From the NCBI GenBank assembly GCA_015067255.1, contig SVMS01000004.1:1-64000 (forward strand): a stretch of 64,000 bases of DNA. The letters run 5' to 3'. The DNA is from Oscillospiraceae bacterium. GTDB lineage: Bacteria > Bacillota > Clostridia > Oscillospirales > SIG519. Position 1 is the first letter of the stretch. Each line of letters opens with the position of its first letter. The translations under genes and the position numbers were made by a program. The notes beneath the pieces were generated by a model. It had not been told where the DNA came from and made no database searches. It saw only the letters and a list, made by a program, of their open reading frames with translations. This document shows, piece by piece, positions 1 through 64,000 of this stretch.

Positions 1-2
1 AG

Positions 3-824
3 CCTATGTCCTGTATCGTTGGCGGTTTCCATGTAAACTACCACACCGAAGCAGGTAAATACGTTCACAACATGGGAATTGTTGAAGGCGGAAATATGGC
101 TATCCTTGCAGGTGTTGGTCCTATGGGCTTAGGTGCTATAGACTATGCTATCCACTGTGACAGAAAGCCTAAATTTATTGCAGTTACAGATATCGACAAT
201 GCTCGTATTGAGAGAGCAAAACAGCTTCTTCCCGAGTCCGAAGCTAAGAAAAACGGTGTTGAGCTTGTTTATGTAAATACAAACGAGGTTGAAAATCCCG
301 TTGAGTATCTTAAATCATTAGTTAACGGCGAAGGCTACAACGATGTTTATGTATACGCTCCCGTTGCTCCTGTTGTTGAGATGGGCGATGCTCTTTTAGC
401 TATGGACGGTTGTCTTAACTTCTTTGCAGGTCCTACAAACCCTGCTTTCTCAGCAAACTTCAATTTCTATAACGTTCACTACAGCTTCACACATATTGCC
501 GGCAACACAGGCGGTAACACCGATGATATGAGAGAATCTATCAGAATGATGGAGCAAGGCATTATCAATCCTGCTGCTATGATTACTCACATCGGCGGTC
601 TTGACTGTGCAAAGGAAGCTACTCTTAACCTTCCCAAAATTCCCGGCGGTAAGAAGCTTATCTACACTCAAATTTCTTTACCTTTAACTGCTATTGCAGA
701 TTTCGAAGAAAAAGGTAAAACAGATCCTATGTTTGCAGAGCTTGATAAAATTGTTAAGAAAGCAAACGGCTTATGGTGTGCAGAGGCTGAGAAATATCTT
801 CTTGCAAATGCAAAAGCACTTTAA
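3..824 (+). CDS. Zinc-type alcohol dehydrogenase family protein, SorE-like (C-terminal part)
   Basis: This is the C-terminal ~273 residues of a medium-chain dehydrogenase/reductase; the frame is open to the left edge, so the true start lies outside the window. The Rossmann-fold nucleotide site is visible early (ILAGVGPMGLGAIDYAI, followed by a TDID acidic strand end that would bind the ribose of NAD). The overall look recalls L-sorbose-1-phosphate reductase (SorE) and related sugar or sugar-phosphate dehydrogenases; the N-terminal zinc ligands are not in view. It sits 94 bases before a 2-oxoacid dehydrogenase operon on the same strand and shares its biased codon use, so it may feed that pathway, but this is inference. 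The exact substrate cannot be read from the sequence. Confidence 0.75.
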   Translation, partial: PMSCIVGGFHVNYHTEAGKYVHNMGIVEGGNMAILAGVGPMGLGAIDYAIHCDRKPKFIAVTDIDNARIERAKQLLPESEAKKNGVELVYVNTNEVENPVEYLKSLVNGEGYNDVYVYAPVAPVVEMGDALLAMDGCLNFFAGPTNPAFSANFNFYNVHYSFTHIAGNTGGNTDDMRESIRMMEQGIINPAAMITHIGGLDCAKEATLNLPKIPGGKKLIYTQISLPLTAIADFEEKGKTDPMFAELDKIVKKANGLWCAEAEKYLLANAKAL

Positions 825-837
825 TTTCGGTAATTAT

Positions 838-871
838 GTTTGTCAAAGCGCTGAAAAGCGTTTTGACAAAC
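838..871 (+). other. Intergenic RNA hairpin without U-tract
   Basis: A 15-bp stem (838-852 with 857-871, one G.U pair) closed by a GAAA tetraloop lies between the SorE-like gene and the E2 gene. It is followed by an A/T-rich run but no T-tract, so it is a poor intrinsic terminator. It may be an mRNA stability or processing element that sets the relative amounts of upstream and downstream message, or a weak attenuator. Confidence 0.6.
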
Positions 872-918
872 TAAAATAATTATAATTTTGATATCTTATT
901 TGAAAGGAATGTTAACAT

Positions 919-2283
919 ATGGCATCATTAGTTTTAATGCCTAAGGTTGGTATTACAGTTGAAAGCTGTATTATCACAAAGTGGCACAAGCAAAAAGGCG
1001 ATGAAGTCAAAGCCGGCGAAATCCTCTTCTCTTATGAGACAGACAAAGCTTCTGTTGATGAAGAAGCAGTTGAATCCGGTATCTTACTTGACATTTTCGC
1101 TGTTGAGGGCGACGATGTTCCCTGTCTTGAAGGAATTGCCGTTATAGGTAATGCAGGCGAGGATTATTCAGCTCTTGTTCCCAAGAAAGAAGGAGACGCT
1201 CCTGCTGAAGCTCCTGCAGCTCCCGCAGTTGAAGAGGCTCCCAAGGCAGCTCCCGCAGCTCCTGTTGCTCCTGCAGCTCCCGTTGCAGCAACAGTAGTAA
1301 ACGAAGGCTTTATTAAGATTTCTCCTCGTGCAAAAGCTTTAGCTGCTAAAAAAGGTGTTGATGTAAGAGTTGTTGCTCCTACAGGCCCCTACGGAAGAAT
1401 TATTGAAAGAGATATTCAGGCTGCTATTGACAACGGTCTTGTTATGACAGGCGCTGCTTTGGCTACAGGTCAGAGCGCTGCAGGTATTACAGGTACAGGC
1501 GTTGGCGGCAGAGTTACTATTGAAGACCTTACAACAAGAGAGGTTCCCGCAGCTGTTGCTCCTGCAGCTGTTGCAGCTGATGACAAGGGCGAGGTTGAGG
1601 TTGTTAAGTTTACCAATATCCGTAAGGTTATTGCTAAATCAATGCTTAACTCTCTTTCAAGTATGGCTCAGCTTACAAACAGCAGCTCTTTCGATGCTAC
1701 AAACATAATGAATTACAGAAAAATGCTTAAGGCTACTGACGAAGAGTTAGGTCTTCAGAAGATTACCCTTAATGACATTATGCTTTATGCTGTTTCAAGA
1801 ACAATCAAAAACCATAAAGATTTAAATGCTTTACTCATCAATGATGAAATGCATTACTACAAGAGTGTTCACTTAGGTATCGCTGTTGATACTCCCAGAG
1901 GACTTCTTGTTCCCACACTTTTCAACGCTGATAAGATGTCCCTTGCTGAAATTTCAGTAAAGGCAAAAGCTCTTATCAAAGAAGCTCAGTCCGGAAGCAT
2001 TTCTCCTGACCTTCTTACAGGCGCTACATTTACCATTACAAATCTCGGCTCTCTCGGCGTAGAAAGCTTTACTCCTGTTATCAATCCTCCTCAAACAGGT
2101 ATTCTCGGCGTTTGCTCAATAGTTGAGAAACCCAAGATGGTTGACGGACAGATTAAGCTTTATCCTTCAATGGGTCTTTCTCTTACCTACGACCACAGAG
2201 CTGTTGACGGTGCTCCTGCTGCTCGTTTCATTCAAGAGCTTAAGAAAAACCTTGAAAACTTTACAGCTCTTTTAGCTCTTTAA
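919..2283 (+). CDS. 2-oxoacid dehydrogenase complex E2, dihydrolipoamide acyltransferase
   Basis: E2 core of a pyruvate/acetoin/branched-chain-type dehydrogenase complex; it carries the acyl group on lipoate and passes it to CoA. An N-terminal lipoyl domain (residues ~1-80) has the lipoylation site ETDKAS with Lys43. An Ala/Pro-rich swinging linker follows (~93-125), then the peripheral-subunit-binding domain (~131-170) and the catalytic domain (~225-454) ending with the active-site YDHRAVDG (His ~426, Asp ~430). A second PSBD-like half (GTGVGGRVTIEDL, ~192-204) follows the first. The length of 454 residues is normal. The start is ATG 919 with SD gaaagga just upstream. It is first of E2-E3-E1 in a close operon. 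Which 2-oxoacid is used cannot be fixed from the sequence. Confidence 0.92.
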   Translation: MASLVLMPKVGITVESCIITKWHKQKGDEVKAGEILFSYETDKASVDEEAVESGILLDIFAVEGDDVPCLEGIAVIGNAGEDYSALVPKKEGDAPAEAPAAPAVEEAPKAAPAAPVAPAAPVAATVVNEGFIKISPRAKALAAKKGVDVRVVAPTGPYGRIIERDIQAAIDNGLVMTGAALATGQSAAGITGTGVGGRVTIEDLTTREVPAAVAPAAVAADDKGEVEVVKFTNIRKVIAKSMLNSLSSMAQLTNSSSFDATNIMNYRKMLKATDEELGLQKITLNDIMLYAVSRTIKNHKDLNALLINDEMHYYKSVHLGIAVDTPRGLLVPTLFNADKMSLAEISVKAKALIKEAQSGSISPDLLTGATFTITNLGSLGVESFTPVINPPQTGILGVCSIVEKPKMVDGQIKLYPSMGLSLTYDHRAVDGAPAARFIQELKKNLENFTALLAL

Positions 2284-2301
2284 TTGAAAGGAGAGTATAT
2301 A

Positions 2302-3672
2302 ATGGAAACTTTTGATTTAATCGTTCTCGGTGGCGGTCCTGCAGGCTATCTTGCAGGTGAGCGCGCAGGTCACGCAGGACTTAAAACTCTTGTAATTGAA
2401 AAACGTGCTTTGGGCGGTGTATGTCTTAACGAAGGTTGCGTTCCTTCAAAATCACTGCTTTACAGCGCAAAGATTTTTGACTATTGCAACGGTCACGGTG
2501 AAAAATACGGTGTTACCGCTGAAAATGCAAAAATCGACCAAAAGAAAGTAATTGCAAGAAAGAATAAAGTTGTTGCAACACTCGTTGGCGGTGTTGGAAT
2601 GCAGCTTAAGAAAAACCACGTTACAGTTGAAATGGGAGAGGGTCAAATCCTCGGCAAAACAGCTGAAGGCTTTAAGCTTAAGGTAAACGATAAAGAGTTT
2701 ATCGGTAAAAAGCTTATCATAGCTACAGGCTCTGAGCCTGTTCTTCCCCCTATTCCCGGTCTTATGGAAGCATACAAATCCGGCTTCGGACTTACAAACA
2801 GAGAAGTTCTCGACCTTGAAGTTATCCCCGAAAACTTTGTTGTTATCGGCGGCGGTGTTATAGGTCTTGAAATGGCTTCTTACTTTAATTCCGTAGGAAG
2901 CAAAGTAACTGTTATCGAAATGCTTGACCATATTGCAGGTAATACCGACAGAGAAATTTCCTCTATCCTTCAAAAGAACTATGAGAAAAAAGGAATTACC
3001 TTTAAGCTTTCCTGTAAGGTTACTTCAATCGGTACAGACAGCGTTGAGTACGAAGAAAACGGCGAGAAGAAAACAGTTAAAGCTGATAAGGTTCTTCTTT
3101 CCATCGGCAGACGTCCTGTTACAAAGGGCTTCGGTCTTGAAACTCTTAACGTTGAAATGGACAGAGCTGCTATCAAGACAGACGACCAGGGCAGAACAAA
3201 CATTTCCGGTCTTTATGCTACAGGTGACGTAAACGGTGTTCTTATGCTTGCTCATACAGCTTACCGTGAAAGTGAAGTTGCTATAAACAACATAACAGGC
3301 AAGAAGGATATTATGCGTTACAACGCTATCCCCTCTGTTATCTACACAAACCCTGAGGTTGCTTCTGTAGGTATGACTGAAGAAGCTGCAAAAGCTAAAG
3401 GCTACGAAGTTAAAACAGTTACTACAAGTATGATGTTCTCAGGCAGATATGTTGCTGAAAATGAGGGCGGAGACGGCATCTGCAAGCTTGTTGTTGATAC
3501 AAAGAACAACAGACTTTTAGGTGTTCATATGATAGGTAACTATTCCTCTGAAATTATTTACGGCGCTGCTATGATGATTGAAACCGAAATGAAGATTGAT
3601 GATATCAAAGAGCTTGTGTTCCCTCATCCTACAGTTTGTGAAATTATCAGAGAAGCTTTGTTTATGATATAA
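2302..3672 (+). CDS. lpdA: Dihydrolipoyl dehydrogenase (E3)
   Basis: FAD-dependent E3 that reoxidises dihydrolipoamide on E2 with NAD+. The N-terminal FAD fingerprint GGGPAGYLAG (~10-19) is followed by the redox-active disulfide CLNEGC (Cys41, Cys46). A second Rossmann motif for NAD (VIGGGVIGLEMA) lies mid-protein, then the FAD-closing ATGDV motif, and the C-terminal dimer domain has the FPHPTVCE active-site His-Glu pair. There are 456 residues, as usual. I start at ATG 2302, which has SD aaaggaga at the right distance; a TTG in frame at 2284 lies before that SD and is unlikely. It begins 18 bases after E2 and is co-transcribed with it. Confidence 0.95.
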   Translation: METFDLIVLGGGPAGYLAGERAGHAGLKTLVIEKRALGGVCLNEGCVPSKSLLYSAKIFDYCNGHGEKYGVTAENAKIDQKKVIARKNKVVATLVGGVGMQLKKNHVTVEMGEGQILGKTAEGFKLKVNDKEFIGKKLIIATGSEPVLPPIPGLMEAYKSGFGLTNREVLDLEVIPENFVVIGGGVIGLEMASYFNSVGSKVTVIEMLDHIAGNTDREISSILQKNYEKKGITFKLSCKVTSIGTDSVEYEENGEKKTVKADKVLLSIGRRPVTKGFGLETLNVEMDRAAIKTDDQGRTNISGLYATGDVNGVLMLAHTAYRESEVAINNITGKKDIMRYNAIPSVIYTNPEVASVGMTEEAAKAKGYEVKTVTTSMMFSGRYVAENEGGDGICKLVVDTKNNRLLGVHMIGNYSSEIIYGAAMMIETEMKIDDIKELVFPHPTVCEIIREALFMI

Positions 3673-3719
3673 CGATTAAAATTTTATTTTAAAATAAAAA
3701 AATTAAAGGAGAAATTAAA

Positions 3720-6197
3720 ATGCCAAAGAGTCAACACGTGTCTTATGACAAAATGTTTGAATCAAGAAAAATTACTTTTGCTGAAATTCCTGTTTGTCAG
3801 TACAAAAAGACAATTAAGGAAGAGATGAAAGAAGGCAACTACACAAAAGAGGACCTTCTTGGAATTTATGCTGATATGCTTGCTATCCGTGAGTTTGAAG
3901 AAATGCTTCAGACAATCAAGAAGGAAGCTAACTACAACGGCAAAAACTTCACATATCCCGGTCCTTCTCACCTTGCTATCGGCGAAGAAGCTACTGCTGT
4001 AGGTCAGGCTTACTGCCTCGACGAAAACGACTTTATTTTCGGTACTCACAGAAGCCATCACGAAGTTATCGCAAAAGGTCTTTCTGCTATTAAGAAGCTT
4101 TCTGATAAGAAGCTTACCGAAATTATGAAGGGCGTTCAGGGCGGCAGAATTTATGATTTAATCAAATCAAAATCAACTGCTAAAACAACAAAAGCTCTTG
4201 CAAAGGATTTCTTCCTTTATGGCCTTATGGCTGAGCTTTTTGCTAAGGATAACGGCTTCTCAAGAGGTTTGGGCGGATCAATGCACGCATTCTTCCTTCC
4301 CTTCGGTATTTTCCCCAACAACGCTATCGTTGGTGGCTCTGCTCCTGTAGGTACAGGTGTTGCTTTGTTTAAGAAAGTTAACAAGAAGAAGGGTATCGTT
4401 GTTGCTAACGCAGGTGACGGTGCTGCTGCAAGAGGTCCTGTTTACGAGTCAATGAACTTTGCTAATATGGACCAGTTAAGACAGCTTTGGGATAAAGACC
4501 ACAACGGAGGACTTCCCATTATCTTCAACTTCAACAATAACAGCTACGGTATGGGTGGTCAGACCAGAGGCGAAACAATGGCTTACGGCGACCTTGCTCG
4601 TCTTGGCGCTATGGCTGAGAACGGCATGAACGCTGAAAGAGTAGACGGTTGGAATCCTCTTGCTCTTATTGATTGCTACAAGAGAAAGAAGGCTCTTCTT
4701 GCTAAGGGTAAGGGTCCTGTTCTTCTTGACGTTGTTACCTATCGTCTTTCCGGTCACTCCACTTCTGACGTTATGACTTACAGAACCAAGGAAGAGCTTG
4801 AAGAGTGGAAAGAGTACGATCCTATCGTTAAGTTCCCTGAGTCTCTTCTTAAAGCTAAGGTTGCTACAGAAGCTGAGCTTCAGGCAGTAAGAGATGAAGT
4901 TGCTGCTCGTAACAGAGCTATGTTTGAGCTTGCTTCTGACCTTGAAATTTCACCTTATACAGATTACGAAGCTAACCCCAACTTCCTTGAAGACCTTATG
5001 TTCTCCAACGAGAAAGTTGAAAAGATGGAAGACAGAGCTTGCGACGTTCTTATTCCTAACAAGGCTGACAATCCCCAGCTTCAGAAAATTGCTCTTAAGG
5101 CTCGTTTTGGTCTTGACGCTAACGGCAAGCCTTATTCCAAAGCAAAAGCTTACAACATTCGTGACGGTATCTTCGAGGCTATTCTTGACAAATACTATGT
5201 TGATCCTACCCTTATTGCATACGGTGAGGACGTAAGAGACTGGAACGGTGCTTTCTCCGTTTACAGAGGACTTACAGAAGCTATCCCCTATCACAGACTA
5301 TTCAACTCTCCTATCGCTGAGTCCGCTATCGTTGGTACAGCTGTTGGCTACGGTATGGCAGGCGGTCGTGCTATCGTTGAGCTTATGTATGCTGACTTTA
5401 TCGGCTGCGCAGGCGACGAAATCTTCAATCAGTTAGCTAAATGGCAGGCTATGAGTGCTGACGGTCTTAAGATGCCCGTTGTTCTTCGTGTTTCCGTTGG
5501 TTCTAAATACGGTGCACAGCACTCTCAGGACTGGACTGCTCTTTGCGCACATATCCCCGGACTTAAGGTTGTATTCCCTGTTACTCCTTACGATGCTAAG
5601 GGTCTTATGACCTCCGCTCTTAACGGAACTGACCCCGTTGTATTCTTCGAGAGCCAGAGAATTTACGATATGGGCGAGCTCTTCCACAAGGAAGGCGTTC
5701 CCGAGGGCAACTATGAAATCGAAATCGGCGAGCCCGACATCAAGAAAGAGGGTAAAGATATCACTATCCTTACAATCGGTGCTACTCTTTACCGTGCTAT
5801 TGATGCAGCTAAGGAATTAGAAGAGAAATACGGTATTTCCGCTGAAATCATTGACGCTCGCAGCGTTGTTCCTTTCAACTATGAAAAGGTTATCGAGTCT
5901 GTTAAGAAGACAGGTAAGATTCTTCTTACTTCCGACGCTGTTGGCCGTGGTTCTATCCTTAACGATATGGCTCGCAACATCACAGAGCTTGCATTTGATT
6001 ATCTTGATGCTCCTCCTGCAATCGTTGCTTCTGAAAACTGGATTACTCCTGCTTTCGAGTACGATGCTCAGTTCTTCCCGCAGCCTTCTTGGATTTTAGA
6101 TGCAATCAATGAAAAGCTTATTCCTCTTGCAGGACACGTAAGCACAAAGAACTATACTCCTAATGAGCAGCTCAGAAAGGCTAAGAAGGGCGTTTAA
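3720..6197 (+). CDS. 2-oxoacid dehydrogenase E1, fused alpha and beta subunits
   Basis: Thiamine-diphosphate E1 that decarboxylates a 2-oxoacid and acylates E2. In most bacteria alpha and beta are separate; here one 825-residue chain holds alpha (~40-430) then beta (~475-810). The alpha part shows the ThDP motif GDG (242-244) running to NNN (282-284) and the GLGGSMH segment (183-189). The beta part shows YGEDV (501-505), a SPIAESAIVG helix, the AHIPGLKVVFP segment and the C-terminal transketolase domain. About 50 extra helical residues (~122-175) sit in the alpha part between HRSHHEVIAKG and GFSRGLGG. SD aaaggag precedes ATG 3720. It ends the E2-E3-E1 operon. The substrate (pyruvate, acetoin or another oxoacid) is open. 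Confidence 0.9.
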   Translation: MPKSQHVSYDKMFESRKITFAEIPVCQYKKTIKEEMKEGNYTKEDLLGIYADMLAIREFEEMLQTIKKEANYNGKNFTYPGPSHLAIGEEATAVGQAYCLDENDFIFGTHRSHHEVIAKGLSAIKKLSDKKLTEIMKGVQGGRIYDLIKSKSTAKTTKALAKDFFLYGLMAELFAKDNGFSRGLGGSMHAFFLPFGIFPNNAIVGGSAPVGTGVALFKKVNKKKGIVVANAGDGAAARGPVYESMNFANMDQLRQLWDKDHNGGLPIIFNFNNNSYGMGGQTRGETMAYGDLARLGAMAENGMNAERVDGWNPLALIDCYKRKKALLAKGKGPVLLDVVTYRLSGHSTSDVMTYRTKEELEEWKEYDPIVKFPESLLKAKVATEAELQAVRDEVAARNRAMFELASDLEISPYTDYEANPNFLEDLMFSNEKVEKMEDRACDVLIPNKADNPQLQKIALKARFGLDANGKPYSKAKAYNIRDGIFEAILDKYYVDPTLIAYGEDVRDWNGAFSVYRGLTEAIPYHRLFNSPIAESAIVGTAVGYGMAGGRAIVELMYADFIGCAGDEIFNQLAKWQAMSADGLKMPVVLRVSVGSKYGAQHSQDWTALCAHIPGLKVVFPVTPYDAKGLMTSALNGTDPVVFFESQRIYDMGELFHKEGVPEGNYEIEIGEPDIKKEGKDITILTIGATLYRAIDAAKELEEKYGISAEIIDARSVVPFNYEKVIESVKKTGKILLTSDAVGRGSILNDMARNITELAFDYLDAPPAIVASENWITPAFEYDAQFFPQPSWILDAINEKLIPLAGHVSTKNYTPNEQLRKAKKGV

Positions 6198-6234
6198 TCT
6201 TAAATTTCCTCTTTACGCTTAACATTTAATTTTG

Positions 6235-6275
6235 AGCAGAGCCCAATCCATTTTGTTGGGTTGGGCTCTGCTTTA
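6235..6275 (+). terminator. Intrinsic terminator after the E2-E3-E1 operon
   Basis: A 16-bp GC-rich stem with one wobble pair (6235-6250 with 6257-6272) and a 6-base loop is followed by TTT. It lies 37 bases after the E1 stop and before lplA, so lplA is probably expressed by read-through or from a weak promoter that I could not identify. Confidence 0.8.
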
Positions 6276-6321
6276 TAAGTATTTAATTGCTTTTGTTTTT
6301 AAAAGGAAAGGTTTTCTTGCT

Positions 6322-7302
6322 ATGCTTTTGATTAAAAACGACAATACAGATCCTGCATTTAATCTTGCCTGTGAAGAATATCTACTCTGCACTGTAAAGG
6401 AACCTACCTTTACTCTATGGCAAAACAAGCGCAGTATAATTGTCGGAAAAAATCAAAACACCTTGAATGAGATTGATTTACAGTATGTCAAAGAAAATGA
6501 CATTTCGGTAATACGCCGTTTAACAGGCGGCGGCGCAGTATTTCATGATTTAGGAAATATAAATTATACTTATATTGAGCCTTCTCAATCGGGTAATTTT
6601 AATAACTATTCTTATTTTACAAATGACCTTATTGATTATCTCAAAACCTTAAACGTTAATGCTGAGCTTTCCGGCAGAAACGACCTTCTCATTGACGGTA
6701 AGAAATTTTGCGGTAATGCCCAATGCATAAAAAACAACAATATTATGCACCACGGCTGTATTCTATACAGCGCTGACCTTTCTACACTTACCAATGCCCT
6801 CAAAGTAAATCCCGCTAAAATTCAGAGCAAGGGCATTAAATCTGTCAGTTCACGTGTTACAAATGTTATCGACCATATGAAAAACAAGCTTTCAGCATTT
6901 GATTTTCTTAACGGTTTCGAAAGCTTTGTAGCACAGAGACACGGATACACACCTATTTATCTTTCTGAAGCTGAAAAAGCAGAGATTCAAGCTTTAGCTG
7001 ATTCAAAATACAGCTCTTGGGACTGGAATTTCGGTAATTCTCCCGATTATAATTTTAAAGCTTGTAAAAAATTCGATTTCGGACTTATAGAAATTTATCT
7101 TGAAATTGAAAACGGTATCATAACAAAAGCTAAAATCGGAGGAGATTTTTTCGGTAAAAAAGATATTTTTATTATCGAAAATGAAATTATAGGTAAAAAA
7201 CACGCTATAAATGAATTGACAAAAGCATTAGAAAAGTATAAAATAGACGAGTATATAAGCGGTTGTTCAAACGCAACGCTTTTAACACTACTAATAAATT
7301 AA
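6322..7302 (+). CDS. lplA: Lipoate-protein ligase A
   Basis: Salvage ligase that activates free lipoate with ATP and attaches it to the lipoyl lysine of E2 (Lys43 of the neighbouring E2 is the obvious target). Seen are the family motifs RRLTGGGAVFHDLGN, GRNDLLIDGKKFCGNAQ with the catalytic Lys region, and a C-terminal accessory domain (~245-326) starting near FDFGLIEIYLEIENG. The length of 326 residues is typical of two-domain LplA. I choose ATG 6322, preceded by aaaggaaagg; an in-frame non-ATG start at 6232 would run through the terminator hairpin and is rejected. No LipA or LipB is in the window, so scavenging may be the main lipoate route. Confidence 0.93.
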   Translation: MLLIKNDNTDPAFNLACEEYLLCTVKEPTFTLWQNKRSIIVGKNQNTLNEIDLQYVKENDISVIRRLTGGGAVFHDLGNINYTYIEPSQSGNFNNYSYFTNDLIDYLKTLNVNAELSGRNDLLIDGKKFCGNAQCIKNNNIMHHGCILYSADLSTLTNALKVNPAKIQSKGIKSVSSRVTNVIDHMKNKLSAFDFLNGFESFVAQRHGYTPIYLSEAEKAEIQALADSKYSSWDWNFGNSPDYNFKACKKFDFGLIEIYLEIENGIITKAKIGGDFFGKKDIFIIENEIIGKKHAINELTKALEKYKIDEYISGCSNATLLTLLIN

Positions 7303-7321
7303 AAACAAGGAGATTTTTAAA

Positions 7322-7972
7322 ATGAGATTATTTATCGACACAGCTAACATTGAAGAAATCAAAACAGCTAACGCTTTAGGAGTTATTTCCGGCGTAACAA
7401 CTAACCCCTCCATCATCGCAAGAGAAGGCAAAAAATATGAGTCTGCTATCGACGATATAACAGAAATAATGACAGACGGTTATATCTTTGCTGAGGTTAC
7501 TGCTCTTGATGCTCCTACAATGGTTGAAGAAGGCAAGAAGCTTGCTTCTCTTAACGACAGAATGATTATCAAAATCCCTATGTGTGAAGAAGGTCTTAAG
7601 GCTTGTAAGGCTCTTTCTAAGGAAGGCATCAGAGTATGTATTACTCTTATGTTCTCTGAATCTCAGGCTATTCTTGCTGCTAACGCAGGTGCTTCCTTCG
7701 TTGCTCCTTTCGTAGGCAGAGTTGACGATATCGGTTGGGACGGACTTTCTTTAGTTTCCGGCATCCGTGAAATCTTTGATGCTCAGGGTATTGATGTTCA
7801 AATCGTTGCTGCTTCAACACGTCATCCCGTACACATCAACGAGCTTGCTAAATGCGGCTGTGATATCGCAACAGTTCCCTTCAAGATCATTATGCAGATG
7901 ATCAATCATCCTCTTTCCAAGTCTGGTCTTGAAAAGTTTATGCAGGACCTTGCAACTCTTCCCAAGGCATAA
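7322..7972 (+). CDS. Small transaldolase / fructose-6-phosphate aldolase family protein
   Basis: Class I aldolase of the short TalC/FSA/MipB type (216 residues), moving a dihydroxyacetone unit between sugar phosphates in the non-oxidative pentose phosphate route. The N-terminus MRLFIDTANIEEI, the GVTTNPSI strand, the Schiff-base lysine in MIIKIPM (Lys84) and the IVAASTRHP segment are all family features. Transaldolase and FSA activities cannot be separated by eye. SD caaggag precedes ATG 7322; it follows lplA by 19 bases. Codon use (many aag, ctt, gct) suggests high expression, like the E1/E2 genes. Confidence 0.9.
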   Translation: MRLFIDTANIEEIKTANALGVISGVTTNPSIIAREGKKYESAIDDITEIMTDGYIFAEVTALDAPTMVEEGKKLASLNDRMIIKIPMCEEGLKACKALSKEGIRVCITLMFSESQAILAANAGASFVAPFVGRVDDIGWDGLSLVSGIREIFDAQGIDVQIVAASTRHPVHINELAKCGCDIATVPFKIIMQMINHPLSKSGLEKFMQDLATLPKA

Positions 7973-7989
7973 TTAAATATCAAATTAAA

Positions 7990-8016
7990 AGAAGTAGGGC
8001 TTATAGCTCTACTTCT
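7990..8016. terminator. Bidirectional terminator between the transaldolase gene and addA
   Basis: An 11-bp stem with one wobble (7990-8000 with 8006-8016) and loop ttata. The addA stop codon lies in the loop, so the right arm is also coding for AddA. T-rich sequence flanks both sides, fitting use by both converging genes. Confidence 0.7.
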
Positions 8017-11000
8017 TCTGATTTATCAATTGAATATATTATGCATTTGGTAACTTTTTTATTAAGTAACATTTCCAATGCGTATTTATAATATTTCAGT
8101 TGAATTGAATATTTTTCAGACAGCTCTTCTTTTGCAGAGCTGTTTTTTATTTTGTCGGATTTATAATCCACTATATATACCTCTTCACCCTTTTGGAAGA
8201 AGCAGTCTATTACACCTTGCAAAAGCACTGTTTCTTCTGTATCTTGAATAGTGGCATCGTATTCGCTTACAGGAAGAGGCGCTGTAAATCTATATTCCCT
8301 TTCAAGTGTATCGGCACTCAGCATTTTTTTATAAATATTACTGCTTAGAAAATCCATTATTTTATTTTTATCTATAGCTTCTTTTTCAATATCGTCTATT
8401 ATATTTTTAAAATAAAGCTCTTCTATTTCTTTTTCTAAGCTTTGTATGCTATCATATTCCTTCAAGGGCAAATATTGAAGCACTCTATGAATTGCAGTAC
8501 CTTTAGCTGCTGCTTGTATCTTCTTTTTTATTTCAAAATCGGGAATTCTAAATAAAGTATTTTTAAGCAATTTTTCGCTATCCTCATCGTTTTGCCTTGT
8601 TCCCTTAAGTTCAGAAACGCTTACCTTTATAGGAACCTTAGAAAGCTGTTCATAAGGATACTTATACTCGAGCCTTCGAGAAAGCTCTGAAACTACCTGA
8701 AACTTTTCTTGGCTCTTAACCTGTTCCTCAGCATATTCTTCTTTTATCTGGTCTACGTCTATTGAGTAAGCAATAAAATCAATACTGCTTTGATTTACTC
8801 CCTGCTCCCCTATTTTGTCAAGCAAACGCTGACTCTTTTTATCTCTTATAACAGCGGGCAAAATCCAATCAAAATAATTGCTTGCCCCTCTTATCTGAGT
8901 TAAGTCCATTCCGTTTTCACTGTTGTCGTAATGTTCCTTTAGTTTTTTTTCTGCGTTTTGTAAGGAGCCTACGACAATCAATTTTTCTCTTGCTCTTGTA
9001 AGTGCTACGTATAAAATTCTTTGTTCTTCAGCCAAGAGCTCATCTGCTTTTATTGTTTTAATAGTTTGCCTGGGAAGAGTTGTGTATTTAGTTACCAAAG
9101 AAGTATCTACCAAATAAAAGCCGAAGCCGTAATCCTTATGATATTGAAAAGGCTTATTTAAATCCTTGGTATTGAATTTTTTGCCCGCATCGGCAATTAT
9201 ACATACAGGATATTCCAAGCCCTTGGATTTATGAATAGTAGATACCATAACGCAATCGGTTTCAGGGGAAGGCTTTACCCCTGCCATATCGCTTTTTTTA
9301 TCTTCAATCAGCCTGTCAATAAAGCTTATAAATCCGTAAAGGCCTTTAGCCCCATTTGCCTCATACAGCTTCGCCTGACGCAAAAGCTGATTTAAATTGT
9401 TTTGACGAATTTCTCCGCCTTCCATTCCGCCAAAAAGAGAAAAAATACCTGTTTCTGAATAAATTTGTGATAAAAGGCGGTAAACCGGAACCTGTCTTGA
9501 CAGCTTTCTGAAACGTTCAATTGCCAAAAGAAAGCTTTTTGTTTTTGCGTTTTCATCCTTCTTTACTGCTTTAAAAAATACAGCATTAGGCTCAAGCACT
9601 CTGATTGCTGCCAATTCATCAGCGCTAAAGAAAAATGCGGGAGAACGCATTGTTGATATAAGAGATATATCGTCATAAGGATTATCTATTGCACGCATTA
9701 TAGAAAGAGCTGTCAATACCTCATAAGAATCAAGATAAGATTCATTTTCCTCACAATATGCGCTGATTTTATACTTTTTCAGTTTATTTATAAAAATATC
9801 TCCGTTATCCTTTGTGCTTCTTAACAGCACAGCAAAATCGCTTGGCACGGCTTTTCTTATTTGTCCTGTATTTTTATCTGTAATTTCAAAGTCTTCCGTT
9901 AGCATTTTGTTTATTTTATAAGCTACAAAGGATGCTTCTTTTTCAATTCTTGAAAGCTCCTGCTCGTCATCATCGGAATAGGCTTTATCCTTACCGTCAA
10001 TAACAACTATTTCAGCACTACACAAATCAGAGGAATCAAAAGCTTTGCCCTGATAAAGCTTTTCATCCTTATTATATAAAAATCCCGCAATTTCAGGAAG
10101 CATAATTTTTTCAAAAAGCAAGTTAGTAAAGTCAAGCACTTGATAACGGCTTCTGAAATTTTTGGAAAGATTTAAGGTTGTAGAAGTACTGTCTTTTAAA
10201 AAACCTTCATTTTTTCTTTTTAAAAAGATATCAGGACAAGCGTTTCTGAAGCCGTAAATGCTTTGCTTAACGTCGCCCACTAAAAACAGCTTCTTTGAAT
10301 TGTCTGATATAGAGGTAAATATCAAGTCCTGTATCTCATTTGTATCCTGATACTCATCAATCATAATTTCGTCATACTGCTGTGAAAGATTAACTGCTAA
10401 ATCAGTAGGGGTTTTGTCCTCATTTACGCAAAGCTTTAAAGCAAATTTTGAAATATCCGCAAAGGAATAAATATTTTGCTGCGTCTTCAATTCAAGCATT
10501 TTTTCTTCAAGCTCAAGCACTATATTGGAAAGTATATTTATAATAGGTACGTAGCTTTTTAAATCGTTTTTGAAGTCATTACTTTTAATATAAAAGCCCT
10601 CTATTGAGCTTAAAAACTCCTTCACGCAATTACGGTATGCTGTCATTTTAAGCTTTAAAGGATTTGAAGTAAATTTATTTTGGACTCTGTAAGCGGGAAA
10701 TTTAATTGTAGTAGCCCACTTAACAAAGTCATCCCAGTTATGCGCTTTCAGGCTTTGCGCCATTTGTTCGAGAGTTTCTATTTCCTTATTTACAATTTCA
10801 TATGTTTTATCATAAAGCTCGGGTTCATCGGAAAGGTTTATAAGAATATCGTTATATCCGTTTATATAAAAGCGTATTCCCTGCGAAAGATACTTTCCCA
10901 TCTCCTGTCCCCATACCGTTGCTAAAAAGTCGTCTGAATAACTATAAAAGCTCTTGACTTTTTCAAACCATAGTTTTTCAAAGGGTATGGCTTCAATAAA

Positions 11001-11537
11001 TTCACTTACCTCTGAGATAATATTCTCTATTGATACATCAGTATTTTCTTTTGAAAAAACATCTGCAAACCTTAAAAATTCTTCTTTTTCCTCTTCTCTT
11101 TCATACATTTCGTCCACAAGCTCTTGAATAAGCTTGCTTTTTAAAAGCTTTAATTCCACTTCGTCTGCAATACGAAAATCAGGAGAAATGCCAAGCAAGT
11201 GAAAGTTGTTTTTTACTAAATGGCTATAAAAGGAGTCTATTGTTGATATTTGCGCCTTTCTTATAAGTAAAGACTGTCTTTGCAAATGGCGGTTGTCGGG
11301 GTCCTGTGCCAATGCTTTTTTTATAGCCTGAGAAATTCTGTCTCTCATTTCTCTTGCGGCTTTTATTGTAAAGGTAACGATGAGCATTCGTTCAACAGAA
11401 CAGCCGTTTAAAATCTTTTGAATTACTCGTTCAACAAGCACTGCCGTCTTTCCTGAGCCTGCCGCTGCATTTACAAGAATATTTCCGTCAGATATTTCAA
11501 TTGCCTTTTTTTGTTCAGCTGTCCATTCCCTGCTCAT
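8001..11537 (-). CDS. addA: ATP-dependent helicase/nuclease subunit A
   Basis: AddA is the UvrD-like 3'-5' helicase plus RecB-type nuclease of the AddAB enzyme, which resects double-strand ends up to a Chi site for RecA-driven repair. Visible are Walker A NAAAGSGKT (~23-31), the helicase DEYQDTN box, GDVKQSIYGFR (motif III/IV region), VSTIHKSKGLEYPV (motif V) and VALTRAREKL (motif VI). The C-terminal nuclease has the IVDYKSDK signature. 1178 residues is normal. The start overlaps the end of addB by 23 bases, so the two are translationally coupled. It is last in the operon vanY-like, addB, addA. Confidence 0.95.
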   Translation of the reverse strand: MSREWTAEQKKAIEISDGNILVNAAAGSGKTAVLVERVIQKILNGCSVERMLIVTFTIKAAREMRDRISQAIKKALAQDPDNRHLQRQSLLIRKAQISTIDSFYSHLVKNNFHLLGISPDFRIADEVELKLLKSKLIQELVDEMYEREEEKEEFLRFADVFSKENTDVSIENIISEVSEFIEAIPFEKLWFEKVKSFYSYSDDFLATVWGQEMGKYLSQGIRFYINGYNDILINLSDEPELYDKTYEIVNKEIETLEQMAQSLKAHNWDDFVKWATTIKFPAYRVQNKFTSNPLKLKMTAYRNCVKEFLSSIEGFYIKSNDFKNDLKSYVPIINILSNIVLELEEKMLELKTQQNIYSFADISKFALKLCVNEDKTPTDLAVNLSQQYDEIMIDEYQDTNEIQDLIFTSISDNSKKLFLVGDVKQSIYGFRNACPDIFLKRKNEGFLKDSTSTTLNLSKNFRSRYQVLDFTNLLFEKIMLPEIAGFLYNKDEKLYQGKAFDSSDLCSAEIVVIDGKDKAYSDDDEQELSRIEKEASFVAYKINKMLTEDFEITDKNTGQIRKAVPSDFAVLLRSTKDNGDIFINKLKKYKISAYCEENESYLDSYEVLTALSIMRAIDNPYDDISLISTMRSPAFFFSADELAAIRVLEPNAVFFKAVKKDENAKTKSFLLAIERFRKLSRQVPVYRLLSQIYSETGIFSLFGGMEGGEIRQNNLNQLLRQAKLYEANGAKGLYGFISFIDRLIEDKKSDMAGVKPSPETDCVMVSTIHKSKGLEYPVCIIADAGKKFNTKDLNKPFQYHKDYGFGFYLVDTSLVTKYTTLPRQTIKTIKADELLAEEQRILYVALTRAREKLIVVGSLQNAEKKLKEHYDNSENGMDLTQIRGASNYFDWILPAVIRDKKSQRLLDKIGEQGVNQSSIDFIAYSIDVDQIKEEYAEEQVKSQEKFQVVSELSRRLEYKYPYEQLSKVPIKVSVSELKGTRQNDEDSEKLLKNTLFRIPDFEIKKKIQAAAKGTAIHRVLQYLPLKEYDSIQSLEKEIEELYFKNIIDDIEKEAIDKNKIMDFLSSNIYKKMLSADTLEREYRFTAPLPVSEYDATIQDTEETVLLQGVIDCFFQKGEEVYIVDYKSDKIKNSSAKEELSEKYSIQLKYYKYALEMLLNKKVTKCIIYSIDKSEEVEL

Positions 11538-14500
11538 CTGTCACTTCCTCCTCTCCTAAAATTTCATCCTTAGTCTTTTTTATATATGCTTTTGCCCTAT
11601 TTCTTTTAGAATCATAGCCACAAATAGCCTTCATTTCACAGTATTTACACGCATCCTGCTCTTTAGTGCCTTTAATTGGGTTTATTTGAATATCGCCCTT
11701 GGTTATCTGAGAGCCTATTTTATATAGCTGATGCTCTATCTTTTGTTTAAGCTTAGAAAACTCTTCAAGAGTCGCAAGAGAAGACGAGCTTTTCTGCAAA
11801 TCCCCTTCTTTTACGGGAATATACCGTTTATTCAAATCATTTTCCATAGCTCTCAGAATTTCAGCATCTGAAAGCAGCAAGCCGTTAGTACACTGCTCCT
11901 TAGTTCTCTTTTTGTCAAGCTCTTGCTCCGTTATTTCTCTTTTTACTTCAATAATATTTCTGCGAGCCGGATAATACAAAATACCTGCAGGCAAAAGCTC
12001 TGAATTGTATTTTTCTCCACCGTTTTGCCATATAGAAAACAGGTATAAAAGCATTTGTAAATTTAGTCCGTTTACTATATCCGATAAATTAAATACCTTC
12101 TTACCCGTCTTATAATCAACGACACGTATATATTTTACACCGTCTTTTTCGTATATATCTACTCTGTCTACAATTCCCGTCAGCATTATACTTCCGCCGC
12201 CGTCAAGCTCTATTGTTATAGGCTTTATCTGTGATTTTTCGTTTATAGGCAATTCAAAATCTACAGGCTTAAACTGACTTTGTATAAACTCATCTCTCAA
12301 ACTGATAATGAGCGCTGTCAGCGTTTCGGAAACTTTTCGATAAATGTACTTAAATCTTGCGTTGTTCTCCGTTCCTATCTTTTCTGTGAGGTAATCCTTA
12401 CATATCTTTGCGCAAAGCTTTTTAATTTGCTCATCTGAAAGCTTTTCTATTCCGCCCTCCTTAGCTGCTGTACTTACCGCAATTTCCAAAGCATTATGAA
12501 CAAAAGTGCCTATCTGAGGCGCATTTAACTGCGCTCTTTGCTTTTTCTTAGCGCAAAGACCGTATTTACAAAAATATTTATAAGCACACTCTGAGTAGCT
12601 TTCAATTTTAGAAGCAGACATTCTGATATTTTTTCCAAACAGCTTCTCAATGTTTTTCTTTTCCTTAAGAAACTCGTCATTTCCAAAGCTGTTTATATTT
12701 TTCATTTGAAAATATCTGTCTGCATATTCGGGATTATTTGCAAAATATTCTTCAAGCTCAGGGATTTTTTCCTTTGATAAAGCAAGAATATCAAATGCAG
12801 GCGCCACACTTTGTATTCTTTCAGAGGTCTCTATGCTTGAAAAATCCTTTATTTTTAATGAAGGAAATGCATTTTCAATTGCTGAAATCATATAGGAAGG
12901 CATAGCTTCCTTTCCGTCAAGAGAAACTTTAAAATAGCTTACAAAGAGTTTTTCTCTTGCATAGGTTAACGCACGGTAGCATAAAAATCTTTCTTCGTAT
13001 GTATAATCCTCCGTAGTTCTTGTAAGCTCGTACCCACATTCAGATAAACGTTTTCTGTCAATATCGGACAAAATACCGTCATCGGAAAAATCTTTTGGGA
13101 AAACTCCGTCATTTGCCCCCAAAACAAATACGACTTTTGGCTCATAGGCTCTTACTCTGTTTACATTAGCTATGGCTATTTCATCAAGAGATGTAGGTAT
13201 TTTACCTATTGTAGTACCCGAAAAGGAAAGCTCAAGATACTCTTTAAAGCGTTCTAAGTCAATTTCATCGTCTTTTGATACATCAATCAGCTGTTCTAAC
13301 AGCTCTACAAAAAGACTCCATAGCTGTTCTTGCTCCTGTGCAAGTTCAAACATTTCCCCTTCATTAAATTCCTTTGTCTGCTCATAAAGTCTTTGGGGAA
13401 CATTGTATTTGCAAAGTATTTCGTATAATGCTTTTGCTATATTCAACGAGCTTTTCTCTTTTTTAACAGCGTTGCAAAACTCTTTAAGAGGGTTAATAAG
13501 AGCAAATCTTATCTTATTTACCTTTTCTAATTCTTCTTTGCCTTCCTCTGTAATCTCGGCAACAAAGCCGTCAGGATTGTATATCCAATTACCATCCTGT
13601 ATCCATTTCCCGTAATTTATATTCCAAACGTAAACATATCCCTGCAAAAGACATATGTCCTCATAGTCAATATCAAGAAGACCTGATTTTAAGATAGACA
13701 ATAGTCTATCTGTTTCAAAGCCGTATAAAGCTGTATTTATAATTGAGATTATAAGTATTACAAGAGGCTTAGACAAAAGCTCGCTTCTTCTGTCGTCAAA
13801 GCACGGAATATTGTGCTTTTTAAACTTTATATCTAAAATTCCCTTATAATCCTCTATATTTCGACCTATAACAAGAAAATCTCTATATCTGTAGTTTTGT
13901 TCTCTGACAAGCTCTTTTACTTTACAAGCTATAAATTCTGCCTCATCATACATATCCTTTGCCGCATATAGCTGAATATCCGAAATATTCATATCAGAGC
14001 TTTTAGTTGTAAATATATTTTTCTCAAGCTCCAATATTTCCCGGGAAATCTTCTCATCTTCTTTAAGAATAACATCCTCCCCTACGGGAATTGAGTATTT
14101 TTTTGCCTGAGCTTTAAGCTTTAAGGCAAAAGCTTTGACCTCTGACAAAAGTCCGTATCCACCCTCTGTATCTTTCAGAGTATCACAGCAAAGAGCTACT
14201 CTCATATCCTTACAGCACTTCATAAGTGCCCCTGCTACCTCTATTTCCTGAGGAGTTAGAAAATCAAATTCCGAAAGAACAAATACTGTATTTTTAAAAC
14301 CGTCAAAATTATCTAAAAGCTGTTGCTTCAATCTTATCAATTCAGAACTTGTATCTGTAAAGCTATTTTCCTTAACAGCGTTATAGCAGCTCATTATCAT
14401 AAACAGCTCTTTTATTTTCTTTGCTGTATCTGTATTTGCTATATTTTCAAGCTTTTCTCTGTCATTTTCAAAGTCAATCCCCCACATTGTAAGCTCGTCA

Positions 14501-14862
14501 TATAAATCTGTTAGTCTTATAATAAAATCTTTTGATTTTACAGACGAGTATATTTCCAATCTGTCCCTTACAGCGTCAAGAGCTTTTGACATTAAAATAA
14601 AACGAGCGCCGTCACTCAAAGCTTTTGGACGGCGCACTCCTGTTTTATTTGATACAATTATTTCAAGTCTTGAAAAATTACATACCTCTATTTTGGCAAG
14701 CTGAGTATTTTTGCATCTGTTAGCTATTTCTCTTTCTATTTGTGCTGTAAACTGTTCAGGCACAAGCAATATAACATCAGCATTTTCAGATGCTTTAACA
14801 GCCGCATCTACAGCAGCTCTTTCTCTTGCGGTATTATTTCTTCCCAAAATAAAGTTCAGCAT
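11515..14862 (-). CDS. addB: ATP-dependent nuclease subunit B
   Basis: Partner of AddA, supplying the second RecB-type nuclease and the Chi-scanning fold. The C-terminal domain keeps the nuclease motif VVDYKTGKK and the four-Cys iron-sulfur staple: one Cys in SYSECAYKYF and three in CKYCEMKAIC near the end. The N-terminus LVPEQFTAQIEREI fits the family. What is odd is residues 7-14, GRNNTARE, where AddB proteins normally have a Walker A such as GRSGSGKT; the Gly-Lys-Thr is absent. 1115 residues is usual. It starts 16 bases after the VanY-like gene. Confidence 0.93.
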   Translation of the reverse strand: MLNFILGRNNTARERAAVDAAVKASENADVILLVPEQFTAQIEREIANRCKNTQLAKIEVCNFSRLEIIVSNKTGVRRPKALSDGARFILMSKALDAVRDRLEIYSSVKSKDFIIRLTDLYDELTMWGIDFENDREKLENIANTDTAKKIKELFMIMSCYNAVKENSFTDTSSELIRLKQQLLDNFDGFKNTVFVLSEFDFLTPQEIEVAGALMKCCKDMRVALCCDTLKDTEGGYGLLSEVKAFALKLKAQAKKYSIPVGEDVILKEDEKISREILELEKNIFTTKSSDMNISDIQLYAAKDMYDEAEFIACKVKELVREQNYRYRDFLVIGRNIEDYKGILDIKFKKHNIPCFDDRRSELLSKPLVILIISIINTALYGFETDRLLSILKSGLLDIDYEDICLLQGYVYVWNINYGKWIQDGNWIYNPDGFVAEITEEGKEELEKVNKIRFALINPLKEFCNAVKKEKSSLNIAKALYEILCKYNVPQRLYEQTKEFNEGEMFELAQEQEQLWSLFVELLEQLIDVSKDDEIDLERFKEYLELSFSGTTIGKIPTSLDEIAIANVNRVRAYEPKVVFVLGANDGVFPKDFSDDGILSDIDRKRLSECGYELTRTTEDYTYEERFLCYRALTYAREKLFVSYFKVSLDGKEAMPSYMISAIENAFPSLKIKDFSSIETSERIQSVAPAFDILALSKEKIPELEEYFANNPEYADRYFQMKNINSFGNDEFLKEKKNIEKLFGKNIRMSASKIESYSECAYKYFCKYGLCAKKKQRAQLNAPQIGTFVHNALEIAVSTAAKEGGIEKLSDEQIKKLCAKICKDYLTEKIGTENNARFKYIYRKVSETLTALIISLRDEFIQSQFKPVDFELPINEKSQIKPITIELDGGGSIMLTGIVDRVDIYEKDGVKYIRVVDYKTGKKVFNLSDIVNGLNLQMLLYLFSIWQNGGEKYNSELLPAGILYYPARRNIIEVKREITEQELDKKRTKEQCTNGLLLSDAEILRAMENDLNKRYIPVKEGDLQKSSSSLATLEEFSKLKQKIEHQLYKIGSQITKGDIQINPIKGTKEQDACKYCEMKAICGYDSKRNRAKAYIKKTKDEILGEEEVTDEQGMDS

Positions 14863-14878
14863 TTAAAATTCCTCCGCT

Positions 14879-15835
14879 TTAGCTTAACTGCTTTTTAAGC
14901 TCATCTCTTTCTTTTTCAAGCATTTCAACATATTCTTCAAGACATAAATTCTTTTCCATAATTATCTTTGCGTGCTTTACGCCTACATATCTGAAATGCC
15001 ACGGCTCATACATTATTCCCGTGATTTCCTCTTTTCCCTTAGGATATCTGACTATAAAGCCGTATTCTGCACAATGCTCTCTGTTCCATATATTATCCTT
15101 CATTTTCTCTATAGTTTCAGGATAAAGAGCATCTCTTGTATTTATACAAATATCTGCCGTCATTCCGTATTCGTGCTCACTTGTTCCGGGGATTGCAACT
15201 ATTGTTGCCGCTACCTTTTCTGCCTCTGCACGAGAATAACCCTTATTTATATACTGCTGTACTTTATTATTATAGTTTTGAGTTTGTTTTGCGTGGCTTC
15301 TGTATGATGAAATTGTATTTGGAACATAGCCTTGCTTTTTTGCCGCTTGCAAAAATGAAAGCAAAGCATCCTTTATGCGAGGGTCTACAGTAACATTAAA
15401 GCCTTCAAATTTAAAGGTTGTAGTTTTTGCAGTAAAGCTTTCGGGTAAAGGACTTTTTGCTGATACTACTCTTAAATAGTCGCTGTTTAAATCGTCCTCA
15501 ATTTCCTGAAGCCTTCCTTCAGGAGTATCGGGATACTCCTTTTGTGAAGGTGTAGTTTGCGATGAAGAGGGACTGCTTGATGATGAGGGCTTTGAGCTTG
15601 AAGCTTCAGAGCTTGAAGGCTCAGAGCTTATAACAGATGTATCGGAGCTTATTTGTTGCTCTGAAGATATGTCTGAGTGTATTTCACTGCTTTCATTGTG
15701 TATATCTGAGCTTGAATCCGAAGGTTTTTTATTCAACACATTGGAAATCGTAAGCGCTATTATAAGAATAATAACAATGCTCACAGTTGCTATTGACAAA
15801 ATTAACGATATATTATTTTTATTCCTTGTTTTCAT
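14879..15835 (-). CDS. VanY-type D-alanyl-D-alanine carboxypeptidase, membrane-anchored
   Basis: Extracytoplasmic zinc peptidase predicted to trim the terminal D-Ala of peptidoglycan stem peptides. A short basic N-terminus and one membrane segment (~9-33) act as an anchor. A low-complexity Ser/Glu/Pro spacer follows (~38-100), as in wall-spanning linkers. The VanY domain carries SEHEYGMTADI (zinc ligands His ~221 and Asp ~228) and EPWHFRYVG (third ligand His ~280). The C-terminus is a short charged helix. I use the ATG giving MKTRNKNN, preceded by gaaggagc, instead of an ATG 24 bases upstream. A sigma-A-like promoter is just upstream; addB follows 16 bases after. Confidence 0.88.
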   Translation of the reverse strand: MKTRNKNNISLILSIATVSIVIILIIALTISNVLNKKPSDSSSDIHNESSEIHSDISSEQQISSDTSVISSEPSSSEASSSKPSSSSSPSSSQTTPSQKEYPDTPEGRLQEIEDDLNSDYLRVVSAKSPLPESFTAKTTTFKFEGFNVTVDPRIKDALLSFLQAAKKQGYVPNTISSYRSHAKQTQNYNNKVQQYINKGYSRAEAEKVAATIVAIPGTSEHEYGMTADICINTRDALYPETIEKMKDNIWNREHCAEYGFIVRYPKGKEEITGIMYEPWHFRYVGVKHAKIIMEKNLCLEEYVEMLEKERDELKKQLS

Positions 15836-15861
15836 AATTGCTCCTTCACTATCTTTCATAT

Positions 15862-15891
15862 ATTATAGCTTTTATTTTAACCTATTTTCAA
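15862..15891 (-). promoter_or_regulatory. Sigma-A-like promoter of the VanY-addB-addA operon
   Basis: Read on the minus strand: TTGAAA (15886-15891), an 18-base spacer, TATAAT (15862-15867). It lies 27 bases before the start codon of the VanY-like gene. Confidence 0.65.
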
Positions 15892-15910
15892 TTAAATTTC
15901 AAGTTTTGAT

Positions 15911-15937
15911 TGCAAATTTCCTATAATTTGATATAAT
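15911..15937 (+). promoter_or_regulatory. Extended -10 promoter for the methyltransferase-mnmA pair
   Basis: TGATATAAT (15929-15937) is an exact extended -10 box. A TTGCAA (15911-15916) stands 15 bases upstream and a TTGATT slightly further; either is a weak -35. The start codon is 41 bases downstream. Confidence 0.6.
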
Positions 15938-15977
15938 ACTGATTAAGTAAACAATATATTTTATTAGGAGATAAATA

Positions 15978-17087
15978 ATGCTTGATTTTACAGCGCCCTG
16001 TCTTTTTGGACTTGAAGGAATTGTCGGTGACGAATTAAGAGCTATGAATGCTCAAAATGTACGTGTTTTTGACGGCCGTGTTATGTTTTCGGGTGATTAT
16101 AATACTATGGCTATGGCTAATATACGTCTTAGATGCGCAGAAAGAGTTTTAATCAATATAGGCTCATTTAATGCAACAACCTTTGATGAGCTTTTCGAGT
16201 GCACAAAAGCTTTGCCTTGGGAAGAGTTTATTCGCAAGGATGATGCCTTTCCCGTTAAAGGACACAGCCTTAAATCAAAGCTTTTTTCAATCCCTGACTG
16301 TCAGAGTATTATAAAAAAAGCTATTGTTGAGCGTCTTAAATCCAAATACGGCTGTTCCTGGTTTAACGAAACAGGTGCTAAAAAGCAAATTCAGTTTTCA
16401 ATTATGAAGGATAATGTAGTTCTTATGATAGATACTACAGGAACAGGTCTTCATAAAAGAGGCTACCGTCCCAATGCAAACGTTGCTCCTATGAGAGAAA
16501 CCTTAGCTGCTGCTATTATTTCTCTTTCAAGACTTAATAAGGGCGAAATTTTGATAGATCCTTTCTGCGGTTCGGGAACTCTTCCCATTGAAGCGGCTTT
16601 ATATGCCACAAGAACTGCTCCCGGACTTAACCGTCAATTTGCTGCAGAAAGCTTTAAAGAAATAAACAAAAGCATATGGCAACAGGAACGCCGTGATGCT
16701 GCAGATTTAATAAGAAAAGCCGACAATGATATATACGCCTTTGATATAGATGAAAAATGTATCGGGCTTACAATGGAAAATGCTCGCAGAGCAGGTGTAA
16801 GTCAGTATATAAAGGCAAAACAAGGCGATGTTCGCAATTTAAAAAACGCTTTTGATAAAACAGGTGTTATAGTATGTAATCCACCATACGGCGAGCGTCT
16901 TTTGGAGCAAAAGGAAGCTGAGCGGCTTTATATTGATATGGGCAAGGTTTTCAGGGATTTTGGGGGATTTCGTACCTTTGTTTTAACGTCATTTGAAGAT
17001 TTCCCCAAGCTGTACGGCAAAAAAGAGTTTAAAAACCGTAAGCTGTATAACGGAATGATTAAATGTTATCTTTTTAATTTCAGATAA
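15978..17087 (+). CDS. THUMP-domain class I RNA methyltransferase, RlmL N-terminal type
   Basis: SAM-dependent methyltransferase related to the N2-guanine 23S rRNA enzyme RlmL and B. subtilis YpsC. Residues ~1-155 form the N-terminal ferredoxin-like/THUMP RNA-binding part. The Rossmann domain begins near 160 with GYRPNANVAPMRETLAAAI, then the SAM loop IDPFCGSGTLPIEAA, the acidic FDID, and the catalytic NPPY motif (301-304, NPPYGERL) typical of base N-methylation. 369 residues is standard. SD aggag precedes ATG 15978. It is co-transcribed with mnmA, 13 bases downstream, so the pair makes an RNA-modification operon. The exact base modified is not visible. Confidence 0.85.
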   Translation: MLDFTAPCLFGLEGIVGDELRAMNAQNVRVFDGRVMFSGDYNTMAMANIRLRCAERVLINIGSFNATTFDELFECTKALPWEEFIRKDDAFPVKGHSLKSKLFSIPDCQSIIKKAIVERLKSKYGCSWFNETGAKKQIQFSIMKDNVVLMIDTTGTGLHKRGYRPNANVAPMRETLAAAIISLSRLNKGEILIDPFCGSGTLPIEAALYATRTAPGLNRQFAAESFKEINKSIWQQERRDAADLIRKADNDIYAFDIDEKCIGLTMENARRAGVSQYIKAKQGDVRNLKNAFDKTGVIVCNPPYGERLLEQKEAERLYIDMGKVFRDFGGFRTFVLTSFEDFPKLYGKKEFKNRKLYNGMIKCYLFNFR

Positions 17088-17100
17088 GAAAGTTGAGGAA

Positions 17101-18132
17101 ATGGCTTTGGCTAAATCCGTTGTTATTGGAATTTCAGGCGGTGTGGACAGTGCAGTTTCCGCACTGTTGTTAAAGCAAGCCGGATATGATGTTTTTGGCG
17201 CTTATATTATGATGCACGAGCATTCTGCTGACGGTATTGAAGATGCCAGGGCTGTATGTAACAAAATAGATATCCCCTTTTTAACAGTTGATGCCTACGA
17301 TATTTTTAAAGAAAACGTTGAAAAATATTTTTGTGATACCTATCTTAGCGGAAGAACTCCCAACCCCTGTATTTTTTGCAATCCTACCGTTAAATTCCAA
17401 ATCCTTTTGGATTTTGCTCAAAAAAACAATATTGAAAATATTGCTACGGGACATTATACAGGAGTGGCTTTTGATGAGCGTTGGTATATTATTCCCTCCA
17501 ACGATAAAAAGGACCAGAGTTATTTTCTTTACAGGCTTACACAGCAACAATTAAGCAAGCTTATCTTCCCTCTTTTTAACAAATCAAAAGACGAGGTCCG
17601 TCTTATTGCAAAGGAAAATGAGCTTCCTGTTTTTAATAAAAAAGATTCTCAGGAAATCTGTTTTATAAAGAACGAGCATTATACCGATTATATATTCAGA
17701 AAAACAGGAGCTTCTTCTCCAAGTGGCAGCTTCATTTTAACAAGCGGTGAAAAAGTCGGTACTCATAAGGGGATTTTGAATTACACTATAGGTCAGCGCA
17801 AAAACTTAGGTGTAGCTTTGGGAAAACCTGTATTTGTCAAAGAGATTGATGCACAAAGCAATAATATAATTTTATCCTTTGAAGACGTTACCAATTGTAA
17901 AGAAATTTATGCAAACAACCTTGTTTTTCAAAGAAAAATTATACAGGGCAAAGAAAAATACAGAGCCAAGATACGCTTTAGCGCCATATCTGAGCCCTGT
18001 ACTGTTGAACGGTTGGAAGATGATTTAATTAAAATAGTTTTTGACAATTCCGTGCGTGCCGCTACAAAGGGACAATCTGCCGTTATTTACGATAATTTCG
18101 GCATTGTAGGCGGCGGAATTATATGCAATTAA
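17101..18132 (+). CDS. mnmA: tRNA-specific 2-thiouridylase
   Basis: Adds sulfur to U34 of Lys, Glu and Gln tRNAs, taking it from a cysteine desulfurase relay. The N-terminal PP-loop is ISGGVDSAVS (~11-20); catalytic cysteines are Cys93 in NPCIFCNPTVKF and Cys187 in DSQEICFI. ATGHY and the GTHKGILNYTIGQRKNLG segment are also present, and the C-terminal beta-barrel follows. 343 residues is slightly short, mostly in the loop after residue 38. The SD gagga ends one base before ATG 17101, which is too close; TTG 17107, two codons later, has better spacing and may be the real start. The 3' end overlaps the convergent dac gene by 14 bases. Confidence 0.93.
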   Translation: MALAKSVVIGISGGVDSAVSALLLKQAGYDVFGAYIMMHEHSADGIEDARAVCNKIDIPFLTVDAYDIFKENVEKYFCDTYLSGRTPNPCIFCNPTVKFQILLDFAQKNNIENIATGHYTGVAFDERWYIIPSNDKKDQSYFLYRLTQQQLSKLIFPLFNKSKDEVRLIAKENELPVFNKKDSQEICFIKNEHYTDYIFRKTGASSPSGSFILTSGEKVGTHKGILNYTIGQRKNLGVALGKPVFVKEIDAQSNNIILSFEDVTNCKEIYANNLVFQRKIIQGKEKYRAKIRFSAISEPCTVERLEDDLIKIVFDNSVRAATKGQSAVIYDNFGIVGGGIICN

Positions 18133-19237
18133 AAATATCATACAAAGCTAAAATAAACCGTCTTGAAAAAGGCGGTTTTTTTGCTGCCTTTACTTCATCT
18201 TGAGTACAAAGAGGCACTTGAAAAACAAGCTTTCCTTCTTGATAATACTCTACAGCTCCAATTTGAGCTCCTTTTTCCAATGGTGCAAAAACAAAGCTTG
18301 GCAACAACACCTTAGTTTCGAAATTGTTTTCATTGTCTACAATAACAGCAGTTGCTTCTTGTGTATTAGTAACCCTTACTTTATTTTCTATACCGCCGCC
18401 CACATCAATTTCGTAGCTTAACTCATTTGGCTTTAAAAGCGTTATTCTCTGTGTTTTATCAAAGGATTCGTTAAACATATTTATATGGTCGTTCCAATCA
18501 TCAGGAGCATTTAAGGTTACTGCTATAAGCGTTATTCCGTCCTTTTGAGCTGCAGAAACAAGACATCTTCCCGCTGTTTTGGTAAAGCCTGTTTTAATCC
18601 CTATACAGCTATCATAAAGGCTTAAAAGCTTATTATGGTTTACAAGAGTTCTGTTATTATCGTGAATACTTTTTGTTTTGACTATTTGGCAAAACGTTTC
18701 GTTTTCCATAGCTCTTGCTGCAATTAAAGAAAGCTCCTTTGCAGTTGTGAAATGCTCTTCATTGGGAAGTCCTGACGGATTTTTAAAATTTGTATCTTTA
18801 AGTCCTATTTCTTTTGCTTTCTCATTCATTTTATTTACAAAATTTTCTTCATTTTCGCCTAAAGTCAATGCCAAAGTATTTGCGGCATCGTTTCCCGAAA
18901 CTAACATAAGACCGTAAAGAAGACTTTTTACCGATATTTTTTCATTGGCTTTTAAATACATAGATGAACCTTCTGTGTTTGCGGCTTTTTGTGGCACAGC
19001 AACAATTTTTTCAAGGTCGGGATATTCCTCAATAACTGTTAATGCTGTCATTATTTTTGTTGTACTTGCCATTTGTAAAATTTTGTTTTCGTTTTTTGCA
19101 AAAATAATTTTACGGCTTTTGGCTTCAATAACTATTGCGCTTTGCGCACTTACCTGTGTTGCAAAGCTTTTTATTGTGAAAGCATTTATTAAAATTAAAA
19201 ATATTATAATTTTTAAAATTGTTTTTTTCTTTTTCAA
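18119..19237 (-). CDS. D-alanyl-D-alanine carboxypeptidase, PBP5 family
   Basis: Penicillin-binding serine carboxypeptidase that removes terminal D-Ala from wall peptides outside the membrane. An N-terminal signal peptide (~1-27, basic KKKK then a hydrophobic run, cut near SFA-TQ) is clear. Catalytic motifs are STTK (58-61), SGN (114-116) and KTG (215-217). A PBP5_C beta domain (~270-350) and a short amphipathic tail (FSRRFILALYDIFNCI) that may hold it to the membrane complete the protein. 372 residues is typical. It could be the vegetative DacA or the sporulation DacF type; the sequence does not decide. Its last codons contain the terminator hairpin of mnmA and overlap the mnmA stop. Confidence 0.93.
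   Translation of the reverse strand: MKKKKTILKIIIFLILINAFTIKSFATQVSAQSAIVIEAKSRKIIFAKNENKILQMASTTKIMTALTVIEEYPDLEKIVAVPQKAANTEGSSMYLKANEKISVKSLLYGLMLVSGNDAANTLALTLGENEENFVNKMNEKAKEIGLKDTNFKNPSGLPNEEHFTTAKELSLIAARAMENETFCQIVKTKSIHDNNRTLVNHNKLLSLYDSCIGIKTGFTKTAGRCLVSAAQKDGITLIAVTLNAPDDWNDHINMFNESFDKTQRITLLKPNELSYEIDVGGGIENKVRVTNTQEATAVIVDNENNFETKVLLPSFVFAPLEKGAQIGAVEYYQEGKLVFQVPLCTQDEVKAAKKPPFSRRFILALYDIFNCI
18155..18182 (+). terminator. mnmA terminator embedded in the dac coding sequence
   Basis: A 10-bp stem with one wobble (18155-18164 with 18169-18178), a GAAA loop, and a T-run on the plus strand. It lies 22 bases after the mnmA stop and wholly inside the C-terminal codons of the opposite-strand carboxypeptidase. 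Confidence 0.75.
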
Positions 19238-19417
19238 AGCACCACCTCATTACATTAAAATATATTATTTTCTTATACTGTTTATGCTGTATTAAATTTA
19301 AAAATAGTTAAATATACCTATTTTTTTATAAGCATATATTTTTTTAAAAAGCTAAAACTATTGTTGCACGGTAACAAGTGCTTAATAATATATTTTAAAA
19401 AGAAAGGTATTAAAATT

Positions 19418-19600
19418 ATGTCTAACAACAATCAAAATCAGAGAAATAACAATTTCAACAATAGCCAGAACAACAGCCAAAACTCAAGAAATTCCAGAAC
19501 TGAATTTTCTGAAACTCAGGAATTTCCTATGCTTAAAGACAATCAAAACAAGAAGCAAAACAAAAATCAGAAAAACAAAAAGTCAAAGCAGGATTTCTAA
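19418..19600 (+). CDS. Small Asn/Gln/Lys-rich hypothetical protein
   Basis: A 60-residue ORF with ATG 19418 preceded by agaaagg at good spacing. The first half is almost all Asn, Gln and Ser; the middle has an acidic patch (EFSETQEFPMLKD); the end is Lys/Asn/Gln-rich (NKKQNKNQKNKKSKQDF). It has no hydrophobic segment or cysteine and should be soluble, disordered and basic. I do not recognise a family. The composition recalls small spore-core or nucleic-acid-binding proteins of clostridia, but that is only a resemblance. It stands alone between the divergent dac gene and a hairpin terminator. The 180 bases upstream are very A/T-rich and show no promoter I would call. Confidence 0.6.
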   Translation: MSNNNQNQRNNNFNNSQNNSQNSRNSRTEFSETQEFPMLKDNQNKKQNKNQKNKKSKQDF

Positions 19601-19633
19601 CAATATTCTATCGCACTTTTAACGTATATTAAA

Positions 19634-19703
19634 AAATAAGCTGAATAGACGGATAAAATATCTGACACGAGCAGACAATTATACCGTATTATTCAGCTTA
19701 TTT
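19634..19703. terminator. Long hairpin between converging genes, probable bidirectional terminator
   Basis: A perfect 14-bp stem (19634-19647 with 19690-19703) continues inward through a bulged stem (acgg/ccgt) to a small nested TCTG/CAGA hairpin. A-rich sequence precedes and T-rich sequence follows it, so a T-tract exists for both directions. The right arm ends 3 bases before the stop codon of the minus-strand exchanger gene. Confidence 0.65.
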
Positions 19704-19706
19704 ATT

Positions 19707-20657
19707 TTAACCTATAAATATATATGTGAGATAGCTTGCGTAAATGACCAGTCCTGTTATTCCCTGCCATTTTTGGAATTTTCCCGTGAAAATCGTAGGC
19801 ACAAGCATAACAAGTGTTATTGCTAAGCATACCGGAATATCAACAGCTATCGTTTGTGCATTTACAGGAATTGAGCCTTTGGAAATAATAGAACAAATAG
19901 GTAATATAAGTGCCATATCAATAGTATTTGCACCTATAATATTTCCCACAGATAAAGATGACTCTTTCTTAACTATCGCAGTTATTGTTGTAACAAGCTC
20001 GGGAAGAGATGTTCCTATTGCGATAGCAGTAAGAGCAATAATATTTTCAGGAACATTCAGCATAAGTGCTATTTCGCTTCCGTTATCTACAAGAAGCTGT
20101 GAGCCAAGAACAATTCCCGCTGCACCGAAAACAAACTTCAATACGTTTACTATTACTGTTTTAGTTGCAAGCTGAGGTCTCTCCTCCTCCGCTTCCTGTG
20201 TTGCCTGCTTAGCTTCTTTTATATTGAGGAAAATAAATACTGCAAACAGAACAAACAATATTATACTGCTTACAAGAGTAAGCTCGCCGCTAAGACTTAA
20301 TAAAATTAAAAGAACTATTATTGATATGAGCAAAATTGCTTTAGGAATAAAAAGTTTTTTATTTACGGCAACTGTCATAAATAATATTCCTATTGCCATA
20401 ATCATACCGGTATTGGCAGTAACAGAGCCTATGGCGTTTCCTGTTGCCATATCAACCTTTCCTTCAAAGGCTGCAAGGCTTGATACGATAATTTCAGGCA
20501 AAGTTGTTGCTAAGCTTACAATTGTCGCTCCCACAACAAATTTAGGAATTTTACTTATACGGGCAAACCAGCTTGCCGCATCAACAAAAAAGTCTCCTCC
20601 CTTTACAATCAAAACAACGCCGATTGCAAAAAGAAAAATAATTAAAGCTATTTCCAT
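19707..20657 (-). CDS. CaCA-family cation/Na+ (or H+) antiporter, YrbG type
   Basis: Integral membrane exchanger of about 10 helices with the two inverted alpha repeats of the calcium/cation antiporter family. The first repeat has GATIVSLATTLPEIIVSSLAA and GNAIGSVTANT (~43-80); the second has AIGTSLPELVTTITA and VGNIIGANTIDMAL (~210-255). Acidic residues in both repeats form the cation site. 316 residues is normal for the prokaryotic K+-independent group. It follows the P-type ATPase by 7 bases and is the second gene of its riboswitch-controlled operon. The family usually moves Ca2+, but the Mn2+ riboswitch upstream suggests Mn2+ export here (inference). Confidence 0.9.
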   Translation of the reverse strand: MEIALIIFLFAIGVVLIVKGGDFFVDAASWFARISKIPKFVVGATIVSLATTLPEIIVSSLAAFEGKVDMATGNAIGSVTANTGMIMAIGILFMTVAVNKKLFIPKAILLISIIVLLILLSLSGELTLVSSIILFVLFAVFIFLNIKEAKQATQEAEEERPQLATKTVIVNVLKFVFGAAGIVLGSQLLVDNGSEIALMLNVPENIIALTAIAIGTSLPELVTTITAIVKKESSLSVGNIIGANTIDMALILPICSIISKGSIPVNAQTIAVDIPVCLAITLVMLVPTIFTGKFQKWQGITGLVIYASYLTYIFIG

Positions 20658-20664
20658 ACTCTAA

Positions 20665-23310
20665 TCACCGCTTATCTGTTTTTTCTGCTATTTTCATAAT
20701 CAGCTTTACTAATTCAACAATAGGAATAACACTTATCGCAAGTCCCATCGCAACAGCGTATTCTAAGAGAGAAATGTGCGCAAAGCCAAACATATCCGAA
20801 ATGCCAGGAATATATATTATAGCTGTTGTTAAAATTAAGGACAGTATCATTGCTCCGAACAAATAGAAATTGTGTCCTTTAAGAGAAAAGATAGATTTCT
20901 TACTTGACCTTAAATTGAACGAATGGAAAATCTCCGCCATTGACATTGTTAAAAATGCCATTGTCATTCCTGCATCGCTGTTTGTTATTGCCCATTCCCC
21001 TGTTTCTAAGAAATGGCCTATAAAATATGCTGATAAAGTTAAAATTGTAACCATTATTCCTTGATATACTACGTTAATTCCCAAGCCGTTGGAGAAAATT
21101 CCCTCTTTGGTAGACCTAGGACTGCGCTTCATTATATCAGGCTCTCCCTTTTCAAGACCTAATGCCAAAGCAGGAAAAGTATCAGTTATAAGGTTTATCC
21201 AAAGAATATGAACAGGATTTAAGATTACAAAGCCGAATATTGTTGCAATAAAAATACTTAAAACTTCGCTTAAGTTTGAAGCCAATAAAAACTGTATAGC
21301 TTTTCTTATATTGTCGTAAATTCTTCTGCCTTCTTTTACGGCATCTACAATAGTTGCAAAATTGTCGTCAGCGAGTACCATATCAGCAACGTTTTTGGTA
21401 ACGTCAGTACCTGTAATTCCCATTCCTACGCCGATATCTGCGCTTTTTATAGAAGGAGCATCATTTACACCGTCGCCTGTCATAGCAGTTACCATACCTA
21501 ATTTTTTCCATGTGGTAACTATTCTTACCTTGTGTTCAGGCTGAACACGGGCATATACGGAATATTGCTTGATTTTTTTTTCAAATTCTTCGTCACTTAT
21601 TTCATTTAATTCAGCGCCTGTTATTGCCTGCGATGCAGAGGTTATTATTCCTAACTGCATAGCAATAGCAACCGCTGTATCCTTATGGTCACCCGTAATC
21701 ATTATAGGACGTATTCCTGCGCTTTTACATTCTGCAATAGCATCGCAAACCTCTTCTCGCACAGGGTCAATCATTCCTGTAAGTCCTATAAATACAAGCT
21801 CATTTTCCAAGCTTTCGGGTGAAAATTCCTGTGGCTGTGTTGAATACTCTTTATAGGCTGCTGCCAAAACACGCAAAGCTTTATCTGCCATCGCTTTATT
21901 TTGGGCAAGTATTTGCTCTCTTTTCTCATTGGTAAGCTCGATTTTTTGACCATTTGAAAAAATATGAGTACATAGCTTCAAAACCTCATCGGGAGCGCCC
22001 TTTGTATACTGAACAAATGAGTCTTTATATTTATGAACTGTTGACATTCTTTTTCTTACAGAATCAAAAGGAGCTTCTCCTATTCTGGGGAAGTTTGCTT
22101 TTAAATCATTCTTTTCAAGACCAAGCTTAAAAGCATAATTTACAAGAGCACACTCAGTAGGCTCTCCTACTGCCTCTTTATTGTCATCCAATTCTGCATC
22201 CGAACAAAGAGCCATAGCAGAAGCAAGCAGCTTTTCATCCTCTGTAAAATGCTCTACAACAGTCATTTTGTTCTGAGTAAGTGTTCCTGTTTTATCTGAG
22301 CATATAATCTGCGTACAGCCTAAGGTTTCAACCGCTGTCAGCTTTCTTATAACAGCGTTTCTCTTTGACATCTTAGTAACGCCCATAGACAAAACAATCG
22401 TTACAACTGCCGCAAGACCTTCGGGTATAGCGGCAACAGCAAGAGAAACTGATACCATAAAGCTATCAATCATAACAGAGGGCTCAAAGCTACCGTTTTT
22501 GATAACGCTGAAGCCGAATATAAAAACACAGATGCCCAAAACTATGAAGGTTAATATTTTGCTAAGCTGTGAAAGCTTTATTTGTAAAGGAGTCTGAGAC
22601 TCTTGTGCCTGGGTAAGTGCATTTGCAATTTTACCCATTTCTGTTTCCATTCCCGTTGCAACAACAACAGCTTTACCTCTTCCGTAAACAACGGTGCTTC
22701 CCATATACATCATATTTTTTCTATCGCCTAAAGGAACGTCTTTAGCACCATTAAGCTCAAGAGCTTCCACTTTTTTATCTACAGGTACAGATTCTCCTGT
22801 AAGTGCTGCCTCTTCAATTTTTAAAGAAGCCGATTCTATAATTCTTGCATCTGCAGGAACAGCATCTCCCGCTTCCAATAAAATTATATCGCCGCAAACT
22901 AACTCTTCACTCTTTATAATATGCACAGTTCCGTCACGTAGAACCTTTGAAGTTGCCGCAGTCATTTCTTTAAGGGCATCAATGGCTTTTTCTGCCTTGC
23001 TTTCCTGAAGAACGCCAAGCACGGAATTTATAATTACAACAAAAAGAATTATAAATACATCTACCAACGATTCGCCTTCAAAAACCGCAGTAACGCCTGA
23101 AATAGCCGCCGCAATTATTAAAATAATTATCATCGGGTCGGAAATCTGATTTAAAAATCTTCTTGCAATAGATGTCTTTTTCCCCTCTGCAAGCTTGTTC
23201 TTTCCGTATTTTTCAAGTCTTTCAGACGCTTGCTGTGCGCTTAAGCCTTTTAAAGCATCAGTTTTCTGATTTTCTAAAATTTGCTGAGCGCTTTCTAAAT
23301 ATTCTCTCAT
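20665..23310 (-). CDS. P-type (PMCA/SERCA-like) cation-transporting ATPase
   Basis: P2A-type ATPase pumping divalent cations out of the cell. The N-terminal cation ATPase domain leads to helices M1-M2 (~57-105), the actuator domain with TGES (171-174), M4 with PEGL (296-299), and the phosphorylation site CSDKTGTLT (Asp339). The hinge TGDGVNDAPSIKSADIG and M6 with NLITDTFPALALG (cation ligands Asn and Asp) follow, then the C-terminal M7-M10. 881 residues is usual. It looks like a calcium pump, but bacterial members behind yybP-ykoY riboswitches have been shown to export Mn2+ (for example Lactococcus YoaB). SD aaaaggag precedes the start. The CaCA exchanger follows 7 bases downstream. Confidence 0.92.
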   Translation of the reverse strand: MREYLESAQQILENQKTDALKGLSAQQASERLEKYGKNKLAEGKKTSIARRFLNQISDPMIIILIIAAAISGVTAVFEGESLVDVFIILFVVIINSVLGVLQESKAEKAIDALKEMTAATSKVLRDGTVHIIKSEELVCGDIILLEAGDAVPADARIIESASLKIEEAALTGESVPVDKKVEALELNGAKDVPLGDRKNMMYMGSTVVYGRGKAVVVATGMETEMGKIANALTQAQESQTPLQIKLSQLSKILTFIVLGICVFIFGFSVIKNGSFEPSVMIDSFMVSVSLAVAAIPEGLAAVVTIVLSMGVTKMSKRNAVIRKLTAVETLGCTQIICSDKTGTLTQNKMTVVEHFTEDEKLLASAMALCSDAELDDNKEAVGEPTECALVNYAFKLGLEKNDLKANFPRIGEAPFDSVRKRMSTVHKYKDSFVQYTKGAPDEVLKLCTHIFSNGQKIELTNEKREQILAQNKAMADKALRVLAAAYKEYSTQPQEFSPESLENELVFIGLTGMIDPVREEVCDAIAECKSAGIRPIMITGDHKDTAVAIAMQLGIITSASQAITGAELNEISDEEFEKKIKQYSVYARVQPEHKVRIVTTWKKLGMVTAMTGDGVNDAPSIKSADIGVGMGITGTDVTKNVADMVLADDNFATIVDAVKEGRRIYDNIRKAIQFLLASNLSEVLSIFIATIFGFVILNPVHILWINLITDTFPALALGLEKGEPDIMKRSPRSTKEGIFSNGLGINVVYQGIMVTILTLSAYFIGHFLETGEWAITNSDAGMTMAFLTMSMAEIFHSFNLRSSKKSIFSLKGHNFYLFGAMILSLILTTAIIYIPGISDMFGFAHISLLEYAVAMGLAISVIPIVELVKLIMKIAEKTDKR

Positions 23311-23337
23311 TTGTATAACTCCTTTTCTAAGTTATAT

Positions 23338-23379
23338 AAAAAAAGACCTTTAATATGGAAATTCCACATTAAAAGTCTT
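23338..23379 (-). terminator. Riboswitch expression platform: intrinsic terminator
   Basis: On the minus strand an ~18-bp stem (23362-23379 with 23342-23359, few mismatches, tiny loop) is followed by seven T. Its 5' arm contains the last conserved strand of the aptamer, so ligand binding and terminator formation exclude each other. This predicts an ON switch with metal. Confidence 0.85.
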
Positions 23380-23458
23380 GTTCCTTTAAACGAAAGGCGC
23401 AAAGCCAGATGAAAAATCATCGGTATGTTGACTTTGCAAAAAAACTACTCCCTTTTAA
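23369..23458 (-). promoter_or_regulatory. yybP-ykoY (Mn2+) riboswitch aptamer
   Basis: Read on the minus strand, the leader has the hallmark segments of the yybP-ykoY class: TTAAAAGGGAGTAG at the 5' side, a CAAAGTCAACATACC segment, the GGCTTTGCGCC arm, and ACAAGACTTTTAA closing P1 against TTAAAAG. These are the conserved L1 and L3 strands that clasp Mn2+. It lies between a consensus promoter and the P-type ATPase gene, followed directly by a mutually exclusive terminator. The class is assigned by eye from conserved bases. Confidence 0.87.
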
Positions 23459-23466
23459 CAAGACAA

Positions 23467-23495
23467 ATTATATAGTATATTTTTACCAATGTCAA
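23467..23495 (-). promoter_or_regulatory. Consensus sigma-A promoter of the ATPase-exchanger operon
   Basis: On the minus strand: TTGACA (23490-23495), 17-base spacer, TATAAT (23467-23472), both boxes perfect. Transcription would begin just before the riboswitch aptamer. Confidence 0.9.
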
Positions 23496-23520
23496 GAGAT
23501 TTATTTATTTTTGGTAAAAA

Positions 23521-23556
23521 GAGGCTGTAAAAAAACTTTCGTTTTTTTACAGCCTC
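23521..23556. terminator. Terminator of rpmE
   Basis: A 16-bp stem (23521-23536 with 23541-23556) and a 4-base loop, followed on the minus strand by a T-run. It lies 15 bases after the rpmE stop and also shields rpmE from the neighbouring divergent promoter. Confidence 0.85.
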
Positions 23557-23571
23557 TTTATTCGTTAAAAA

Positions 23572-23775
23572 CTATTTACCAAGACCGAAACGCTTATTAA
23601 ATCTGTCAACACGTCCGCCTGTATCAACCAGCTTCTGCTTTCCGGTATAGAAAGGATGACATTTTGAACAAATTTCAACCTTAATTTCCTTCTTTGTGGA
23701 TTTGGTATTGATAACCTCACCGCAAGCACATTTGATAACTGCGTCCTGGTATTCCGGATGTATTCCTTCTCTCAT
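23572..23775 (-). CDS. rpmE: 50S ribosomal protein L31, zinc-binding type
   Basis: 67-residue large-subunit protein. The four zinc ligands Cys16, Cys18, Cys36 and Cys39 (CACG and [10 protein letters not shown]) mark the C+ form, whose zinc can be mobilised under zinc starvation in bacteria that also keep a C- paralogue. The end [16 protein letters not shown] is the family signature. It is monocistronic, with its own promoter and terminator. Confidence 0.96.
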
Positions 23776-23826
23776 TATGTTTCACCCCATATCCTAAAAA
23801 ATCGCATAAATACCATACTGCACTAT

Positions 23827-23855
23827 ATAATAACATAAATTATTTCCATTTGCAA
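23827..23855 (-). promoter_or_regulatory. Probable promoter of rpmE
   Basis: On the minus strand: TTGCAA (23850-23855), 17-base spacer, TATTAT (23827-23832), about 50 bases before the start codon. The -10 box is one base from consensus. Confidence 0.5.
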
Positions 23856-23902
23856 GCATTTTTTTCTTTTTTCTTAAAAAATTTTTAAAATAAAAAAACA
23901 AC

Positions 23903-23931
23903 TGGACATTCATATACTTTCATAGTATAAT
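23903..23931 (+). promoter_or_regulatory. Promoter of lgt-folD
   Basis: TGGACA (23903-23908), 17-base spacer, TATAAT (23926-23931). The lgt start codon is 28 bases downstream, leaving a very short leader. Confidence 0.7.
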
Positions 23932-23958
23932 TATTTCTATATGTTAGGAGGATGCTCA

Positions 23959-24852
23959 ATGAATATTTCTTTTCCCGGTATTGGGATAAATAATGTTGAA
24001 GTACCGAGAGTCTTTATAAAAATAGGCAGCTTTGCTATTTATTGGTATGCTATTCTTATAACGATAGGTATAGTTCTTGCTTTTATTTTTGCTTTAAGAA
24101 ACTGCAAAAAATTCAATCTTGTTTCGGACAATATATATGATGCTTTACTTTTTGGACTTCCCTGTGCCATTGTCGGCGCAAGACTTTATTATGTTATCTT
24201 CACTTTAGGAGATATCGAGTCCTTTGGTGAAATTTTCAACCTAAGAAAAGGCGGTCTTGCTATTTTCGGCGGTATTATAGGTGCTTTTTTCGGAGGACTT
24301 ATTCTTTGCAAAATTAAGAAAATTAAATTTTCCTCTCTTCTTGATGTTGCTTCAATGGGCTTCCTTATAGGTCAATGCATCGGCAGATGGGGCAATTTCT
24401 TCAACGGTGAGGTTTACGGAGTTGAAACATCTCTCCCCTGGAGAATGGTTATTGAAAACGATTACGCTACTAAGAATGGCGTTCATCCTTTATTCTTATA
24501 TGAAAGTCTTTGGAATTTATTAGGCTTTATTCTTTTATTTATATTTGTTAAGAAAGCTAAAAAGCGTTTCAGCGGTCAGGTTGCTTTAATGTACGTTATC
24601 TGGTACGGCTTCGGACGTGGCTTTTTAGAAGGCTTAAGACAGCAGGAATTTATTATTAAAGGACTTTTCGGCGGCTATGTTTCTCAGATTTTAGGCTTCA
24701 TATCAGCCATAGTTGCTTTAATTATTCTTATAGTTCTTACAAAAAAGAATAAAGAGACTAAAAACTATGTTAAAGTTTTTGATGTTCCCGCTACCGAATT
24801 GCAAAATGAAATTAAAATAGAAAAGGAAGATGAAAATGGCGACAATAATTGA
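23959..24852 (+). CDS. lgt: Prolipoprotein diacylglyceryl transferase
   Basis: Membrane enzyme that moves diacylglycerol from phosphatidylglycerol to the lipobox cysteine of prelipoproteins. About seven membrane segments are visible. The Lgt signature GQCIGRWGNFFNGEVYG lies mid-protein, and YGFGRGFLEGLRQ carries the conserved Arg. The C-terminal tail is charged and cytoplasmic. I start at ATG 23959 (7 bases after aggagg), giving 297 residues; the ATG at 23941 precedes that SD. Its 3' end overlaps folD by 17 bases, so the two are coupled. Confidence 0.95.
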   Translation: MNISFPGIGINNVEVPRVFIKIGSFAIYWYAILITIGIVLAFIFALRNCKKFNLVSDNIYDALLFGLPCAIVGARLYYVIFTLGDIESFGEIFNLRKGGLAIFGGIIGAFFGGLILCKIKKIKFSSLLDVASMGFLIGQCIGRWGNFFNGEVYGVETSLPWRMVIENDYATKNGVHPLFLYESLWNLLGFILLFIFVKKAKKRFSGQVALMYVIWYGFGRGFLEGLRQQEFIIKGLFGGYVSQILGFISAIVALIILIVLTKKNKETKNYVKVFDVPATELQNEIKIEKEDENGDNN

Positions 24853-25687
24853 CGGAAAATTAACCTCTCAGCACGTCAAAGACCAAGTTAAAGCTGAGGT
24901 TACAGAGCTTAATCAAAAAAATATTTTTCCCGGACTTGCAGTTATTATAGTAGGAAATGACCCTGCATCTCAGACATACGTTGCAAACAAAGAAAAGGCT
25001 TGTGCTTATACAGGAATTTACTCTGAAAAATATGCCCTTGATGAAAACACAACTCAACAAGAGCTTTTAAGCCTTATTGACCGTTTAAACGAGGATAAAA
25101 AAATCAACGGTATTCTTGTTCAGCTTCCCTTACCTAAAGGACTTGACGATAAAGCTGTTATTGACAGAATTTCTCCCATTAAAGACGTTGATGCTTTTTC
25201 CGACCAAAGCGTTGGAAAGATTATGATTGGCGATTACGATTTCCTTCCCTGTACCCCTGCAGGTGTTATGGAGCTTTTGAAAGAATACAATATTGATATA
25301 TGCTCCAAAAACTGTGTTGTTATCGGACGCAGTAATATTGTAGGCAAGCCTATGGCTATGCTTCTTTTACATTCCAACGGAACAGTAACTATTTGTCATT
25401 CAAAAACAAAGAATTTAAAAGAAATCTGCGCAGGAGCTGACATTCTTGTTGCTGCTATCGGAAAGCCTAAGTTCGTAACTGCAGATATGGTTAAGGAAGG
25501 CGCTGTTGTAATAGACGTAGGAATAAACAGAGACGAAAACGGCAAGCTTTGCGGCGACGTTGATTTTGAAAATGTTTCTAAAAAAGCTTCCTTTATTACC
25601 CCTGTTCCCGGCGGAGTTGGTCCTATGACAATAGCTACTCTTATGAAAAATACTGTTACAGCCGCAAAGAAGCAAAATAACATCTAA
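24836..25687 (+). CDS. folD: Bifunctional methylenetetrahydrofolate dehydrogenase/cyclohydrolase
   Basis: Interconverts 5,10-methylene-, methenyl- and 10-formyl-THF for one-carbon supply. TYVANKEKAC carries the catalytic Tyr48 and Lys52; GILVQLPLPKG and the NADP-binding GRSNIVGKPMAMLL segment follow, and the family end motif TPVPGGVGPMTIATL is intact. There are 283 residues. The start at ATG 24836 (MATIIDGK) fits the SD aaggaag better than the ATG six bases upstream. It lies inside the lgt 3' end. Confidence 0.95.
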   Translation: MATIIDGKLTSQHVKDQVKAEVTELNQKNIFPGLAVIIVGNDPASQTYVANKEKACAYTGIYSEKYALDENTTQQELLSLIDRLNEDKKINGILVQLPLPKGLDDKAVIDRISPIKDVDAFSDQSVGKIMIGDYDFLPCTPAGVMELLKEYNIDICSKNCVVIGRSNIVGKPMAMLLLHSNGTVTICHSKTKNLKEICAGADILVAAIGKPKFVTADMVKEGAVVIDVGINRDENGKLCGDVDFENVSKKASFITPVPGGVGPMTIATLMKNTVTAAKKQNNI

Positions 25688-25716
25688 TGGCTGTAAAGTT
25701 ATATCTCTTTACATAT

Positions 25717-25751
25717 AAAAACGGCAGATGCTGAGTGCATCTGCCGTTTTT
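25717..25751. terminator. Bidirectional terminator between folD and leuS
   Basis: A perfect 15-bp stem (25717-25731 with 25737-25751) and a 5-base loop, with A and T runs forming the ends of the stem, so it works for folD (plus) and for the long leuS-ending run (minus). Confidence 0.88.
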
Positions 25752-25768
25752 GAACGTATTGACAAACC

Positions 25769-28174
25769 TTATTTTACTACGATATTTAAAAGCTTATTGG
25801 GAACATAAATAATTTTAACTATTTCTTTTCCTTCAAGTGCTGCCGCTACTTTTTCATCGGCTTTAGCAATTGCTACCGCTTCATCCTGAGAAACGCCTGC
25901 TGCTGCACTTATTCTTGATTTAAGCTTTCCGTTCACCTGAACAACTATTTCGGTAAAGCTATCCTTAGTCTTACTTTCATCAAACTTAGGATATTGCTGT
26001 CCGGTTACCATACCTTCAAATTTCATAGCTTCCCACATTTCCTCAGTGATATGAGGAGCAAAGGGATTAAGCAATAAAATATAAGTTTTCAGCTCGTCTT
26101 TTGTAATCTTTTTCTTGTCATAAAATTCATTTAAAAGAGACATAAGAGAAGCTATTGCTGTATTGAATTTAAGGCTTTCTATATCCTCGGTAACCTTTTT
26201 AATTGTTTTATGCATACTGTTTTCAAGTTCTTTTGAATATCCGCTTTCGTCAGTTGCAATATCCATTAGTGACCAGGAGCGCTCAAGGAAACGCTTACAG
26301 CCTTTTATACTTGAAGAGGACCAAGGAGCCGCTTTTTCAAAATCGCCTATAAACATCTCATAAAGACGTAAGGTATCTGCTCCGTACTCATTTACAATCT
26401 CATCGGGATTTACTACGTTTCCTCTTGATTTGGACATCTTTTCATTGTTCTCACCTAAAATCATACCGTGTGAGGTACGCTTTGCGTAAGGCTCTGCTGT
26501 GGGAACAATGCCGATATCATATAAGAACTTATGCCAGAAACGAGAATAAAGAAGATGTAGAGTTGTATGCTCCATGCCGCCGTTATACCAGTCAACAGGA
26601 AGCCAGTACTTAAGCGCTTCTTCACTTGCAAGTGCTTTTGTTTCATTGGGGTCTGTATAACGTAAGAAATACCAGGAAGAGCCTGCCCACTGAGGCATTG
26701 TATCTGTTTCTCTTTTTGCAGGACCTTTGCAATGAGGACAGGTTGTATTTACCCAATCTGTCATTTTAGAAAGGGGTGATTCTCCTGTATCTGTAGGCTC
26801 ATAAGAATCAACCTCGGGAAGTCTTAAGGGTAAATCACTCTCATCAAGAGGTACCCAACCGCATTTTTCGCAATATACAAGCGGAATAGGCTCTCCCCAA
26901 TAACGCTGACGGGAGAATACCCAGTCTCTGAGCTTGTAATTTACTTTAGCGTGTCCTATTCCCTTTTCTTCAAGGAATTTAATTATTTTCTCTTTTGCAT
27001 CCTTTACGGAAAGTCCGTCCAAAATGCCTGAGTTAATCATTGTACCGCTTTCAATATCGGTATATGCTTCTTTTTCTATGTTTCCGCCTGCAACAACCTC
27101 TATCATAGGTAAATTAAAGGTTTTTGCAAAATCATAGTCACGGGTATCGTGAGCAGGTACTGCCATAATAGCGCCTGTACCGTAAGTCATAAGTACATAG
27201 TCTGATACAAAAATCGGAATTTCTTTTTCATTTACAGGATTTATTGCGCTTATTCCGTCAAGCCTTACACCTGTTTTTTCCTTTACCATTTCGGTACGCT
27301 CGAAATCGGATTTTTTAGCTGCAATTTCTCTGTATTTTACTACTTCATCATAGTTTTTAAGAAGAGCTTTGTTCTTCTCAATCATAGGATGCTCGGGAGA
27401 AATTACCATATAAGTAGCGCCGTAGAGAGTGTCGGGACGTGTTGTATATACAGTTAAAGAGTCTCCGTTTGTTATTTTGAAATCAACCTCTGCTCCTGTT
27501 GAACGGCCTATCCAGTTTTTCTGCTGAGTTTTTACTCTTTCGATGTAGTTTACTGTATCAAGGTCGTCAATAAGACGCTGAGCATATTCTGTTATTTTAA
27601 GCATCCATTGGCTTTTATCTTTGTGAACTACTTCGCTTCCGCAACGCTCGCAAACACCGTTCACAACCTCTTCATTTGCAAGTACAACCTTACAGGAGGT
27701 ACACCAGTTTACTGACATTTCCTTTTTGTAAGCAAGTCCTTTTTTGAAGAGCTGAATAAAAATCCACTGTGTCCACTTATAGTAATCGGGGTTTGTTGTA
27801 TCTATTTCTCTTGACCAGTCAAAAGAAAGACCTAACGACTGAAGCTGTTTTTTGAAATTGGCAATATTCTTTTCAGTTACAACCTCAGGGTGAATTTTAT
27901 TTTTAATTGCAAAATTTTCGGTAGGCAGACCAAAAGCGTCCCAACCCATAGGATAAAGAACGTTATAGCCTTCCATACGTCTTTTTCTTGCTACAACGTC
28001 AAGCGCTGTATAAGAACGGGGGTGTCCGACGTGCAAGCCCTGTCCGGAAGGATAAGGAAATTCTACAAGTGCATAGAATTTAGGCTTATCATATTCGTTT
28101 TTTGCGTGGAAAACTCCTTTTTCCTCCCAAATTTCCTGCCATTTCTTCTCAATAGCTTTAAAATCGTACTTCAT
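25769..28174 (-). CDS. leuS: Leucyl-tRNA synthetase
   Basis: Class I synthetase charging tRNA-Leu. The HIGH-like motif is HVGH (48-51, in [13 protein letters not shown]), a zinc-type CTSC/CERC pair occurs at ~160-185, the CP1 editing domain ([26 protein letters not shown]) is complete, and EKMSKSRGN is the KMSKS loop. The C-terminal anticodon domain ends at NIVVK. 801 residues is within the bacterial range, slightly short. There is no T-box leader: the gene sits at the end of the long minus-strand run, 32 bases after rsfS. Confidence 0.96.
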
Positions 28175-28206
28175 TACTCTTTTGCCTCTCTTTTTATGTC
28201 AATTTA

Positions 28207-28560
28207 TTATAACTCTATTGTAACCTTCTCGGCATCTGCCCACAGCTTTTCAAGATTATAAAATTCTCTTGTTTCTTTGCTGAATACGTGAACTATCAAG
28301 GTGCCGTAATCGAGCAATACCCAGTTTCCGTCATTGTAGCCTTCTCTGTGAAGAAGGTGTAAATCGGTTTGTTCAAGCATAGCTTCAACTGTATCTGCAA
28401 GAGTTTTTATCTGTGTTGTAGATGTACCCTCAGCAATAACAAAATAGTCTGCAAGCACAGTAAGACGGTCTATTTTTAAAACCTCTATATTCTGACCTTT
28501 TTTACTGTCAAGCGCTTCATATGCTATTTTTGCATAATTAAATACTTCATCTTTATTCAT
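28207..28560 (-). CDS. rsfS: Ribosomal silencing factor
   Basis: 117-residue RsfS/YbeB protein. It binds L14 and blocks subunit joining when nutrients are short. The fold signature is visible: VLKIDRLTVLADYFVIAEGTS, the YNDGNWVLLDYGTLIVHVF strand pair and REFYNLEKLWADA. It follows yqeK, as in many Firmicutes (nadD-yqeK-rsfS). Confidence 0.95.
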   Translation of the reverse strand: MNKDEVFNYAKIAYEALDSKKGQNIEVLKIDRLTVLADYFVIAEGTSTTQIKTLADTVEAMLEQTDLHLLHREGYNDGNWVLLDYGTLIVHVFSKETREFYNLEKLWADAEKVTIEL

Positions 28561-28585
28561 TGTGCCACTGTCAGCCTTTCATAAG

Positions 28586-29158
28586 TTAATTTTTCTGATT
28601 TTCAACAAAAACATTGTATGCTTCAATTGTATCCGGATGTAACAATGTTCCTTTTTTAGCAACCTCGATAATAGAAGAGCGTAAAGCTGTAAGCATTGCA
28701 AAATCAAGCCCTTTTTCTTCTAAAGCCTGCCGTATTTCCTCTACACCGTCATAAGTTCTGTTTGGCTCTACGCAATCGGCAATATAAATTATTTTATCAA
28801 GCTCTGTCATATATTTATTTGCAGTTGTATGATACCTTACAGCTCTTACAATTTCTTCATCCTCAATATTGAGAAGATATCTTACATAGTATGCCCCTGT
28901 ATGCTGATGTAAAACCTTGGGCTCGTTTTTCTCAACAAAATCAAGCTCGATTTTATAATCAATGCAAAAGTCCATTTGTTCTTTTGGAGACAATTCTTTT
29001 GTAATATCATGTAAAAGTCCTGCAAAATAAGCTTTTTCTTCATCAACTGAATATATTTTTGCAAGCTTTACTGCAGTTTCTGCAACGCCTATTGTATGCT
29101 TATATTTTTTCTCCGAAAGTCTGTCCTTAAGAAGCCTTAATAAAAATTTTTTATCCAT
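28586..29158 (-). CDS. yqeK: YqeK-type HD-domain phosphohydrolase, Ap4A hydrolase
   Basis: 190-residue HD protein. YqeK members cleave diadenosine tetraphosphate symmetrically. Metal ligands are seen in YKHTIGVAETA, GLLHDITKEL (HD pair) and LHQHTGAYY, with a last Asp in IIYIADCVEP. The start codon shares one base with the nadD stop, so translation is coupled. Confidence 0.93.
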   Translation of the reverse strand: MDKKFLLRLLKDRLSEKKYKHTIGVAETAVKLAKIYSVDEEKAYFAGLLHDITKELSPKEQMDFCIDYKIELDFVEKNEPKVLHQHTGAYYVRYLLNIEDEEIVRAVRYHTTANKYMTELDKIIYIADCVEPNRTYDGVEEIRQALEEKGLDFAMLTALRSSIIEVAKKGTLLHPDTIEAYNVFVENQKN

Positions 29159-29757
29159 TATTTATAAAGCCCCCTTTTTTTAATATACTCATAAACCTCG
29201 TCGGGTATTAAGCCAAAACAGCTTTCCCCTGCTTTAATTTTTTCACGAACCTGTGTTGAGCTTATGCTCAAAGGCTCAATATCAAGAATTTCAAGCCGAG
29301 CATTGTATTTTTCTTTTAAAAACTCACTGTGCTTTTTTATTTTTTCAGCCTCGTCTTTGTTTCTCGGTGCCGCAACAATTACACAGTTTTTACATATATT
29401 CTCCGTCTTATACCAATTCTGAAGGGTTAAAACCATATCAGTACCCATAATTAAATAGAGAGTATCATTTTTATACTGCTGTTTCAATTCGGTAACAGTA
29501 TCAGAGGTATAACAAGGAACATCTTTAAAAATCTCTATATCCAATACATTATAATTTATTTTATCTGAAAATGCAATATCTGTCATATTAAATCTGTCAA
29601 TGTTCTCTGCACCGCCTGCAAGCTTTTTATGCGGCGGATTTCCCGCAGGAATAATAAGCATCTTATCAAGCTTTAAAAGCTCTGTAGCTTTTTTTGCCAG
29701 ATAAATATGACCGCAATGTATAGGATTAAAGCTTCCGCCTAATATTCCAATTTTCAT
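29158..29757 (-). CDS. nadD: Nicotinate-nucleotide adenylyltransferase
   Basis: Makes deamido-NAD from nicotinate mononucleotide and ATP. GILGGSFNPIHCGHIYLA holds the GxFxPxHxGH signature, IIPAGNPPHKK binds the substrate, and ISSTQVREKI is the C-terminal ISSTxxR motif. 199 residues is typical. It overlaps yhbY by 4 bases at its start and yqeK by 1 base at its end. Confidence 0.95.
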   Translation of the reverse strand: MKIGILGGSFNPIHCGHIYLAKKATELLKLDKMLIIPAGNPPHKKLAGGAENIDRFNMTDIAFSDKINYNVLDIEIFKDVPCYTSDTVTELKQQYKNDTLYLIMGTDMVLTLQNWYKTENICKNCVIVAAPRNKDEAEKIKKHSEFLKEKYNARLEILDIEPLSISSTQVREKIKAGESCFGLIPDEVYEYIKKRGLYK

Positions 29758-30041
29758 AGCTGTATTTTCTTTTTATCTTTTGACTCTTTGTAAAGCACAA
29801 ATTTTGAGCCGATAACCTGTACTACATCGCAGTTTATCATTTCAGCTAATTCATTTGCCGCTTCCTTTGCACTTACAGGTGATGTTTCAAGAACGCTTAA
29901 TTTAATTAACTCTCTTGCATTAAGAGCATCTCTTACCTGATTTATAAGGTTATCATTTATTCCTATTTTTCCAACCTGCAAAATAGCTGTCTGTGTATTT
30001 GCAAGGGAGCGTAAATACGCACGTTGTTTTGATGTAAGCAT
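29754..30041 (-). CDS. yhbY: YhbY-type CRM-domain RNA-binding protein
   Basis: 95-residue single CRM domain associated with pre-50S particles. MLTSKQRAYLRSLANT, the VGKIGIN loop (variant of the GxxG RNA-binding turn) and the VVQVIGSKFVLYKES end match the family. It has no catalytic site. It lies in the operon order rdgB, yhbY, nadD with a 4-base overlap into nadD. Confidence 0.93.
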   Translation of the reverse strand: MLTSKQRAYLRSLANTQTAILQVGKIGINDNLINQVRDALNARELIKLSVLETSPVSAKEAANELAEMINCDVVQVIGSKFVLYKESKDKKKIQL

Positions 30042-30056
30042 TTATTATACCTATCC

Positions 30057-30647
30057 TTAAATATATTTTTCAAGCTCTTTTACAAAAAGCTTAAGAGCAT
30101 TTGCTCTGTGCGAAATTTTATTTTTAATTTCAGGCTCTATTTCTGCCATAGTTTTTTTATATTGTTCAATATAAAATATAGGGTCATAACCAAAGCCGTT
30201 TTCACCCTGAGGCGCACAAAGTATCTCACCGTCAACTGTGCCTCTTACTGTAAATTCTCTTCCGTCGGGAAATACACAGGCAACTGCGCTTACAAAATAA
30301 GCTTTTCTATTTTCCATATTTTTCATATTGTAAATTAAAAGTTCGTATCTGTCAATATCATTTTGACATTTATCGCCACCGTAGCGAGCTGAATATATTC
30401 CCGGCTCTCCGTTCAAAGCTTCTACACAAAGTCCGCTGTCATCCGCAACGGCAGGACATCCTGAAAGCTTACAAACCGTTCTTGCCTTTATAAGAGCATT
30501 TTCTTCGAAGGTAAGTCCATCTTCCTCTATTTCTGTATTTATTCCCGCTTCCTTCATTGATTTTGCATTTATATTAAATTCATCAAGAATTGCGCTTAGC
30601 TCTTTAAGCTTTTTTTGATTATTTGTAGCAATAACAAAATTATGCAT
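30057..30647 (-). CDS. rdgB: XTP/dITP diphosphatase (Ham1/RdgB)
   Basis: House-cleaning pyrophosphatase that removes ITP, dITP and XTP from the pool. It starts with FVIATNNQKKLKEL, has FEENALIKA with the catalytic acids, VADDSGLCVEALNGEPGIYSARY, and the specificity segment ENGFGYDPIFY, ending with the ISHRANAL helix. 196 residues is normal. It lies 15 bases after ftsY. Confidence 0.96.
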   Translation of the reverse strand: MHNFVIATNNQKKLKELSAILDEFNINAKSMKEAGINTEIEEDGLTFEENALIKARTVCKLSGCPAVADDSGLCVEALNGEPGIYSARYGGDKCQNDIDRYELLIYNMKNMENRKAYFVSAVACVFPDGREFTVRGTVDGEILCAPQGENGFGYDPIFYIEQYKKTMAEIEPEIKNKISHRANALKLFVKELEKYI

Positions 30648-30662
30648 ATCTTTTTTCTCCTT

Positions 30663-31574
30663 TTATGGCTCAATTAAAGCGTTTGCAAAATCTCTTGCGT
30701 TAAAGGGCTGAAGGTCGTCCATCTTTTCACCAACGCCTATAAACTTAACAGGAACATTAAGTTCTTCCTTAACTGAAATAACCATTCCGCCTCTTGCTGT
30801 TCCGTCAAGCTTTGTTAGGATTATTCCGGTTATTGCCGCAGAATTTTTAAATTCACGTGCTTGATTTAAAGCGTTTTGACCTGTTGTTGCATCAAGCACT
30901 AAAAGAGTTTCTCTTGATGTATCGGGTAATTCTCTGTCAAGTACTCTTGAAATTTTGGCAAGCTCATCCATAAGATGCTTTTTATTATGAAGTCTTCCTG
31001 CTGTATCGCAAATTATACAATCTGCTCCTCTTGCCTTTCCTGCCTGTACAGTATCAAAAATAACTGCTGCAGGGTCACTTCCCTCAGTGTGCTTTACTAT
31101 ATCGACACCTACACGCTGTGCCCATATTTCAAGCTGTTCTATTGCGGCAGCTCTAAAGGTATCTCCTGCGCCTAAAATAACCTTTTTTCCCTGTGATTTA
31201 AAGTGATTTGCAAGCTTTGCAATAGAAGTTGTTTTACCTACTCCGTTTACTCCTATTACAAGAATTACAGCAGGTTTTTTTGATATATCCAGCTGTATTT
31301 TTTCATCATCCATAAGAGAGGTCAAAATTTCAACAAGCTGTTGTTTGAGCTCCTCAGTATCTTTAATTTTTTCAAGTTTTGCCGCACTTCTTAGCTCATC
31401 TATTATTTTTTCGGACACCTCATAACCCACATCAGATGTTATAAGAATTTCCATAAGCTCTTCTAAAAAATCCTCATCAACTGTACGGAAATTTGCAAAA
31501 AGCCCATTCAAAGAATTTGACATTCCGTCTTTTGTTTTAGTGAGACCTTTTTTGATTTTTTCAAAAAAACCCAT
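30663..31574 (-). CDS. ftsY: Signal recognition particle receptor FtsY
   Basis: SRP GTPase that docks ribosome-SRP complexes at the membrane. After a short amphipathic N-terminus (MGFFEKIKKGL, a membrane-binding helix) come the N domain and the G domain with G1 GVNGVGKTT (~108-116), DTFRAAAIEQL, the G3 DTAGR box and G4 TKLDG. At 303 residues it lacks the long acidic A domain of enterobacteria, as is normal for Firmicutes. It lies directly after smc, 16 bases apart, a conserved order. Confidence 0.96.
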   Translation of the reverse strand: MGFFEKIKKGLTKTKDGMSNSLNGLFANFRTVDEDFLEELMEILITSDVGYEVSEKIIDELRSAAKLEKIKDTEELKQQLVEILTSLMDDEKIQLDISKKPAVILVIGVNGVGKTTSIAKLANHFKSQGKKVILGAGDTFRAAAIEQLEIWAQRVGVDIVKHTEGSDPAAVIFDTVQAGKARGADCIICDTAGRLHNKKHLMDELAKISRVLDRELPDTSRETLLVLDATTGQNALNQAREFKNSAAITGIILTKLDGTARGGMVISVKEELNVPVKFIGVGEKMDDLQPFNARDFANALIEP

Positions 31575-31590
31575 TTATATCCCCTGCTTC

Positions 31591-34500
31591 TTAATTGAGA
31601 TTTAATTTTTCCACCATTTCATTTACATTGATTGTCAAAAGCTTGCTGACACCTTTTTCCTGCATTGTAACTCCGTAAAGTCTGTCAGCCTCTTCCATTG
31701 TTCCTCTTCTGTGAGTAATGGTAATAAACTGTGTTTTATTCGTTAATCTACGCAGATATTCAGCATATCTGTTGACGTTTACATCATCAAGCGCCGCCTC
31801 AATCTCGTCAAGCAGACAAAACGGTGTAGGACGTACACGCAAAATAGCAAAATAAAGCGCTATTGCAACGAAGGCTTGCTCTCCGCCCGAAAGTGCTGAA
31901 AGATGCTTTATTATTTTTCCAGGAGGCGCAACGTTTATTTCTATTCCCGAGGTCAACACATCTGTCGGATCGGAAAGAGTAAGCTTTGCTGTACCGCCGC
32001 CAAATAATTCAATAAACGTCTGATTAAAGTTTTCGTTGATAACTTTAAATTGCTCTGTAAAGATTTCACGCATTTTTGAGGTAAGCTCTGTTATTATTTT
32101 CAAGAGCTCGTTTTTAGCTGTATCTATATCAGAAATTTGTGCTGTAAGTAAATCATAACGCTCTTTTACGGTTTTATATTCTTCCACCGCATTAAGATTT
32201 ACGTCACCCATTTTCTTCATTTCCGATTTTATATCGCTTATACGCTTATTGGCTTTTGGAACACTCTCAAGCTCTTGTCTGAAGGGCTGAGCATCTGACA
32301 CTGTAAGCTCGTATTCGTCCCACAGCTTTAAAATAATGCCGTCGCATTCCATTTGTACGTTTGCTTTTTTACCCTCTAAACGCTCAACCTCTGCAACGTA
32401 TTTACTCTTTATTTCAGCCTCTGCTTTTTCACGCTCACGCTCAACAGTTATCTGCTTTTCAGCATCCTCACGCTGTTTTATAAGGAGTTGAGTTTGCTCT
32501 TTTTTAGCTTTTATTTCGCCTGCAAAAGTAACACCTTGTTTTTCAAGCTCAATTATCTGATTGTTAAGCTGTTCATTATTTTGCTTTATCTGTTCAATCT
32601 GAGCATATCTTGCTTCGTTTGATTTACCTTGAAGCTCAAGAGTATTGTTAAGCTCAATTATAGCCTCTTTATTTGCCTCTATATCCTTACTTACATTTAG
32701 AATTTCAAGGCGTTTTTGAGAAATTCCGCTGTTAAGCTGTTCTCTTTGAGCAGCTATATCGTTTGTTCCTGCAGTAAGCTGTGCAAGTGCCTCTTGAATC
32801 TTTGCTTCCTGTGTTTCAAGCTCAGCAATTTCAGTTCTTAATTGCAAACCTTGTTTTTTAAGATTTTCCGTATCTTCTTCTAATTTCTTACGGTCATTCT
32901 CAAAATTATCAAGCTCATTTTGCAAATCTGCAGCAAGTCCTTCAATGTGAGAAAGCTCGCTTCTTTCTAAAATCAGCTCATCATCAAGCACACGGTTTTC
33001 AGCGTTTGCGCCATCTAAAGAAGCTGTAAGCGATGCCACCTCTGCCTGAATATCTTTAAGGCTCTGAGCCTGTGTATCAAGCTTTTGCTCAAGCTCCTCA
33101 ACAGAGGCTTTAAGACGTCCGATTTCGTTTGCTCTTGTAAGTATTCCCGCATTTTTAACAGATGAACCGCCTGTTAAAGAACCGCCTGCATTTACCTGCT
33201 GACCGTCCGAAGTTACTATTCTGTATTTATAGCCTGTAGCTTTAGCCATTCTTATAGCATTGTCAATATGGTCAACAACTATCGTTCTTCCAAGCAGAGA
33301 GTTTACTACACCTGAAAACTTAGAGTCAAACTCTACAAGCTTTGCGCCTATTCCTATAAATCCTTCAAACTTTTCAAAATCCTTCTCATTTACACTTGAA
33401 GAATTTACTGAAGATAGAGGTAAAAAGGTTGCTCTGCCCGCTTTTTTGGATTTAAGGAAATAGATTGCCGCCTTAGCATCATTTTCAGTATCTACAACTA
33501 TGTTTTGGATTGCTGCTCCGAGTGCCGTTTCTATAGCAAGAGAATTTTCATCAGAAACGTTGATTACTGAGGAAACTGTTCCGTAAATTCCCTTTAATCC
33601 GCCTCTTGAATACTCCTCCATAACAGCCTTTACGCTTCCCGAAAAGCCTTCAAAATGACGTTGCATATCGGTAAGCATTTTTATTTTTTGATTAGCTGTC
33701 ATAAACTCTACATTTAAAGCATCATAGCTTTTTTGCATTGATACAGCTTTTTCCTGTCTGCTTTTCAGCTTAAGAGAATATCCGTTTATTATATTGGAAA
33801 GCGATTTTTGCTTATTCTCTTTCTGAGTAATAGCATCTGTCGTTTCTTTCTTTTTATCAAGAAGCGCTTTTAATGACTCTTGTTTGTTTGCTTTTTCGTC
33901 GTCCAATTCATTTAAACGCTTGTTAGAAGCTTCAAAATTAGCAGTTGCCGAGCTTTCTGCAATTTTAATGTCGGTAAGCTTTGTGCTTAAAGCCATAGCC
34001 TGCTGACTCTTTTCTTCAATTACCGCCGCTTGCTCTTTACTTGCACTTTCTAATTTTGTGCTTTCAGCTATAACAGTATTAAGCTGAGCTTCCAAATTGA
34101 CTTTTTCGTTTTCAAGCTTTTCAATTTGTGTCTTTTTATCTTCTATTTGTAATTTTATCTGCTGTTCCTGTTGCCCTTGTTGGTTTATCTCTTCCTCTAT
34201 TCTTGCTATTCCCTCGTTATTGTGAAGAATATCATTTTTCAATATTGCAATATCAGAGGATAAATTGATGCTTTTTTCTTCAATCTGATGTATTTCGTTT
34301 CTTATATTATCTATTTCAACAGTTATTTGTCTTGTAGCTTCATAGCTTTTATCTATCTGACGTTCAATAGCCTCTAATTTTGTTTCAGAGTCAGCTAACA
34401 GGTTTTTGGCATTTTTACAGTCTGCTTCAAGCTTTTCAATACCTTGTTTGATTTTTTCAATATTGTCAAGCCATACGCTAATTTCAAGAATTCTTCTCTC

Positions 34501-35160
34501 GTCACGTAAAATAAGATATTTCTGTGCCTTTTCAGACTGTATTCTCAAAGGCTCTACTCTGTCCTCAAGCTCTGTTAAGATATCTCTTAATCTCAGTAAG
34601 TTTTCTTCTGTTGCCTGAAGCTTTCTTTCTGTCTCCGCTTTTCTGTAACGGAACTTTGAAATTCCCGCTGCCTCTTCAAAAATCTGACGTCTGTCTTCGC
34701 TTTTTACCGACAAAATTTCAGCTATTCTGCCCTGTCCGATAATAGAATAGCCGTCCTTACCTAAACCGGTATCCATAAAAAGCTCATTTATGTCTTTTAG
34801 TCTTACCGGTGCTCTGTTTATAAAATATTCACTTTCACCCGAACGGTAATAACGTCTTGTAACGGTTATTTCGTTATATTCAAGAGGAAGCTCTCCGTCA
34901 GAATTATCTATTGTAAGTGAAACCTCTGCAAAACCTAAAGGCTTTCTGTCCTGAGTGCCGTCAAATATGACGTCCTCCATTTTGACGCCTCTCAAGGTTT
35001 TTGAGGACATTTCACCCAATACCCAGCGCACTGCATCGGCAATATTACTTTTACCGCTTCCGTTAGGACCTACAATAGCTGTAATTCCGTCTGTAAACAG
35101 TATTTCGGTTTTGTCGGGAAATGACTTAAATCCCTGAATTTCAAGACTTTTTAAAAGCAT
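31591..35160 (-). CDS. smc: Chromosome partition protein SMC
   Basis: ATPase that folds and segregates the chromosome with ScpA and ScpB. Walker A GPNGSGKSN (31-39) and the Q-loop region are N-terminal. Long coiled coils (~170-490 and ~680-1000) flank the hinge (~520-660, GGLKGIYGTVSSVI through VNAGGSLTGG). The C-terminal head has the signature LSGGEQAFVAIAL and Walker B FCLLDEIEAALDD. 1189 residues is typical. Its start lies inside the last 20 bases of the HgdB-like gene upstream, so it is translated in coupling with an unrelated metabolic gene. Confidence 0.97.
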   Translation of the reverse strand: MLLKSLEIQGFKSFPDKTEILFTDGITAIVGPNGSGKSNIADAVRWVLGEMSSKTLRGVKMEDVIFDGTQDRKPLGFAEVSLTIDNSDGELPLEYNEITVTRRYYRSGESEYFINRAPVRLKDINELFMDTGLGKDGYSIIGQGRIAEILSVKSEDRRQIFEEAAGISKFRYRKAETERKLQATEENLLRLRDILTELEDRVEPLRIQSEKAQKYLILRDERRILEISVWLDNIEKIKQGIEKLEADCKNAKNLLADSETKLEAIERQIDKSYEATRQITVEIDNIRNEIHQIEEKSINLSSDIAILKNDILHNNEGIARIEEEINQQGQQEQQIKLQIEDKKTQIEKLENEKVNLEAQLNTVIAESTKLESASKEQAAVIEEKSQQAMALSTKLTDIKIAESSATANFEASNKRLNELDDEKANKQESLKALLDKKKETTDAITQKENKQKSLSNIINGYSLKLKSRQEKAVSMQKSYDALNVEFMTANQKIKMLTDMQRHFEGFSGSVKAVMEEYSRGGLKGIYGTVSSVINVSDENSLAIETALGAAIQNIVVDTENDAKAAIYFLKSKKAGRATFLPLSSVNSSSVNEKDFEKFEGFIGIGAKLVEFDSKFSGVVNSLLGRTIVVDHIDNAIRMAKATGYKYRIVTSDGQQVNAGGSLTGGSSVKNAGILTRANEIGRLKASVEELEQKLDTQAQSLKDIQAEVASLTASLDGANAENRVLDDELILERSELSHIEGLAADLQNELDNFENDRKKLEEDTENLKKQGLQLRTEIAELETQEAKIQEALAQLTAGTNDIAAQREQLNSGISQKRLEILNVSKDIEANKEAIIELNNTLELQGKSNEARYAQIEQIKQNNEQLNNQIIELEKQGVTFAGEIKAKKEQTQLLIKQREDAEKQITVEREREKAEAEIKSKYVAEVERLEGKKANVQMECDGIILKLWDEYELTVSDAQPFRQELESVPKANKRISDIKSEMKKMGDVNLNAVEEYKTVKERYDLLTAQISDIDTAKNELLKIITELTSKMREIFTEQFKVINENFNQTFIELFGGGTAKLTLSDPTDVLTSGIEINVAPPGKIIKHLSALSGGEQAFVAIALYFAILRVRPTPFCLLDEIEAALDDVNVNRYAEYLRRLTNKTQFITITHRRGTMEEADRLYGVTMQEKGVSKLLTINVNEMVEKLNLN

Positions 35161-36433
35161 TTACATTCTCCATATCCGTAGTTTTTTCTGTCTGCTGTGT
35201 TTCTCTTGCATTTGCAAGCATAAGCTTTATCCTGTTTTCCTGATTGGCTTTTGTTGCTCCGGGGTCATAATCTATTGCAACAATATTGGACTGAGGATAA
35301 TTATCACGCAATTTTTTTATCATACCCTTGCCTATTATATGATTAGGCAGGCACCCAAAAGGCTGAGTACAAACTATATTAGGAACTCCACTTTCAATAA
35401 GCTCTAACATCTCGGAAATAAGAAGCCAGCCTTCTCCCATTTTATTTCCTATTCCTACATATCCTTTAACAAGCTCTTTTTTATGGAAAAACTCAGTAAG
35501 AGTATTAAAGCGTTCATATGGCTTAAGCACCTCAAGCATTATATTCTGACAGTTGACCATATATTTTCTAAGCCACTTTGCAACAGTTGCTTTTATAATA
35601 CCCGAACCAAAAAGTCTTCTGTCCTCCACCATAGCATCACAGGTATATAATATAAAGTCAAGCAAGCCGTACATAACAGGCTGTGCGCCTTCTTTGAGTA
35701 AAAATTCTTCTAAATCGTTATTTCCAAGAGGTGCAAATTTTACATATATTTCTCCCACTATACCTACTTTTATTTTATTTTCGTTATTAACCTCTATTTT
35801 AGCAAAAGACTCTGTTATTTTAATTGCGTTTTCACGGTAGGTTTTCTGACAAATTCTTTTTCCCTTTTTAAACTGTTCATAAAGCTTATGTACCCATTCT
35901 TCCGTGAGCTTATCACAGCTTCCTTTTATCTTTTCATAGGGTTTTACGCATTGGGAAAGATGCATTAAAATATCTCCGTACAAAAGAGCAAAAATCAGTT
36001 CACTCAAAAGCTTAAAATTAAGCTTAAAGCCGGGATTTTTTTCAAGTCCTGCAAGGTTTAAGGAGATAACAGGAACATATTCCAGACCACTTTTTTTAAG
36101 GGCTTTTCTCAAAAGATTGATATAATTAGACGCCCTACATCCGCCGCCTGTCTGAGTTATCATAAGGGCAACCTTGTTTTTATCGTACTTTCCGCTTTTT
36201 AAGGCATCAATAAATTGTCCGATAACAAGTAATGCAGGATAACAGGTATCGTTATGAACATTTTTAAGACCTTCGTCAACAATGCCTCTGTGGGAAGTTG
36301 TGAGAAGCTCTGCATTATATCCGTGCTTCCAGAAAACTCTCTGCAAAAGTCTGAAATGAACGGGAAGCATATTCGGAATAAGGATTGTGTAATCCTTTTT
36401 CATTTGTTTTGTAAATATAACTCTGTCTGCCAT
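35141..36433 (-). CDS. HgdB-like acyl-CoA dehydratase activase-related protein
   Basis: 430 residues resembling the C-terminal (2-hydroxyacyl-CoA dehydratase/HgdB-like, DUF2229-linked) part of large activase proteins. Conserved cysteines occur in HNDTCYPALLVIGQF, TQTGGGCRASNY and CTQPFGCLPNHIIGKG, plausible iron-sulfur ligands. In other clostridia this region is usually fused to the C-terminus of a ~1400-residue activase; here it is a separate ORF with its own SD (acggag), 22 bases after the activase. It should act with that partner in ATP-driven low-potential electron transfer. The substrate is unknown; the double-cubane-cluster reductases are a related possibility. Confidence 0.78.
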   Translation of the reverse strand: MADRVIFTKQMKKDYTILIPNMLPVHFRLLQRVFWKHGYNAELLTTSHRGIVDEGLKNVHNDTCYPALLVIGQFIDALKSGKYDKNKVALMITQTGGGCRASNYINLLRKALKKSGLEYVPVISLNLAGLEKNPGFKLNFKLLSELIFALLYGDILMHLSQCVKPYEKIKGSCDKLTEEWVHKLYEQFKKGKRICQKTYRENAIKITESFAKIEVNNENKIKVGIVGEIYVKFAPLGNNDLEEFLLKEGAQPVMYGLLDFILYTCDAMVEDRRLFGSGIIKATVAKWLRKYMVNCQNIMLEVLKPYERFNTLTEFFHKKELVKGYVGIGNKMGEGWLLISEMLELIESGVPNIVCTQPFGCLPNHIIGKGMIKKLRDNYPQSNIVAIDYDPGATKANQENRIKLMLANARETQQTEKTTDMENVNAFKKS

Positions 36434-36455
36434 ATGTACTCCGTTTCACCTTTTA

Positions 36456-39383
36456 TTAGTCTTCTCTTATGTTCATAGCTGCCTGCAAGCTTCTCAAACG
36501 AATTTTAACAGCGCCCAGATTGTTTATTTCATCAATCTTAAGCTGTGTATAAAGCTTGCCCTTACTCTCTAAAATTTCTTTTATTTCATCACTTGTAATA
36601 GCATCAATACCGCAGCCAAAGGAAACAAGCTGTACCATTTGTGCATTTTCAAGAGTAGTAGTAAGCTTAGCAGCATTATACATTCTTGAATGATATGTCC
36701 ACTGATTAAGTACCTTTACCTCTGCCTTTTTATCAACAAGATGATAAACGCTGTCCTCACTTACAACTATAAAGCCTAAAGAGGTAAGCAAAGCAGGAAT
36801 ACCGTGATTTATCTCAGGGTCTATATGATAAGGTCGTGAAGCAAGAATAATTACGGGTAAATTTTCTTCTTTTGCGATTTTTAAAGCCTTTTCGCCCTGC
36901 TCACGAATTTCTTTTCTGTAAGCATCGTATGCACTATATGCTTGCTCGGTAGCTTTTTCTATTTGCTTTTTAGTAACATCAAAATATTTTGACAGCTCGT
37001 TATAAGCACCTTTTTTAAAGGTTTTCTTTCTGTTAATTGCCAAATAAGGATTTATAAAACGAATTCCCGAAAGAGATTCCATATTAGCATTTAAAAGCTC
37101 AGGATAATATGCAACAACGGGACAGTTATAGCAATTATCGCTCATATGCTCATCAAAATTATAAGGCAAACAAGGATAGAAGATATCCGTAATCCCTTTT
37201 TCAAGCAAGCTTTCAACAGCACCGTGCATAAGCTTTGCAGGATAACACACGGTATCTGACGGGATAGAGCTTTGTCCTTTTAAATATGTCTGCTTAGTTG
37301 TATGCTCACTTATAACAACCTCAAAGCCAAGCTCATTCCAAAAAGCAAACCAAAAAGGCAGATTTTCATACATATTCAGCCCCATAGGAATACCGATTTT
37401 TCCTCTGCTGCCCTCTGATTTTAAAGACATAAGCTTTTTATATTTAAAATCATAAAGATTTATGAGATTTTTATCACTTGTTTTTCCCAAAGGCTTTTCG
37501 CATCTGTTTCCCGAAATATATCCTTTTTTGTCACCAAAATAATTAACGGTAAGAGGACAATGATTGGTACAGCCTTTACAAACTGTTGTTTTAGTTGTAT
37601 GGGTAAACTCAGCAAGCTTATCAGCTGTAATCAAAGAGCTTTTTCCTTTTGAATGCTTTTTAGCATAAAGAGCCGCGCCGAAAGCGCCCATAAGTCCTGC
37701 AATATCGGGACGTACAACATTTTTACCTATTTCTCTTTCAAAGGCTCTGAGCACTGCATCGTTATAGAAAGTACCGCCTTGAACAACTATGTTGCTTTTT
37801 ATTTCGGCAAGATTATTTATTCTTATTACCTTGTAAAGTGCATTTTTTACAACTGAAATTGCAAGACCTGCCGAAATGTCCTCAACCTGTGCGCCGTCTT
37901 TTTGCGCTTGCTTAATTGAAGAATTCATAAACACGGTGCATCTTGAGCCTAAATCTACGGGGTTTTTAGCAAAAAGAGCTTTTTTGCCGAACTCCTCTGC
38001 CGTAAAAGAAAGGACTTTTGCATAGGTTTCCAAAAATGAGCCACAGCCCGACGAACAGGCTTCATTGAGCATTATACTGTCAATAACTCCGTTATTTATA
38101 GAGAAGCATTTTATATCCTGTCCACCTATATCAAGAATAAAATCTACGTCTTTTTTAAAATACTGTGCCGCTGTAAGATGCGCTATTGTTTCTACAAGCC
38201 CTAAATCCACACCAAAGGCACTTTTTATGAGCTCTTCTCCGTAGCCTGTAACTGCAGAGCCACAAATTTCTATTCTGTTTTCTAACATCGGCAAAAGCTT
38301 TTCGAATTGCTTTTTAACCGTTTTTACAGGATTTGCGTTATTATTGTTATAATATTCAAATAATATCTCATTGTTTTCCGAAATCAAAACAAGCTTGGTA
38401 GTAGTGCTTCCCGCATCAATTCCCAAATAAGCCTTACCCTTATAGGTTGAAATATCACCCTTTACAAGAGTTGCTTTTTTGTGGCGGTTTAAAAACTCCG
38501 TATATTCCTCTTCGTTTTCAAACAAAGGACTTATTGTGCCTTTTTTTGTTACCTCTGTTGCATTTGAAATTTTTTCATATAACTCTTCAAAGGTACAGCT
38601 ATTTTTATTTTGTGCAGCACTTAACGCCGCACCGATAGCTACAAGATAAAGAGCGTTTTCAGGGAAAATCGCACTTTTATCATCAAGATTTAATGCAATT
38701 TTAAAGCGTTCTCTTAAGCCGCTCATATAATAAAGAGGTCCGCCTAAGAAAATTACATTTCCTTTTATTTTTCTGCCCTGTGCAAGTCCTGCAATAGTTT
38801 GGTTTACAACTGCCGCATATACACTTGCCACAAGGTCTGCCTTTTTGGCACCCTGATTTAAAAGAGGCTGAATATCACTTTTAGCAAAAACTCCGCATCT
38901 GGAAGCAATATCATATATTTTCTCGTGTTCTTTATAGAGTTCATCAAATCTATCTGTTGTAACATTCAGAAGTGTTGCCATCTGGTCTATAAAAGAGCCT
39001 GTACCTCCTGCACAAGAGCCGTTCATTCTCTCTTCTAAGGAATTTCCGAAAAAGATTATTTTGGCATCTTCACCGCCAAGCTCTATTGCCGCATCTGTCT
39101 GCGGATAATAAAGTCGCACAGCCTTCGCACAAGAAAAAACCTCTTGCACAAAGGGCAAACCTGCAATTTTGGAAAGACTTAATGCGCCCGAGCCTGTAAG
39201 ACTTACTTTAAGCTGCTTATTCTGACAAAGCGCAGAAATATCGTTCAGCATTTCACACACTTTTTCTCTCACTGCAGACATATGCCTTTTATAGTCTTTA
39301 TGTATAATATTGTTTTTTTCATCAGTAAGCACTACTTTTACGGTAGTAGAGCCTACGTCAATTCCAACCAAAAGCTCCGACAA
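36456..39383 (-). CDS. Tandem BcrAD/BadFG-type ATPase, acyl-CoA dehydratase activase
   Basis: 975-residue protein with two ASKHA ATPase domains in tandem. The first opens with VGIDVGSTTVKVVL (~5) and has GGEDAKI and NGSCAGGTGSF; the second opens near 318 with LGIDAGSTTTKLVL and has GGQDIKC and NEACSSGCGSFLE. The Cys between the GxG turns is the usual ligand of a bridging [4Fe4S] cluster. A DUF2229-like region follows (~660-960) with Cys motifs CKGCTNHCPL and DNCYNCPV. Such activases inject one electron at very low potential at the cost of ATP. The start is TTG 39383, with SD gaggt seven bases away. The HgdB-like gene follows 22 bases on. Confidence 0.85.
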   Translation of the reverse strand: MSELLVGIDVGSTTVKVVLTDEKNNIIHKDYKRHMSAVREKVCEMLNDISALCQNKQLKVSLTGSGALSLSKIAGLPFVQEVFSCAKAVRLYYPQTDAAIELGGEDAKIIFFGNSLEERMNGSCAGGTGSFIDQMATLLNVTTDRFDELYKEHEKIYDIASRCGVFAKSDIQPLLNQGAKKADLVASVYAAVVNQTIAGLAQGRKIKGNVIFLGGPLYYMSGLRERFKIALNLDDKSAIFPENALYLVAIGAALSAAQNKNSCTFEELYEKISNATEVTKKGTISPLFENEEEYTEFLNRHKKATLVKGDISTYKGKAYLGIDAGSTTTKLVLISENNEILFEYYNNNNANPVKTVKKQFEKLLPMLENRIEICGSAVTGYGEELIKSAFGVDLGLVETIAHLTAAQYFKKDVDFILDIGGQDIKCFSINNGVIDSIMLNEACSSGCGSFLETYAKVLSFTAEEFGKKALFAKNPVDLGSRCTVFMNSSIKQAQKDGAQVEDISAGLAISVVKNALYKVIRINNLAEIKSNIVVQGGTFYNDAVLRAFEREIGKNVVRPDIAGLMGAFGAALYAKKHSKGKSSLITADKLAEFTHTTKTTVCKGCTNHCPLTVNYFGDKKGYISGNRCEKPLGKTSDKNLINLYDFKYKKLMSLKSEGSRGKIGIPMGLNMYENLPFWFAFWNELGFEVVISEHTTKQTYLKGQSSIPSDTVCYPAKLMHGAVESLLEKGITDIFYPCLPYNFDEHMSDNCYNCPVVAYYPELLNANMESLSGIRFINPYLAINRKKTFKKGAYNELSKYFDVTKKQIEKATEQAYSAYDAYRKEIREQGEKALKIAKEENLPVIILASRPYHIDPEINHGIPALLTSLGFIVVSEDSVYHLVDKKAEVKVLNQWTYHSRMYNAAKLTTTLENAQMVQLVSFGCGIDAITSDEIKEILESKGKLYTQLKIDEINNLGAVKIRLRSLQAAMNIRED

Positions 39384-39402
39384 ACAAATTACCTCACTAA
39401 AA

Positions 39403-40761
39403 CTAATTCTTAAGACTTTGTAAGGGTGCGGGTATTCTTCCGCCTCTGCCGATAAACTTAGCAGGTGAAACAGAAGATATCGGCATTATCGGGGCGCTTC
39501 CCAAAAGACCGCCAAATTCTACGCTATCCCCTACTTTTTTACCTATTGCAGGAATAACTCTTACCGCTGTAGTTTTACTGTTTACAACACCGATAGCCGC
39601 TTCGTCTGCAATAAGTGCAGATATTACATCTGCCTCGGTATCGCCCGGAACTGCTATCATATCAAGGCCTACAGAGCAAACCGCCGTCATAGCTTCAAGC
39701 TTTTCAAGCGTTAAGCTTCCGTTTGAAGCCGCCGCAATCATTCCCGCATCTTCCGAAACAGGAATAAAAGCACCTGAAAGACCGCCAACATGAGACGATG
39801 CCATTACTCCGCCTTTTTTAACTGCATCATTCAAAAGAGCAAGACAAGCTGTTGTACCGCAGCCGCCGCACTGCTCAAGACCCATTTCTTCAAGAATGTA
39901 TGCCACAGAATCACCTACTGCAGGAGTCGGTGCCAATGACAAATCAACTATTCCAAATGGAACACCCAATCTTTGAGAAGCTTCAAGAGCCACAAGCTGT
40001 CCCATTCTTGTAATTTTAAAAGCTGTACGCTTAATTATGTCAGCAACCTCTGTTATATTACAGCTTCCTGCTCTTTTTATTGCGCTTCTTACGACTCCGG
40101 GACCTGATACACCTACGTTAATTACGCACTCAGGCTCACCTATTCCGTGAAAAGCTCCTGCCATAAAAGGATTATCCTCCACAGCATTTGCAAAAACTAC
40201 CAGCTTTGCACAGCCTATTGAGGACCTGTCCCAAGTAAGCTCTGCTGTTTTCTTAATAATTTTACCCATCATAGCAACGGCATCCATATTGATTCCTGCT
40301 CTGGTAGAGGCTACATTTACGCTTGAGCATACATTCTGAGTTTCAGCAAGCGCTTTGGGAATACTGTTAATAAGCGCAGTATCACCCTTTGTAAAGCCTT
40401 TATGTACCAATGCCGAATAACCGCCTATAAAATTAACGCCCAGCTCTGTTGCCGCTTTATCCAAAGCCTTTGCAAGCAGAGTTATATCCTGGTCATAACA
40501 GCTGTCTGCAAGAATTGAGATAGGAGTAACGGAAATTCTCTTGTTAATAATGGGAATACCGTATTCCTTTTCGATTTGCTCTCCGACTCTTACAAGTCTT
40601 TGCGCCTTAGATGTAATTTTATCGTATATTTTTGTTGCAGCTTTTGAAACATTAGTGTCACAACAATCTGTCAAAGATATACCCATGGTTATTGTTCTTA
40701 TATCAAGGTCTTCCTGGTCAATCATTTTTATTGTTTCAAGTATATCGTATGCATTTATCAT
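39403..40761 (-). CDS. UPF0210 (DUF711, PFL-like) family protein
   Basis: 452 residues matching the UPF0210 family, whose fold resembles pyruvate formate-lyase but which lacks a shown activity. Recognisable are the opening [41 protein letters not shown], the [18 protein letters not shown] stretch and [20 protein letters not shown] near a Gly/Cys-rich loop. No glycyl-radical motif is apparent at the end. It is nearly always paired with an ACT-domain protein, as here (31 bases downstream of it). Function is unknown. Confidence 0.9.
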
Positions 40762-40792
40762 AAGAAAATTTCCTTTCGATAGGGTTTAAAAA

Positions 40793-41062
40793 CTATATTC
40801 TGTGCATTGAGTTAAAAATATCCTCATGCATTGTGTGAATTACAAGTCCTGTTTCCTTTGCCAGATTATTCATATTGTCAACAAGCACAGTATACTCACC
40901 TGTCATATTTTTTGTATCTACCATCATTATCATCGCAAAGGTATCATCAAGCACCTTTTGTGTAATATCAAGAATATTTACGTTAAGCTTGTAGCACTCC
41001 TGACTTACCTTAGCAATAATACCTGTTGTATCTTTTCCTATAACCGTTATAACAGCTTTCAT
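40793..41062 (-). CDS. ACT-domain protein (UPF0237)
   Basis: 89-residue single ACT domain, a small-ligand (often amino acid) sensor. MKAVITVIGKDTTGIIAKVSQ is the classical ACT start and NVNILDITQKVLDDTFAMIMMVD the second strand pair. It probably regulates or partners UPF0210 downstream. Start choice is uncertain: ATG 41062 fits the family length but has a weak SD (ttagaaaaaa); an in-frame GTG at 41119 has agaaatgaaag before it and would add 19 residues with no family support. Confidence 0.87.
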   Translation of the reverse strand: MKAVITVIGKDTTGIIAKVSQECYKLNVNILDITQKVLDDTFAMIMMVDTKNMTGEYTVLVDNMNNLAKETGLVIHTMHEDIFNSMHRI

Positions 41063-41238
41063 TTTTTCTAAGCATAGCTTGTTCAAATTTCTCTGACAAA
41101 GCCCTATGCCTATTCCCACCTTTCATTTCTCTATATATCAAACATAACTTATATTATAACATATATATTAAATAAAATAAATAGCTAATTTAAACTTTTT
41201 TCAATTTGTTCACAAATAAAAAATTATTTCAAAAACAG

Positions 41239-41267
41239 TTGACATAACGATTTTTATGTGATATAAT
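41239..41267 (+). promoter_or_regulatory. Consensus promoter of rplU-rpmA
   Basis: TTGACA (41239-41244), exact 17-base spacer, TATAAT (41262-41267). The leader then runs ~80 bases to the rplU start. Confidence 0.92.
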
Positions 41268-41269
41268 TG

Positions 41270-41350
41270 CAAAGCCGCATATTAAGGGTCATAAATGACA
41301 GCTATTTGTCTACCCCGTATAGCGAGTTTTATCGAAAGAGAGGTGCTTTG
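41270..41350 (+). promoter_or_regulatory. Structured rplU leader, possible L21 leader element
   Basis: CAAAGC (41270-41275) can pair with GCTTTG (41345-41350), closing a domain that includes the SD. Inside it GGGT/ACCC and GTCA/TGAC short stems are possible. Position and size fit the L21 leader described in Firmicutes; I assign this from position and folding by eye only. Confidence 0.5.
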
Positions 41351-41352
41351 TT

Positions 41353-41664
41353 TTGTACGCAATTTTACAAACAGGCGGAAAGCAATACAAGGTACAGGAA
41401 GGCGATATACTTTTCATTGAAAAGTTGAATGCCGAGAACGACTCACAGGTTACCTTTGACAGCATTCTTGCAGTATCTGATGACAATGGTCTCAAAATCG
41501 GCGAACCTACCGTTGCAGGCGCAACTGTTGTAGCAAAAGTTATCAAGTCAGGCAAAGAAAAGAAAATCAAGATTTTCAAGTACAAGCCTAAAAAGGGATA
41601 CAGAAGACGTCAGGGACACAGACAGCCCTACACCAAAATTCAAATTGAAGCTATCAACGCTTAA
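41353..41664 (+). CDS. rplU: 50S ribosomal protein L21
   Basis: 103-residue L21 binding 23S r[20 protein letters not shown] and the basic C-terminus [18 protein letters not shown] are diagnostic. It starts at TTG 41353, with SD gagaggtg eight bases before; no ATG is near, so the rare start is well supported and may hold translation down. rpmA follows after 55 bases. Confidence 0.97.
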
Positions 41665-41719
41665 TTTGTCGGTGTAACTTAAAACAATTATTACTTGTTT
41701 ATTGTGAGGTGTAATTCTA

Positions 41720-41980
41720 ATGGCACATAAGAAAGGTATGGGTTCTACCAAAAACGGTCGTGATTCCGAGTCCAAAAGACTTGGCGTTAAAAGAGCTGAC
41801 GGTCAGTTCGTTTTAGCAGGCAACATTTTGGTTAGACAAAGAGGTACTAAAATCCATCCCGGCAATAATGTCGGCATCGGCTCCGATGATACATTGTTTG
41901 CTCTTTTAGATGGTAAGGTTAAGTTTGAAAGAGTTGGCAAGGATAAGAAAAGAGTTAGCGTATACTCTATAGCTCAGTAG
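41720..41980 (+). CDS. rpmA: 50S ribosomal protein L27 (no N-terminal extension)
   Basis: 86-residue L27 whose N-terminal tail reaches the peptidyl-transferase centre. It starts [16 protein letters not shown], that is, directly with the mature form. Most Firmicutes make L27 with a ~9-residue extension that Prp cleaves, and have prp (ysxB) between rplU and rpmA. Both the extension and the gene are missing here: only 55 non-coding bases separate rplU and rpmA. The basic body with [11 protein letters not shown] is intact. SD gtgaggtg precedes ATG 41720. Confidence 0.97.
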
Positions 41981-41993
41981 TATCTTATATAAT

Positions 41994-42024
41994 CGGGGCA
42001 GACGATTGTCTGCCCCGTTTTTTT
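41994..42024 (+). terminator. Terminator after rpmA
   Basis: A perfect 10-bp GC-rich stem (41994-42003 with 42008-42017), loop gatt, then seven T. It separates the ribosomal protein pair from obgE, which has its own A/T-rich leader with a TATAAT at 42077-42082. Confidence 0.93.
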
Positions 42025-42087
42025 GTAAAATATGCTTTACTGTAAAGCTGTTTAGTTTTACAGTGATTTTTCTGTATATAATATTAA

Positions 42088-43389
<1,302 letters not shown>

Positions 43390-43390
43390 T

Positions 43391-43429
43391 ATAAGAGCTG
43401 TAAAAACATTTTGTTTTTACAGCTCTTAT
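43391..43429. terminator. Bidirectional hairpin between obgE and spoIIIAH
   Basis: An 18-bp perfect stem (43391-43408 with 43412-43429) with a 3-base loop begins two bases after the obgE stop. A/T runs inside the stem serve either strand. The remaining ~50 bases up to the spoIIIAH stop show only a short TGGG/CCCA palindrome. Confidence 0.75.
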
Positions 43430-43480
43430 TGTGATTCTGGGTACCAGCCCACATTTTAAATGCGTAGATTGGTTAAGTTC

Positions 43481-44014
43481 TCATTTTATTTCAATAATTT
43501 TAATGTTATTCGCCGTGATTTTTGTTTCGTTTTCTGCTATTTCTTTGATTATTGTAGCTTCGTTTTCCTTAAGTCCCGACGTTTTAACTATTACGTTGAC
43601 ACTATTATCTCCTATTACCGCTACGCATTCTGTAAAGCCTTTTGCCTTTACAAGAGTTTCTATCGTTGCTTCTTTTTCAATATCGCCGGCTATCTTCAAA
43701 AGTCCTGCCTGAGCAGTTGTTTTTTGCTGTTTATCTGAATTTTCGTTCTCATAAAGCTCTTTTAAAACTGTTGCTGCTTCTTCTCTGGACTTTTGACGTT
43801 CAACTCTTGCCTGCTGAAAATAAGTATTATCCGTTACATTTTGGTTGTCTACCAATTGTGCCTGTCCTAAAACCTTATCATCCTGAATTTGTGACGAAAC
43901 ATCATCTGTACCCGTTGGAACTGTTGGCGATGTCATACGCCAATTTACATAGACTGCTGCACACACTACCACTGTAAGTCCTACTACAAATAGATTTTTT
44001 TTACTGAATTTCAT
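43481..44014 (-). CDS. spoIIIAH: Stage III sporulation protein AH
   Basis: Mother-cell half of the SpoIIIAH-SpoIIQ channel that bridges the two membranes around the forespore. One N-terminal membrane segment (~7-25) is followed by a helical stretch rich in charge (~55-105) and the C-terminal ring-building domain resembling YscJ/FliF (LLKIAGDIEKEATIETLVKAKGF to the end). 177 residues from the ATG giving MKFSKKN, which follows cggagg; an ATG upstream lies inside the end of spoIIIAG. It is last in the operon. Confidence 0.93.
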   Translation of the reverse strand: MKFSKKNLFVVGLTVVVCAAVYVNWRMTSPTVPTGTDDVSSQIQDDKVLGQAQLVDNQNVTDNTYFQQARVERQKSREEAATVLKELYENENSDKQQKTTAQAGLLKIAGDIEKEATIETLVKAKGFTECVAVIGDNSVNVIVKTSGLKENEATIIKEIAENETKITANNIKIIEIK

Positions 44015-44045
44015 ATTTTTCCTCCGTTTTTTATATTTAAGAGCC

Positions 44046-44564
44046 TTAAGCCCCTTTTGTAACAAAAATATCCTTCATGGGTATTCCCAAAAGCACCGAA
44101 ACAGCCTGCGTTACATTTGCGCTTACAGTCGCATCTGCTCCGCCTTCACAAACCACTGCAACTCCACAGATTTTCGGTGCAAATTCCTTTATAAGCAAAG
44201 CGCTGTTATTGACTATCACGTATTTCTTTTCGTAATCTTTACTGTATTTTTCTCCGTCGTTTTGGCTATCAGTTATGTTTTTTTCCTCTGTTGCATAGGA
44301 TTTTTCACTGCTTTCACTCAAAGTTATCATAACACGGCTCTTTCCTGCTCCGTCTATGCTTTCCACAACTTTTTTCAAGCGTTCTTCAAGTTCACTTATG
44401 TATTCTTTTAAATTTACTTGGTTATTACCCTCTTCTTTTTTGGCTTTTTCAGAAGAATCAAACAGCCCTGTAACAGCTAAAATCACTATTCCTGCTACTA
44501 TTAAAACAATGGCTGCTTTTTTATTAAATATTTTTTTAATAATCTCACTATTCATATTATTCAA
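44046..44564 (-). CDS. spoIIIAG: Stage III sporulation protein AG
   Basis: 172-residue single-pass protein (membrane segment ~17-34) that forms a large ring in the SpoIIIA-SpoIIQ channel. After a helix (LKEYISELEERLKKVVESIDGAGKSRVMITL) comes the ring-building domain, including an inserted loop rich in Ser, Glu and Lys (~85-112) and the end ICGVAVVCEGGADATVSANVTQAVSVLLGIP. It overlaps spoIIIAF by 8 bases. Confidence 0.93.
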   Translation of the reverse strand: MNNMNSEIIKKIFNKKAAIVLIVAGIVILAVTGLFDSSEKAKKEEGNNQVNLKEYISELEERLKKVVESIDGAGKSRVMITLSESSEKSYATEEKNITDSQNDGEKYSKDYEKKYVIVNNSALLIKEFAPKICGVAVVCEGGADATVSANVTQAVSVLLGIPMKDIFVTKGA

Positions 44565-45018
44565 GCTCCTTGATATTTATGAGCGTTTCTTTTATTTCCA
44601 AGGTATCTGTCAATATTTTTTTAGCTTTCTCCATTTCTTCTTTTTTAGAATAAAGGGTTATATCTATTATTGAGTAGCTTTCTTCCTTGGCATCTAAAGT
44701 AACCTTTACATAGCTATATAAAAGACCTTCCGAGGTAAAATAGCTTCTTATTTCATTTTCTAATACCAAAGCCACCTCCGAAGCAGATGCATTTATTGCT
44801 GTTTGCTGAGAGTTTTCAGTGTCAGGTATTATATTATCAAGTGCTTCTATATCAAAACTATTAAAAAACGGGGCAACAATTCCTATCATTACAATTAACG
44901 AAACGCACATCTTAACTCCTCTTTTAGCGTGTCCGTCGGGACAAAGCATCATATAGATACCGCCCGCCGTACAAATTATTGCTACGCTTACAATCCATTC
45001 CTTTAAAAAAGCTATCAT
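44557..45018 (-). CDS. spoIIIAF: Stage III sporulation protein AF
   Basis: 153 residues: two N-terminal membrane segments (~5-24 and ~33-52; the second carries KMCVSLIVMIGIVAPFF) and a small soluble domain with an alternating beta-alpha pattern (LLYSYVKVTLDAKEESYSIIDITLYSKK), a ring-building-like fold. It is part of the SpoIIIA complex in the outer forespore membrane. Confidence 0.88.
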   Translation of the reverse strand: MIAFLKEWIVSVAIICTAGGIYMMLCPDGHAKRGVKMCVSLIVMIGIVAPFFNSFDIEALDNIIPDTENSQQTAINASASEVALVLENEIRSYFTSEGLLYSYVKVTLDAKEESYSIIDITLYSKKEEMEKAKKILTDTLEIKETLINIKELE

Positions 45019-45034
45019 TTTTACACTTCCTTTT

Positions 45035-46171
45035 TCACTTTGGAATTGTTATTACAACGAGGGTAAACGCAGAAATAAGAATTATACAGCAAACCATTGT
45101 CAATGCAAGCAAAAGAGCAAAAACTCCCGAACAACCTTCTAAAAAAGCTGTAATCTTTCCTTCTGACAAAATTGTACCTGCAAAGGCTGAAAACTTAAAC
45201 AAAAGATATTTTGACAGCACCAAAAGCACAGGGGTTATAACAATAAAAATAATTACAACAATTCCAAAAACACCGGTCATTGAACGGGCAACGTTTGCGC
45301 AGGAAAAGACAGATTCCATAGCCTCAGACAGCATTCCCGACGCCACAGGTAAAAGTGCTCCTACTGCAAATTTTACTCCTCTTTTTGCAAGAGTGTCCCC
45401 TGCACCCGAAAGCACTGACTGTAACGACATCATAGCAATAAAGCCTGTTAAAAGAGTACCCATAGCTATTGAAATTATCTTTTTTATTAAATTTCCTATT
45501 GCAGAAAAATTAACATCTAAAATAAGGCTTTCAAATATTACGCAGGCAAAATAAATATTTACCAACGGAAGCAAAAGATGTGAAGCTATATAAGCACAAA
45601 TCTGACAGCCCATAAACAAAAATACGCTTACAACCGCAGAAGATGCAACTTCTCCCGAAGATGCCGTAAGCGTTGCCATAACTGGCATAAGTGCTTGTGT
45701 AAAGGTTGTGATTTGTTCTATCATTTTTGAAATTTCCGAAGCGGCAGAGGTTACATTTACAGAAACAGACACTACCAAAGTAAGCACACAAGCAATATCT
45801 ACTATGTACTGAGTAGTTGTACTGAAATATGTACTGCAAATGCTTTTAAAAAACTTATTGAGCAATATTATGCTTACTATTACTCCCAATATTACAGCTT
45901 CGTTTTTAAAAACTTTAAAAAAGCTTTTTAATATATAATTTAAAAACTTTTTAAAATCCAAAAAGCTTTCAACGTTTTCTACTGTTAATTCTTTATCAAA
46001 ATACTTTTCTATTTCATCTGCAGTTTTATCAGGTATTTGCTCATAGGAATCTAAAGCTCCTGAGCCTTCCAAATGACGTTTTATGATATCATCTGCGTTT
46101 TCTGCGTTTACAGCAAAGGCAAAAACGCAAAAAACAAGTAAAACCGCAATAAAAGTTAACATCCTTTTCAT
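45035..46171 (-). CDS. spoIIIAE: Stage III sporulation protein AE
   Basis: 378-residue polytopic membrane protein, the largest of the operon. A cleavable signal-like segment (~4-22, ending VNAENAD) precedes a soluble stretch, then seven or eight membrane helices from ~90 to the end. The family block SVLSGAGDTLAKRGVKFAVGALLPVASGMLSEA is clear. It likely forms the membrane export part of the feeding-tube channel. Confidence 0.93.
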   Translation of the reverse strand: MKRMLTFIAVLLVFCVFAFAVNAENADDIIKRHLEGSGALDSYEQIPDKTADEIEKYFDKELTVENVESFLDFKKFLNYILKSFFKVFKNEAVILGVIVSIILLNKFFKSICSTYFSTTTQYIVDIACVLTLVVSVSVNVTSAASEISKMIEQITTFTQALMPVMATLTASSGEVASSAVVSVFLFMGCQICAYIASHLLLPLVNIYFACVIFESLILDVNFSAIGNLIKKIISIAMGTLLTGFIAMMSLQSVLSGAGDTLAKRGVKFAVGALLPVASGMLSEAMESVFSCANVARSMTGVFGIVVIIFIVITPVLLVLSKYLLFKFSAFAGTILSEGKITAFLEGCSGVFALLLALTMVCCIILISAFTLVVITIPK

Positions 46172-46185
46172 TATTGTTTCTCCTC

Positions 46186-46569
46186 TTATATACTTGTTAT
46201 TATTTCAAAAACCGCTTTAAACAGCGGCATAGAAAAAACAAGCATTGCAAGACGTCCGCACATTTCCACCTTAACCGAAAGAGCATTTTCATTACAGTCT
46301 CTGCATATTCCCACACAAATTTCCGTAAGGATTGCCGTTGCTGTAACCTTTGTTAAAATCTCAAAGCTTTCAAGCTTTGCCCCCGATTTTTCAAAAAGTT
46401 CTTTTGCATATGTAATTACAGGCTGAACATCTTTTAAAACAGCACTTAAAAATAAAATTACTGCTACTACTGACAAAAGTATTCCGTACTCTCTTTTTTG
46501 TTCCTTGACAAAAAGAGCAAGTAATGCAAAAAATGCGCCTGTTGCAACCAGTAAAATCAAGCTGTTCAC
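46186..46569 (-). CDS. spoIIIAD: Stage III sporulation protein AD
   Basis: 127 residues with about four membrane helices, related to SpoIIIAC but with one more helical pair. The stretch LESFEILTKVTATAILTEICVGICRDCNENALSVKVEMCGRL is typical of the family. It overlaps spoIIIAC by 4 bases. Confidence 0.92.
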   Translation of the reverse strand: MNSLILLVATGAFFALLALFVKEQKREYGILLSVVAVILFLSAVLKDVQPVITYAKELFEKSGAKLESFEILTKVTATAILTEICVGICRDCNENALSVKVEMCGRLAMLVFSMPLFKAVFEIITSI

Positions 46570-46760
46570 AGTCCGAACACTGACTTTATAGTGTCAAAAA
46601 GTACCTTTATTTCATTTATTACCATCAGCATTACAACAATTAAGCCTGCCAAGGTTGTCAGCATCGCCTGTTCTTCCCTGCCCGACCTGATAAGAAGCTG
46701 ATTTAAAACAGCCACTAAAATTCCGATTGCTGCAATTTTAAAAATCAAATCTACTTCCAT
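46566..46760 (-). CDS. spoIIIAC: Stage III sporulation protein AC
   Basis: 64-residue membrane protein of two helices (DLIFKIAAIGILVAVLNQLL and the Leu/Val/Met-rich second helix) joined by a basic-acidic turn RSGREEQAML. Length and topology are those of SpoIIIAC. Confidence 0.93.
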   Translation of the reverse strand: MEVDLIFKIAAIGILVAVLNQLLIRSGREEQAMLTTLAGLIVVMLMVINEIKVLFDTIKSVFGL

Positions 46761-46783
46761 TTTTATTCTCCGTTTTCTTTATT

Positions 46784-47290
46784 TTAAATGAAAAGTAATA
46801 CTGCAATCACTCCTGTAAAAAGGCCTAAGGTTCTGTACAATCTGCCGTTTATAAGAGATTTTTCATATGCCTGTATACGATTCTTTTCAAGGTTTGAAAG
46901 TGTACGTTCACATATAGCAATTGCGCCGTCACGGTCGCTTTGTTCAAGATTTTCAAAAAAGCTGCAAATAATTTGCAAATCATCCTTATTAAGACAAAGC
47001 TGTTTTGCTGAAAGCTTTATTTTTTCTTCAAAAAGCTGAGATGTTTTTTTATCATATTGAGAAAAATCAAGCTTAAATATTCCTGTTTTTTTGTAAACTT
47101 CCCTTTCATCAAGCATTTTAAAAAGCTCTTGTATCGGTGTTGCACAATAATTTACAGCACTTTTGATTTCTGAAACTGCATATATAAACATAAGCAAGCT
47201 TTTTTCTCTTTTCAAAAGCTCGCCCGCTTTAATATTCCCTATAATAAATGCACCGCTGACTACTGCACAGGCGCATATCAGTTTAAGCAT
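46784..47290 (-). CDS. spoIIIAB: Stage III sporulation protein AB
   Basis: 168 residues: N-terminal membrane segment (~1-17) and C-terminal hydrophobic end (RTLGLFTGVIAVLLFI) around a helical soluble domain, as in SpoIIIAB, which resembles GspF-type platform proteins. It lies 15 bases after spoIIIAA. Confidence 0.9.
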   Translation of the reverse strand: MLKLICACAVVSGAFIIGNIKAGELLKREKSLLMFIYAVSEIKSAVNYCATPIQELFKMLDEREVYKKTGIFKLDFSQYDKKTSQLFEEKIKLSAKQLCLNKDDLQIICSFFENLEQSDRDGAIAICERTLSNLEKNRIQAYEKSLINGRLYRTLGLFTGVIAVLLFI

Positions 47291-47305
47291 ACTTTCAACT
47301 CCCTT

Positions 47306-48214
47306 TTATATAATTATGCTTTCTTTAATTTTTCCGGGTGCCTTTTCCCCTTCTAAGACTATAATATTTTTTATAAGCGCTTCTTCAATCAGCCTGTATA
47401 TATTTCTTCTTTTTTTCAGCTCCTCAAGGCTTGAAGCGTGGACACTCATTATAAGCGGAACTCCCGATTTAAAAGCCTCTGAAACCGCCTCATAATCTTC
47501 ATATGCGCCTATTTCATCGCAAATTATAGCCTGAGGATTAAGGCAACGCACTGCATATGTAATTCCCTGTGCTTTGGGGTAATTGTCCAATATATCGCAT
47601 AATGCTCCCAATCTGTTTTGCGCCACTCCGCAAAAAACTGCTCCCAGCTCTCCCCTTTCATCAATTACAGATACTCTCTTTCCTTTTTCGGAAAGGGTTC
47701 TTGCAAGATCACGCAATATTGTTGTTTTTCCTCCTGCGGGTGCTGAGGCTATAAGAGTTGAAGAAATTTCATTATTAAAAAAATCATTATATATTTTATC
47801 GGCACAGCCTATAATCTGTCTTGCTATTCTTATATTTATTGATGATATATCTCTGATTGCTTCTATCTGCCCGTTTTTCACCGTTGCAGTACCGCAAATT
47901 CCTGCTCTGTGACCGCCTTTTGCTGTAATAAAGCCTTGTCTTATCTGCTCTTGTGTACTGTAAAGACAGTGTCTGCACAATAAAGAAAAGGTTTCATCTA
48001 TATCACTTTTATTAACTTTTATACCTTTATTTACATCTGTTGTTATTCCGTTTTGACTGATAAAAACACTTCTTTGCGCCAAGGTCAGACTTAGTGGCTG
48101 ATTTATCCTAAGTCTTATTTCACGGGTATTCTTTTTAGTTTGAATATCCGTTTTATTTATAACTTCTCTCAAATTCAACGGCAACAGCTCTGTTGCTTGC
48201 TCAAAGCTTTGCAT
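47306..48214 (-). CDS. spoIIIAA: Stage III sporulation protein AA (ATPase)
   Basis: 302-residue secretion-type ATPase that powers the SpoIIIA-SpoIIQ apparatus from the mother cell. Walker A APAGGKTT (158-165), the VIDERGEL acidic box, a Walker B-like QAIICDEIGAYED and a late His box (IMSVHAS) are all in place. It opens the spoIIIA operon and is preceded by a sigma-E-type promoter. Confidence 0.95.
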   Translation of the reverse strand: MQSFEQATELLPLNLREVINKTDIQTKKNTREIRLRINQPLSLTLAQRSVFISQNGITTDVNKGIKVNKSDIDETFSLLCRHCLYSTQEQIRQGFITAKGGHRAGICGTATVKNGQIEAIRDISSINIRIARQIIGCADKIYNDFFNNEISSTLIASAPAGGKTTILRDLARTLSEKGKRVSVIDERGELGAVFCGVAQNRLGALCDILDNYPKAQGITYAVRCLNPQAIICDEIGAYEDYEAVSEAFKSGVPLIMSVHASSLEELKKRRNIYRLIEEALIKNIIVLEGEKAPGKIKESIII

Positions 48215-48243
48215 TTTTTTAATTCCTTTCGTGCTATATTCAA

Positions 48244-48273
48244 ATGATATGATTTAAGAGCTTATAATATTAC
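48244..48273 (-). promoter_or_regulatory. Sigma-E-type promoter of the spoIIIA operon
   Basis: On the minus strand: GTAATATT (48266-48273), 14-base spacer, CATATCAT (48244-48251). This closely fits the mother-cell sigma-E consensus (ATATT and CATACAAT-like boxes, 14-15 apart). The spoIIIAA start is ~30 bases downstream. In Bacillus this operon is sigma-E-controlled. Confidence 0.72.
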
Positions 48274-48292
48274 CTTTATTATCAATAAAATC

Positions 48293-48321
48293 TTGACCTT
48301 TTTTATTTAATATGTTAGAAT
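48293..48321 (+). promoter_or_regulatory. Promoter of alaS
   Basis: TTGACC (48293-48298), 17-base spacer, TAGAAT (48316-48321). The leader of ~40 bases is too short for a T-box. Confidence 0.7.
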
Positions 48322-48367
48322 AATTGAATATAGATTAAATTATCTTAAAAAGGATAGTGAAACGACA

Positions 48368-51001
48368 ATGCAGTATATGGGATTAAACGAAATCCGCGAA
48401 AAATATCTTTCGTTTTTTGAAAGCAAAGAGCATTTAAGAATGCCCAGCTTTTCTCTTGTACCTAAAAACGACAACAGCTTATTACTTATCAATTCAGGTA
48501 TGGCACCTATGAAAAAATATTTTACAGGCGAGCTTACTCCTCCCAGAAAGAGAGTTACTACCTGTCAGAAATGTATCAGAACTCCTGATATTGAACGTGT
48601 CGGCAAAACCGCAAGACACGGCACATTCTTTGAAATGTTAGGAAATTTCTCCTTTGGAGATTATTTTAAAAACGAAGCTACTGCTTGGGCTTGGGAATTT
48701 GTTACCAAGGTTATGGAGCTTCCTGTGGATCGTATTTGGGTTTCAATTTACGAAGATGATGATGAAGCTTTTGAAATCTGGACAAAAAAGGTCGGCGTTT
48801 CTCCTGACAGAATAGTTCGTTTAGGCAAAGAGGACAATTTCTGGGAGCACGGCGAAGGTCCTTGCGGCCCTTGCTCAGAGCTTTATTTTGACCGTGGTGA
48901 AGAAAAAGGCTGTGGCTCTCCCGATTGTAAGGTCGGCTGTGATTGCGACCGTTTTGTTGAGTTCTGGAACCTTGTTTTCACTCAGTTTGACAGCGACGGA
49001 AAAGGCAATTATTCACGCCTTGCAAACCCCAATATTGATACAGGTATGGGCTTGGAGCGTCTTGCTTGTATTATGCAGGGTGTTGATAATCTTTTTGAGG
49101 TTGATACTGTTGCAAACATAATGAAGCATATCTCCAAAATAACAGGAGCAGAGTATCATCAAAACGATAAAACCGACGTTTCTTTGCGTGTTATTACTGA
49201 CCATATCAGAAGTACCGTTATGATGATTGGCGACGGTGTTTTACCCAGTAATACAGGCAGAGGCTATGTATTACGCCGTCTTTTAAGACGTGCTGCAAGA
49301 CACGGCAGACTTTTGGGTGTAAACAAGCCCTTCTTATTTGAAGTATGTGATACTGTTATAAATGAAAACAAAGGCGTTTTCCCCGAGCTGTTAAAAAATG
49401 CAGATTATATTAAAAAGGTTATTCTTTCCGAGGAAGAAAAATTTTCTGCAACCATTGACAACGGAATGGAGCTTTTAAGTGAAATCATTACAAAGCTTAT
49501 GGTTGCCGGTAAAAATACAATTTCCGGTGAAGATACCTTCAAGCTTTATGATACCTACGGATTTCCTATTGACCTTATTATTGAAATTGCGGCTGAAAAG
49601 AAAATTCTTGTAGACGAGCAAGGCTTTAAGGATTGTATGCAAAAGCAGCGTGATACTGCAAGAGAAAGCCGTCAAAGCTCAATGGGGGCAGCCTGGAGTG
49701 ACGGAGAGCTTTCAGAGCTTACAGCGCTTAACAGCACCTTCTCCGGATATGAAAAGCTATCTGACAACGGCAAAATTATTGCTATTGCTAAAAATTCCGA
49801 TATTTGCGAAACACTTTCTGAGGGTGAAGAAGGCATAATAGTTCTTGACAACACTCCTTTCTATGCTGAAAGCGGCGGTCAGGTTGCTGACATCGGTCAA
49901 ATTAAAACTGATAGCGGTATTTTTGAAGTTACTGCTGTAAAGAAAGCTTCAGGCGGTGCATTTTTACATTCAGGTACCGTTAAAAGCGGTGTTCTTGAGC
50001 AAAATCAGACAGCAACTGCTGAGGTTTGCGCAAAAACAAGAAAAGCAACTGCAAGAAATCATACTGCAGCCCATCTTTTACAAGCCGCTTTAAGACAAAT
50101 TGTAGGCGACCACGTACATCAGGCAGGTCAGCTTGTTGACTCAAAAAGACTTCGCTTTGACTTTACTCATTTCTCCCCTGTTTCTCAGGATGAAATCAAG
50201 GCTATTGAAGCTCTTATAAACGAAAAAATATTTGAAGCTTCCGATGTCATCACAAAGGTTATGGATATTGACGAAGCTAAAAACGAAGGTGCTATGGCTC
50301 TGTTCGGAGAAAAATATTCCGACAAAGTAAGAGTTGTAAGTGTTGATGATTTTTCAAAAGAGCTTTGCGGCGGTACTCACGTTTCAAACACAGCTCAGTT
50401 AGGTATGTTTAAAATTATCAGCGAAAGCTCAACTGCTTCGGGTGTAAGAAGAATTGAAGCGGTTACGGGTGAAGGTGTATTTGAGCTTCTCAATAACCGT
50501 ACCCAGACAATTTTCAATGTTTGCCAGACATTGAAAATTCAAAACCCTGACGAGCTTGAAAGCAAGGCTGTTTCTTTTGTTTCTGAGCTTAAAGAAAAGG
50601 CAAATGAAATTGACGAGCTTCAAACAAAGATTGCCAATATCCGCATAGAAGGTATTTTTGAAAATGCTAAGGAAATAAACGGATTCAAGTTCATCTCTGC
50701 AAGCATGACAGGCACAAAGGTTGACGTTTTACGTAACATGGGAGATATAATCAAAGATAAAACTCCTGACGTTGTTGCTGCTCTTTCAAGCTCTGTAGAC
50801 GGCAAAGCAACACTTTTGATTATATGCGGTGCAGATGCAGTTAAAAAAGGCGCACACGCAGGAAAAATAATCAAAGAAATTGCTCCTATATTTGAAGGAA
50901 ACGGCGGCGGCCGTCCCGACAGCGCTACTGCAGGTGTCAAGAACATTCTGAAGCTTGACGAAGCAATAATAAAAATTCCTGAAATTTTACAAACTTTATA
51001 A
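48368..51001 (+). CDS. alaS: Alanyl-tRNA synthetase
   Basis: Class II synthetase with editing. The catalytic N-domain has TCQKCIRTPDIERVGKTARHGTFFEMLGNFSFGDYF; the tRNA-binding middle has RGYVLRRLLRRAARHGR. The editing domain has the zinc-type motif ARNHTAAHLLQAAL and CGGTHVSNT, and the C-Ala domain ends with GNGGGRPDSATAG. 877 residues is full length. ATG 48368 is used; the nearest SD (aaagga) lies 14 bases upstream, rather far. It is monocistronic between a promoter and a strong terminator. Confidence 0.96.
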   Translation: MQYMGLNEIREKYLSFFESKEHLRMPSFSLVPKNDNSLLLINSGMAPMKKYFTGELTPPRKRVTTCQKCIRTPDIERVGKTARHGTFFEMLGNFSFGDYFKNEATAWAWEFVTKVMELPVDRIWVSIYEDDDEAFEIWTKKVGVSPDRIVRLGKEDNFWEHGEGPCGPCSELYFDRGEEKGCGSPDCKVGCDCDRFVEFWNLVFTQFDSDGKGNYSRLANPNIDTGMGLERLACIMQGVDNLFEVDTVANIMKHISKITGAEYHQNDKTDVSLRVITDHIRSTVMMIGDGVLPSNTGRGYVLRRLLRRAARHGRLLGVNKPFLFEVCDTVINENKGVFPELLKNADYIKKVILSEEEKFSATIDNGMELLSEIITKLMVAGKNTISGEDTFKLYDTYGFPIDLIIEIAAEKKILVDEQGFKDCMQKQRDTARESRQSSMGAAWSDGELSELTALNSTFSGYEKLSDNGKIIAIAKNSDICETLSEGEEGIIVLDNTPFYAESGGQVADIGQIKTDSGIFEVTAVKKASGGAFLHSGTVKSGVLEQNQTATAEVCAKTRKATARNHTAAHLLQAALRQIVGDHVHQAGQLVDSKRLRFDFTHFSPVSQDEIKAIEALINEKIFEASDVITKVMDIDEAKNEGAMALFGEKYSDKVRVVSVDDFSKELCGGTHVSNTAQLGMFKIISESSTASGVRRIEAVTGEGVFELLNNRTQTIFNVCQTLKIQNPDELESKAVSFVSELKEKANEIDELQTKIANIRIEGIFENAKEINGFKFISASMTGTKVDVLRNMGDIIKDKTPDVVAALSSSVDGKATLLIICGADAVKKGAHAGKIIKEIAPIFEGNGGGRPDSATAGVKNILKLDEAIIKIPEILQTL

Positions 51002-51014
51002 TAGGTATATGCAA

Positions 51015-51053
51015 AAAATCCCGTCTGTCATTTTGTTTGACAGACGGGATTTT
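51015..51053. terminator. Bidirectional terminator between alaS and the DUF2284 gene
   Basis: A perfect 16-bp stem (51015-51030 with 51038-51053) with a 7-base loop; AAAA and TTTT ends serve both strands. Confidence 0.9.
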
Positions 51054-51058
51054 AATTG

Positions 51059-51601
51059 TTATTTAAGTAGATAACAGCTTGTATAAGCTATTGTCTGCTT
51101 TCCGTAATTATACGGAATGTCTGAAAGCTCACAAACCTTACTTACCCAAAGTCCGTACGCTTCCATAGACGAAATAGACTTATCAGGAAATCTGCAAGGA
51201 GCATCGGGATATGTACATTTTTCGCACAGAGTACAGGTTCCTGCACCCATAGGAAGTATATCGTCAAATTCTTTTTTTAGCTCGTCTACAAGCTTATAAA
51301 AGTTATTTTTATGTTCTTCAGAGGCAGAAGCTATAGTTTCAAAATCAAAATCATCTTCCATTTTTGCAACAGTCTGAACTATTATTCCATAAGAATACTT
51401 TGCCGCTTGTTCCGCTGCCTGTTCGATGCTACCACAACCGGGAGGACATTTCCAGTTCTTGCCGTACATATGACATCTGTCAACACTGCACATTTCACGC
51501 ACCTCAGGCATAAAGACAAGAGCCTCTATATTCAATTCTCCAGCATGAGTAAAACCGCAATCAAGAGCTTGCTGTATCAACGCCTCTGTGTTATATTTCA
51601 T
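51059..51601 (-). CDS. DUF2284 cysteine-rich metal-binding protein
   Basis: 180-residue soluble protein of the DUF2284 family, common in anaerobes and without an assigned reaction. Cysteines occur as CSVDRCHMYGKNWKCPPGC in the N-terminal half and CTLCEKCTYPDAPCRFP in the C-terminal half, good candidates for two metal or iron-sulfur sites. I start at the ATG after gaggag, 15 bases inside the longest frame. It begins just after the V-ATPase subunit D stop and so ends that operon, but nothing ties it to ATPase function. Confidence 0.85.
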   Translation of the reverse strand: MKYNTEALIQQALDCGFTHAGELNIEALVFMPEVREMCSVDRCHMYGKNWKCPPGCGSIEQAAEQAAKYSYGIIVQTVAKMEDDFDFETIASASEEHKNNFYKLVDELKKEFDDILPMGAGTCTLCEKCTYPDAPCRFPDKSISSMEAYGLWVSKVCELSDIPYNYGKQTIAYTSCYLLK

Positions 51602-51602
51602 A

Positions 51603-52226
51603 TTATTTCTCCTCAATTTTCATTTTTTGATTTTTTATAACCTTAAGCCTTGTAAACTCCTCTCGCTCTTTTTCCTCGAGAGAATCGGTTATATATTTTA
51701 TTGTGTATTCATATTTGGGGATAATTATATTTTTTAATGCGTTCGCTCTTTTTTGCGTTTTTTTAATTGCCATTGCCAATCTGTAAACAGAATTTTCAAC
51801 CTGTGCCAAATCGGCGCATAAATATTTTACCTCTATAAAAGAACAATAGGCATCGTCTGTCATAGCATCGGTAGAAGCAAGACCGTAAGGAAGCTCTATC
51901 CTTTTTCTCTCAAGCTCTACCATAGGAAGCTCTACTCCCATTACACTGCGGAATTTTAAATTTAAATCCTTTTCTTCCGCTGTTGTATAGGCTATTTTTT
52001 CGCATATGCCGTGTGAAATATTTGCTGTTTGCAAAGCCTTATATGCATTCAAAAAGGTTTCATTGATTTTCTTTTGTATCTCACTTGCTCTGTCTAAAAG
52101 GCCCATCATTTCACGCACAAGAATATTCTTCTTTTTATCCATAAGCTCATATCCCAAAAGGGCAAGCTTATATGATTTTTTAGCAGAAAGTAAATTTCCT
52201 TTTGTAGGAACTATGCCATACTCCAT
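51603..52226 (-). CDS. atpD: V-type ATP synthase subunit D
   Basis: Central rotor shaft of the V/A-type ATPase: 207 residues, two long helices forming a coiled coil (~1-75 and ~125-205). PTKGNLLSAKKSYKLALLGYELMDKK and KRANALKNIIIPKYEYTIKYI are the family signatures. It follows subunit B by 21 bases. Confidence 0.95.
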   Translation of the reverse strand: MEYGIVPTKGNLLSAKKSYKLALLGYELMDKKKNILVREMMGLLDRASEIQKKINETFLNAYKALQTANISHGICEKIAYTTAEEKDLNLKFRSVMGVELPMVELERKRIELPYGLASTDAMTDDAYCSFIEVKYLCADLAQVENSVYRLAMAIKKTQKRANALKNIIIPKYEYTIKYITDSLEEKEREEFTRLKVIKNQKMKIEEK

Positions 52227-52247
52227 GCGTCTTTTCCTTTCAATAAA

Positions 52248-53618
52248 TTAGTTTTTATAATATTTAGAAAGCAGTTTCGAGTCTATTCTGTCTAATTCTT
52301 CCTTTGGAAGCATTGAAAGCATTTGCCAGCCTAATTCTAAGGTTCTCTCGATAGACCTTTCCTCATAAAAGCCTTGCTTTAGAAATTCGTTTTCAAAACG
52401 TTTTCCGAATTCTATATACATTTTATCCGTTTCCGAAAGCTCCTCTTCACCTATAACCGAAGCCAGTGCTCTTGCTTCCTGAACCTTTGCATAGGCTGAA
52501 AAGAGCTGAGCTGAAACTGAGGGATGGTCCTCTCTTGTAAAGCCTTCACCTATTCCGTCCTTCATAAGTCTTGAAAGAGAGGAAAGAACAGAAACACTTG
52601 GATATATTCCGTTTTGGTCAAAGCCTCTGTCGAGCACTATCTGACCTTCTGTTATATATCCTGTAAGGTCGGGTATGGGGTGAGTTATATCGTCATTTGG
52701 CATTGTAAGTATCGGGATTTGCGTTACAGAGCCTTCCTTACCCTCTATCATTCCCGCTCTCTCGTATATTCCTGCCAAATCGGAATAGAGATATCCGGGG
52801 AAGCCTTTTCTTCCCGATATTTCTCCCTTTGAAGAGGAAAGCTCTCTCAAAGCCTCCGCATAAGATGACATATCGGTTAAAATTACAAGAATGTGCATAT
52901 TGCACTCATAAGCCAAATATTCAGCGGCTGTCAAGGCGCATCTCGGAGTCAGTATTCTCTCTATTATAGGGTCATTTGCCATATTCATAAACATAACAAC
53001 CCTTTGCAAAACACCCGTTTCTTCAAAGCTTTTTATAAAGAAATCCGCAATATCGTTTTTAACTCCCATAGCTCCGAAAACAACTGCAAAATCAGAGCTG
53101 TTTCCTGCAATCTGAGCCTGACGTACTATTTGTGCTGCAAGTTTATTATGGGACATACCGCTTCCCGAAAAAATAGGAAGCTTTTGTCCTCTTATAAGAG
53201 TAATCAAGCCGTCAATTGATGATATTCCTGTTTGAATAAAGTTTTTGGGATATTCTCTTGAAACAGGATTTATAGGACTTCCGTTTACGTCCTGCTTTTT
53301 AACAGGAAAAATATCTCCCAAGCCGTCAATAGGACGGCCTGCTCCGTCGAAAACACGCCCTAAAAGCTCTTTGGATAAGGGCATTTCAAGAGAGTGTCCT
53401 TTAAAGGTTGTTTTATTATTGGAAAGGGACATTCCCGATGTACCTTCAAAAACCTGTACTACAGCTTTATCCTCTGACACTTCTATAACTCTGCCCATTC
53501 TTTTTTCGCCGTTTGCAAGAGTTATCTGAGCAATTTCTTCAAAGGCTACATCTTTAACATTATCTATAACTACAAGGGGTCCGTTGATACCGGATAAACC
53601 CATATATTCTATACTCAT
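52248..53618 (-). CDS. atpB: V-type ATP synthase subunit B
   Basis: Non-catalytic nucleotide-binding subunit of the V1 hexamer; 456 residues. The beta-barrel start precedes the RecA-like core. The P-loop position reads [11 protein letters not shown] instead of GxxxxGKT, as is normal for [19 protein letters not shown] and [20 protein letters not shown] are conserved blocks. Confidence 0.96.
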
Positions 53619-53648
53619 AAAGCTTTTCCTTTCACACGATTTAACCTG

Positions 53649-55403
53649 TTAATTGATTCCGTTAGCTTCCTTAATTTTACTTATTGTTAAATCAATGTCG
53701 TTTTCATATTCATCAAAACGCTCAAGCTCATCATTTCCTATTTCAAATTTCAGCTTTATCAGCTTATTAAATAAATCCCTTTGCTTGATTTGAGAAATGG
53801 GAACAGATAAGCTTATAACCTCTTTTGCTTTTTCGTAAAGATGAAGTATAACCTTCATCATTTTATATTGCTTTTTAAGAGGCACATACGTATCAGTAGC
53901 ATGATAAGCATTTTGCTGTAAAAAGCCCAAACGGATAACTCTTGAAATTTCTATTGTAAGCTTCTGGTCATCAGGTAAAACGTCAGAACCTATAAGCTTA
54001 ACTATTTCCATCAATCTGCTTTCTTCAATAAGCAGAGCTGATATTTTTCCGCAACAATTCAAAAAGTCAGGGCTTACGTTTTTGCTGTAATACTCAGAAA
54101 GCTCCTGTGCATATTCGCTGTAGCTTCCGTTCCAATTTATAGCGGGATAATGTCTTGAATAAGCAAGCTGTTTATCAAGAGCCCAGAAGCAGCGTATAAA
54201 TCTTTTTGTATTTTGAGTAACAGGCTCGGAAAAATCTCCGCCTTGAGGAGAAACAGCACCTATAATTGTAACAGATCCCTCTTGTCCCGAAAGAGTTTTT
54301 ACATAACCTGCTCTTTCATAAAACTGAGAAAGACGTGAAGGTAAATAGGCAGGAAATCCTTCTTCTGCAGGCATTTCCTCCAAACGTCCCGAAATTTCAC
54401 GAAGTGCCTCTGCCCAACGGGATGTAGAGTCTGCCATTATAGCAACGTGATATCCCATATCACGATAATATTCAGCTATGGTAATTCCTGTATATATAGA
54501 TGCTTCTCTTGCCGCAACGGGCATATTTGATGTATTTGCTATAAGAACTGTTCTGTCAGTCAACGGCTTTTGGGATTTTGGGTCTACAAGCTCTGAAAAT
54601 TCTTTTAAAACCTGTGTCATCTCATTTCCACGTTCACCGCAACCGATATAAACTATAAGGTCTGCATCAGACCATTTTGCTATCTGATGCTGTGTCATTG
54701 TTTTTCCTGTACCAAATCCTCCCGGGATAGCGGCAGTACCTCCCTTGGCAATAGGAAAAAGTGAGTCTATAACTCTTTGTCCCGTTATAAGCGGACGGTC
54801 AACAGACATTCTTTTTTCAATAGGTCTGCCAACACGTATGGGACACACCTGACATAGTGAGAGTTCCCTCTCACCTATTTTTAAAACAATATCATCTACT
54901 TTATATTTTCCACTGGGCGCCGCATAAGTAACCTGTCCGCTAACACCTGAGGGAACAAGACATTTATGAACTATCGCAGAGCTTTCAACTGTTGTTGCAT
55001 ATACCTCTCCGCTTTTAAGAAAATCTCCTTCTTTAGCAGTTACAGTTACGTCCCATAGTTTTTGCTCGTCGATAGCGGGAACATTTATTCCTCTTGCAAT
55101 AAACTCTCCCGAAACCTCTTCTATTTTTTTAAGAGGTCTTTGAATTCCGTCATAAATATTCGAAACTATACCCGGTCCTAATTTAACCGACATAGGAGCT
55201 CCCGTGCTGTATACAGGCTCTCCCGGATAAACACCGGTTGTATTTTCATACACCTGAACAACTGCAGTATCGCCTTTTACGTTTATAACCTCGCCTATAA
55301 GACGCTCGTTACCAACATAAACCATTTCCGACACTGCAAGCTCTTTTGCATTATTAACCGTAACAACCGGACCGTTTATATTATAAATTGTCAATTTGCT
55401 CAT
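53649..55403 (-). CDS. atpA: V-type ATP synthase subunit A (catalytic)
   Basis: Catalytic subunit, 584 residues. The N-terminal barrel (~1-70) and the A-type non-homologous bulge (~110-190) are followed by Walker A GGFGTGKT (228-235), the GERGNEM catalytic Glu region, and [27 protein letters not shown]. No intein is present. It converts ion flow to ATP, or the reverse, with the B subunit. Confidence 0.97.
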
Positions 55404-55439
55404 AGCTGTTCAAGCTCCGCCTTTCTCGTACGGTACTGA

Positions 55440-56000
55440 CTACACAATACTTATACCTGACATAAGATTAAAGTATTCATATTGCTCTTCAAGTCTTACA
55501 TCAAGAGTCTGATTAACTCTTACCGCTTGACTTTTTTCTACAATAACTCCGCCTATTTTTATGCTGTCATCAGCATATACTTTTTCAAAACCCATTTTTT
55601 TGATTTTTTCCACATCGCATTCACGACAGTAAACAACGGGATTTTCACTCTTGTAATCAGAGAATATTTTCTTTAAAAAAACATCGTATTCCGAGCTGTT
55701 TACAAATTCTCCAAGCTTTATTTCAAGCTTTTCGAAAACTTGTTTCGTTATTTCTTCACGTCTTTGTAAGAGCTCTCGCCTTGTCTGTGCCGTTTTATTT
55801 GAAATTTCACGGCTGGCATTATGCTTTATATCGTTAATATTAGACTGTATCTTATCATAAACGCCTTTAAGAATTTCGTCCTCTGCTTTTCCAACCTTTT
55901 TTTCACGGAGTTTGTCAAGCTCTGTTATATTAAGCTTATACATTTCCTGCGCTTCTTTAATTACGTTTTCAAGAAAGCTATCTAAAATTTTATCATTCAT
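55440..56000 (-). CDS. atpE: V-type ATP synthase subunit E
   Basis: 186-residue peripheral stalk subunit: a long charged helix (~1-100) ending in a small globular domain (~110-186) with KIGGVIVEKSQAVRVNQTLDVRLEE, the family end motif. It pairs with the G-like coiled-coil protein at the head of the operon. Confidence 0.88.
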   Translation of the reverse strand: MNDKILDSFLENVIKEAQEMYKLNITELDKLREKKVGKAEDEILKGVYDKIQSNINDIKHNASREISNKTAQTRRELLQRREEITKQVFEKLEIKLGEFVNSSEYDVFLKKIFSDYKSENPVVYCRECDVEKIKKMGFEKVYADDSIKIGGVIVEKSQAVRVNQTLDVRLEEQYEYFNLMSGISIV

Positions 56001-56056
56001 TATGACTACCGATAATCAGCCTTAAAAACAGCTGTTTTGTCCCTTCTCTTTATTCT

Positions 56057-56368
56057 CTACCCTATGTTAATTCCGATTGCTTCTCTTACATATTCCGATA
56101 TTGCACTTTCGGAACGGCCGCCGCCGTGACGGTCGGGAATTTCAACTATAAGGGGTATATGTCTATGAAGCTTTATGTCATAAACTGTTTTCTGGCAAAG
56201 TGATACTAATTTTTGAGTTATTAAAATAACACCTATGCTGCTATCCTCAAGAGCGTTTGCTATTGCCTCTTCTACCTCTTGGCTTTCATGCACAACTACA
56301 CCGTCTATACCTGCAAGTCTTAAGCCTACTTGCGTATCTACGTTATCACTTATAAGGAAAAATCTCAT
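56057..56368 (-). CDS. atpF: V-type ATP synthase subunit F
   Basis: 103-residue central-axis subunit with a CheY-like fold. FFLISDNVDTQVGLRLAGIDGVVV and DSSIGVILITQKL match NtpG/AtpF; the end has the Gly/Arg-rich loop DRHGGGRSE before the C-terminal helix. Confidence 0.92.
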   Translation of the reverse strand: MRFFLISDNVDTQVGLRLAGIDGVVVHESQEVEEAIANALEDSSIGVILITQKLVSLCQKTVYDIKLHRHIPLIVEIPDRHGGGRSESAISEYVREAIGINIG

Positions 56369-56407
56369 AAAGCTTCACCTCCGTTTTTAAAATTACGAAT
56401 TATAAAA

Positions 56408-56836
56408 TTAAAGTTTATCAATAATCATAAATACAACTAAAAGCGCATAAAGAGGAATACTCTCTCCCAAAGCAACGAACATAAGAGATTTTGCAAAGTT
56501 CTTGGGATTTTCACCTGTTGCGCCGATAGCGGCAGAAGCTGCAGAAGAAACAGCTATACCTGCGCCTAATGTTGCGCCTGCCATAACTATTCCGCAAGCA
56601 AGAAAGCCCATTCCTGCGCTGGGGTCAAGAGCCTTTACCACAGCTTCACCCTCTGCTGCAAATACAGAGCCGTCAAATACTACAACAGTAAGTATTATAC
56701 AAAGTGAGAAAAATGAAGCAAGATTACAAAGTAAAGATAATTTTGCCTTTTTACCGTTAAGGGTTTTTGATACAAGGGGAACAACGGGTGCAAAAAGAAG
56801 AGCTACAAGTACTGCTATTACTAAATAAATTAACAT
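56408..56836 (-). CDS. atpK: V-type ATP synthase subunit K (rotor ring)
   Basis: 142-residue proteolipid with four hydrophobic segments. The first two (~3-22, ~37-58) lack an acidic residue; the last two (~75-102 and ~115-140) form the functional hairpin, with the ion-binding Glu in VALGESIPLY. GAGIAVSSAASAAIGATGENP is the conserved first half of the hairpin. The Ser after the Glu recalls Na+-binding rings, but the polar partner residue expected in the other helix is not evident, so the coupling ion is open. Confidence 0.92.
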   Translation of the reverse strand: MLIYLVIAVLVALLFAPVVPLVSKTLNGKKAKLSLLCNLASFFSLCIILTVVVFDGSVFAAEGEAVVKALDPSAGMGFLACGIVMAGATLGAGIAVSSAASAAIGATGENPKNFAKSLMFVALGESIPLYALLVVFMIIDKL

Positions 56837-56857
56837 GATTTTTTTCCTCCGATTTTT

Positions 56858-58795
56858 TTAATATTGTATTTTCACAGGTGTAAATTCGTCTCCGTTACCT
56901 TCATAGAAGCGAGAGAACATTTCATAAAATTCAAGTCTTAAAGTCTGTATTCCGACTATTAAGCCCTCAATACACATAACAAAAGCATTTCCTAAAATAA
57001 TTACCAGAATATTTCCGGGTCCTTCCCCTGCTCCTGCAAGAGAAAGAACAATCATCATCATACCTGCGTGGGACAGAGCAAAGGCTCCTATTCTTATAAA
57101 CGATATTGTATTTGTTACGAAGCTGAGCACTATCTCAAAGAGCTCGAAAAATGCTTCAATAAGAAAATCTCCCCAGCTTTCAGGCTTAAATGCTGTTTTG
57201 TGCTTTATCATATGGTCAAAGGGTTCACACAATACAAATAAAAGCACCGGTAAAACTATAAGACCTAAAATATACGCTAAGCTAAACACATTTATTCCCA
57301 TAAAAAGTGTCAGCGCAACTCCTGCAAGGAGTGAAGTATAAAACACTATTCCGGCAATTCCGTTTGAAGAGAAGAATGCTTTGGCGTACTCTTTTTTCAA
57401 TATACAGTTTATAACATTTACTGTCATTCCTGCGACAATTATAACTACGCCTATCCCAACTGCGCCGAAAAGCATTGTATTTATATTTTTCATAGGTATA
57501 AGAACACCGTGAATAATATCCTCATATCCGAAAAAGCTTCCGTAAACAAAACCAAAGCAAATTGACGAAAGGCCTATCAACGATAACATCTGTCCGAAAT
57601 TTTTCTTAAGCTTAAGCCAAGCAAACAAGCCTGCTAAAAACAGCACAAAGCCTTGTCCTATATCTCCGAACATCAATCCGAATACGATTGTATAAGTTAA
57701 AGCAAATATAAAAGACGGGTCTATTTCATTATAGCTTGGCATTCCGTAAAGCTTTACAAAGCTTTCAAAGGAATTGACAAATTTTATATTTTTAAGCTTT
57801 GTTGGCGGAGTTAAATCCTTATGGGTCTCAGCTTTATCCACAGCGCATTTTACAGAAGGATATTCCTTGAGGATATCTGTAAGCTCTTCGGTATTTTTCT
57901 GAGGCACCCAGCCTGTCAGTAAAAATGTATCATTAGACCTGAGCGCATATTTTCTCAAAGCAAATACGTCATGCATACATCGGATTTTACTGTAATATTT
58001 AAGTAATCCCGTTTTTGCTTCTTCCATAAAAGCTTCAAACTCAAGTTTCATATCCTCAAGCTCTTTTTTGGTTTCCTTAAGCTCATTTTCAAAATTCTCG
58101 TGAGCTTCCTCAGGAGTTCCTCTGACACGGCCCGAAAGCTCTATACGTTCAAAGTTGAGCGTACTCATAAGAGAGTCTGCCCGCCTTACGCTTTGCGGAG
58201 TTGCAAAATAAAAGCCCCAAATACTTTCCTTTTCCTCTGACGTGGTTACAAAATACATTTCGCCCTCTGTCAGATGTGCTAAAAGCTTTGTATAGTTTTC
58301 TTTTGGCATTCTTCCAAAGCGGTATTTTATAAACTTAAAACTAAGAAGTTGATGTATATCTACCGAAAAGTTTTTAAGATGCGTAAGCTGTAATAAAATC
58401 TGTTCGTCATCCAACAGCCTTTTTTCTAAGTTATGAATTGAAGAAAGGAAAATGTCGTAATTATCATTTATTCCTTTTATTCTGTCCTGTATTTCTTCAG
58501 GAGTTTTTTCAACTCCTTCAAAATCCGAATATTTAAGCTCTATACCGGTTCTTGATGCAAAATCGGTAATTTCCCTCAGCGTTTCAGAATACGGATTTTG
58601 TTCGGAAAAAGGCGAAAATTTCAATTCAAACTGAGAATATGCACCGCTGTCTTCAACAGATATATATTCATCCTGTTTGACTACGTCTGCAGCATTTTCT
58701 GCGTGAAATATTTCTTTTTCTATACAGCGTTTGGCAACACTGTCAAAAACAGAAACATCACCGGTTATGCTGACAAGACTCATTTTTTCAACCAC
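56858..58795 (-). CDS. atpI: V-type ATP synthase subunit I
   Basis: 645-residue stator and ion half-channel subunit (Vo subunit a). The N-terminal ~330 residues are soluble and coiled-coil; the C-terminal part has about seven or eight membrane helices, starting FALTYTIVFGLMFGDIGQGFVLF and ending near IEGLIVGIQTLRLEFYEMFSRFY, which holds the essential Arg. It overlaps the subunit C stop by one base. Confidence 0.95.
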   Translation of the reverse strand: MVEKMSLVSITGDVSVFDSVAKRCIEKEIFHAENAADVVKQDEYISVEDSGAYSQFELKFSPFSEQNPYSETLREITDFASRTGIELKYSDFEGVEKTPEEIQDRIKGINDNYDIFLSSIHNLEKRLLDDEQILLQLTHLKNFSVDIHQLLSFKFIKYRFGRMPKENYTKLLAHLTEGEMYFVTTSEEKESIWGFYFATPQSVRRADSLMSTLNFERIELSGRVRGTPEEAHENFENELKETKKELEDMKLEFEAFMEEAKTGLLKYYSKIRCMHDVFALRKYALRSNDTFLLTGWVPQKNTEELTDILKEYPSVKCAVDKAETHKDLTPPTKLKNIKFVNSFESFVKLYGMPSYNEIDPSFIFALTYTIVFGLMFGDIGQGFVLFLAGLFAWLKLKKNFGQMLSLIGLSSICFGFVYGSFFGYEDIIHGVLIPMKNINTMLFGAVGIGVVIIVAGMTVNVINCILKKEYAKAFFSSNGIAGIVFYTSLLAGVALTLFMGINVFSLAYILGLIVLPVLLFVLCEPFDHMIKHKTAFKPESWGDFLIEAFFELFEIVLSFVTNTISFIRIGAFALSHAGMMMIVLSLAGAGEGPGNILVIILGNAFVMCIEGLIVGIQTLRLEFYEMFSRFYEGNGDEFTPVKIQY

Positions 58796-59853
58796 TAAAT
58801 CACCTGCTTTGTGTTTTCTTCTTTTCCAATAAGGCTTCGATTTATCTCTTCATTAGAAAGAGAATATCTTTTACCCTCTGTAATTGTTATTAAATCCTTT
58901 ATTTCAATTTCCTTTAAGGTTAAATAAGATATAGGAATAAGAACCGACGGAGCGCCATAGGTTATGTTCTTTTTTGAAATCTCATACATAAGCCTATACA
59001 AATATTCATCTGCAAAAGCAATCTTTTGACTTTTAAAATATTTTCCGTAGTAGGTTTTGGATATTATCTCAAAAACACTGTCGGTATCCTTTGCCGTTAT
59101 CATTTCGTTCAATACGGTTTTTGAAATTTTATAATTATATGGAATTATGTGAATACGTATTTCTTCACTATCACTTTTATAGTACTTTTTAAGCCTTAAA
59201 ATATATATTATATTGAGCATATCCACTCTCATTCCGATAAAAGCTTTTATACTTTTATGAATGTCTCCGGACTGTTCTTTGGCAATTTTAAAAGCACAGG
59301 CATAAAAATTTGAATAAAGCATTGACTCACATTTAGAAAAAGCATCATTACTGTTAAAATCGCATTTTTTAAGAATTTTATAATAAGCGGTATTTTTTAT
59401 ATTATTTAAAAATTCTTCAAAGCTTTTACTCTTGGAAAGTGCATTGAAATCAATGTTGCTGTTTTCAATAATATATTTTGGAGCTGTTAAAATAAAATCC
59501 TTTGCTCTTTCACTTTTCAGATATCTCAGAAAGCTTAACAGCTCGTCAATTTCATATTTAGTGAAAAGAAGCTGTAAAAGCCTTTTGTCACCCTTTTGAG
59601 AAAATCTTATAAGCTTCAAATAATCATTGTAAAGCTCTTTTTTTAAAATCAATTCAATATGATTTCTGTGTATATATCTGGGGTCAAGCTGAGAAAACGC
59701 TTTTTCATAACCTGAAGAGTCTGCCAGAAAAGCAACTATTTCAGATACATATTTCTTTTTTAAAAGCTTCGAATAATCTTCCGATTTAATACGGTTGCCG
59801 TACATTACTTTCACCTTTGCAGATACTGCACTGTGAAACGAATTTATAAGCAT
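58795..59853 (-). CDS. atpC: V-type ATP synthase subunit C
   Basis: 352-residue all-helical subunit linking the rotor shaft to the K ring (homologous to eukaryotic subunit d). VSAKVKVMYGNRIKSEDYSKLL and MRVDMLNIIYILRLKKYY are family-like. It is divergent, as usual for this subunit, but position and length fit. SD aaaggaggtg precedes the ATG. Confidence 0.9.
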   Translation of the reverse strand: MLINSFHSAVSAKVKVMYGNRIKSEDYSKLLKKKYVSEIVAFLADSSGYEKAFSQLDPRYIHRNHIELILKKELYNDYLKLIRFSQKGDKRLLQLLFTKYEIDELLSFLRYLKSERAKDFILTAPKYIIENSNIDFNALSKSKSFEEFLNNIKNTAYYKILKKCDFNSNDAFSKCESMLYSNFYACAFKIAKEQSGDIHKSIKAFIGMRVDMLNIIYILRLKKYYKSDSEEIRIHIIPYNYKISKTVLNEMITAKDTDSVFEIISKTYYGKYFKSQKIAFADEYLYRLMYEISKKNITYGAPSVLIPISYLTLKEIEIKDLITITEGKRYSLSNEEINRSLIGKEENTKQVI

Positions 59854-59888
59854 TTAAACAGCTCACCTCCTTTTAATTCAAGGTCTAT

Positions 59889-60197
59889 TTATTTTACTAT
59901 TCTTTCAAAAATGGTCTCTGTCCATTTTTCAAAATTTTCTTCAAAAAGCTTATTCATTTGGTCAAGCTTTTCCTGCTTTTGCTCCTCTATCTCTTCAAGA
60001 GCTTTTTGCAAAATCTCGTTTTCGTCTTTTAAAACTATTTCAATTCGATTTTCAGTACGTGCGTCATATTTTTCTTTTAGCTCTTTAACCTCTTCTTCAA
60101 CACTGTTGTTAAGCTGATTTTTTTCGTTCTGAATTTCCTCTATCAACGCACAAGCTTTTCTTTCGGTTTCAATTATTTTAGCAACTGCCTGTTCCAA
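59889..60197 (-). CDS. V-type ATPase peripheral-stalk coiled coil, subunit G/H
   Basis: 102 residues predicted as one continuous charged coiled coil (Glu, Lys and Gln-rich heptads over ~10-90). It opens the ATPase operon, where NtpF/AhaH-type stalk proteins usually lie, so it should pair with subunit E. The start is TTG 60197, with SD ggagtga at good spacing; no ATG is available. Confidence 0.8.
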   Translation of the reverse strand: MEQAVAKIIETERKACALIEEIQNEKNQLNNSVEEEVKELKEKYDARTENRIEIVLKDENEILQKALEEIEEQKQEKLDQMNKLFEENFEKWTETIFERIVK

Positions 60198-60236
60198 TTA
60201 TCTCACTCCAATTTTGTCGACATTTACTTAATTTAT

Positions 60237-60265
60237 ATCATATCCTTTTTATTTTTATTTTTCAA
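60237..60265 (-). promoter_or_regulatory. Promoter of the V-ATPase operon
   Basis: On the minus strand: TTGAAA (60260-60265), 17-base spacer, TATGAT (60237-60242), about 40 bases before the first start codon. Confidence 0.6.
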
Positions 60266-60369
60266 CAAAAACTTTACATATTATTAATAACCAGTTTAAA
60301 GTCTTTTTGTTTATTTTTCACATTTTAAAAAAATATTGTATTTTATTAAAAAAATAAGTAAAAAATATA

Positions 60370-60398
60370 TTTACAAAAGCTTTTTTTTGTGGTATAGT
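60370..60398 (+). promoter_or_regulatory. Promoter of rpsO-pnp
   Basis: TTTACA (60370-60375), 17-base spacer, TATAGT (60393-60398). The 60 bases before it are nearly pure A/T, a likely UP-element-like region. The space between this and the divergent ATPase promoter holds no gene. Confidence 0.75.
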
Positions 60399-60404
60399 AG
60401 TTGC

Positions 60405-60510
60405 GATGACCTTTTGCTCGGATTAGGGACAAAACGTGGTTTTATGCTTTTAAAGCCCTTCACCTTACCCTTTTCTTAGCTTTGGGCGAATAATTTCGGA
60501 GGTGAAAGAA
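60405..60510 (+). promoter_or_regulatory. rpsO leader with anti-Shine-Dalgarno pairing
   Basis: The ~105-base leader contains TTCACCT (60459-60465), exactly complementary to AGGTGAA (60500-60506), which covers the SD. An AAAAC/GTTTT hairpin precedes and an AAAGC/GCTTT pair brackets this. Such masking fits autoregulation by S15, which binds leader RNA in several bacteria. The pairing is read by eye. Confidence 0.5.
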
Positions 60511-60774
60511 ATGTTAAAGGACGTTAAGCAGTCAGTTATTGCTGCAAACCGTACTCATGAGACCGATACAGGTTCTCCCGAGGTGCAGATTGCTATTCTT
60601 ACTAACAGAATAAACTCTCTTACTGAGCACCTTAAAGAGCACAAAAACGACCACCATTCACGCAGAGGTTTGCTTAAAATGGTTGGTAAAAGACGTAATC
60701 TTTTGAACTACCTTATGAAGAAGGATATCGAAAGATACCGTGCTATCATTGCTAAGCTTGAGCTTAGAAAGTAA
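60511..60774 (+). CDS. rpsO: 30S ribosomal protein S15
   Basis: 87-residue S15, a primary 16S rRNA binder. [48 protein letters not shown] holds all conserved contacts. The ATG at 60511 is chosen (8 bases after cggagg); an in-frame GTG at 60502 overlaps the SD itself. pnp follows after 150 bases, the ancient rpsO-pnp order. Confidence 0.97.
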
Positions 60775-60784
60775 AAAAGATATA

Positions 60785-60812
60785 GGAGGGTACGAAACTT
60801 GTACCCTCCTTT
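60785..60812 (+). terminator. Hairpin after rpsO, weak terminator or attenuator
   Basis: A 9-bp GC-rich stem (60785-60793 with 60801-60809), loop gaaactt, then only TTT. It probably lets part of the transcription pass to pnp. Confidence 0.65.
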
Positions 60813-60821
60813 GTCGCAATT

Positions 60822-60897
60822 GGCGGCAGTATTTAGAACTTGCGGGAATGCACCGATTACGTCGGTTTATTGCCTCAAGTGCTAAAATGTTGTCGCC
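60822..60897 (+). promoter_or_regulatory. Structured leader of pnp
   Basis: Nested stems: GGCGGCA (60822-60828) with TGTCGCC (60891-60897, one wobble), ACTTG (60838-60842) with CAAGT (60876-60880), and the inner hairpin ACCGA/TCGGT around 60852-60866. pnp messages are known to be autoregulated through leader hairpins in enterobacteria; here only the fold is seen. Confidence 0.45.
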
Positions 60898-60924
60898 GCA
60901 AAAAATTTTAAAGGAGATAAAAAA

Positions 60925-63009
60925 ATGTACGAAAATCACAGAATTTTCAAAACCGAATTTACCGGTAGAACTCTTACCATTGAAACCGGAAAATTTGCAG
61001 AGCTTGCTAACGCTTCTGCCCTTGTAAGATTTGGCGATACAGTTGTTCTTGCAACAGCTACCATGGCTCCCAAGCCTCGTGACGGAATTGATTATTTTCC
61101 CTTGTCCGTTGATTATGAGGAGCGTCTTTATTCAGTAGGTAAAATTCCCGGAAGCTTTTTAAAGCGTGAAGGCAGACCTTCCGATAAGGCTATCCTTGCT
61201 TCCCGTGTTATTGACAGACCCTTGAGACCTCTCTTCCCTAAGGATATGAGAAATGACGTTGCAGTTAATCTTCTTGTTTTATCTGTTGACAATGACAATT
61301 CTCCCGAAATTGCCGGAATGATAGGTGCTTCTATTGCTCTTACAATTTCCGATATTCCCTGGGCAGGTCCTATCGGCGGTATGTCCGTTGGTTATGTGGA
61401 CAACGAAATCATTTTAAACCCCAATACAGTACAAAGAGAAAAGAGCCTTCTTTCCCTTACTGTTGCCGCTTCTGAGAAAAAGGTTGTTATGATTGAAGCA
61501 GGCGCTAAGGAAATAAGCGACGAAGTTATGTTCGACGCTATTATGAAAGCTCACGAAGAAATTAAAAAGCTTATTGTATTTATCAATGAAATCAAAGCTG
61601 AGGTTGGTAAAGAAAAGATTGCTTTTGAATCTCAGGAAGTTGATCCCGAAATGTTCGAAGCAGTTAAGGAATACTGCATCGAGGCTGTAAGAGAAGCTAT
61701 GTATACTGATGATAAAACTGTCAGAGATGCTCGTTTGCTTCCTATTTACGAAGATGTTTTGGCTCACTTTGCAGAAATTTATCCTGACAGCGAGGCTGCT
61801 CTTAACGAGTGTATGTATAAGCTTCAGAAATTTGTTGTTCGCCGCTGGATACTTGACGAAGGCAAGCGTGTAGACGGCAGAGGACTTCTTGATTTAAGAC
61901 CTCTTCATGCTGAGGTTGGCGTTCTTCCCAGAACTCACGGTTCAGGTCTTTTCGCAAGAGGACAAACTCAGGTACTAACTATTGCTACCTTAGGAACAAT
62001 TGCAGAAGCTCAGATGCTTGACGGAATTGACCTTGAGGAAACAAAAAGATATATGCATCACTACAATATGCCCTCTTACTCTGTTGGCGATACCCGTCCT
62101 TCAAGAGGCCCCGGCAGACGTGAAATTGGTCACGGCGCTCTTGCCGAAAGAGCTCTTGAGCCTGTTATCCCCTCTGAAGAAGAGTTTCCCTATGCAATCC
62201 GCCTTGTTTCTGAGGTTTTAACCTCTAATGGTTCTACCTCTCAGGGTTCTATCTGTGGTTCTACTCTTGCTCTTATGGATGCAGGGGTTCCCATTAAGAA
62301 GCCTGTTGCAGGTATCTCCTGCGGTCTTGTTACTGAGGGCGACCGTTGGCTTACAATGGTTGATATTCAAGGTATTGAAGACTTCTTCGGCGATATGGAC
62401 TTTAAGGTTGCAGGTACACATGACGGTATCACTGCTATCCAGATGGACCTTAAGATTGACGGTTTAACTCCCGAAATAATCAAAAAAGCATTTGAACAGA
62501 CTCACGTTGCAAGAAATTATATTCTTGACGAGGTTATGCTTAAGGCTATTCCCGAGCCCAGAAAAGAGCTTTCAAAATATGCTCCCAAAATGCTTTCAAT
62601 GAATATTGACCCCGAGAAAATCCGTGACGTTATCGGTAAAGGCGGATGTGTAATTCAGAAAATTACTGCTGACACCGGCGTTAAAATCGACATTGAGGAT
62701 GACGGCAAGGTATTTATTGCAGCTACCGATTTGGAAGCAGGCGAAAAAGCTATGTCCATCATCAATGCAATTGTTAATGACCCTGAAATAGGAACTATTT
62801 TCTGCGGTAAGGTTACAAGAATTCTTAAATTCGGTTGCTTTGTTGAATTTGCACCCGGCAAGGAAGGTCTTGTTCACATTTCTCAGCTTGACACAAAGCG
62901 TGTTGAAAAGGTTGAAGATGTTGTTTCTGTTGGCGATGAAATCTTCGTTAAGGTTGTTGAAATCGACGACCAGGGTAGAATCAATCTTTCAAGAAAACAG
63001 GCTCTGTAA
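60925..63009 (+). CDS. pnp: Polynucleotide phosphorylase
   Basis: 3'-5' phosphorolytic exoribonuclease, 694 residues. Two RNase PH domains are visible: the first opens TLTIETGKFAELANASALVRFGDTVVLATATM, the second LRPLHAEVGVLPRTHGSGLFARGQTQVL with the catalytic block VAGISCGLV and the FGDMDFKVAGT acids. The KH domain (IRDVIGKGGCVIQKI) and the S1 domain (GKVTRILKFGCFVEFAPGKEGLVHISQL) close it. Full length. SD aaaggaga precedes ATG 60925. Confidence 0.97.
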   Translation: MYENHRIFKTEFTGRTLTIETGKFAELANASALVRFGDTVVLATATMAPKPRDGIDYFPLSVDYEERLYSVGKIPGSFLKREGRPSDKAILASRVIDRPLRPLFPKDMRNDVAVNLLVLSVDNDNSPEIAGMIGASIALTISDIPWAGPIGGMSVGYVDNEIILNPNTVQREKSLLSLTVAASEKKVVMIEAGAKEISDEVMFDAIMKAHEEIKKLIVFINEIKAEVGKEKIAFESQEVDPEMFEAVKEYCIEAVREAMYTDDKTVRDARLLPIYEDVLAHFAEIYPDSEAALNECMYKLQKFVVRRWILDEGKRVDGRGLLDLRPLHAEVGVLPRTHGSGLFARGQTQVLTIATLGTIAEAQMLDGIDLEETKRYMHHYNMPSYSVGDTRPSRGPGRREIGHGALAERALEPVIPSEEEFPYAIRLVSEVLTSNGSTSQGSICGSTLALMDAGVPIKKPVAGISCGLVTEGDRWLTMVDIQGIEDFFGDMDFKVAGTHDGITAIQMDLKIDGLTPEIIKKAFEQTHVARNYILDEVMLKAIPEPRKELSKYAPKMLSMNIDPEKIRDVIGKGGCVIQKITADTGVKIDIEDDGKVFIAATDLEAGEKAMSIINAIVNDPEIGTIFCGKVTRILKFGCFVEFAPGKEGLVHISQLDTKRVEKVEDVVSVGDEIFVKVVEIDDQGRINLSRKQAL

Positions 63010-63022
63010 TTTATATAAATTT

Positions 63023-63058
63023 AAAGCTTCGGACACAAATTAGTGCCCGAAGCTTTTT
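63023..63058 (+). terminator. Terminator after pnp
   Basis: A 10-bp stem (63023-63032 with 63047-63056), a mismatch, three more pairs and a 6-base loop, ending in five T counted with the stem. Confidence 0.8.
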
Positions 63059-63082
63059 AGGGGATAGGAAAATCAAGCAGAA

Positions 63083-63163
63083 TCTGTCAATTTCGCGCCG
63101 ACAAATTTTTGTCGGCGGTTACCCGACGGTGTACAGAGGTACTCCGAGGGCGAAATTGGCAGA
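63083..63163. repeat. Three-way-junction inverted-repeat element
   Basis: An intergenic 81-base palindromic unit. P1: 14 bp (63083-63096 with 63150-63163, one G.U). P2: GCCGACAA hairpin (63097-63116). P3: CGGTGTAC (63127-63134) with GTACTCCG (63139-63146), one T.T mismatch, loop AGAG, plus CC/GG below it. It folds equally on either strand, lacks a T-tract and is far more G/C-rich than the flanking DNA. It may be a dispersed repeat (MITE- or REP-like) or a structured RNA. The following bases to 63302 are A/T-rich with nothing I can name. Confidence 0.7.
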
Positions 63164-63302
63164 TAGCATAAAACGTATATTTCTTAAAAGAATTAGCAAA
63201 AAGATGTTTTTCTATTGTTTTTACTCTTTCTTTTATTAAATGATGGTATATAGTTGTTTTATTTACTTGTTTTATGCGCTCTGCGTTTTTTTACATCCCC
63301 TT

Positions 63303-64000
63303 TTATAATATTATGCAAATAAGTCCGCCACTACCTTCGTTAATAATTCTCTGTAAGGTTTCCTGAATTTTATCCCTTGCATCGTCGGGCATTTTATACA
63401 GCTTATTTTGTAAGCCTTCATTTACAAGCTCGTGTAAGGATTTACCGAAAATATTGCTTTCCCAAAGCTTCTGCGGATTTTCTTCATAATCCATAAGTAA
63501 GTATTTAACAAGCTCTTCCGACTGCTTTTCGCTCCCAACTATAGGACTTACTTCTGTTTCAATATTAGCCCGTATCATATGTATCGACGGTGCTGATGCC
63601 TTTAAGCGAACTCCGTATTTTCCGCCCTGTTTAACTATTTCGGGCTCTTCAAGAGTCATTTCGTCCATATCGGGAGTAACTATTCCGTATCCGATAGTTT
63701 CAGCATCGTTTAACGCATCTTGTATTTTAGAATATTCTTTTTTAATTGAGGAAAGCTCTCTCAGTGTTGTCATAAGCTGTGCATCATTATCAATTTCAAG
63801 ACCTGTTGTTTCACTCAAAACTTGATAAAAGAGAGTTTCGGGGAAACTAAGCTCTATGCAGGCACAGCCTGTGCCCAAGTCAATTCCTGCAACATTGGAA
63901 TTAGTTATATATTCATTGTCAATAAGCTTATCTGCCATAGCCTTAATATGACTTATTTTTGAAATTCCTTTTGACGCTTCAACAATGCTTTGAAGCACTG
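63303..64000 (-). CDS. spoIVA: Stage IV sporulation protein A, C-terminal part
   Basis: C-terminal ~232 residues of SpoIVA, the ATPase that polymerises on the forespore surface as the base of the spore coat. The frame is open at the right edge; the N-terminal ATPase domain lies outside. Matching family text includes YGIVTPDMDEMTLEEPEIVKQG, YGVRLKASAPSIHMIRANI, VGSEKQSEELVKYLL and the end INEGSGGLICIIL, the amphipathic tail needed for membrane docking. An internal ATG at 63998 is not the real start. Confidence 0.95.
   Translation of the reverse strand, partial: VLQSIVEASKGISKISHIKAMADKLIDNEYITNSNVAGIDLGTGCACIELSFPETLFYQVLSETTGLEIDNDAQLMTTLRELSSIKKEYSKIQDALNDAETIGYGIVTPDMDEMTLEEPEIVKQGGKYGVRLKASAPSIHMIRANIETEVSPIVGSEKQSEELVKYLLMDYEENPQKLWESNIFGKSLHELVNEGLQNKLYKMPDDARDKIQETLQRIINEGSGGLICIIL

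Follow-up and report, generated by a model that had tools for sequence, protein, structure and literature searches.

The window analysed here, a 64,000-nucleotide stretch of DNA from an Oscillospiraceae bacterium, carries a 241-bp element that looks like one of a new family of small structured, mobile repeats. In our reading, the element is probably a non-autonomous dispersed structured repeat with a BOX/ERIC/MITE-like habit, recognised as a folded single strand and inserted beside terminators. The window copy sits between pnp, which ends at position 63009, and spoIVA, which lies on the minus strand and from which the source organism is recognised as a spore-former. The positions of the features are collected in Table 1.

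Table 1. The repeat element of the window, its helices and the adjacent gene-end signals
Feature	Positions	Strand	Remarks
pnp intrinsic terminator hairpin	63023-63056	+	immediately adjoins the element on the left
Whole repeat element, 241 bp	63060-63300	+	left end GGGGATAGGAAAA, right end TTTTTTTACATCCCC
H1 5' arm, terminal inverted repeat	63060-63082	+	near-invariant GAA at its end, before the core
P1 5' arm	63083-63095	+	pairs with 63151-63163; fold and covariation across genera
P2 hairpin	63096-63117 (63096-63104 with 63109-63117)	+	variable module
P3 hairpin	63122-63150 (63122-63134 with 63139-63150)	+	most conserved part
P1 3' arm	63151-63163	+	fold and covariation across genera
H3 5' arm, second stem	63164-63174	+	TAGCATAAAAC; 63165-63174 pairs with 63269-63278
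H3 3' arm, second stem	63269-63278	+	GTTTTATGCG, then recurrent NTC
H1 3' arm, terminal inverted repeat	63280-63300	+	pairs with 63060-63082 (alignment fold)
spoIVA stop codon	63303-63305	-	2 nt past the right end of the element

The core of the element (63083-63163) folds into a three-way junction with z-scores of -8.5 as DNA and -7.8 as RNA, and none of 200 dinucleotide shuffles folded equally well. Refolding of this segment reproduced the coordinates, the stem lengths and the G.U and T.T mismatches described in the first-pass annotation of the window. The statement that the palindrome is not a terminator also holds: the element is not a single short GC-rich hairpin followed by a T-run, and the terminator scan returned only the pnp hairpin and none in the core. 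The 81-base palindrome itself is real, but it had been taken for the repeated unit, of which it is only a part. Similarly, the palindrome had been set apart from the surrounding A/T-rich DNA, whereas the 241-bp unit takes in part of these surroundings. Within the core, the P3 consensus is CCCGA.GG.GTAC....GTAC..CGAG.GG and a pyrimidine mismatch recurs at 63130/63143, where T63130 faces T63143 in the window copy. P2 is missing or different in sequence in other genera and varies from copy to copy in the genome of origin.

The boundaries of the element were set by aligning 20-26 copies having unrelated flanks; homology stops at the two end sequences given in Table 1. These ends are imperfect inverted repeats of ~22 bp, mutually paired in the consensus fold, and the H1 pairing is found in the alignment fold as well as in 28 elements from about 25 genomes. 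The genome of origin contains about 26 near-complete copies, plus fragments, spread over many contigs and on both strands with unrelated flanks, which establishes the dispersed repeat that the first-pass annotation had considered. Cores are 80-98% identical over 81 bases, and blastn with 63060-63302 returned further copies at 86-91% identity. Deletion derivatives and one tandem partial copy are also present, and one copy is split by another repeat of ~270 bp.

The ~270-bp repeat, with ends TAGGGTAGAG...CTCTACCCTA, lies inside the element copy at L028/L029 (G000 C1:159248-159518, G000 being the genome of origin). A copy of a related structured repeat, at the end of L032 (G000 C28), contains the left part of this ~270-bp repeat. 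A second structured repeat family of the same genome (GTGCAGATTTCGTCAATCCG...GGCGTACATAGGTACG...CGGATTGACG; L031:5850-5945, L054-L059) often stands at contig ends and apparently belongs, as a variant, to the superfamily of the element.

Mapped onto a tree of the remainder of the element, itself weakly resolved, the P2 types require 11 changes, against a mean of 10.7 after shuffling. As the P2 types are independent of this tree, P2 seems to be exchanged as a block between copies, an exchangeable module travelling within the genome of origin. The compensatory P2 changes seen in the genome of origin therefore count for less than they seem to.

The phylogenetic range of the element was then delimited. 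Rfam, at gathering and at relaxed thresholds, returned no family for the window or for 10 relatives, and no description of this repeat family was found in the literature. An exact degenerate pattern gave 4 isolated matches in unrelated phyla among ~85,000 genomes, which is about chance level by estimate, and 0 matches in viral contigs. Since blastn of close sequence gave no match in 58 relatives, covariance models were needed. A model of the core (R1) retrieved homologues of diverged sequence from a further 11 genomes of the order; when read together with their flanks, these share the layout of the element but differ in most letters. A further model (R2), run on 394 genomes from 168 genera of this order, found the element in 31 genomes (15 genera). 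Among 399 genomes sampled across the phylum, R2 recognised the genome of origin only (0 of the 398 others), a result that doubles as a false-positive control. The element is multi-copy in several carrier genomes, and head-to-tail arrays of 2 to 3 or more units with a ~190-bp period occur in G331 (L136 C24, L137 C12) and G361 (L138 C39).

In order to evaluate compensatory evolution, 19 elements were aligned by sequence only with MAFFT (alignment A4). In this alignment, 92.8% of the cells pair and both sides change in 22 of 32 core pairs. The covariation score was 0.437, as compared to 0.157 in shuffles (0 of 500 reaching it); slid controls did not exceed 0.114. The first-pass annotation had looked to many intergenic copies with compensatory changes as the support for a repeat family or an RNA, and both the copies and a strong covariation across genera are indeed present. 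The P1-P3 counts are biased towards pairing by the picking of outside relatives with structure-aware models. Therefore the two helices left unpaired by the search models, H1 and H3, were checked separately. Their complementarity is kept in 28 elements, down to the terminal bases, with H1 terminal pairs such as GGGGAT/ATCCCC, GGAGAT/ATCTCC, GGGAAT/ATTCCC, GGCGAT/ATCGCC and GTGG/CCAC.

The two strands are not equivalent. Mismatches in H1 and H3 are G.T in 49 cases versus A.C in 14 (p 1e-5, relatedness not corrected for). The + strand of the whole element is more stable than the - strand in 25 of 25 elements of the genome of origin and in 21 of 25 from other genomes, a few of the element ends in this comparison being machine-picked and imperfect. 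A wobble-type strand bias is unexpected of a double-stranded DNA signal and expected of RNA or folded single-stranded DNA. The excess of G.T over A.C, together with the bias in strand stability, thus indicates that selection acts on the element in single-stranded form, either RNA or ssDNA. That the conserved entity is the folded + strand, as RNA or ssDNA, is well supported, and the structured-RNA reading put forward from the palindrome is strengthened to this extent. We also considered the 3'UTR of the convergent, minus-strand gene as the functional strand; the wobble bias disfavours it. Among the core copies of the genome of origin, counted as distinct pair states, no wobble bias is visible (G.T 8, A.C 9), so that the present copies there may be largely relics.

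The position of the element with respect to genes is nearly constant. Counting hairpins with a folding energy of at most -9 kcal/mol that lie no more than 15 nt from an element end, we found one at the left end in 22 of the 24 copies with clear ends and at the right end in 1 of 24. Of 28 elements from other genomes, 15 have a left-side hairpin. On the right, a convergent stop codon lies within 15 nt in 14 of 26 copies, the window copy having that of spoIVA. The hairpins beside the copies mostly belong to one dispersed sequence type (GCTGTAAAAAA...TTTTTTACAGC). Exceptions exist, and the window copy is one of them, its neighbour being the pnp terminator, unrelated to the dispersed type. The beside-terminator placement could partly reflect survival where insertion is harmless. 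A replication-strand bias of insertion was not seen from the GC-skew of the flanks (16 of 26, p 0.33).

Terminator palindromes of the type GCTGTAAAAA...TTTTTACAGC are possibly a SPRITE-like repeat family of their own. These near-identical palindromes are dispersed in the genome of origin, which contains 29 perfect ones; in the window they lie at 23524-23553 and 43397-43423. Beyond this genome, they also adjoin the element in further genera of the order. Beyond the end of the window, at G000 C4:69041-70488 (L034:9041-10488), ORFs that are holin-like and N-acetylmuramoyl-L-alanine amidase-like by their translations were observed, which may mark a prophage edge.

Gain and loss were read by comparing sites between relatives, in a genome set comprising one genome per species and with flanks often too diverged for the reading of empty sites. 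The dnaK-dnaJ spacer contains the element in G361 and is empty in G262, G337 and other family members read; the queried DnaK segment is 97% identical between G361 and G262/G337. An element in this spacer was observed in two families, in the same orientation (G361, L083/L156; G205, L116), and was absent in the other genomes examined. At a site in G337 (C22), the element and the adjacent terminator hairpin are both missing from the relative, so that the insertion unit may include the terminator. At the third compared site, two relatives carry elements of quite different sequence.

We propose the following scheme for the dispersed repeat. The + strand would fold so that an outer helix, formed by the two ends, encloses the three-way-junction arm (P1, P2, P3) and a second arm (H3). 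A trans-acting machinery would recognise this folded single strand, either as RNA or as ssDNA at a fork, and would insert copies beside terminator hairpins, where they would do little harm. The recognition signal would be the folding and not the end sequence, which would explain why the terminal bases covary. Mobilisation in trans, already suggested by the first-pass annotation, is at this stage something that we infer: neither the search of the genome's own assembly nor that for Y1/RAYT genes revealed a mobiliser, and the flanks showed no clear target duplication. In a less likely version, the element would be a miniature retroelement or ssDNA element, a kind of bacterial SINE, with the folded + strand as the mobile form and the terminator hairpin as the target. 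If so, shape alone would be conserved and the terminal bases would be free to co-vary.

The main rival to the repeat reading is a family of regulatory or 3'-end RNAs that would serve the host, the folded RNA being useful at gene ends for mRNA 3' stability, read-through control or as an sRNA. We regard it as unlikely. It would account for the covariation across genera, the + strand bias and the constant gene-end position, but the neighbouring genes are unrelated housekeeping genes and the majority of the genomes in the order do not carry the element. The bursts in particular species, the tandem arrays and the presence/absence differences among close relatives also argue against a host function. 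In addition, a scan of 62900-63400 showed no sigma-70-like promoter, and the + strand of the element lies beyond the upstream gene's terminator.

An ordinary MITE, mobilised by a DDE transposase recognising the GGGGAT... terminal inverted repeats, is rather improbable. The element is indeed short, non-coding, multi-copy and intergenic, with ~22-bp terminal inverted repeats and no internal transposase. However, the terminal pairs vary by genome, GAGGCT being a further variant to those given above, yet stay complementary, and the RNA-type strand bias is unexpected for a double-stranded substrate. No consistent target duplication was detected in the flanks of 26 copies and of one filled/empty pair, these flanks being diverged. 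In the genome's own assembly, an incomplete MAG, the search for an element that has these ends and carries an ORF was negative. Strong GGGRATRKRAAAAAA sites in this genome all corresponded to element copies, remnants or terminators, and the single 2-kb pair inspected had no transposase inside.

A REP/RAYT-type system, in which folded ssDNA would be moved by a Y1 REP-associated transposase, has very little probability and is largely refuted for the RAYT group searched. In its favour, conserved GAA and TAG stand at the feet of the main hairpin and recall guide tetranucleotides, and one of seven RAYT-like loci examined in other genomes adjoins element units. At this locus, L239 (G262 C10), a RAYT-like gene is directly followed by one truncated and one complete unit. 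In contrast, RAYT-like genes occur in 8 of 31 element-positive versus 83 of 363 element-negative genomes, showing no association, and none is present in the genome of origin despite its numerous copies; RAYT is therefore not the general mobiliser. The three IS200-type genes of that genome have no adjoining element either. Equally improbable is a SPRITE-like composite 3'-end module, in which terminator hairpin and element would spread jointly, a second terminator being provided by the outer helix and its T-rich tail: the joint absence at one empty site, the near-identical GCTGTAAAAA palindromes and the TTTT into which right ends often run are consistent with it, but at least 2 copies (window, L010) stand beside unrelated terminators, about 12 of the 29 perfect hairpins of the dispersed type stand without an element, and the loops of the terminators are found in either orientation with respect to the element.

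Overall, the dispersed-repeat reading would add to Clostridia-type bacteria an order-wide family of small repeats that keeps its fold, ends included, but not its sequence, and that stands in one orientation on one side of terminators. A conserved fold combined with a fixed terminator side would be hard for a sequence-specific DNA transposase to explain. The question of how BOX/ERIC-like repeats move would thereby become testable, and transcript maps of carriers could reveal structured 3'-end signals derived from the element.

Several known systems resemble the element in part. Group IIC introns insert immediately 3' to terminator hairpins, in a constant orientation and with no target duplication. 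The element shares with them its place beside terminator hairpins and its fixed orientation, but it is several times smaller, lacks an ORF and, in a comparison made via Rfam only, matches no intron domain. REP/BIME sequences are dispersed extragenic palindromes with compensatory changes, a GTAG-type head and a flanking rayt gene (PMC2817692). The element is likewise a dispersed palindrome with compensatory changes, and mobilisation in trans, as suggested by the first-pass annotation, would be a further likeness; however, REPs measure 20-40 nt, as compared to 241 bp for the element and 81 bp for its core, the heads differ from GTAG, and RAYT association is lacking.

The closest systems in habit are the pneumococcal BOX/RUP repeats with SPRITE (PMC3049150) and the ERIC/Correia-type repeats (PMC2229807), a likeness for which we claim membership in none. 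ERIC/IRU, Correia/NEMIS, RUP and similar repeats are non-coding, of ~100-250 bp, with terminal inverted repeats, folded transcripts and a mobiliser that is mostly not known; they typically have TA at their ends and target duplications (PMC2229807). The element agrees in size range, non-coding nature and terminal inverted repeats, but shows neither clear TA ends nor clear target duplications. SPRITEs of Streptococcus pneumoniae are dispersed terminator-like palindromes near the 3' ends of convergent genes (PMC3049150). The GCTGTAAAAA...TTTTTACAGC hairpins adjoining most element copies resemble them, whereas the element, unlike these simple hairpins, is a separate multi-helix unit beside such hairpins. 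BOX and RUP are small interspersed repeats of S. pneumoniae with hybridised ends, enriched near gene 3' ends, for which RNA-level effects have been proposed (PMC3049150). The element, likened to them by habit only and from that description, with no relation found in Rfam, has the same small size, dispersal, paired ends and gene 3'-end location, and a modular interior as in BOX. In contrast to BOX and RUP, it keeps its structure order-wide while nearly all of its helix sequence changes, and its insertion is anchored at one side of terminators.
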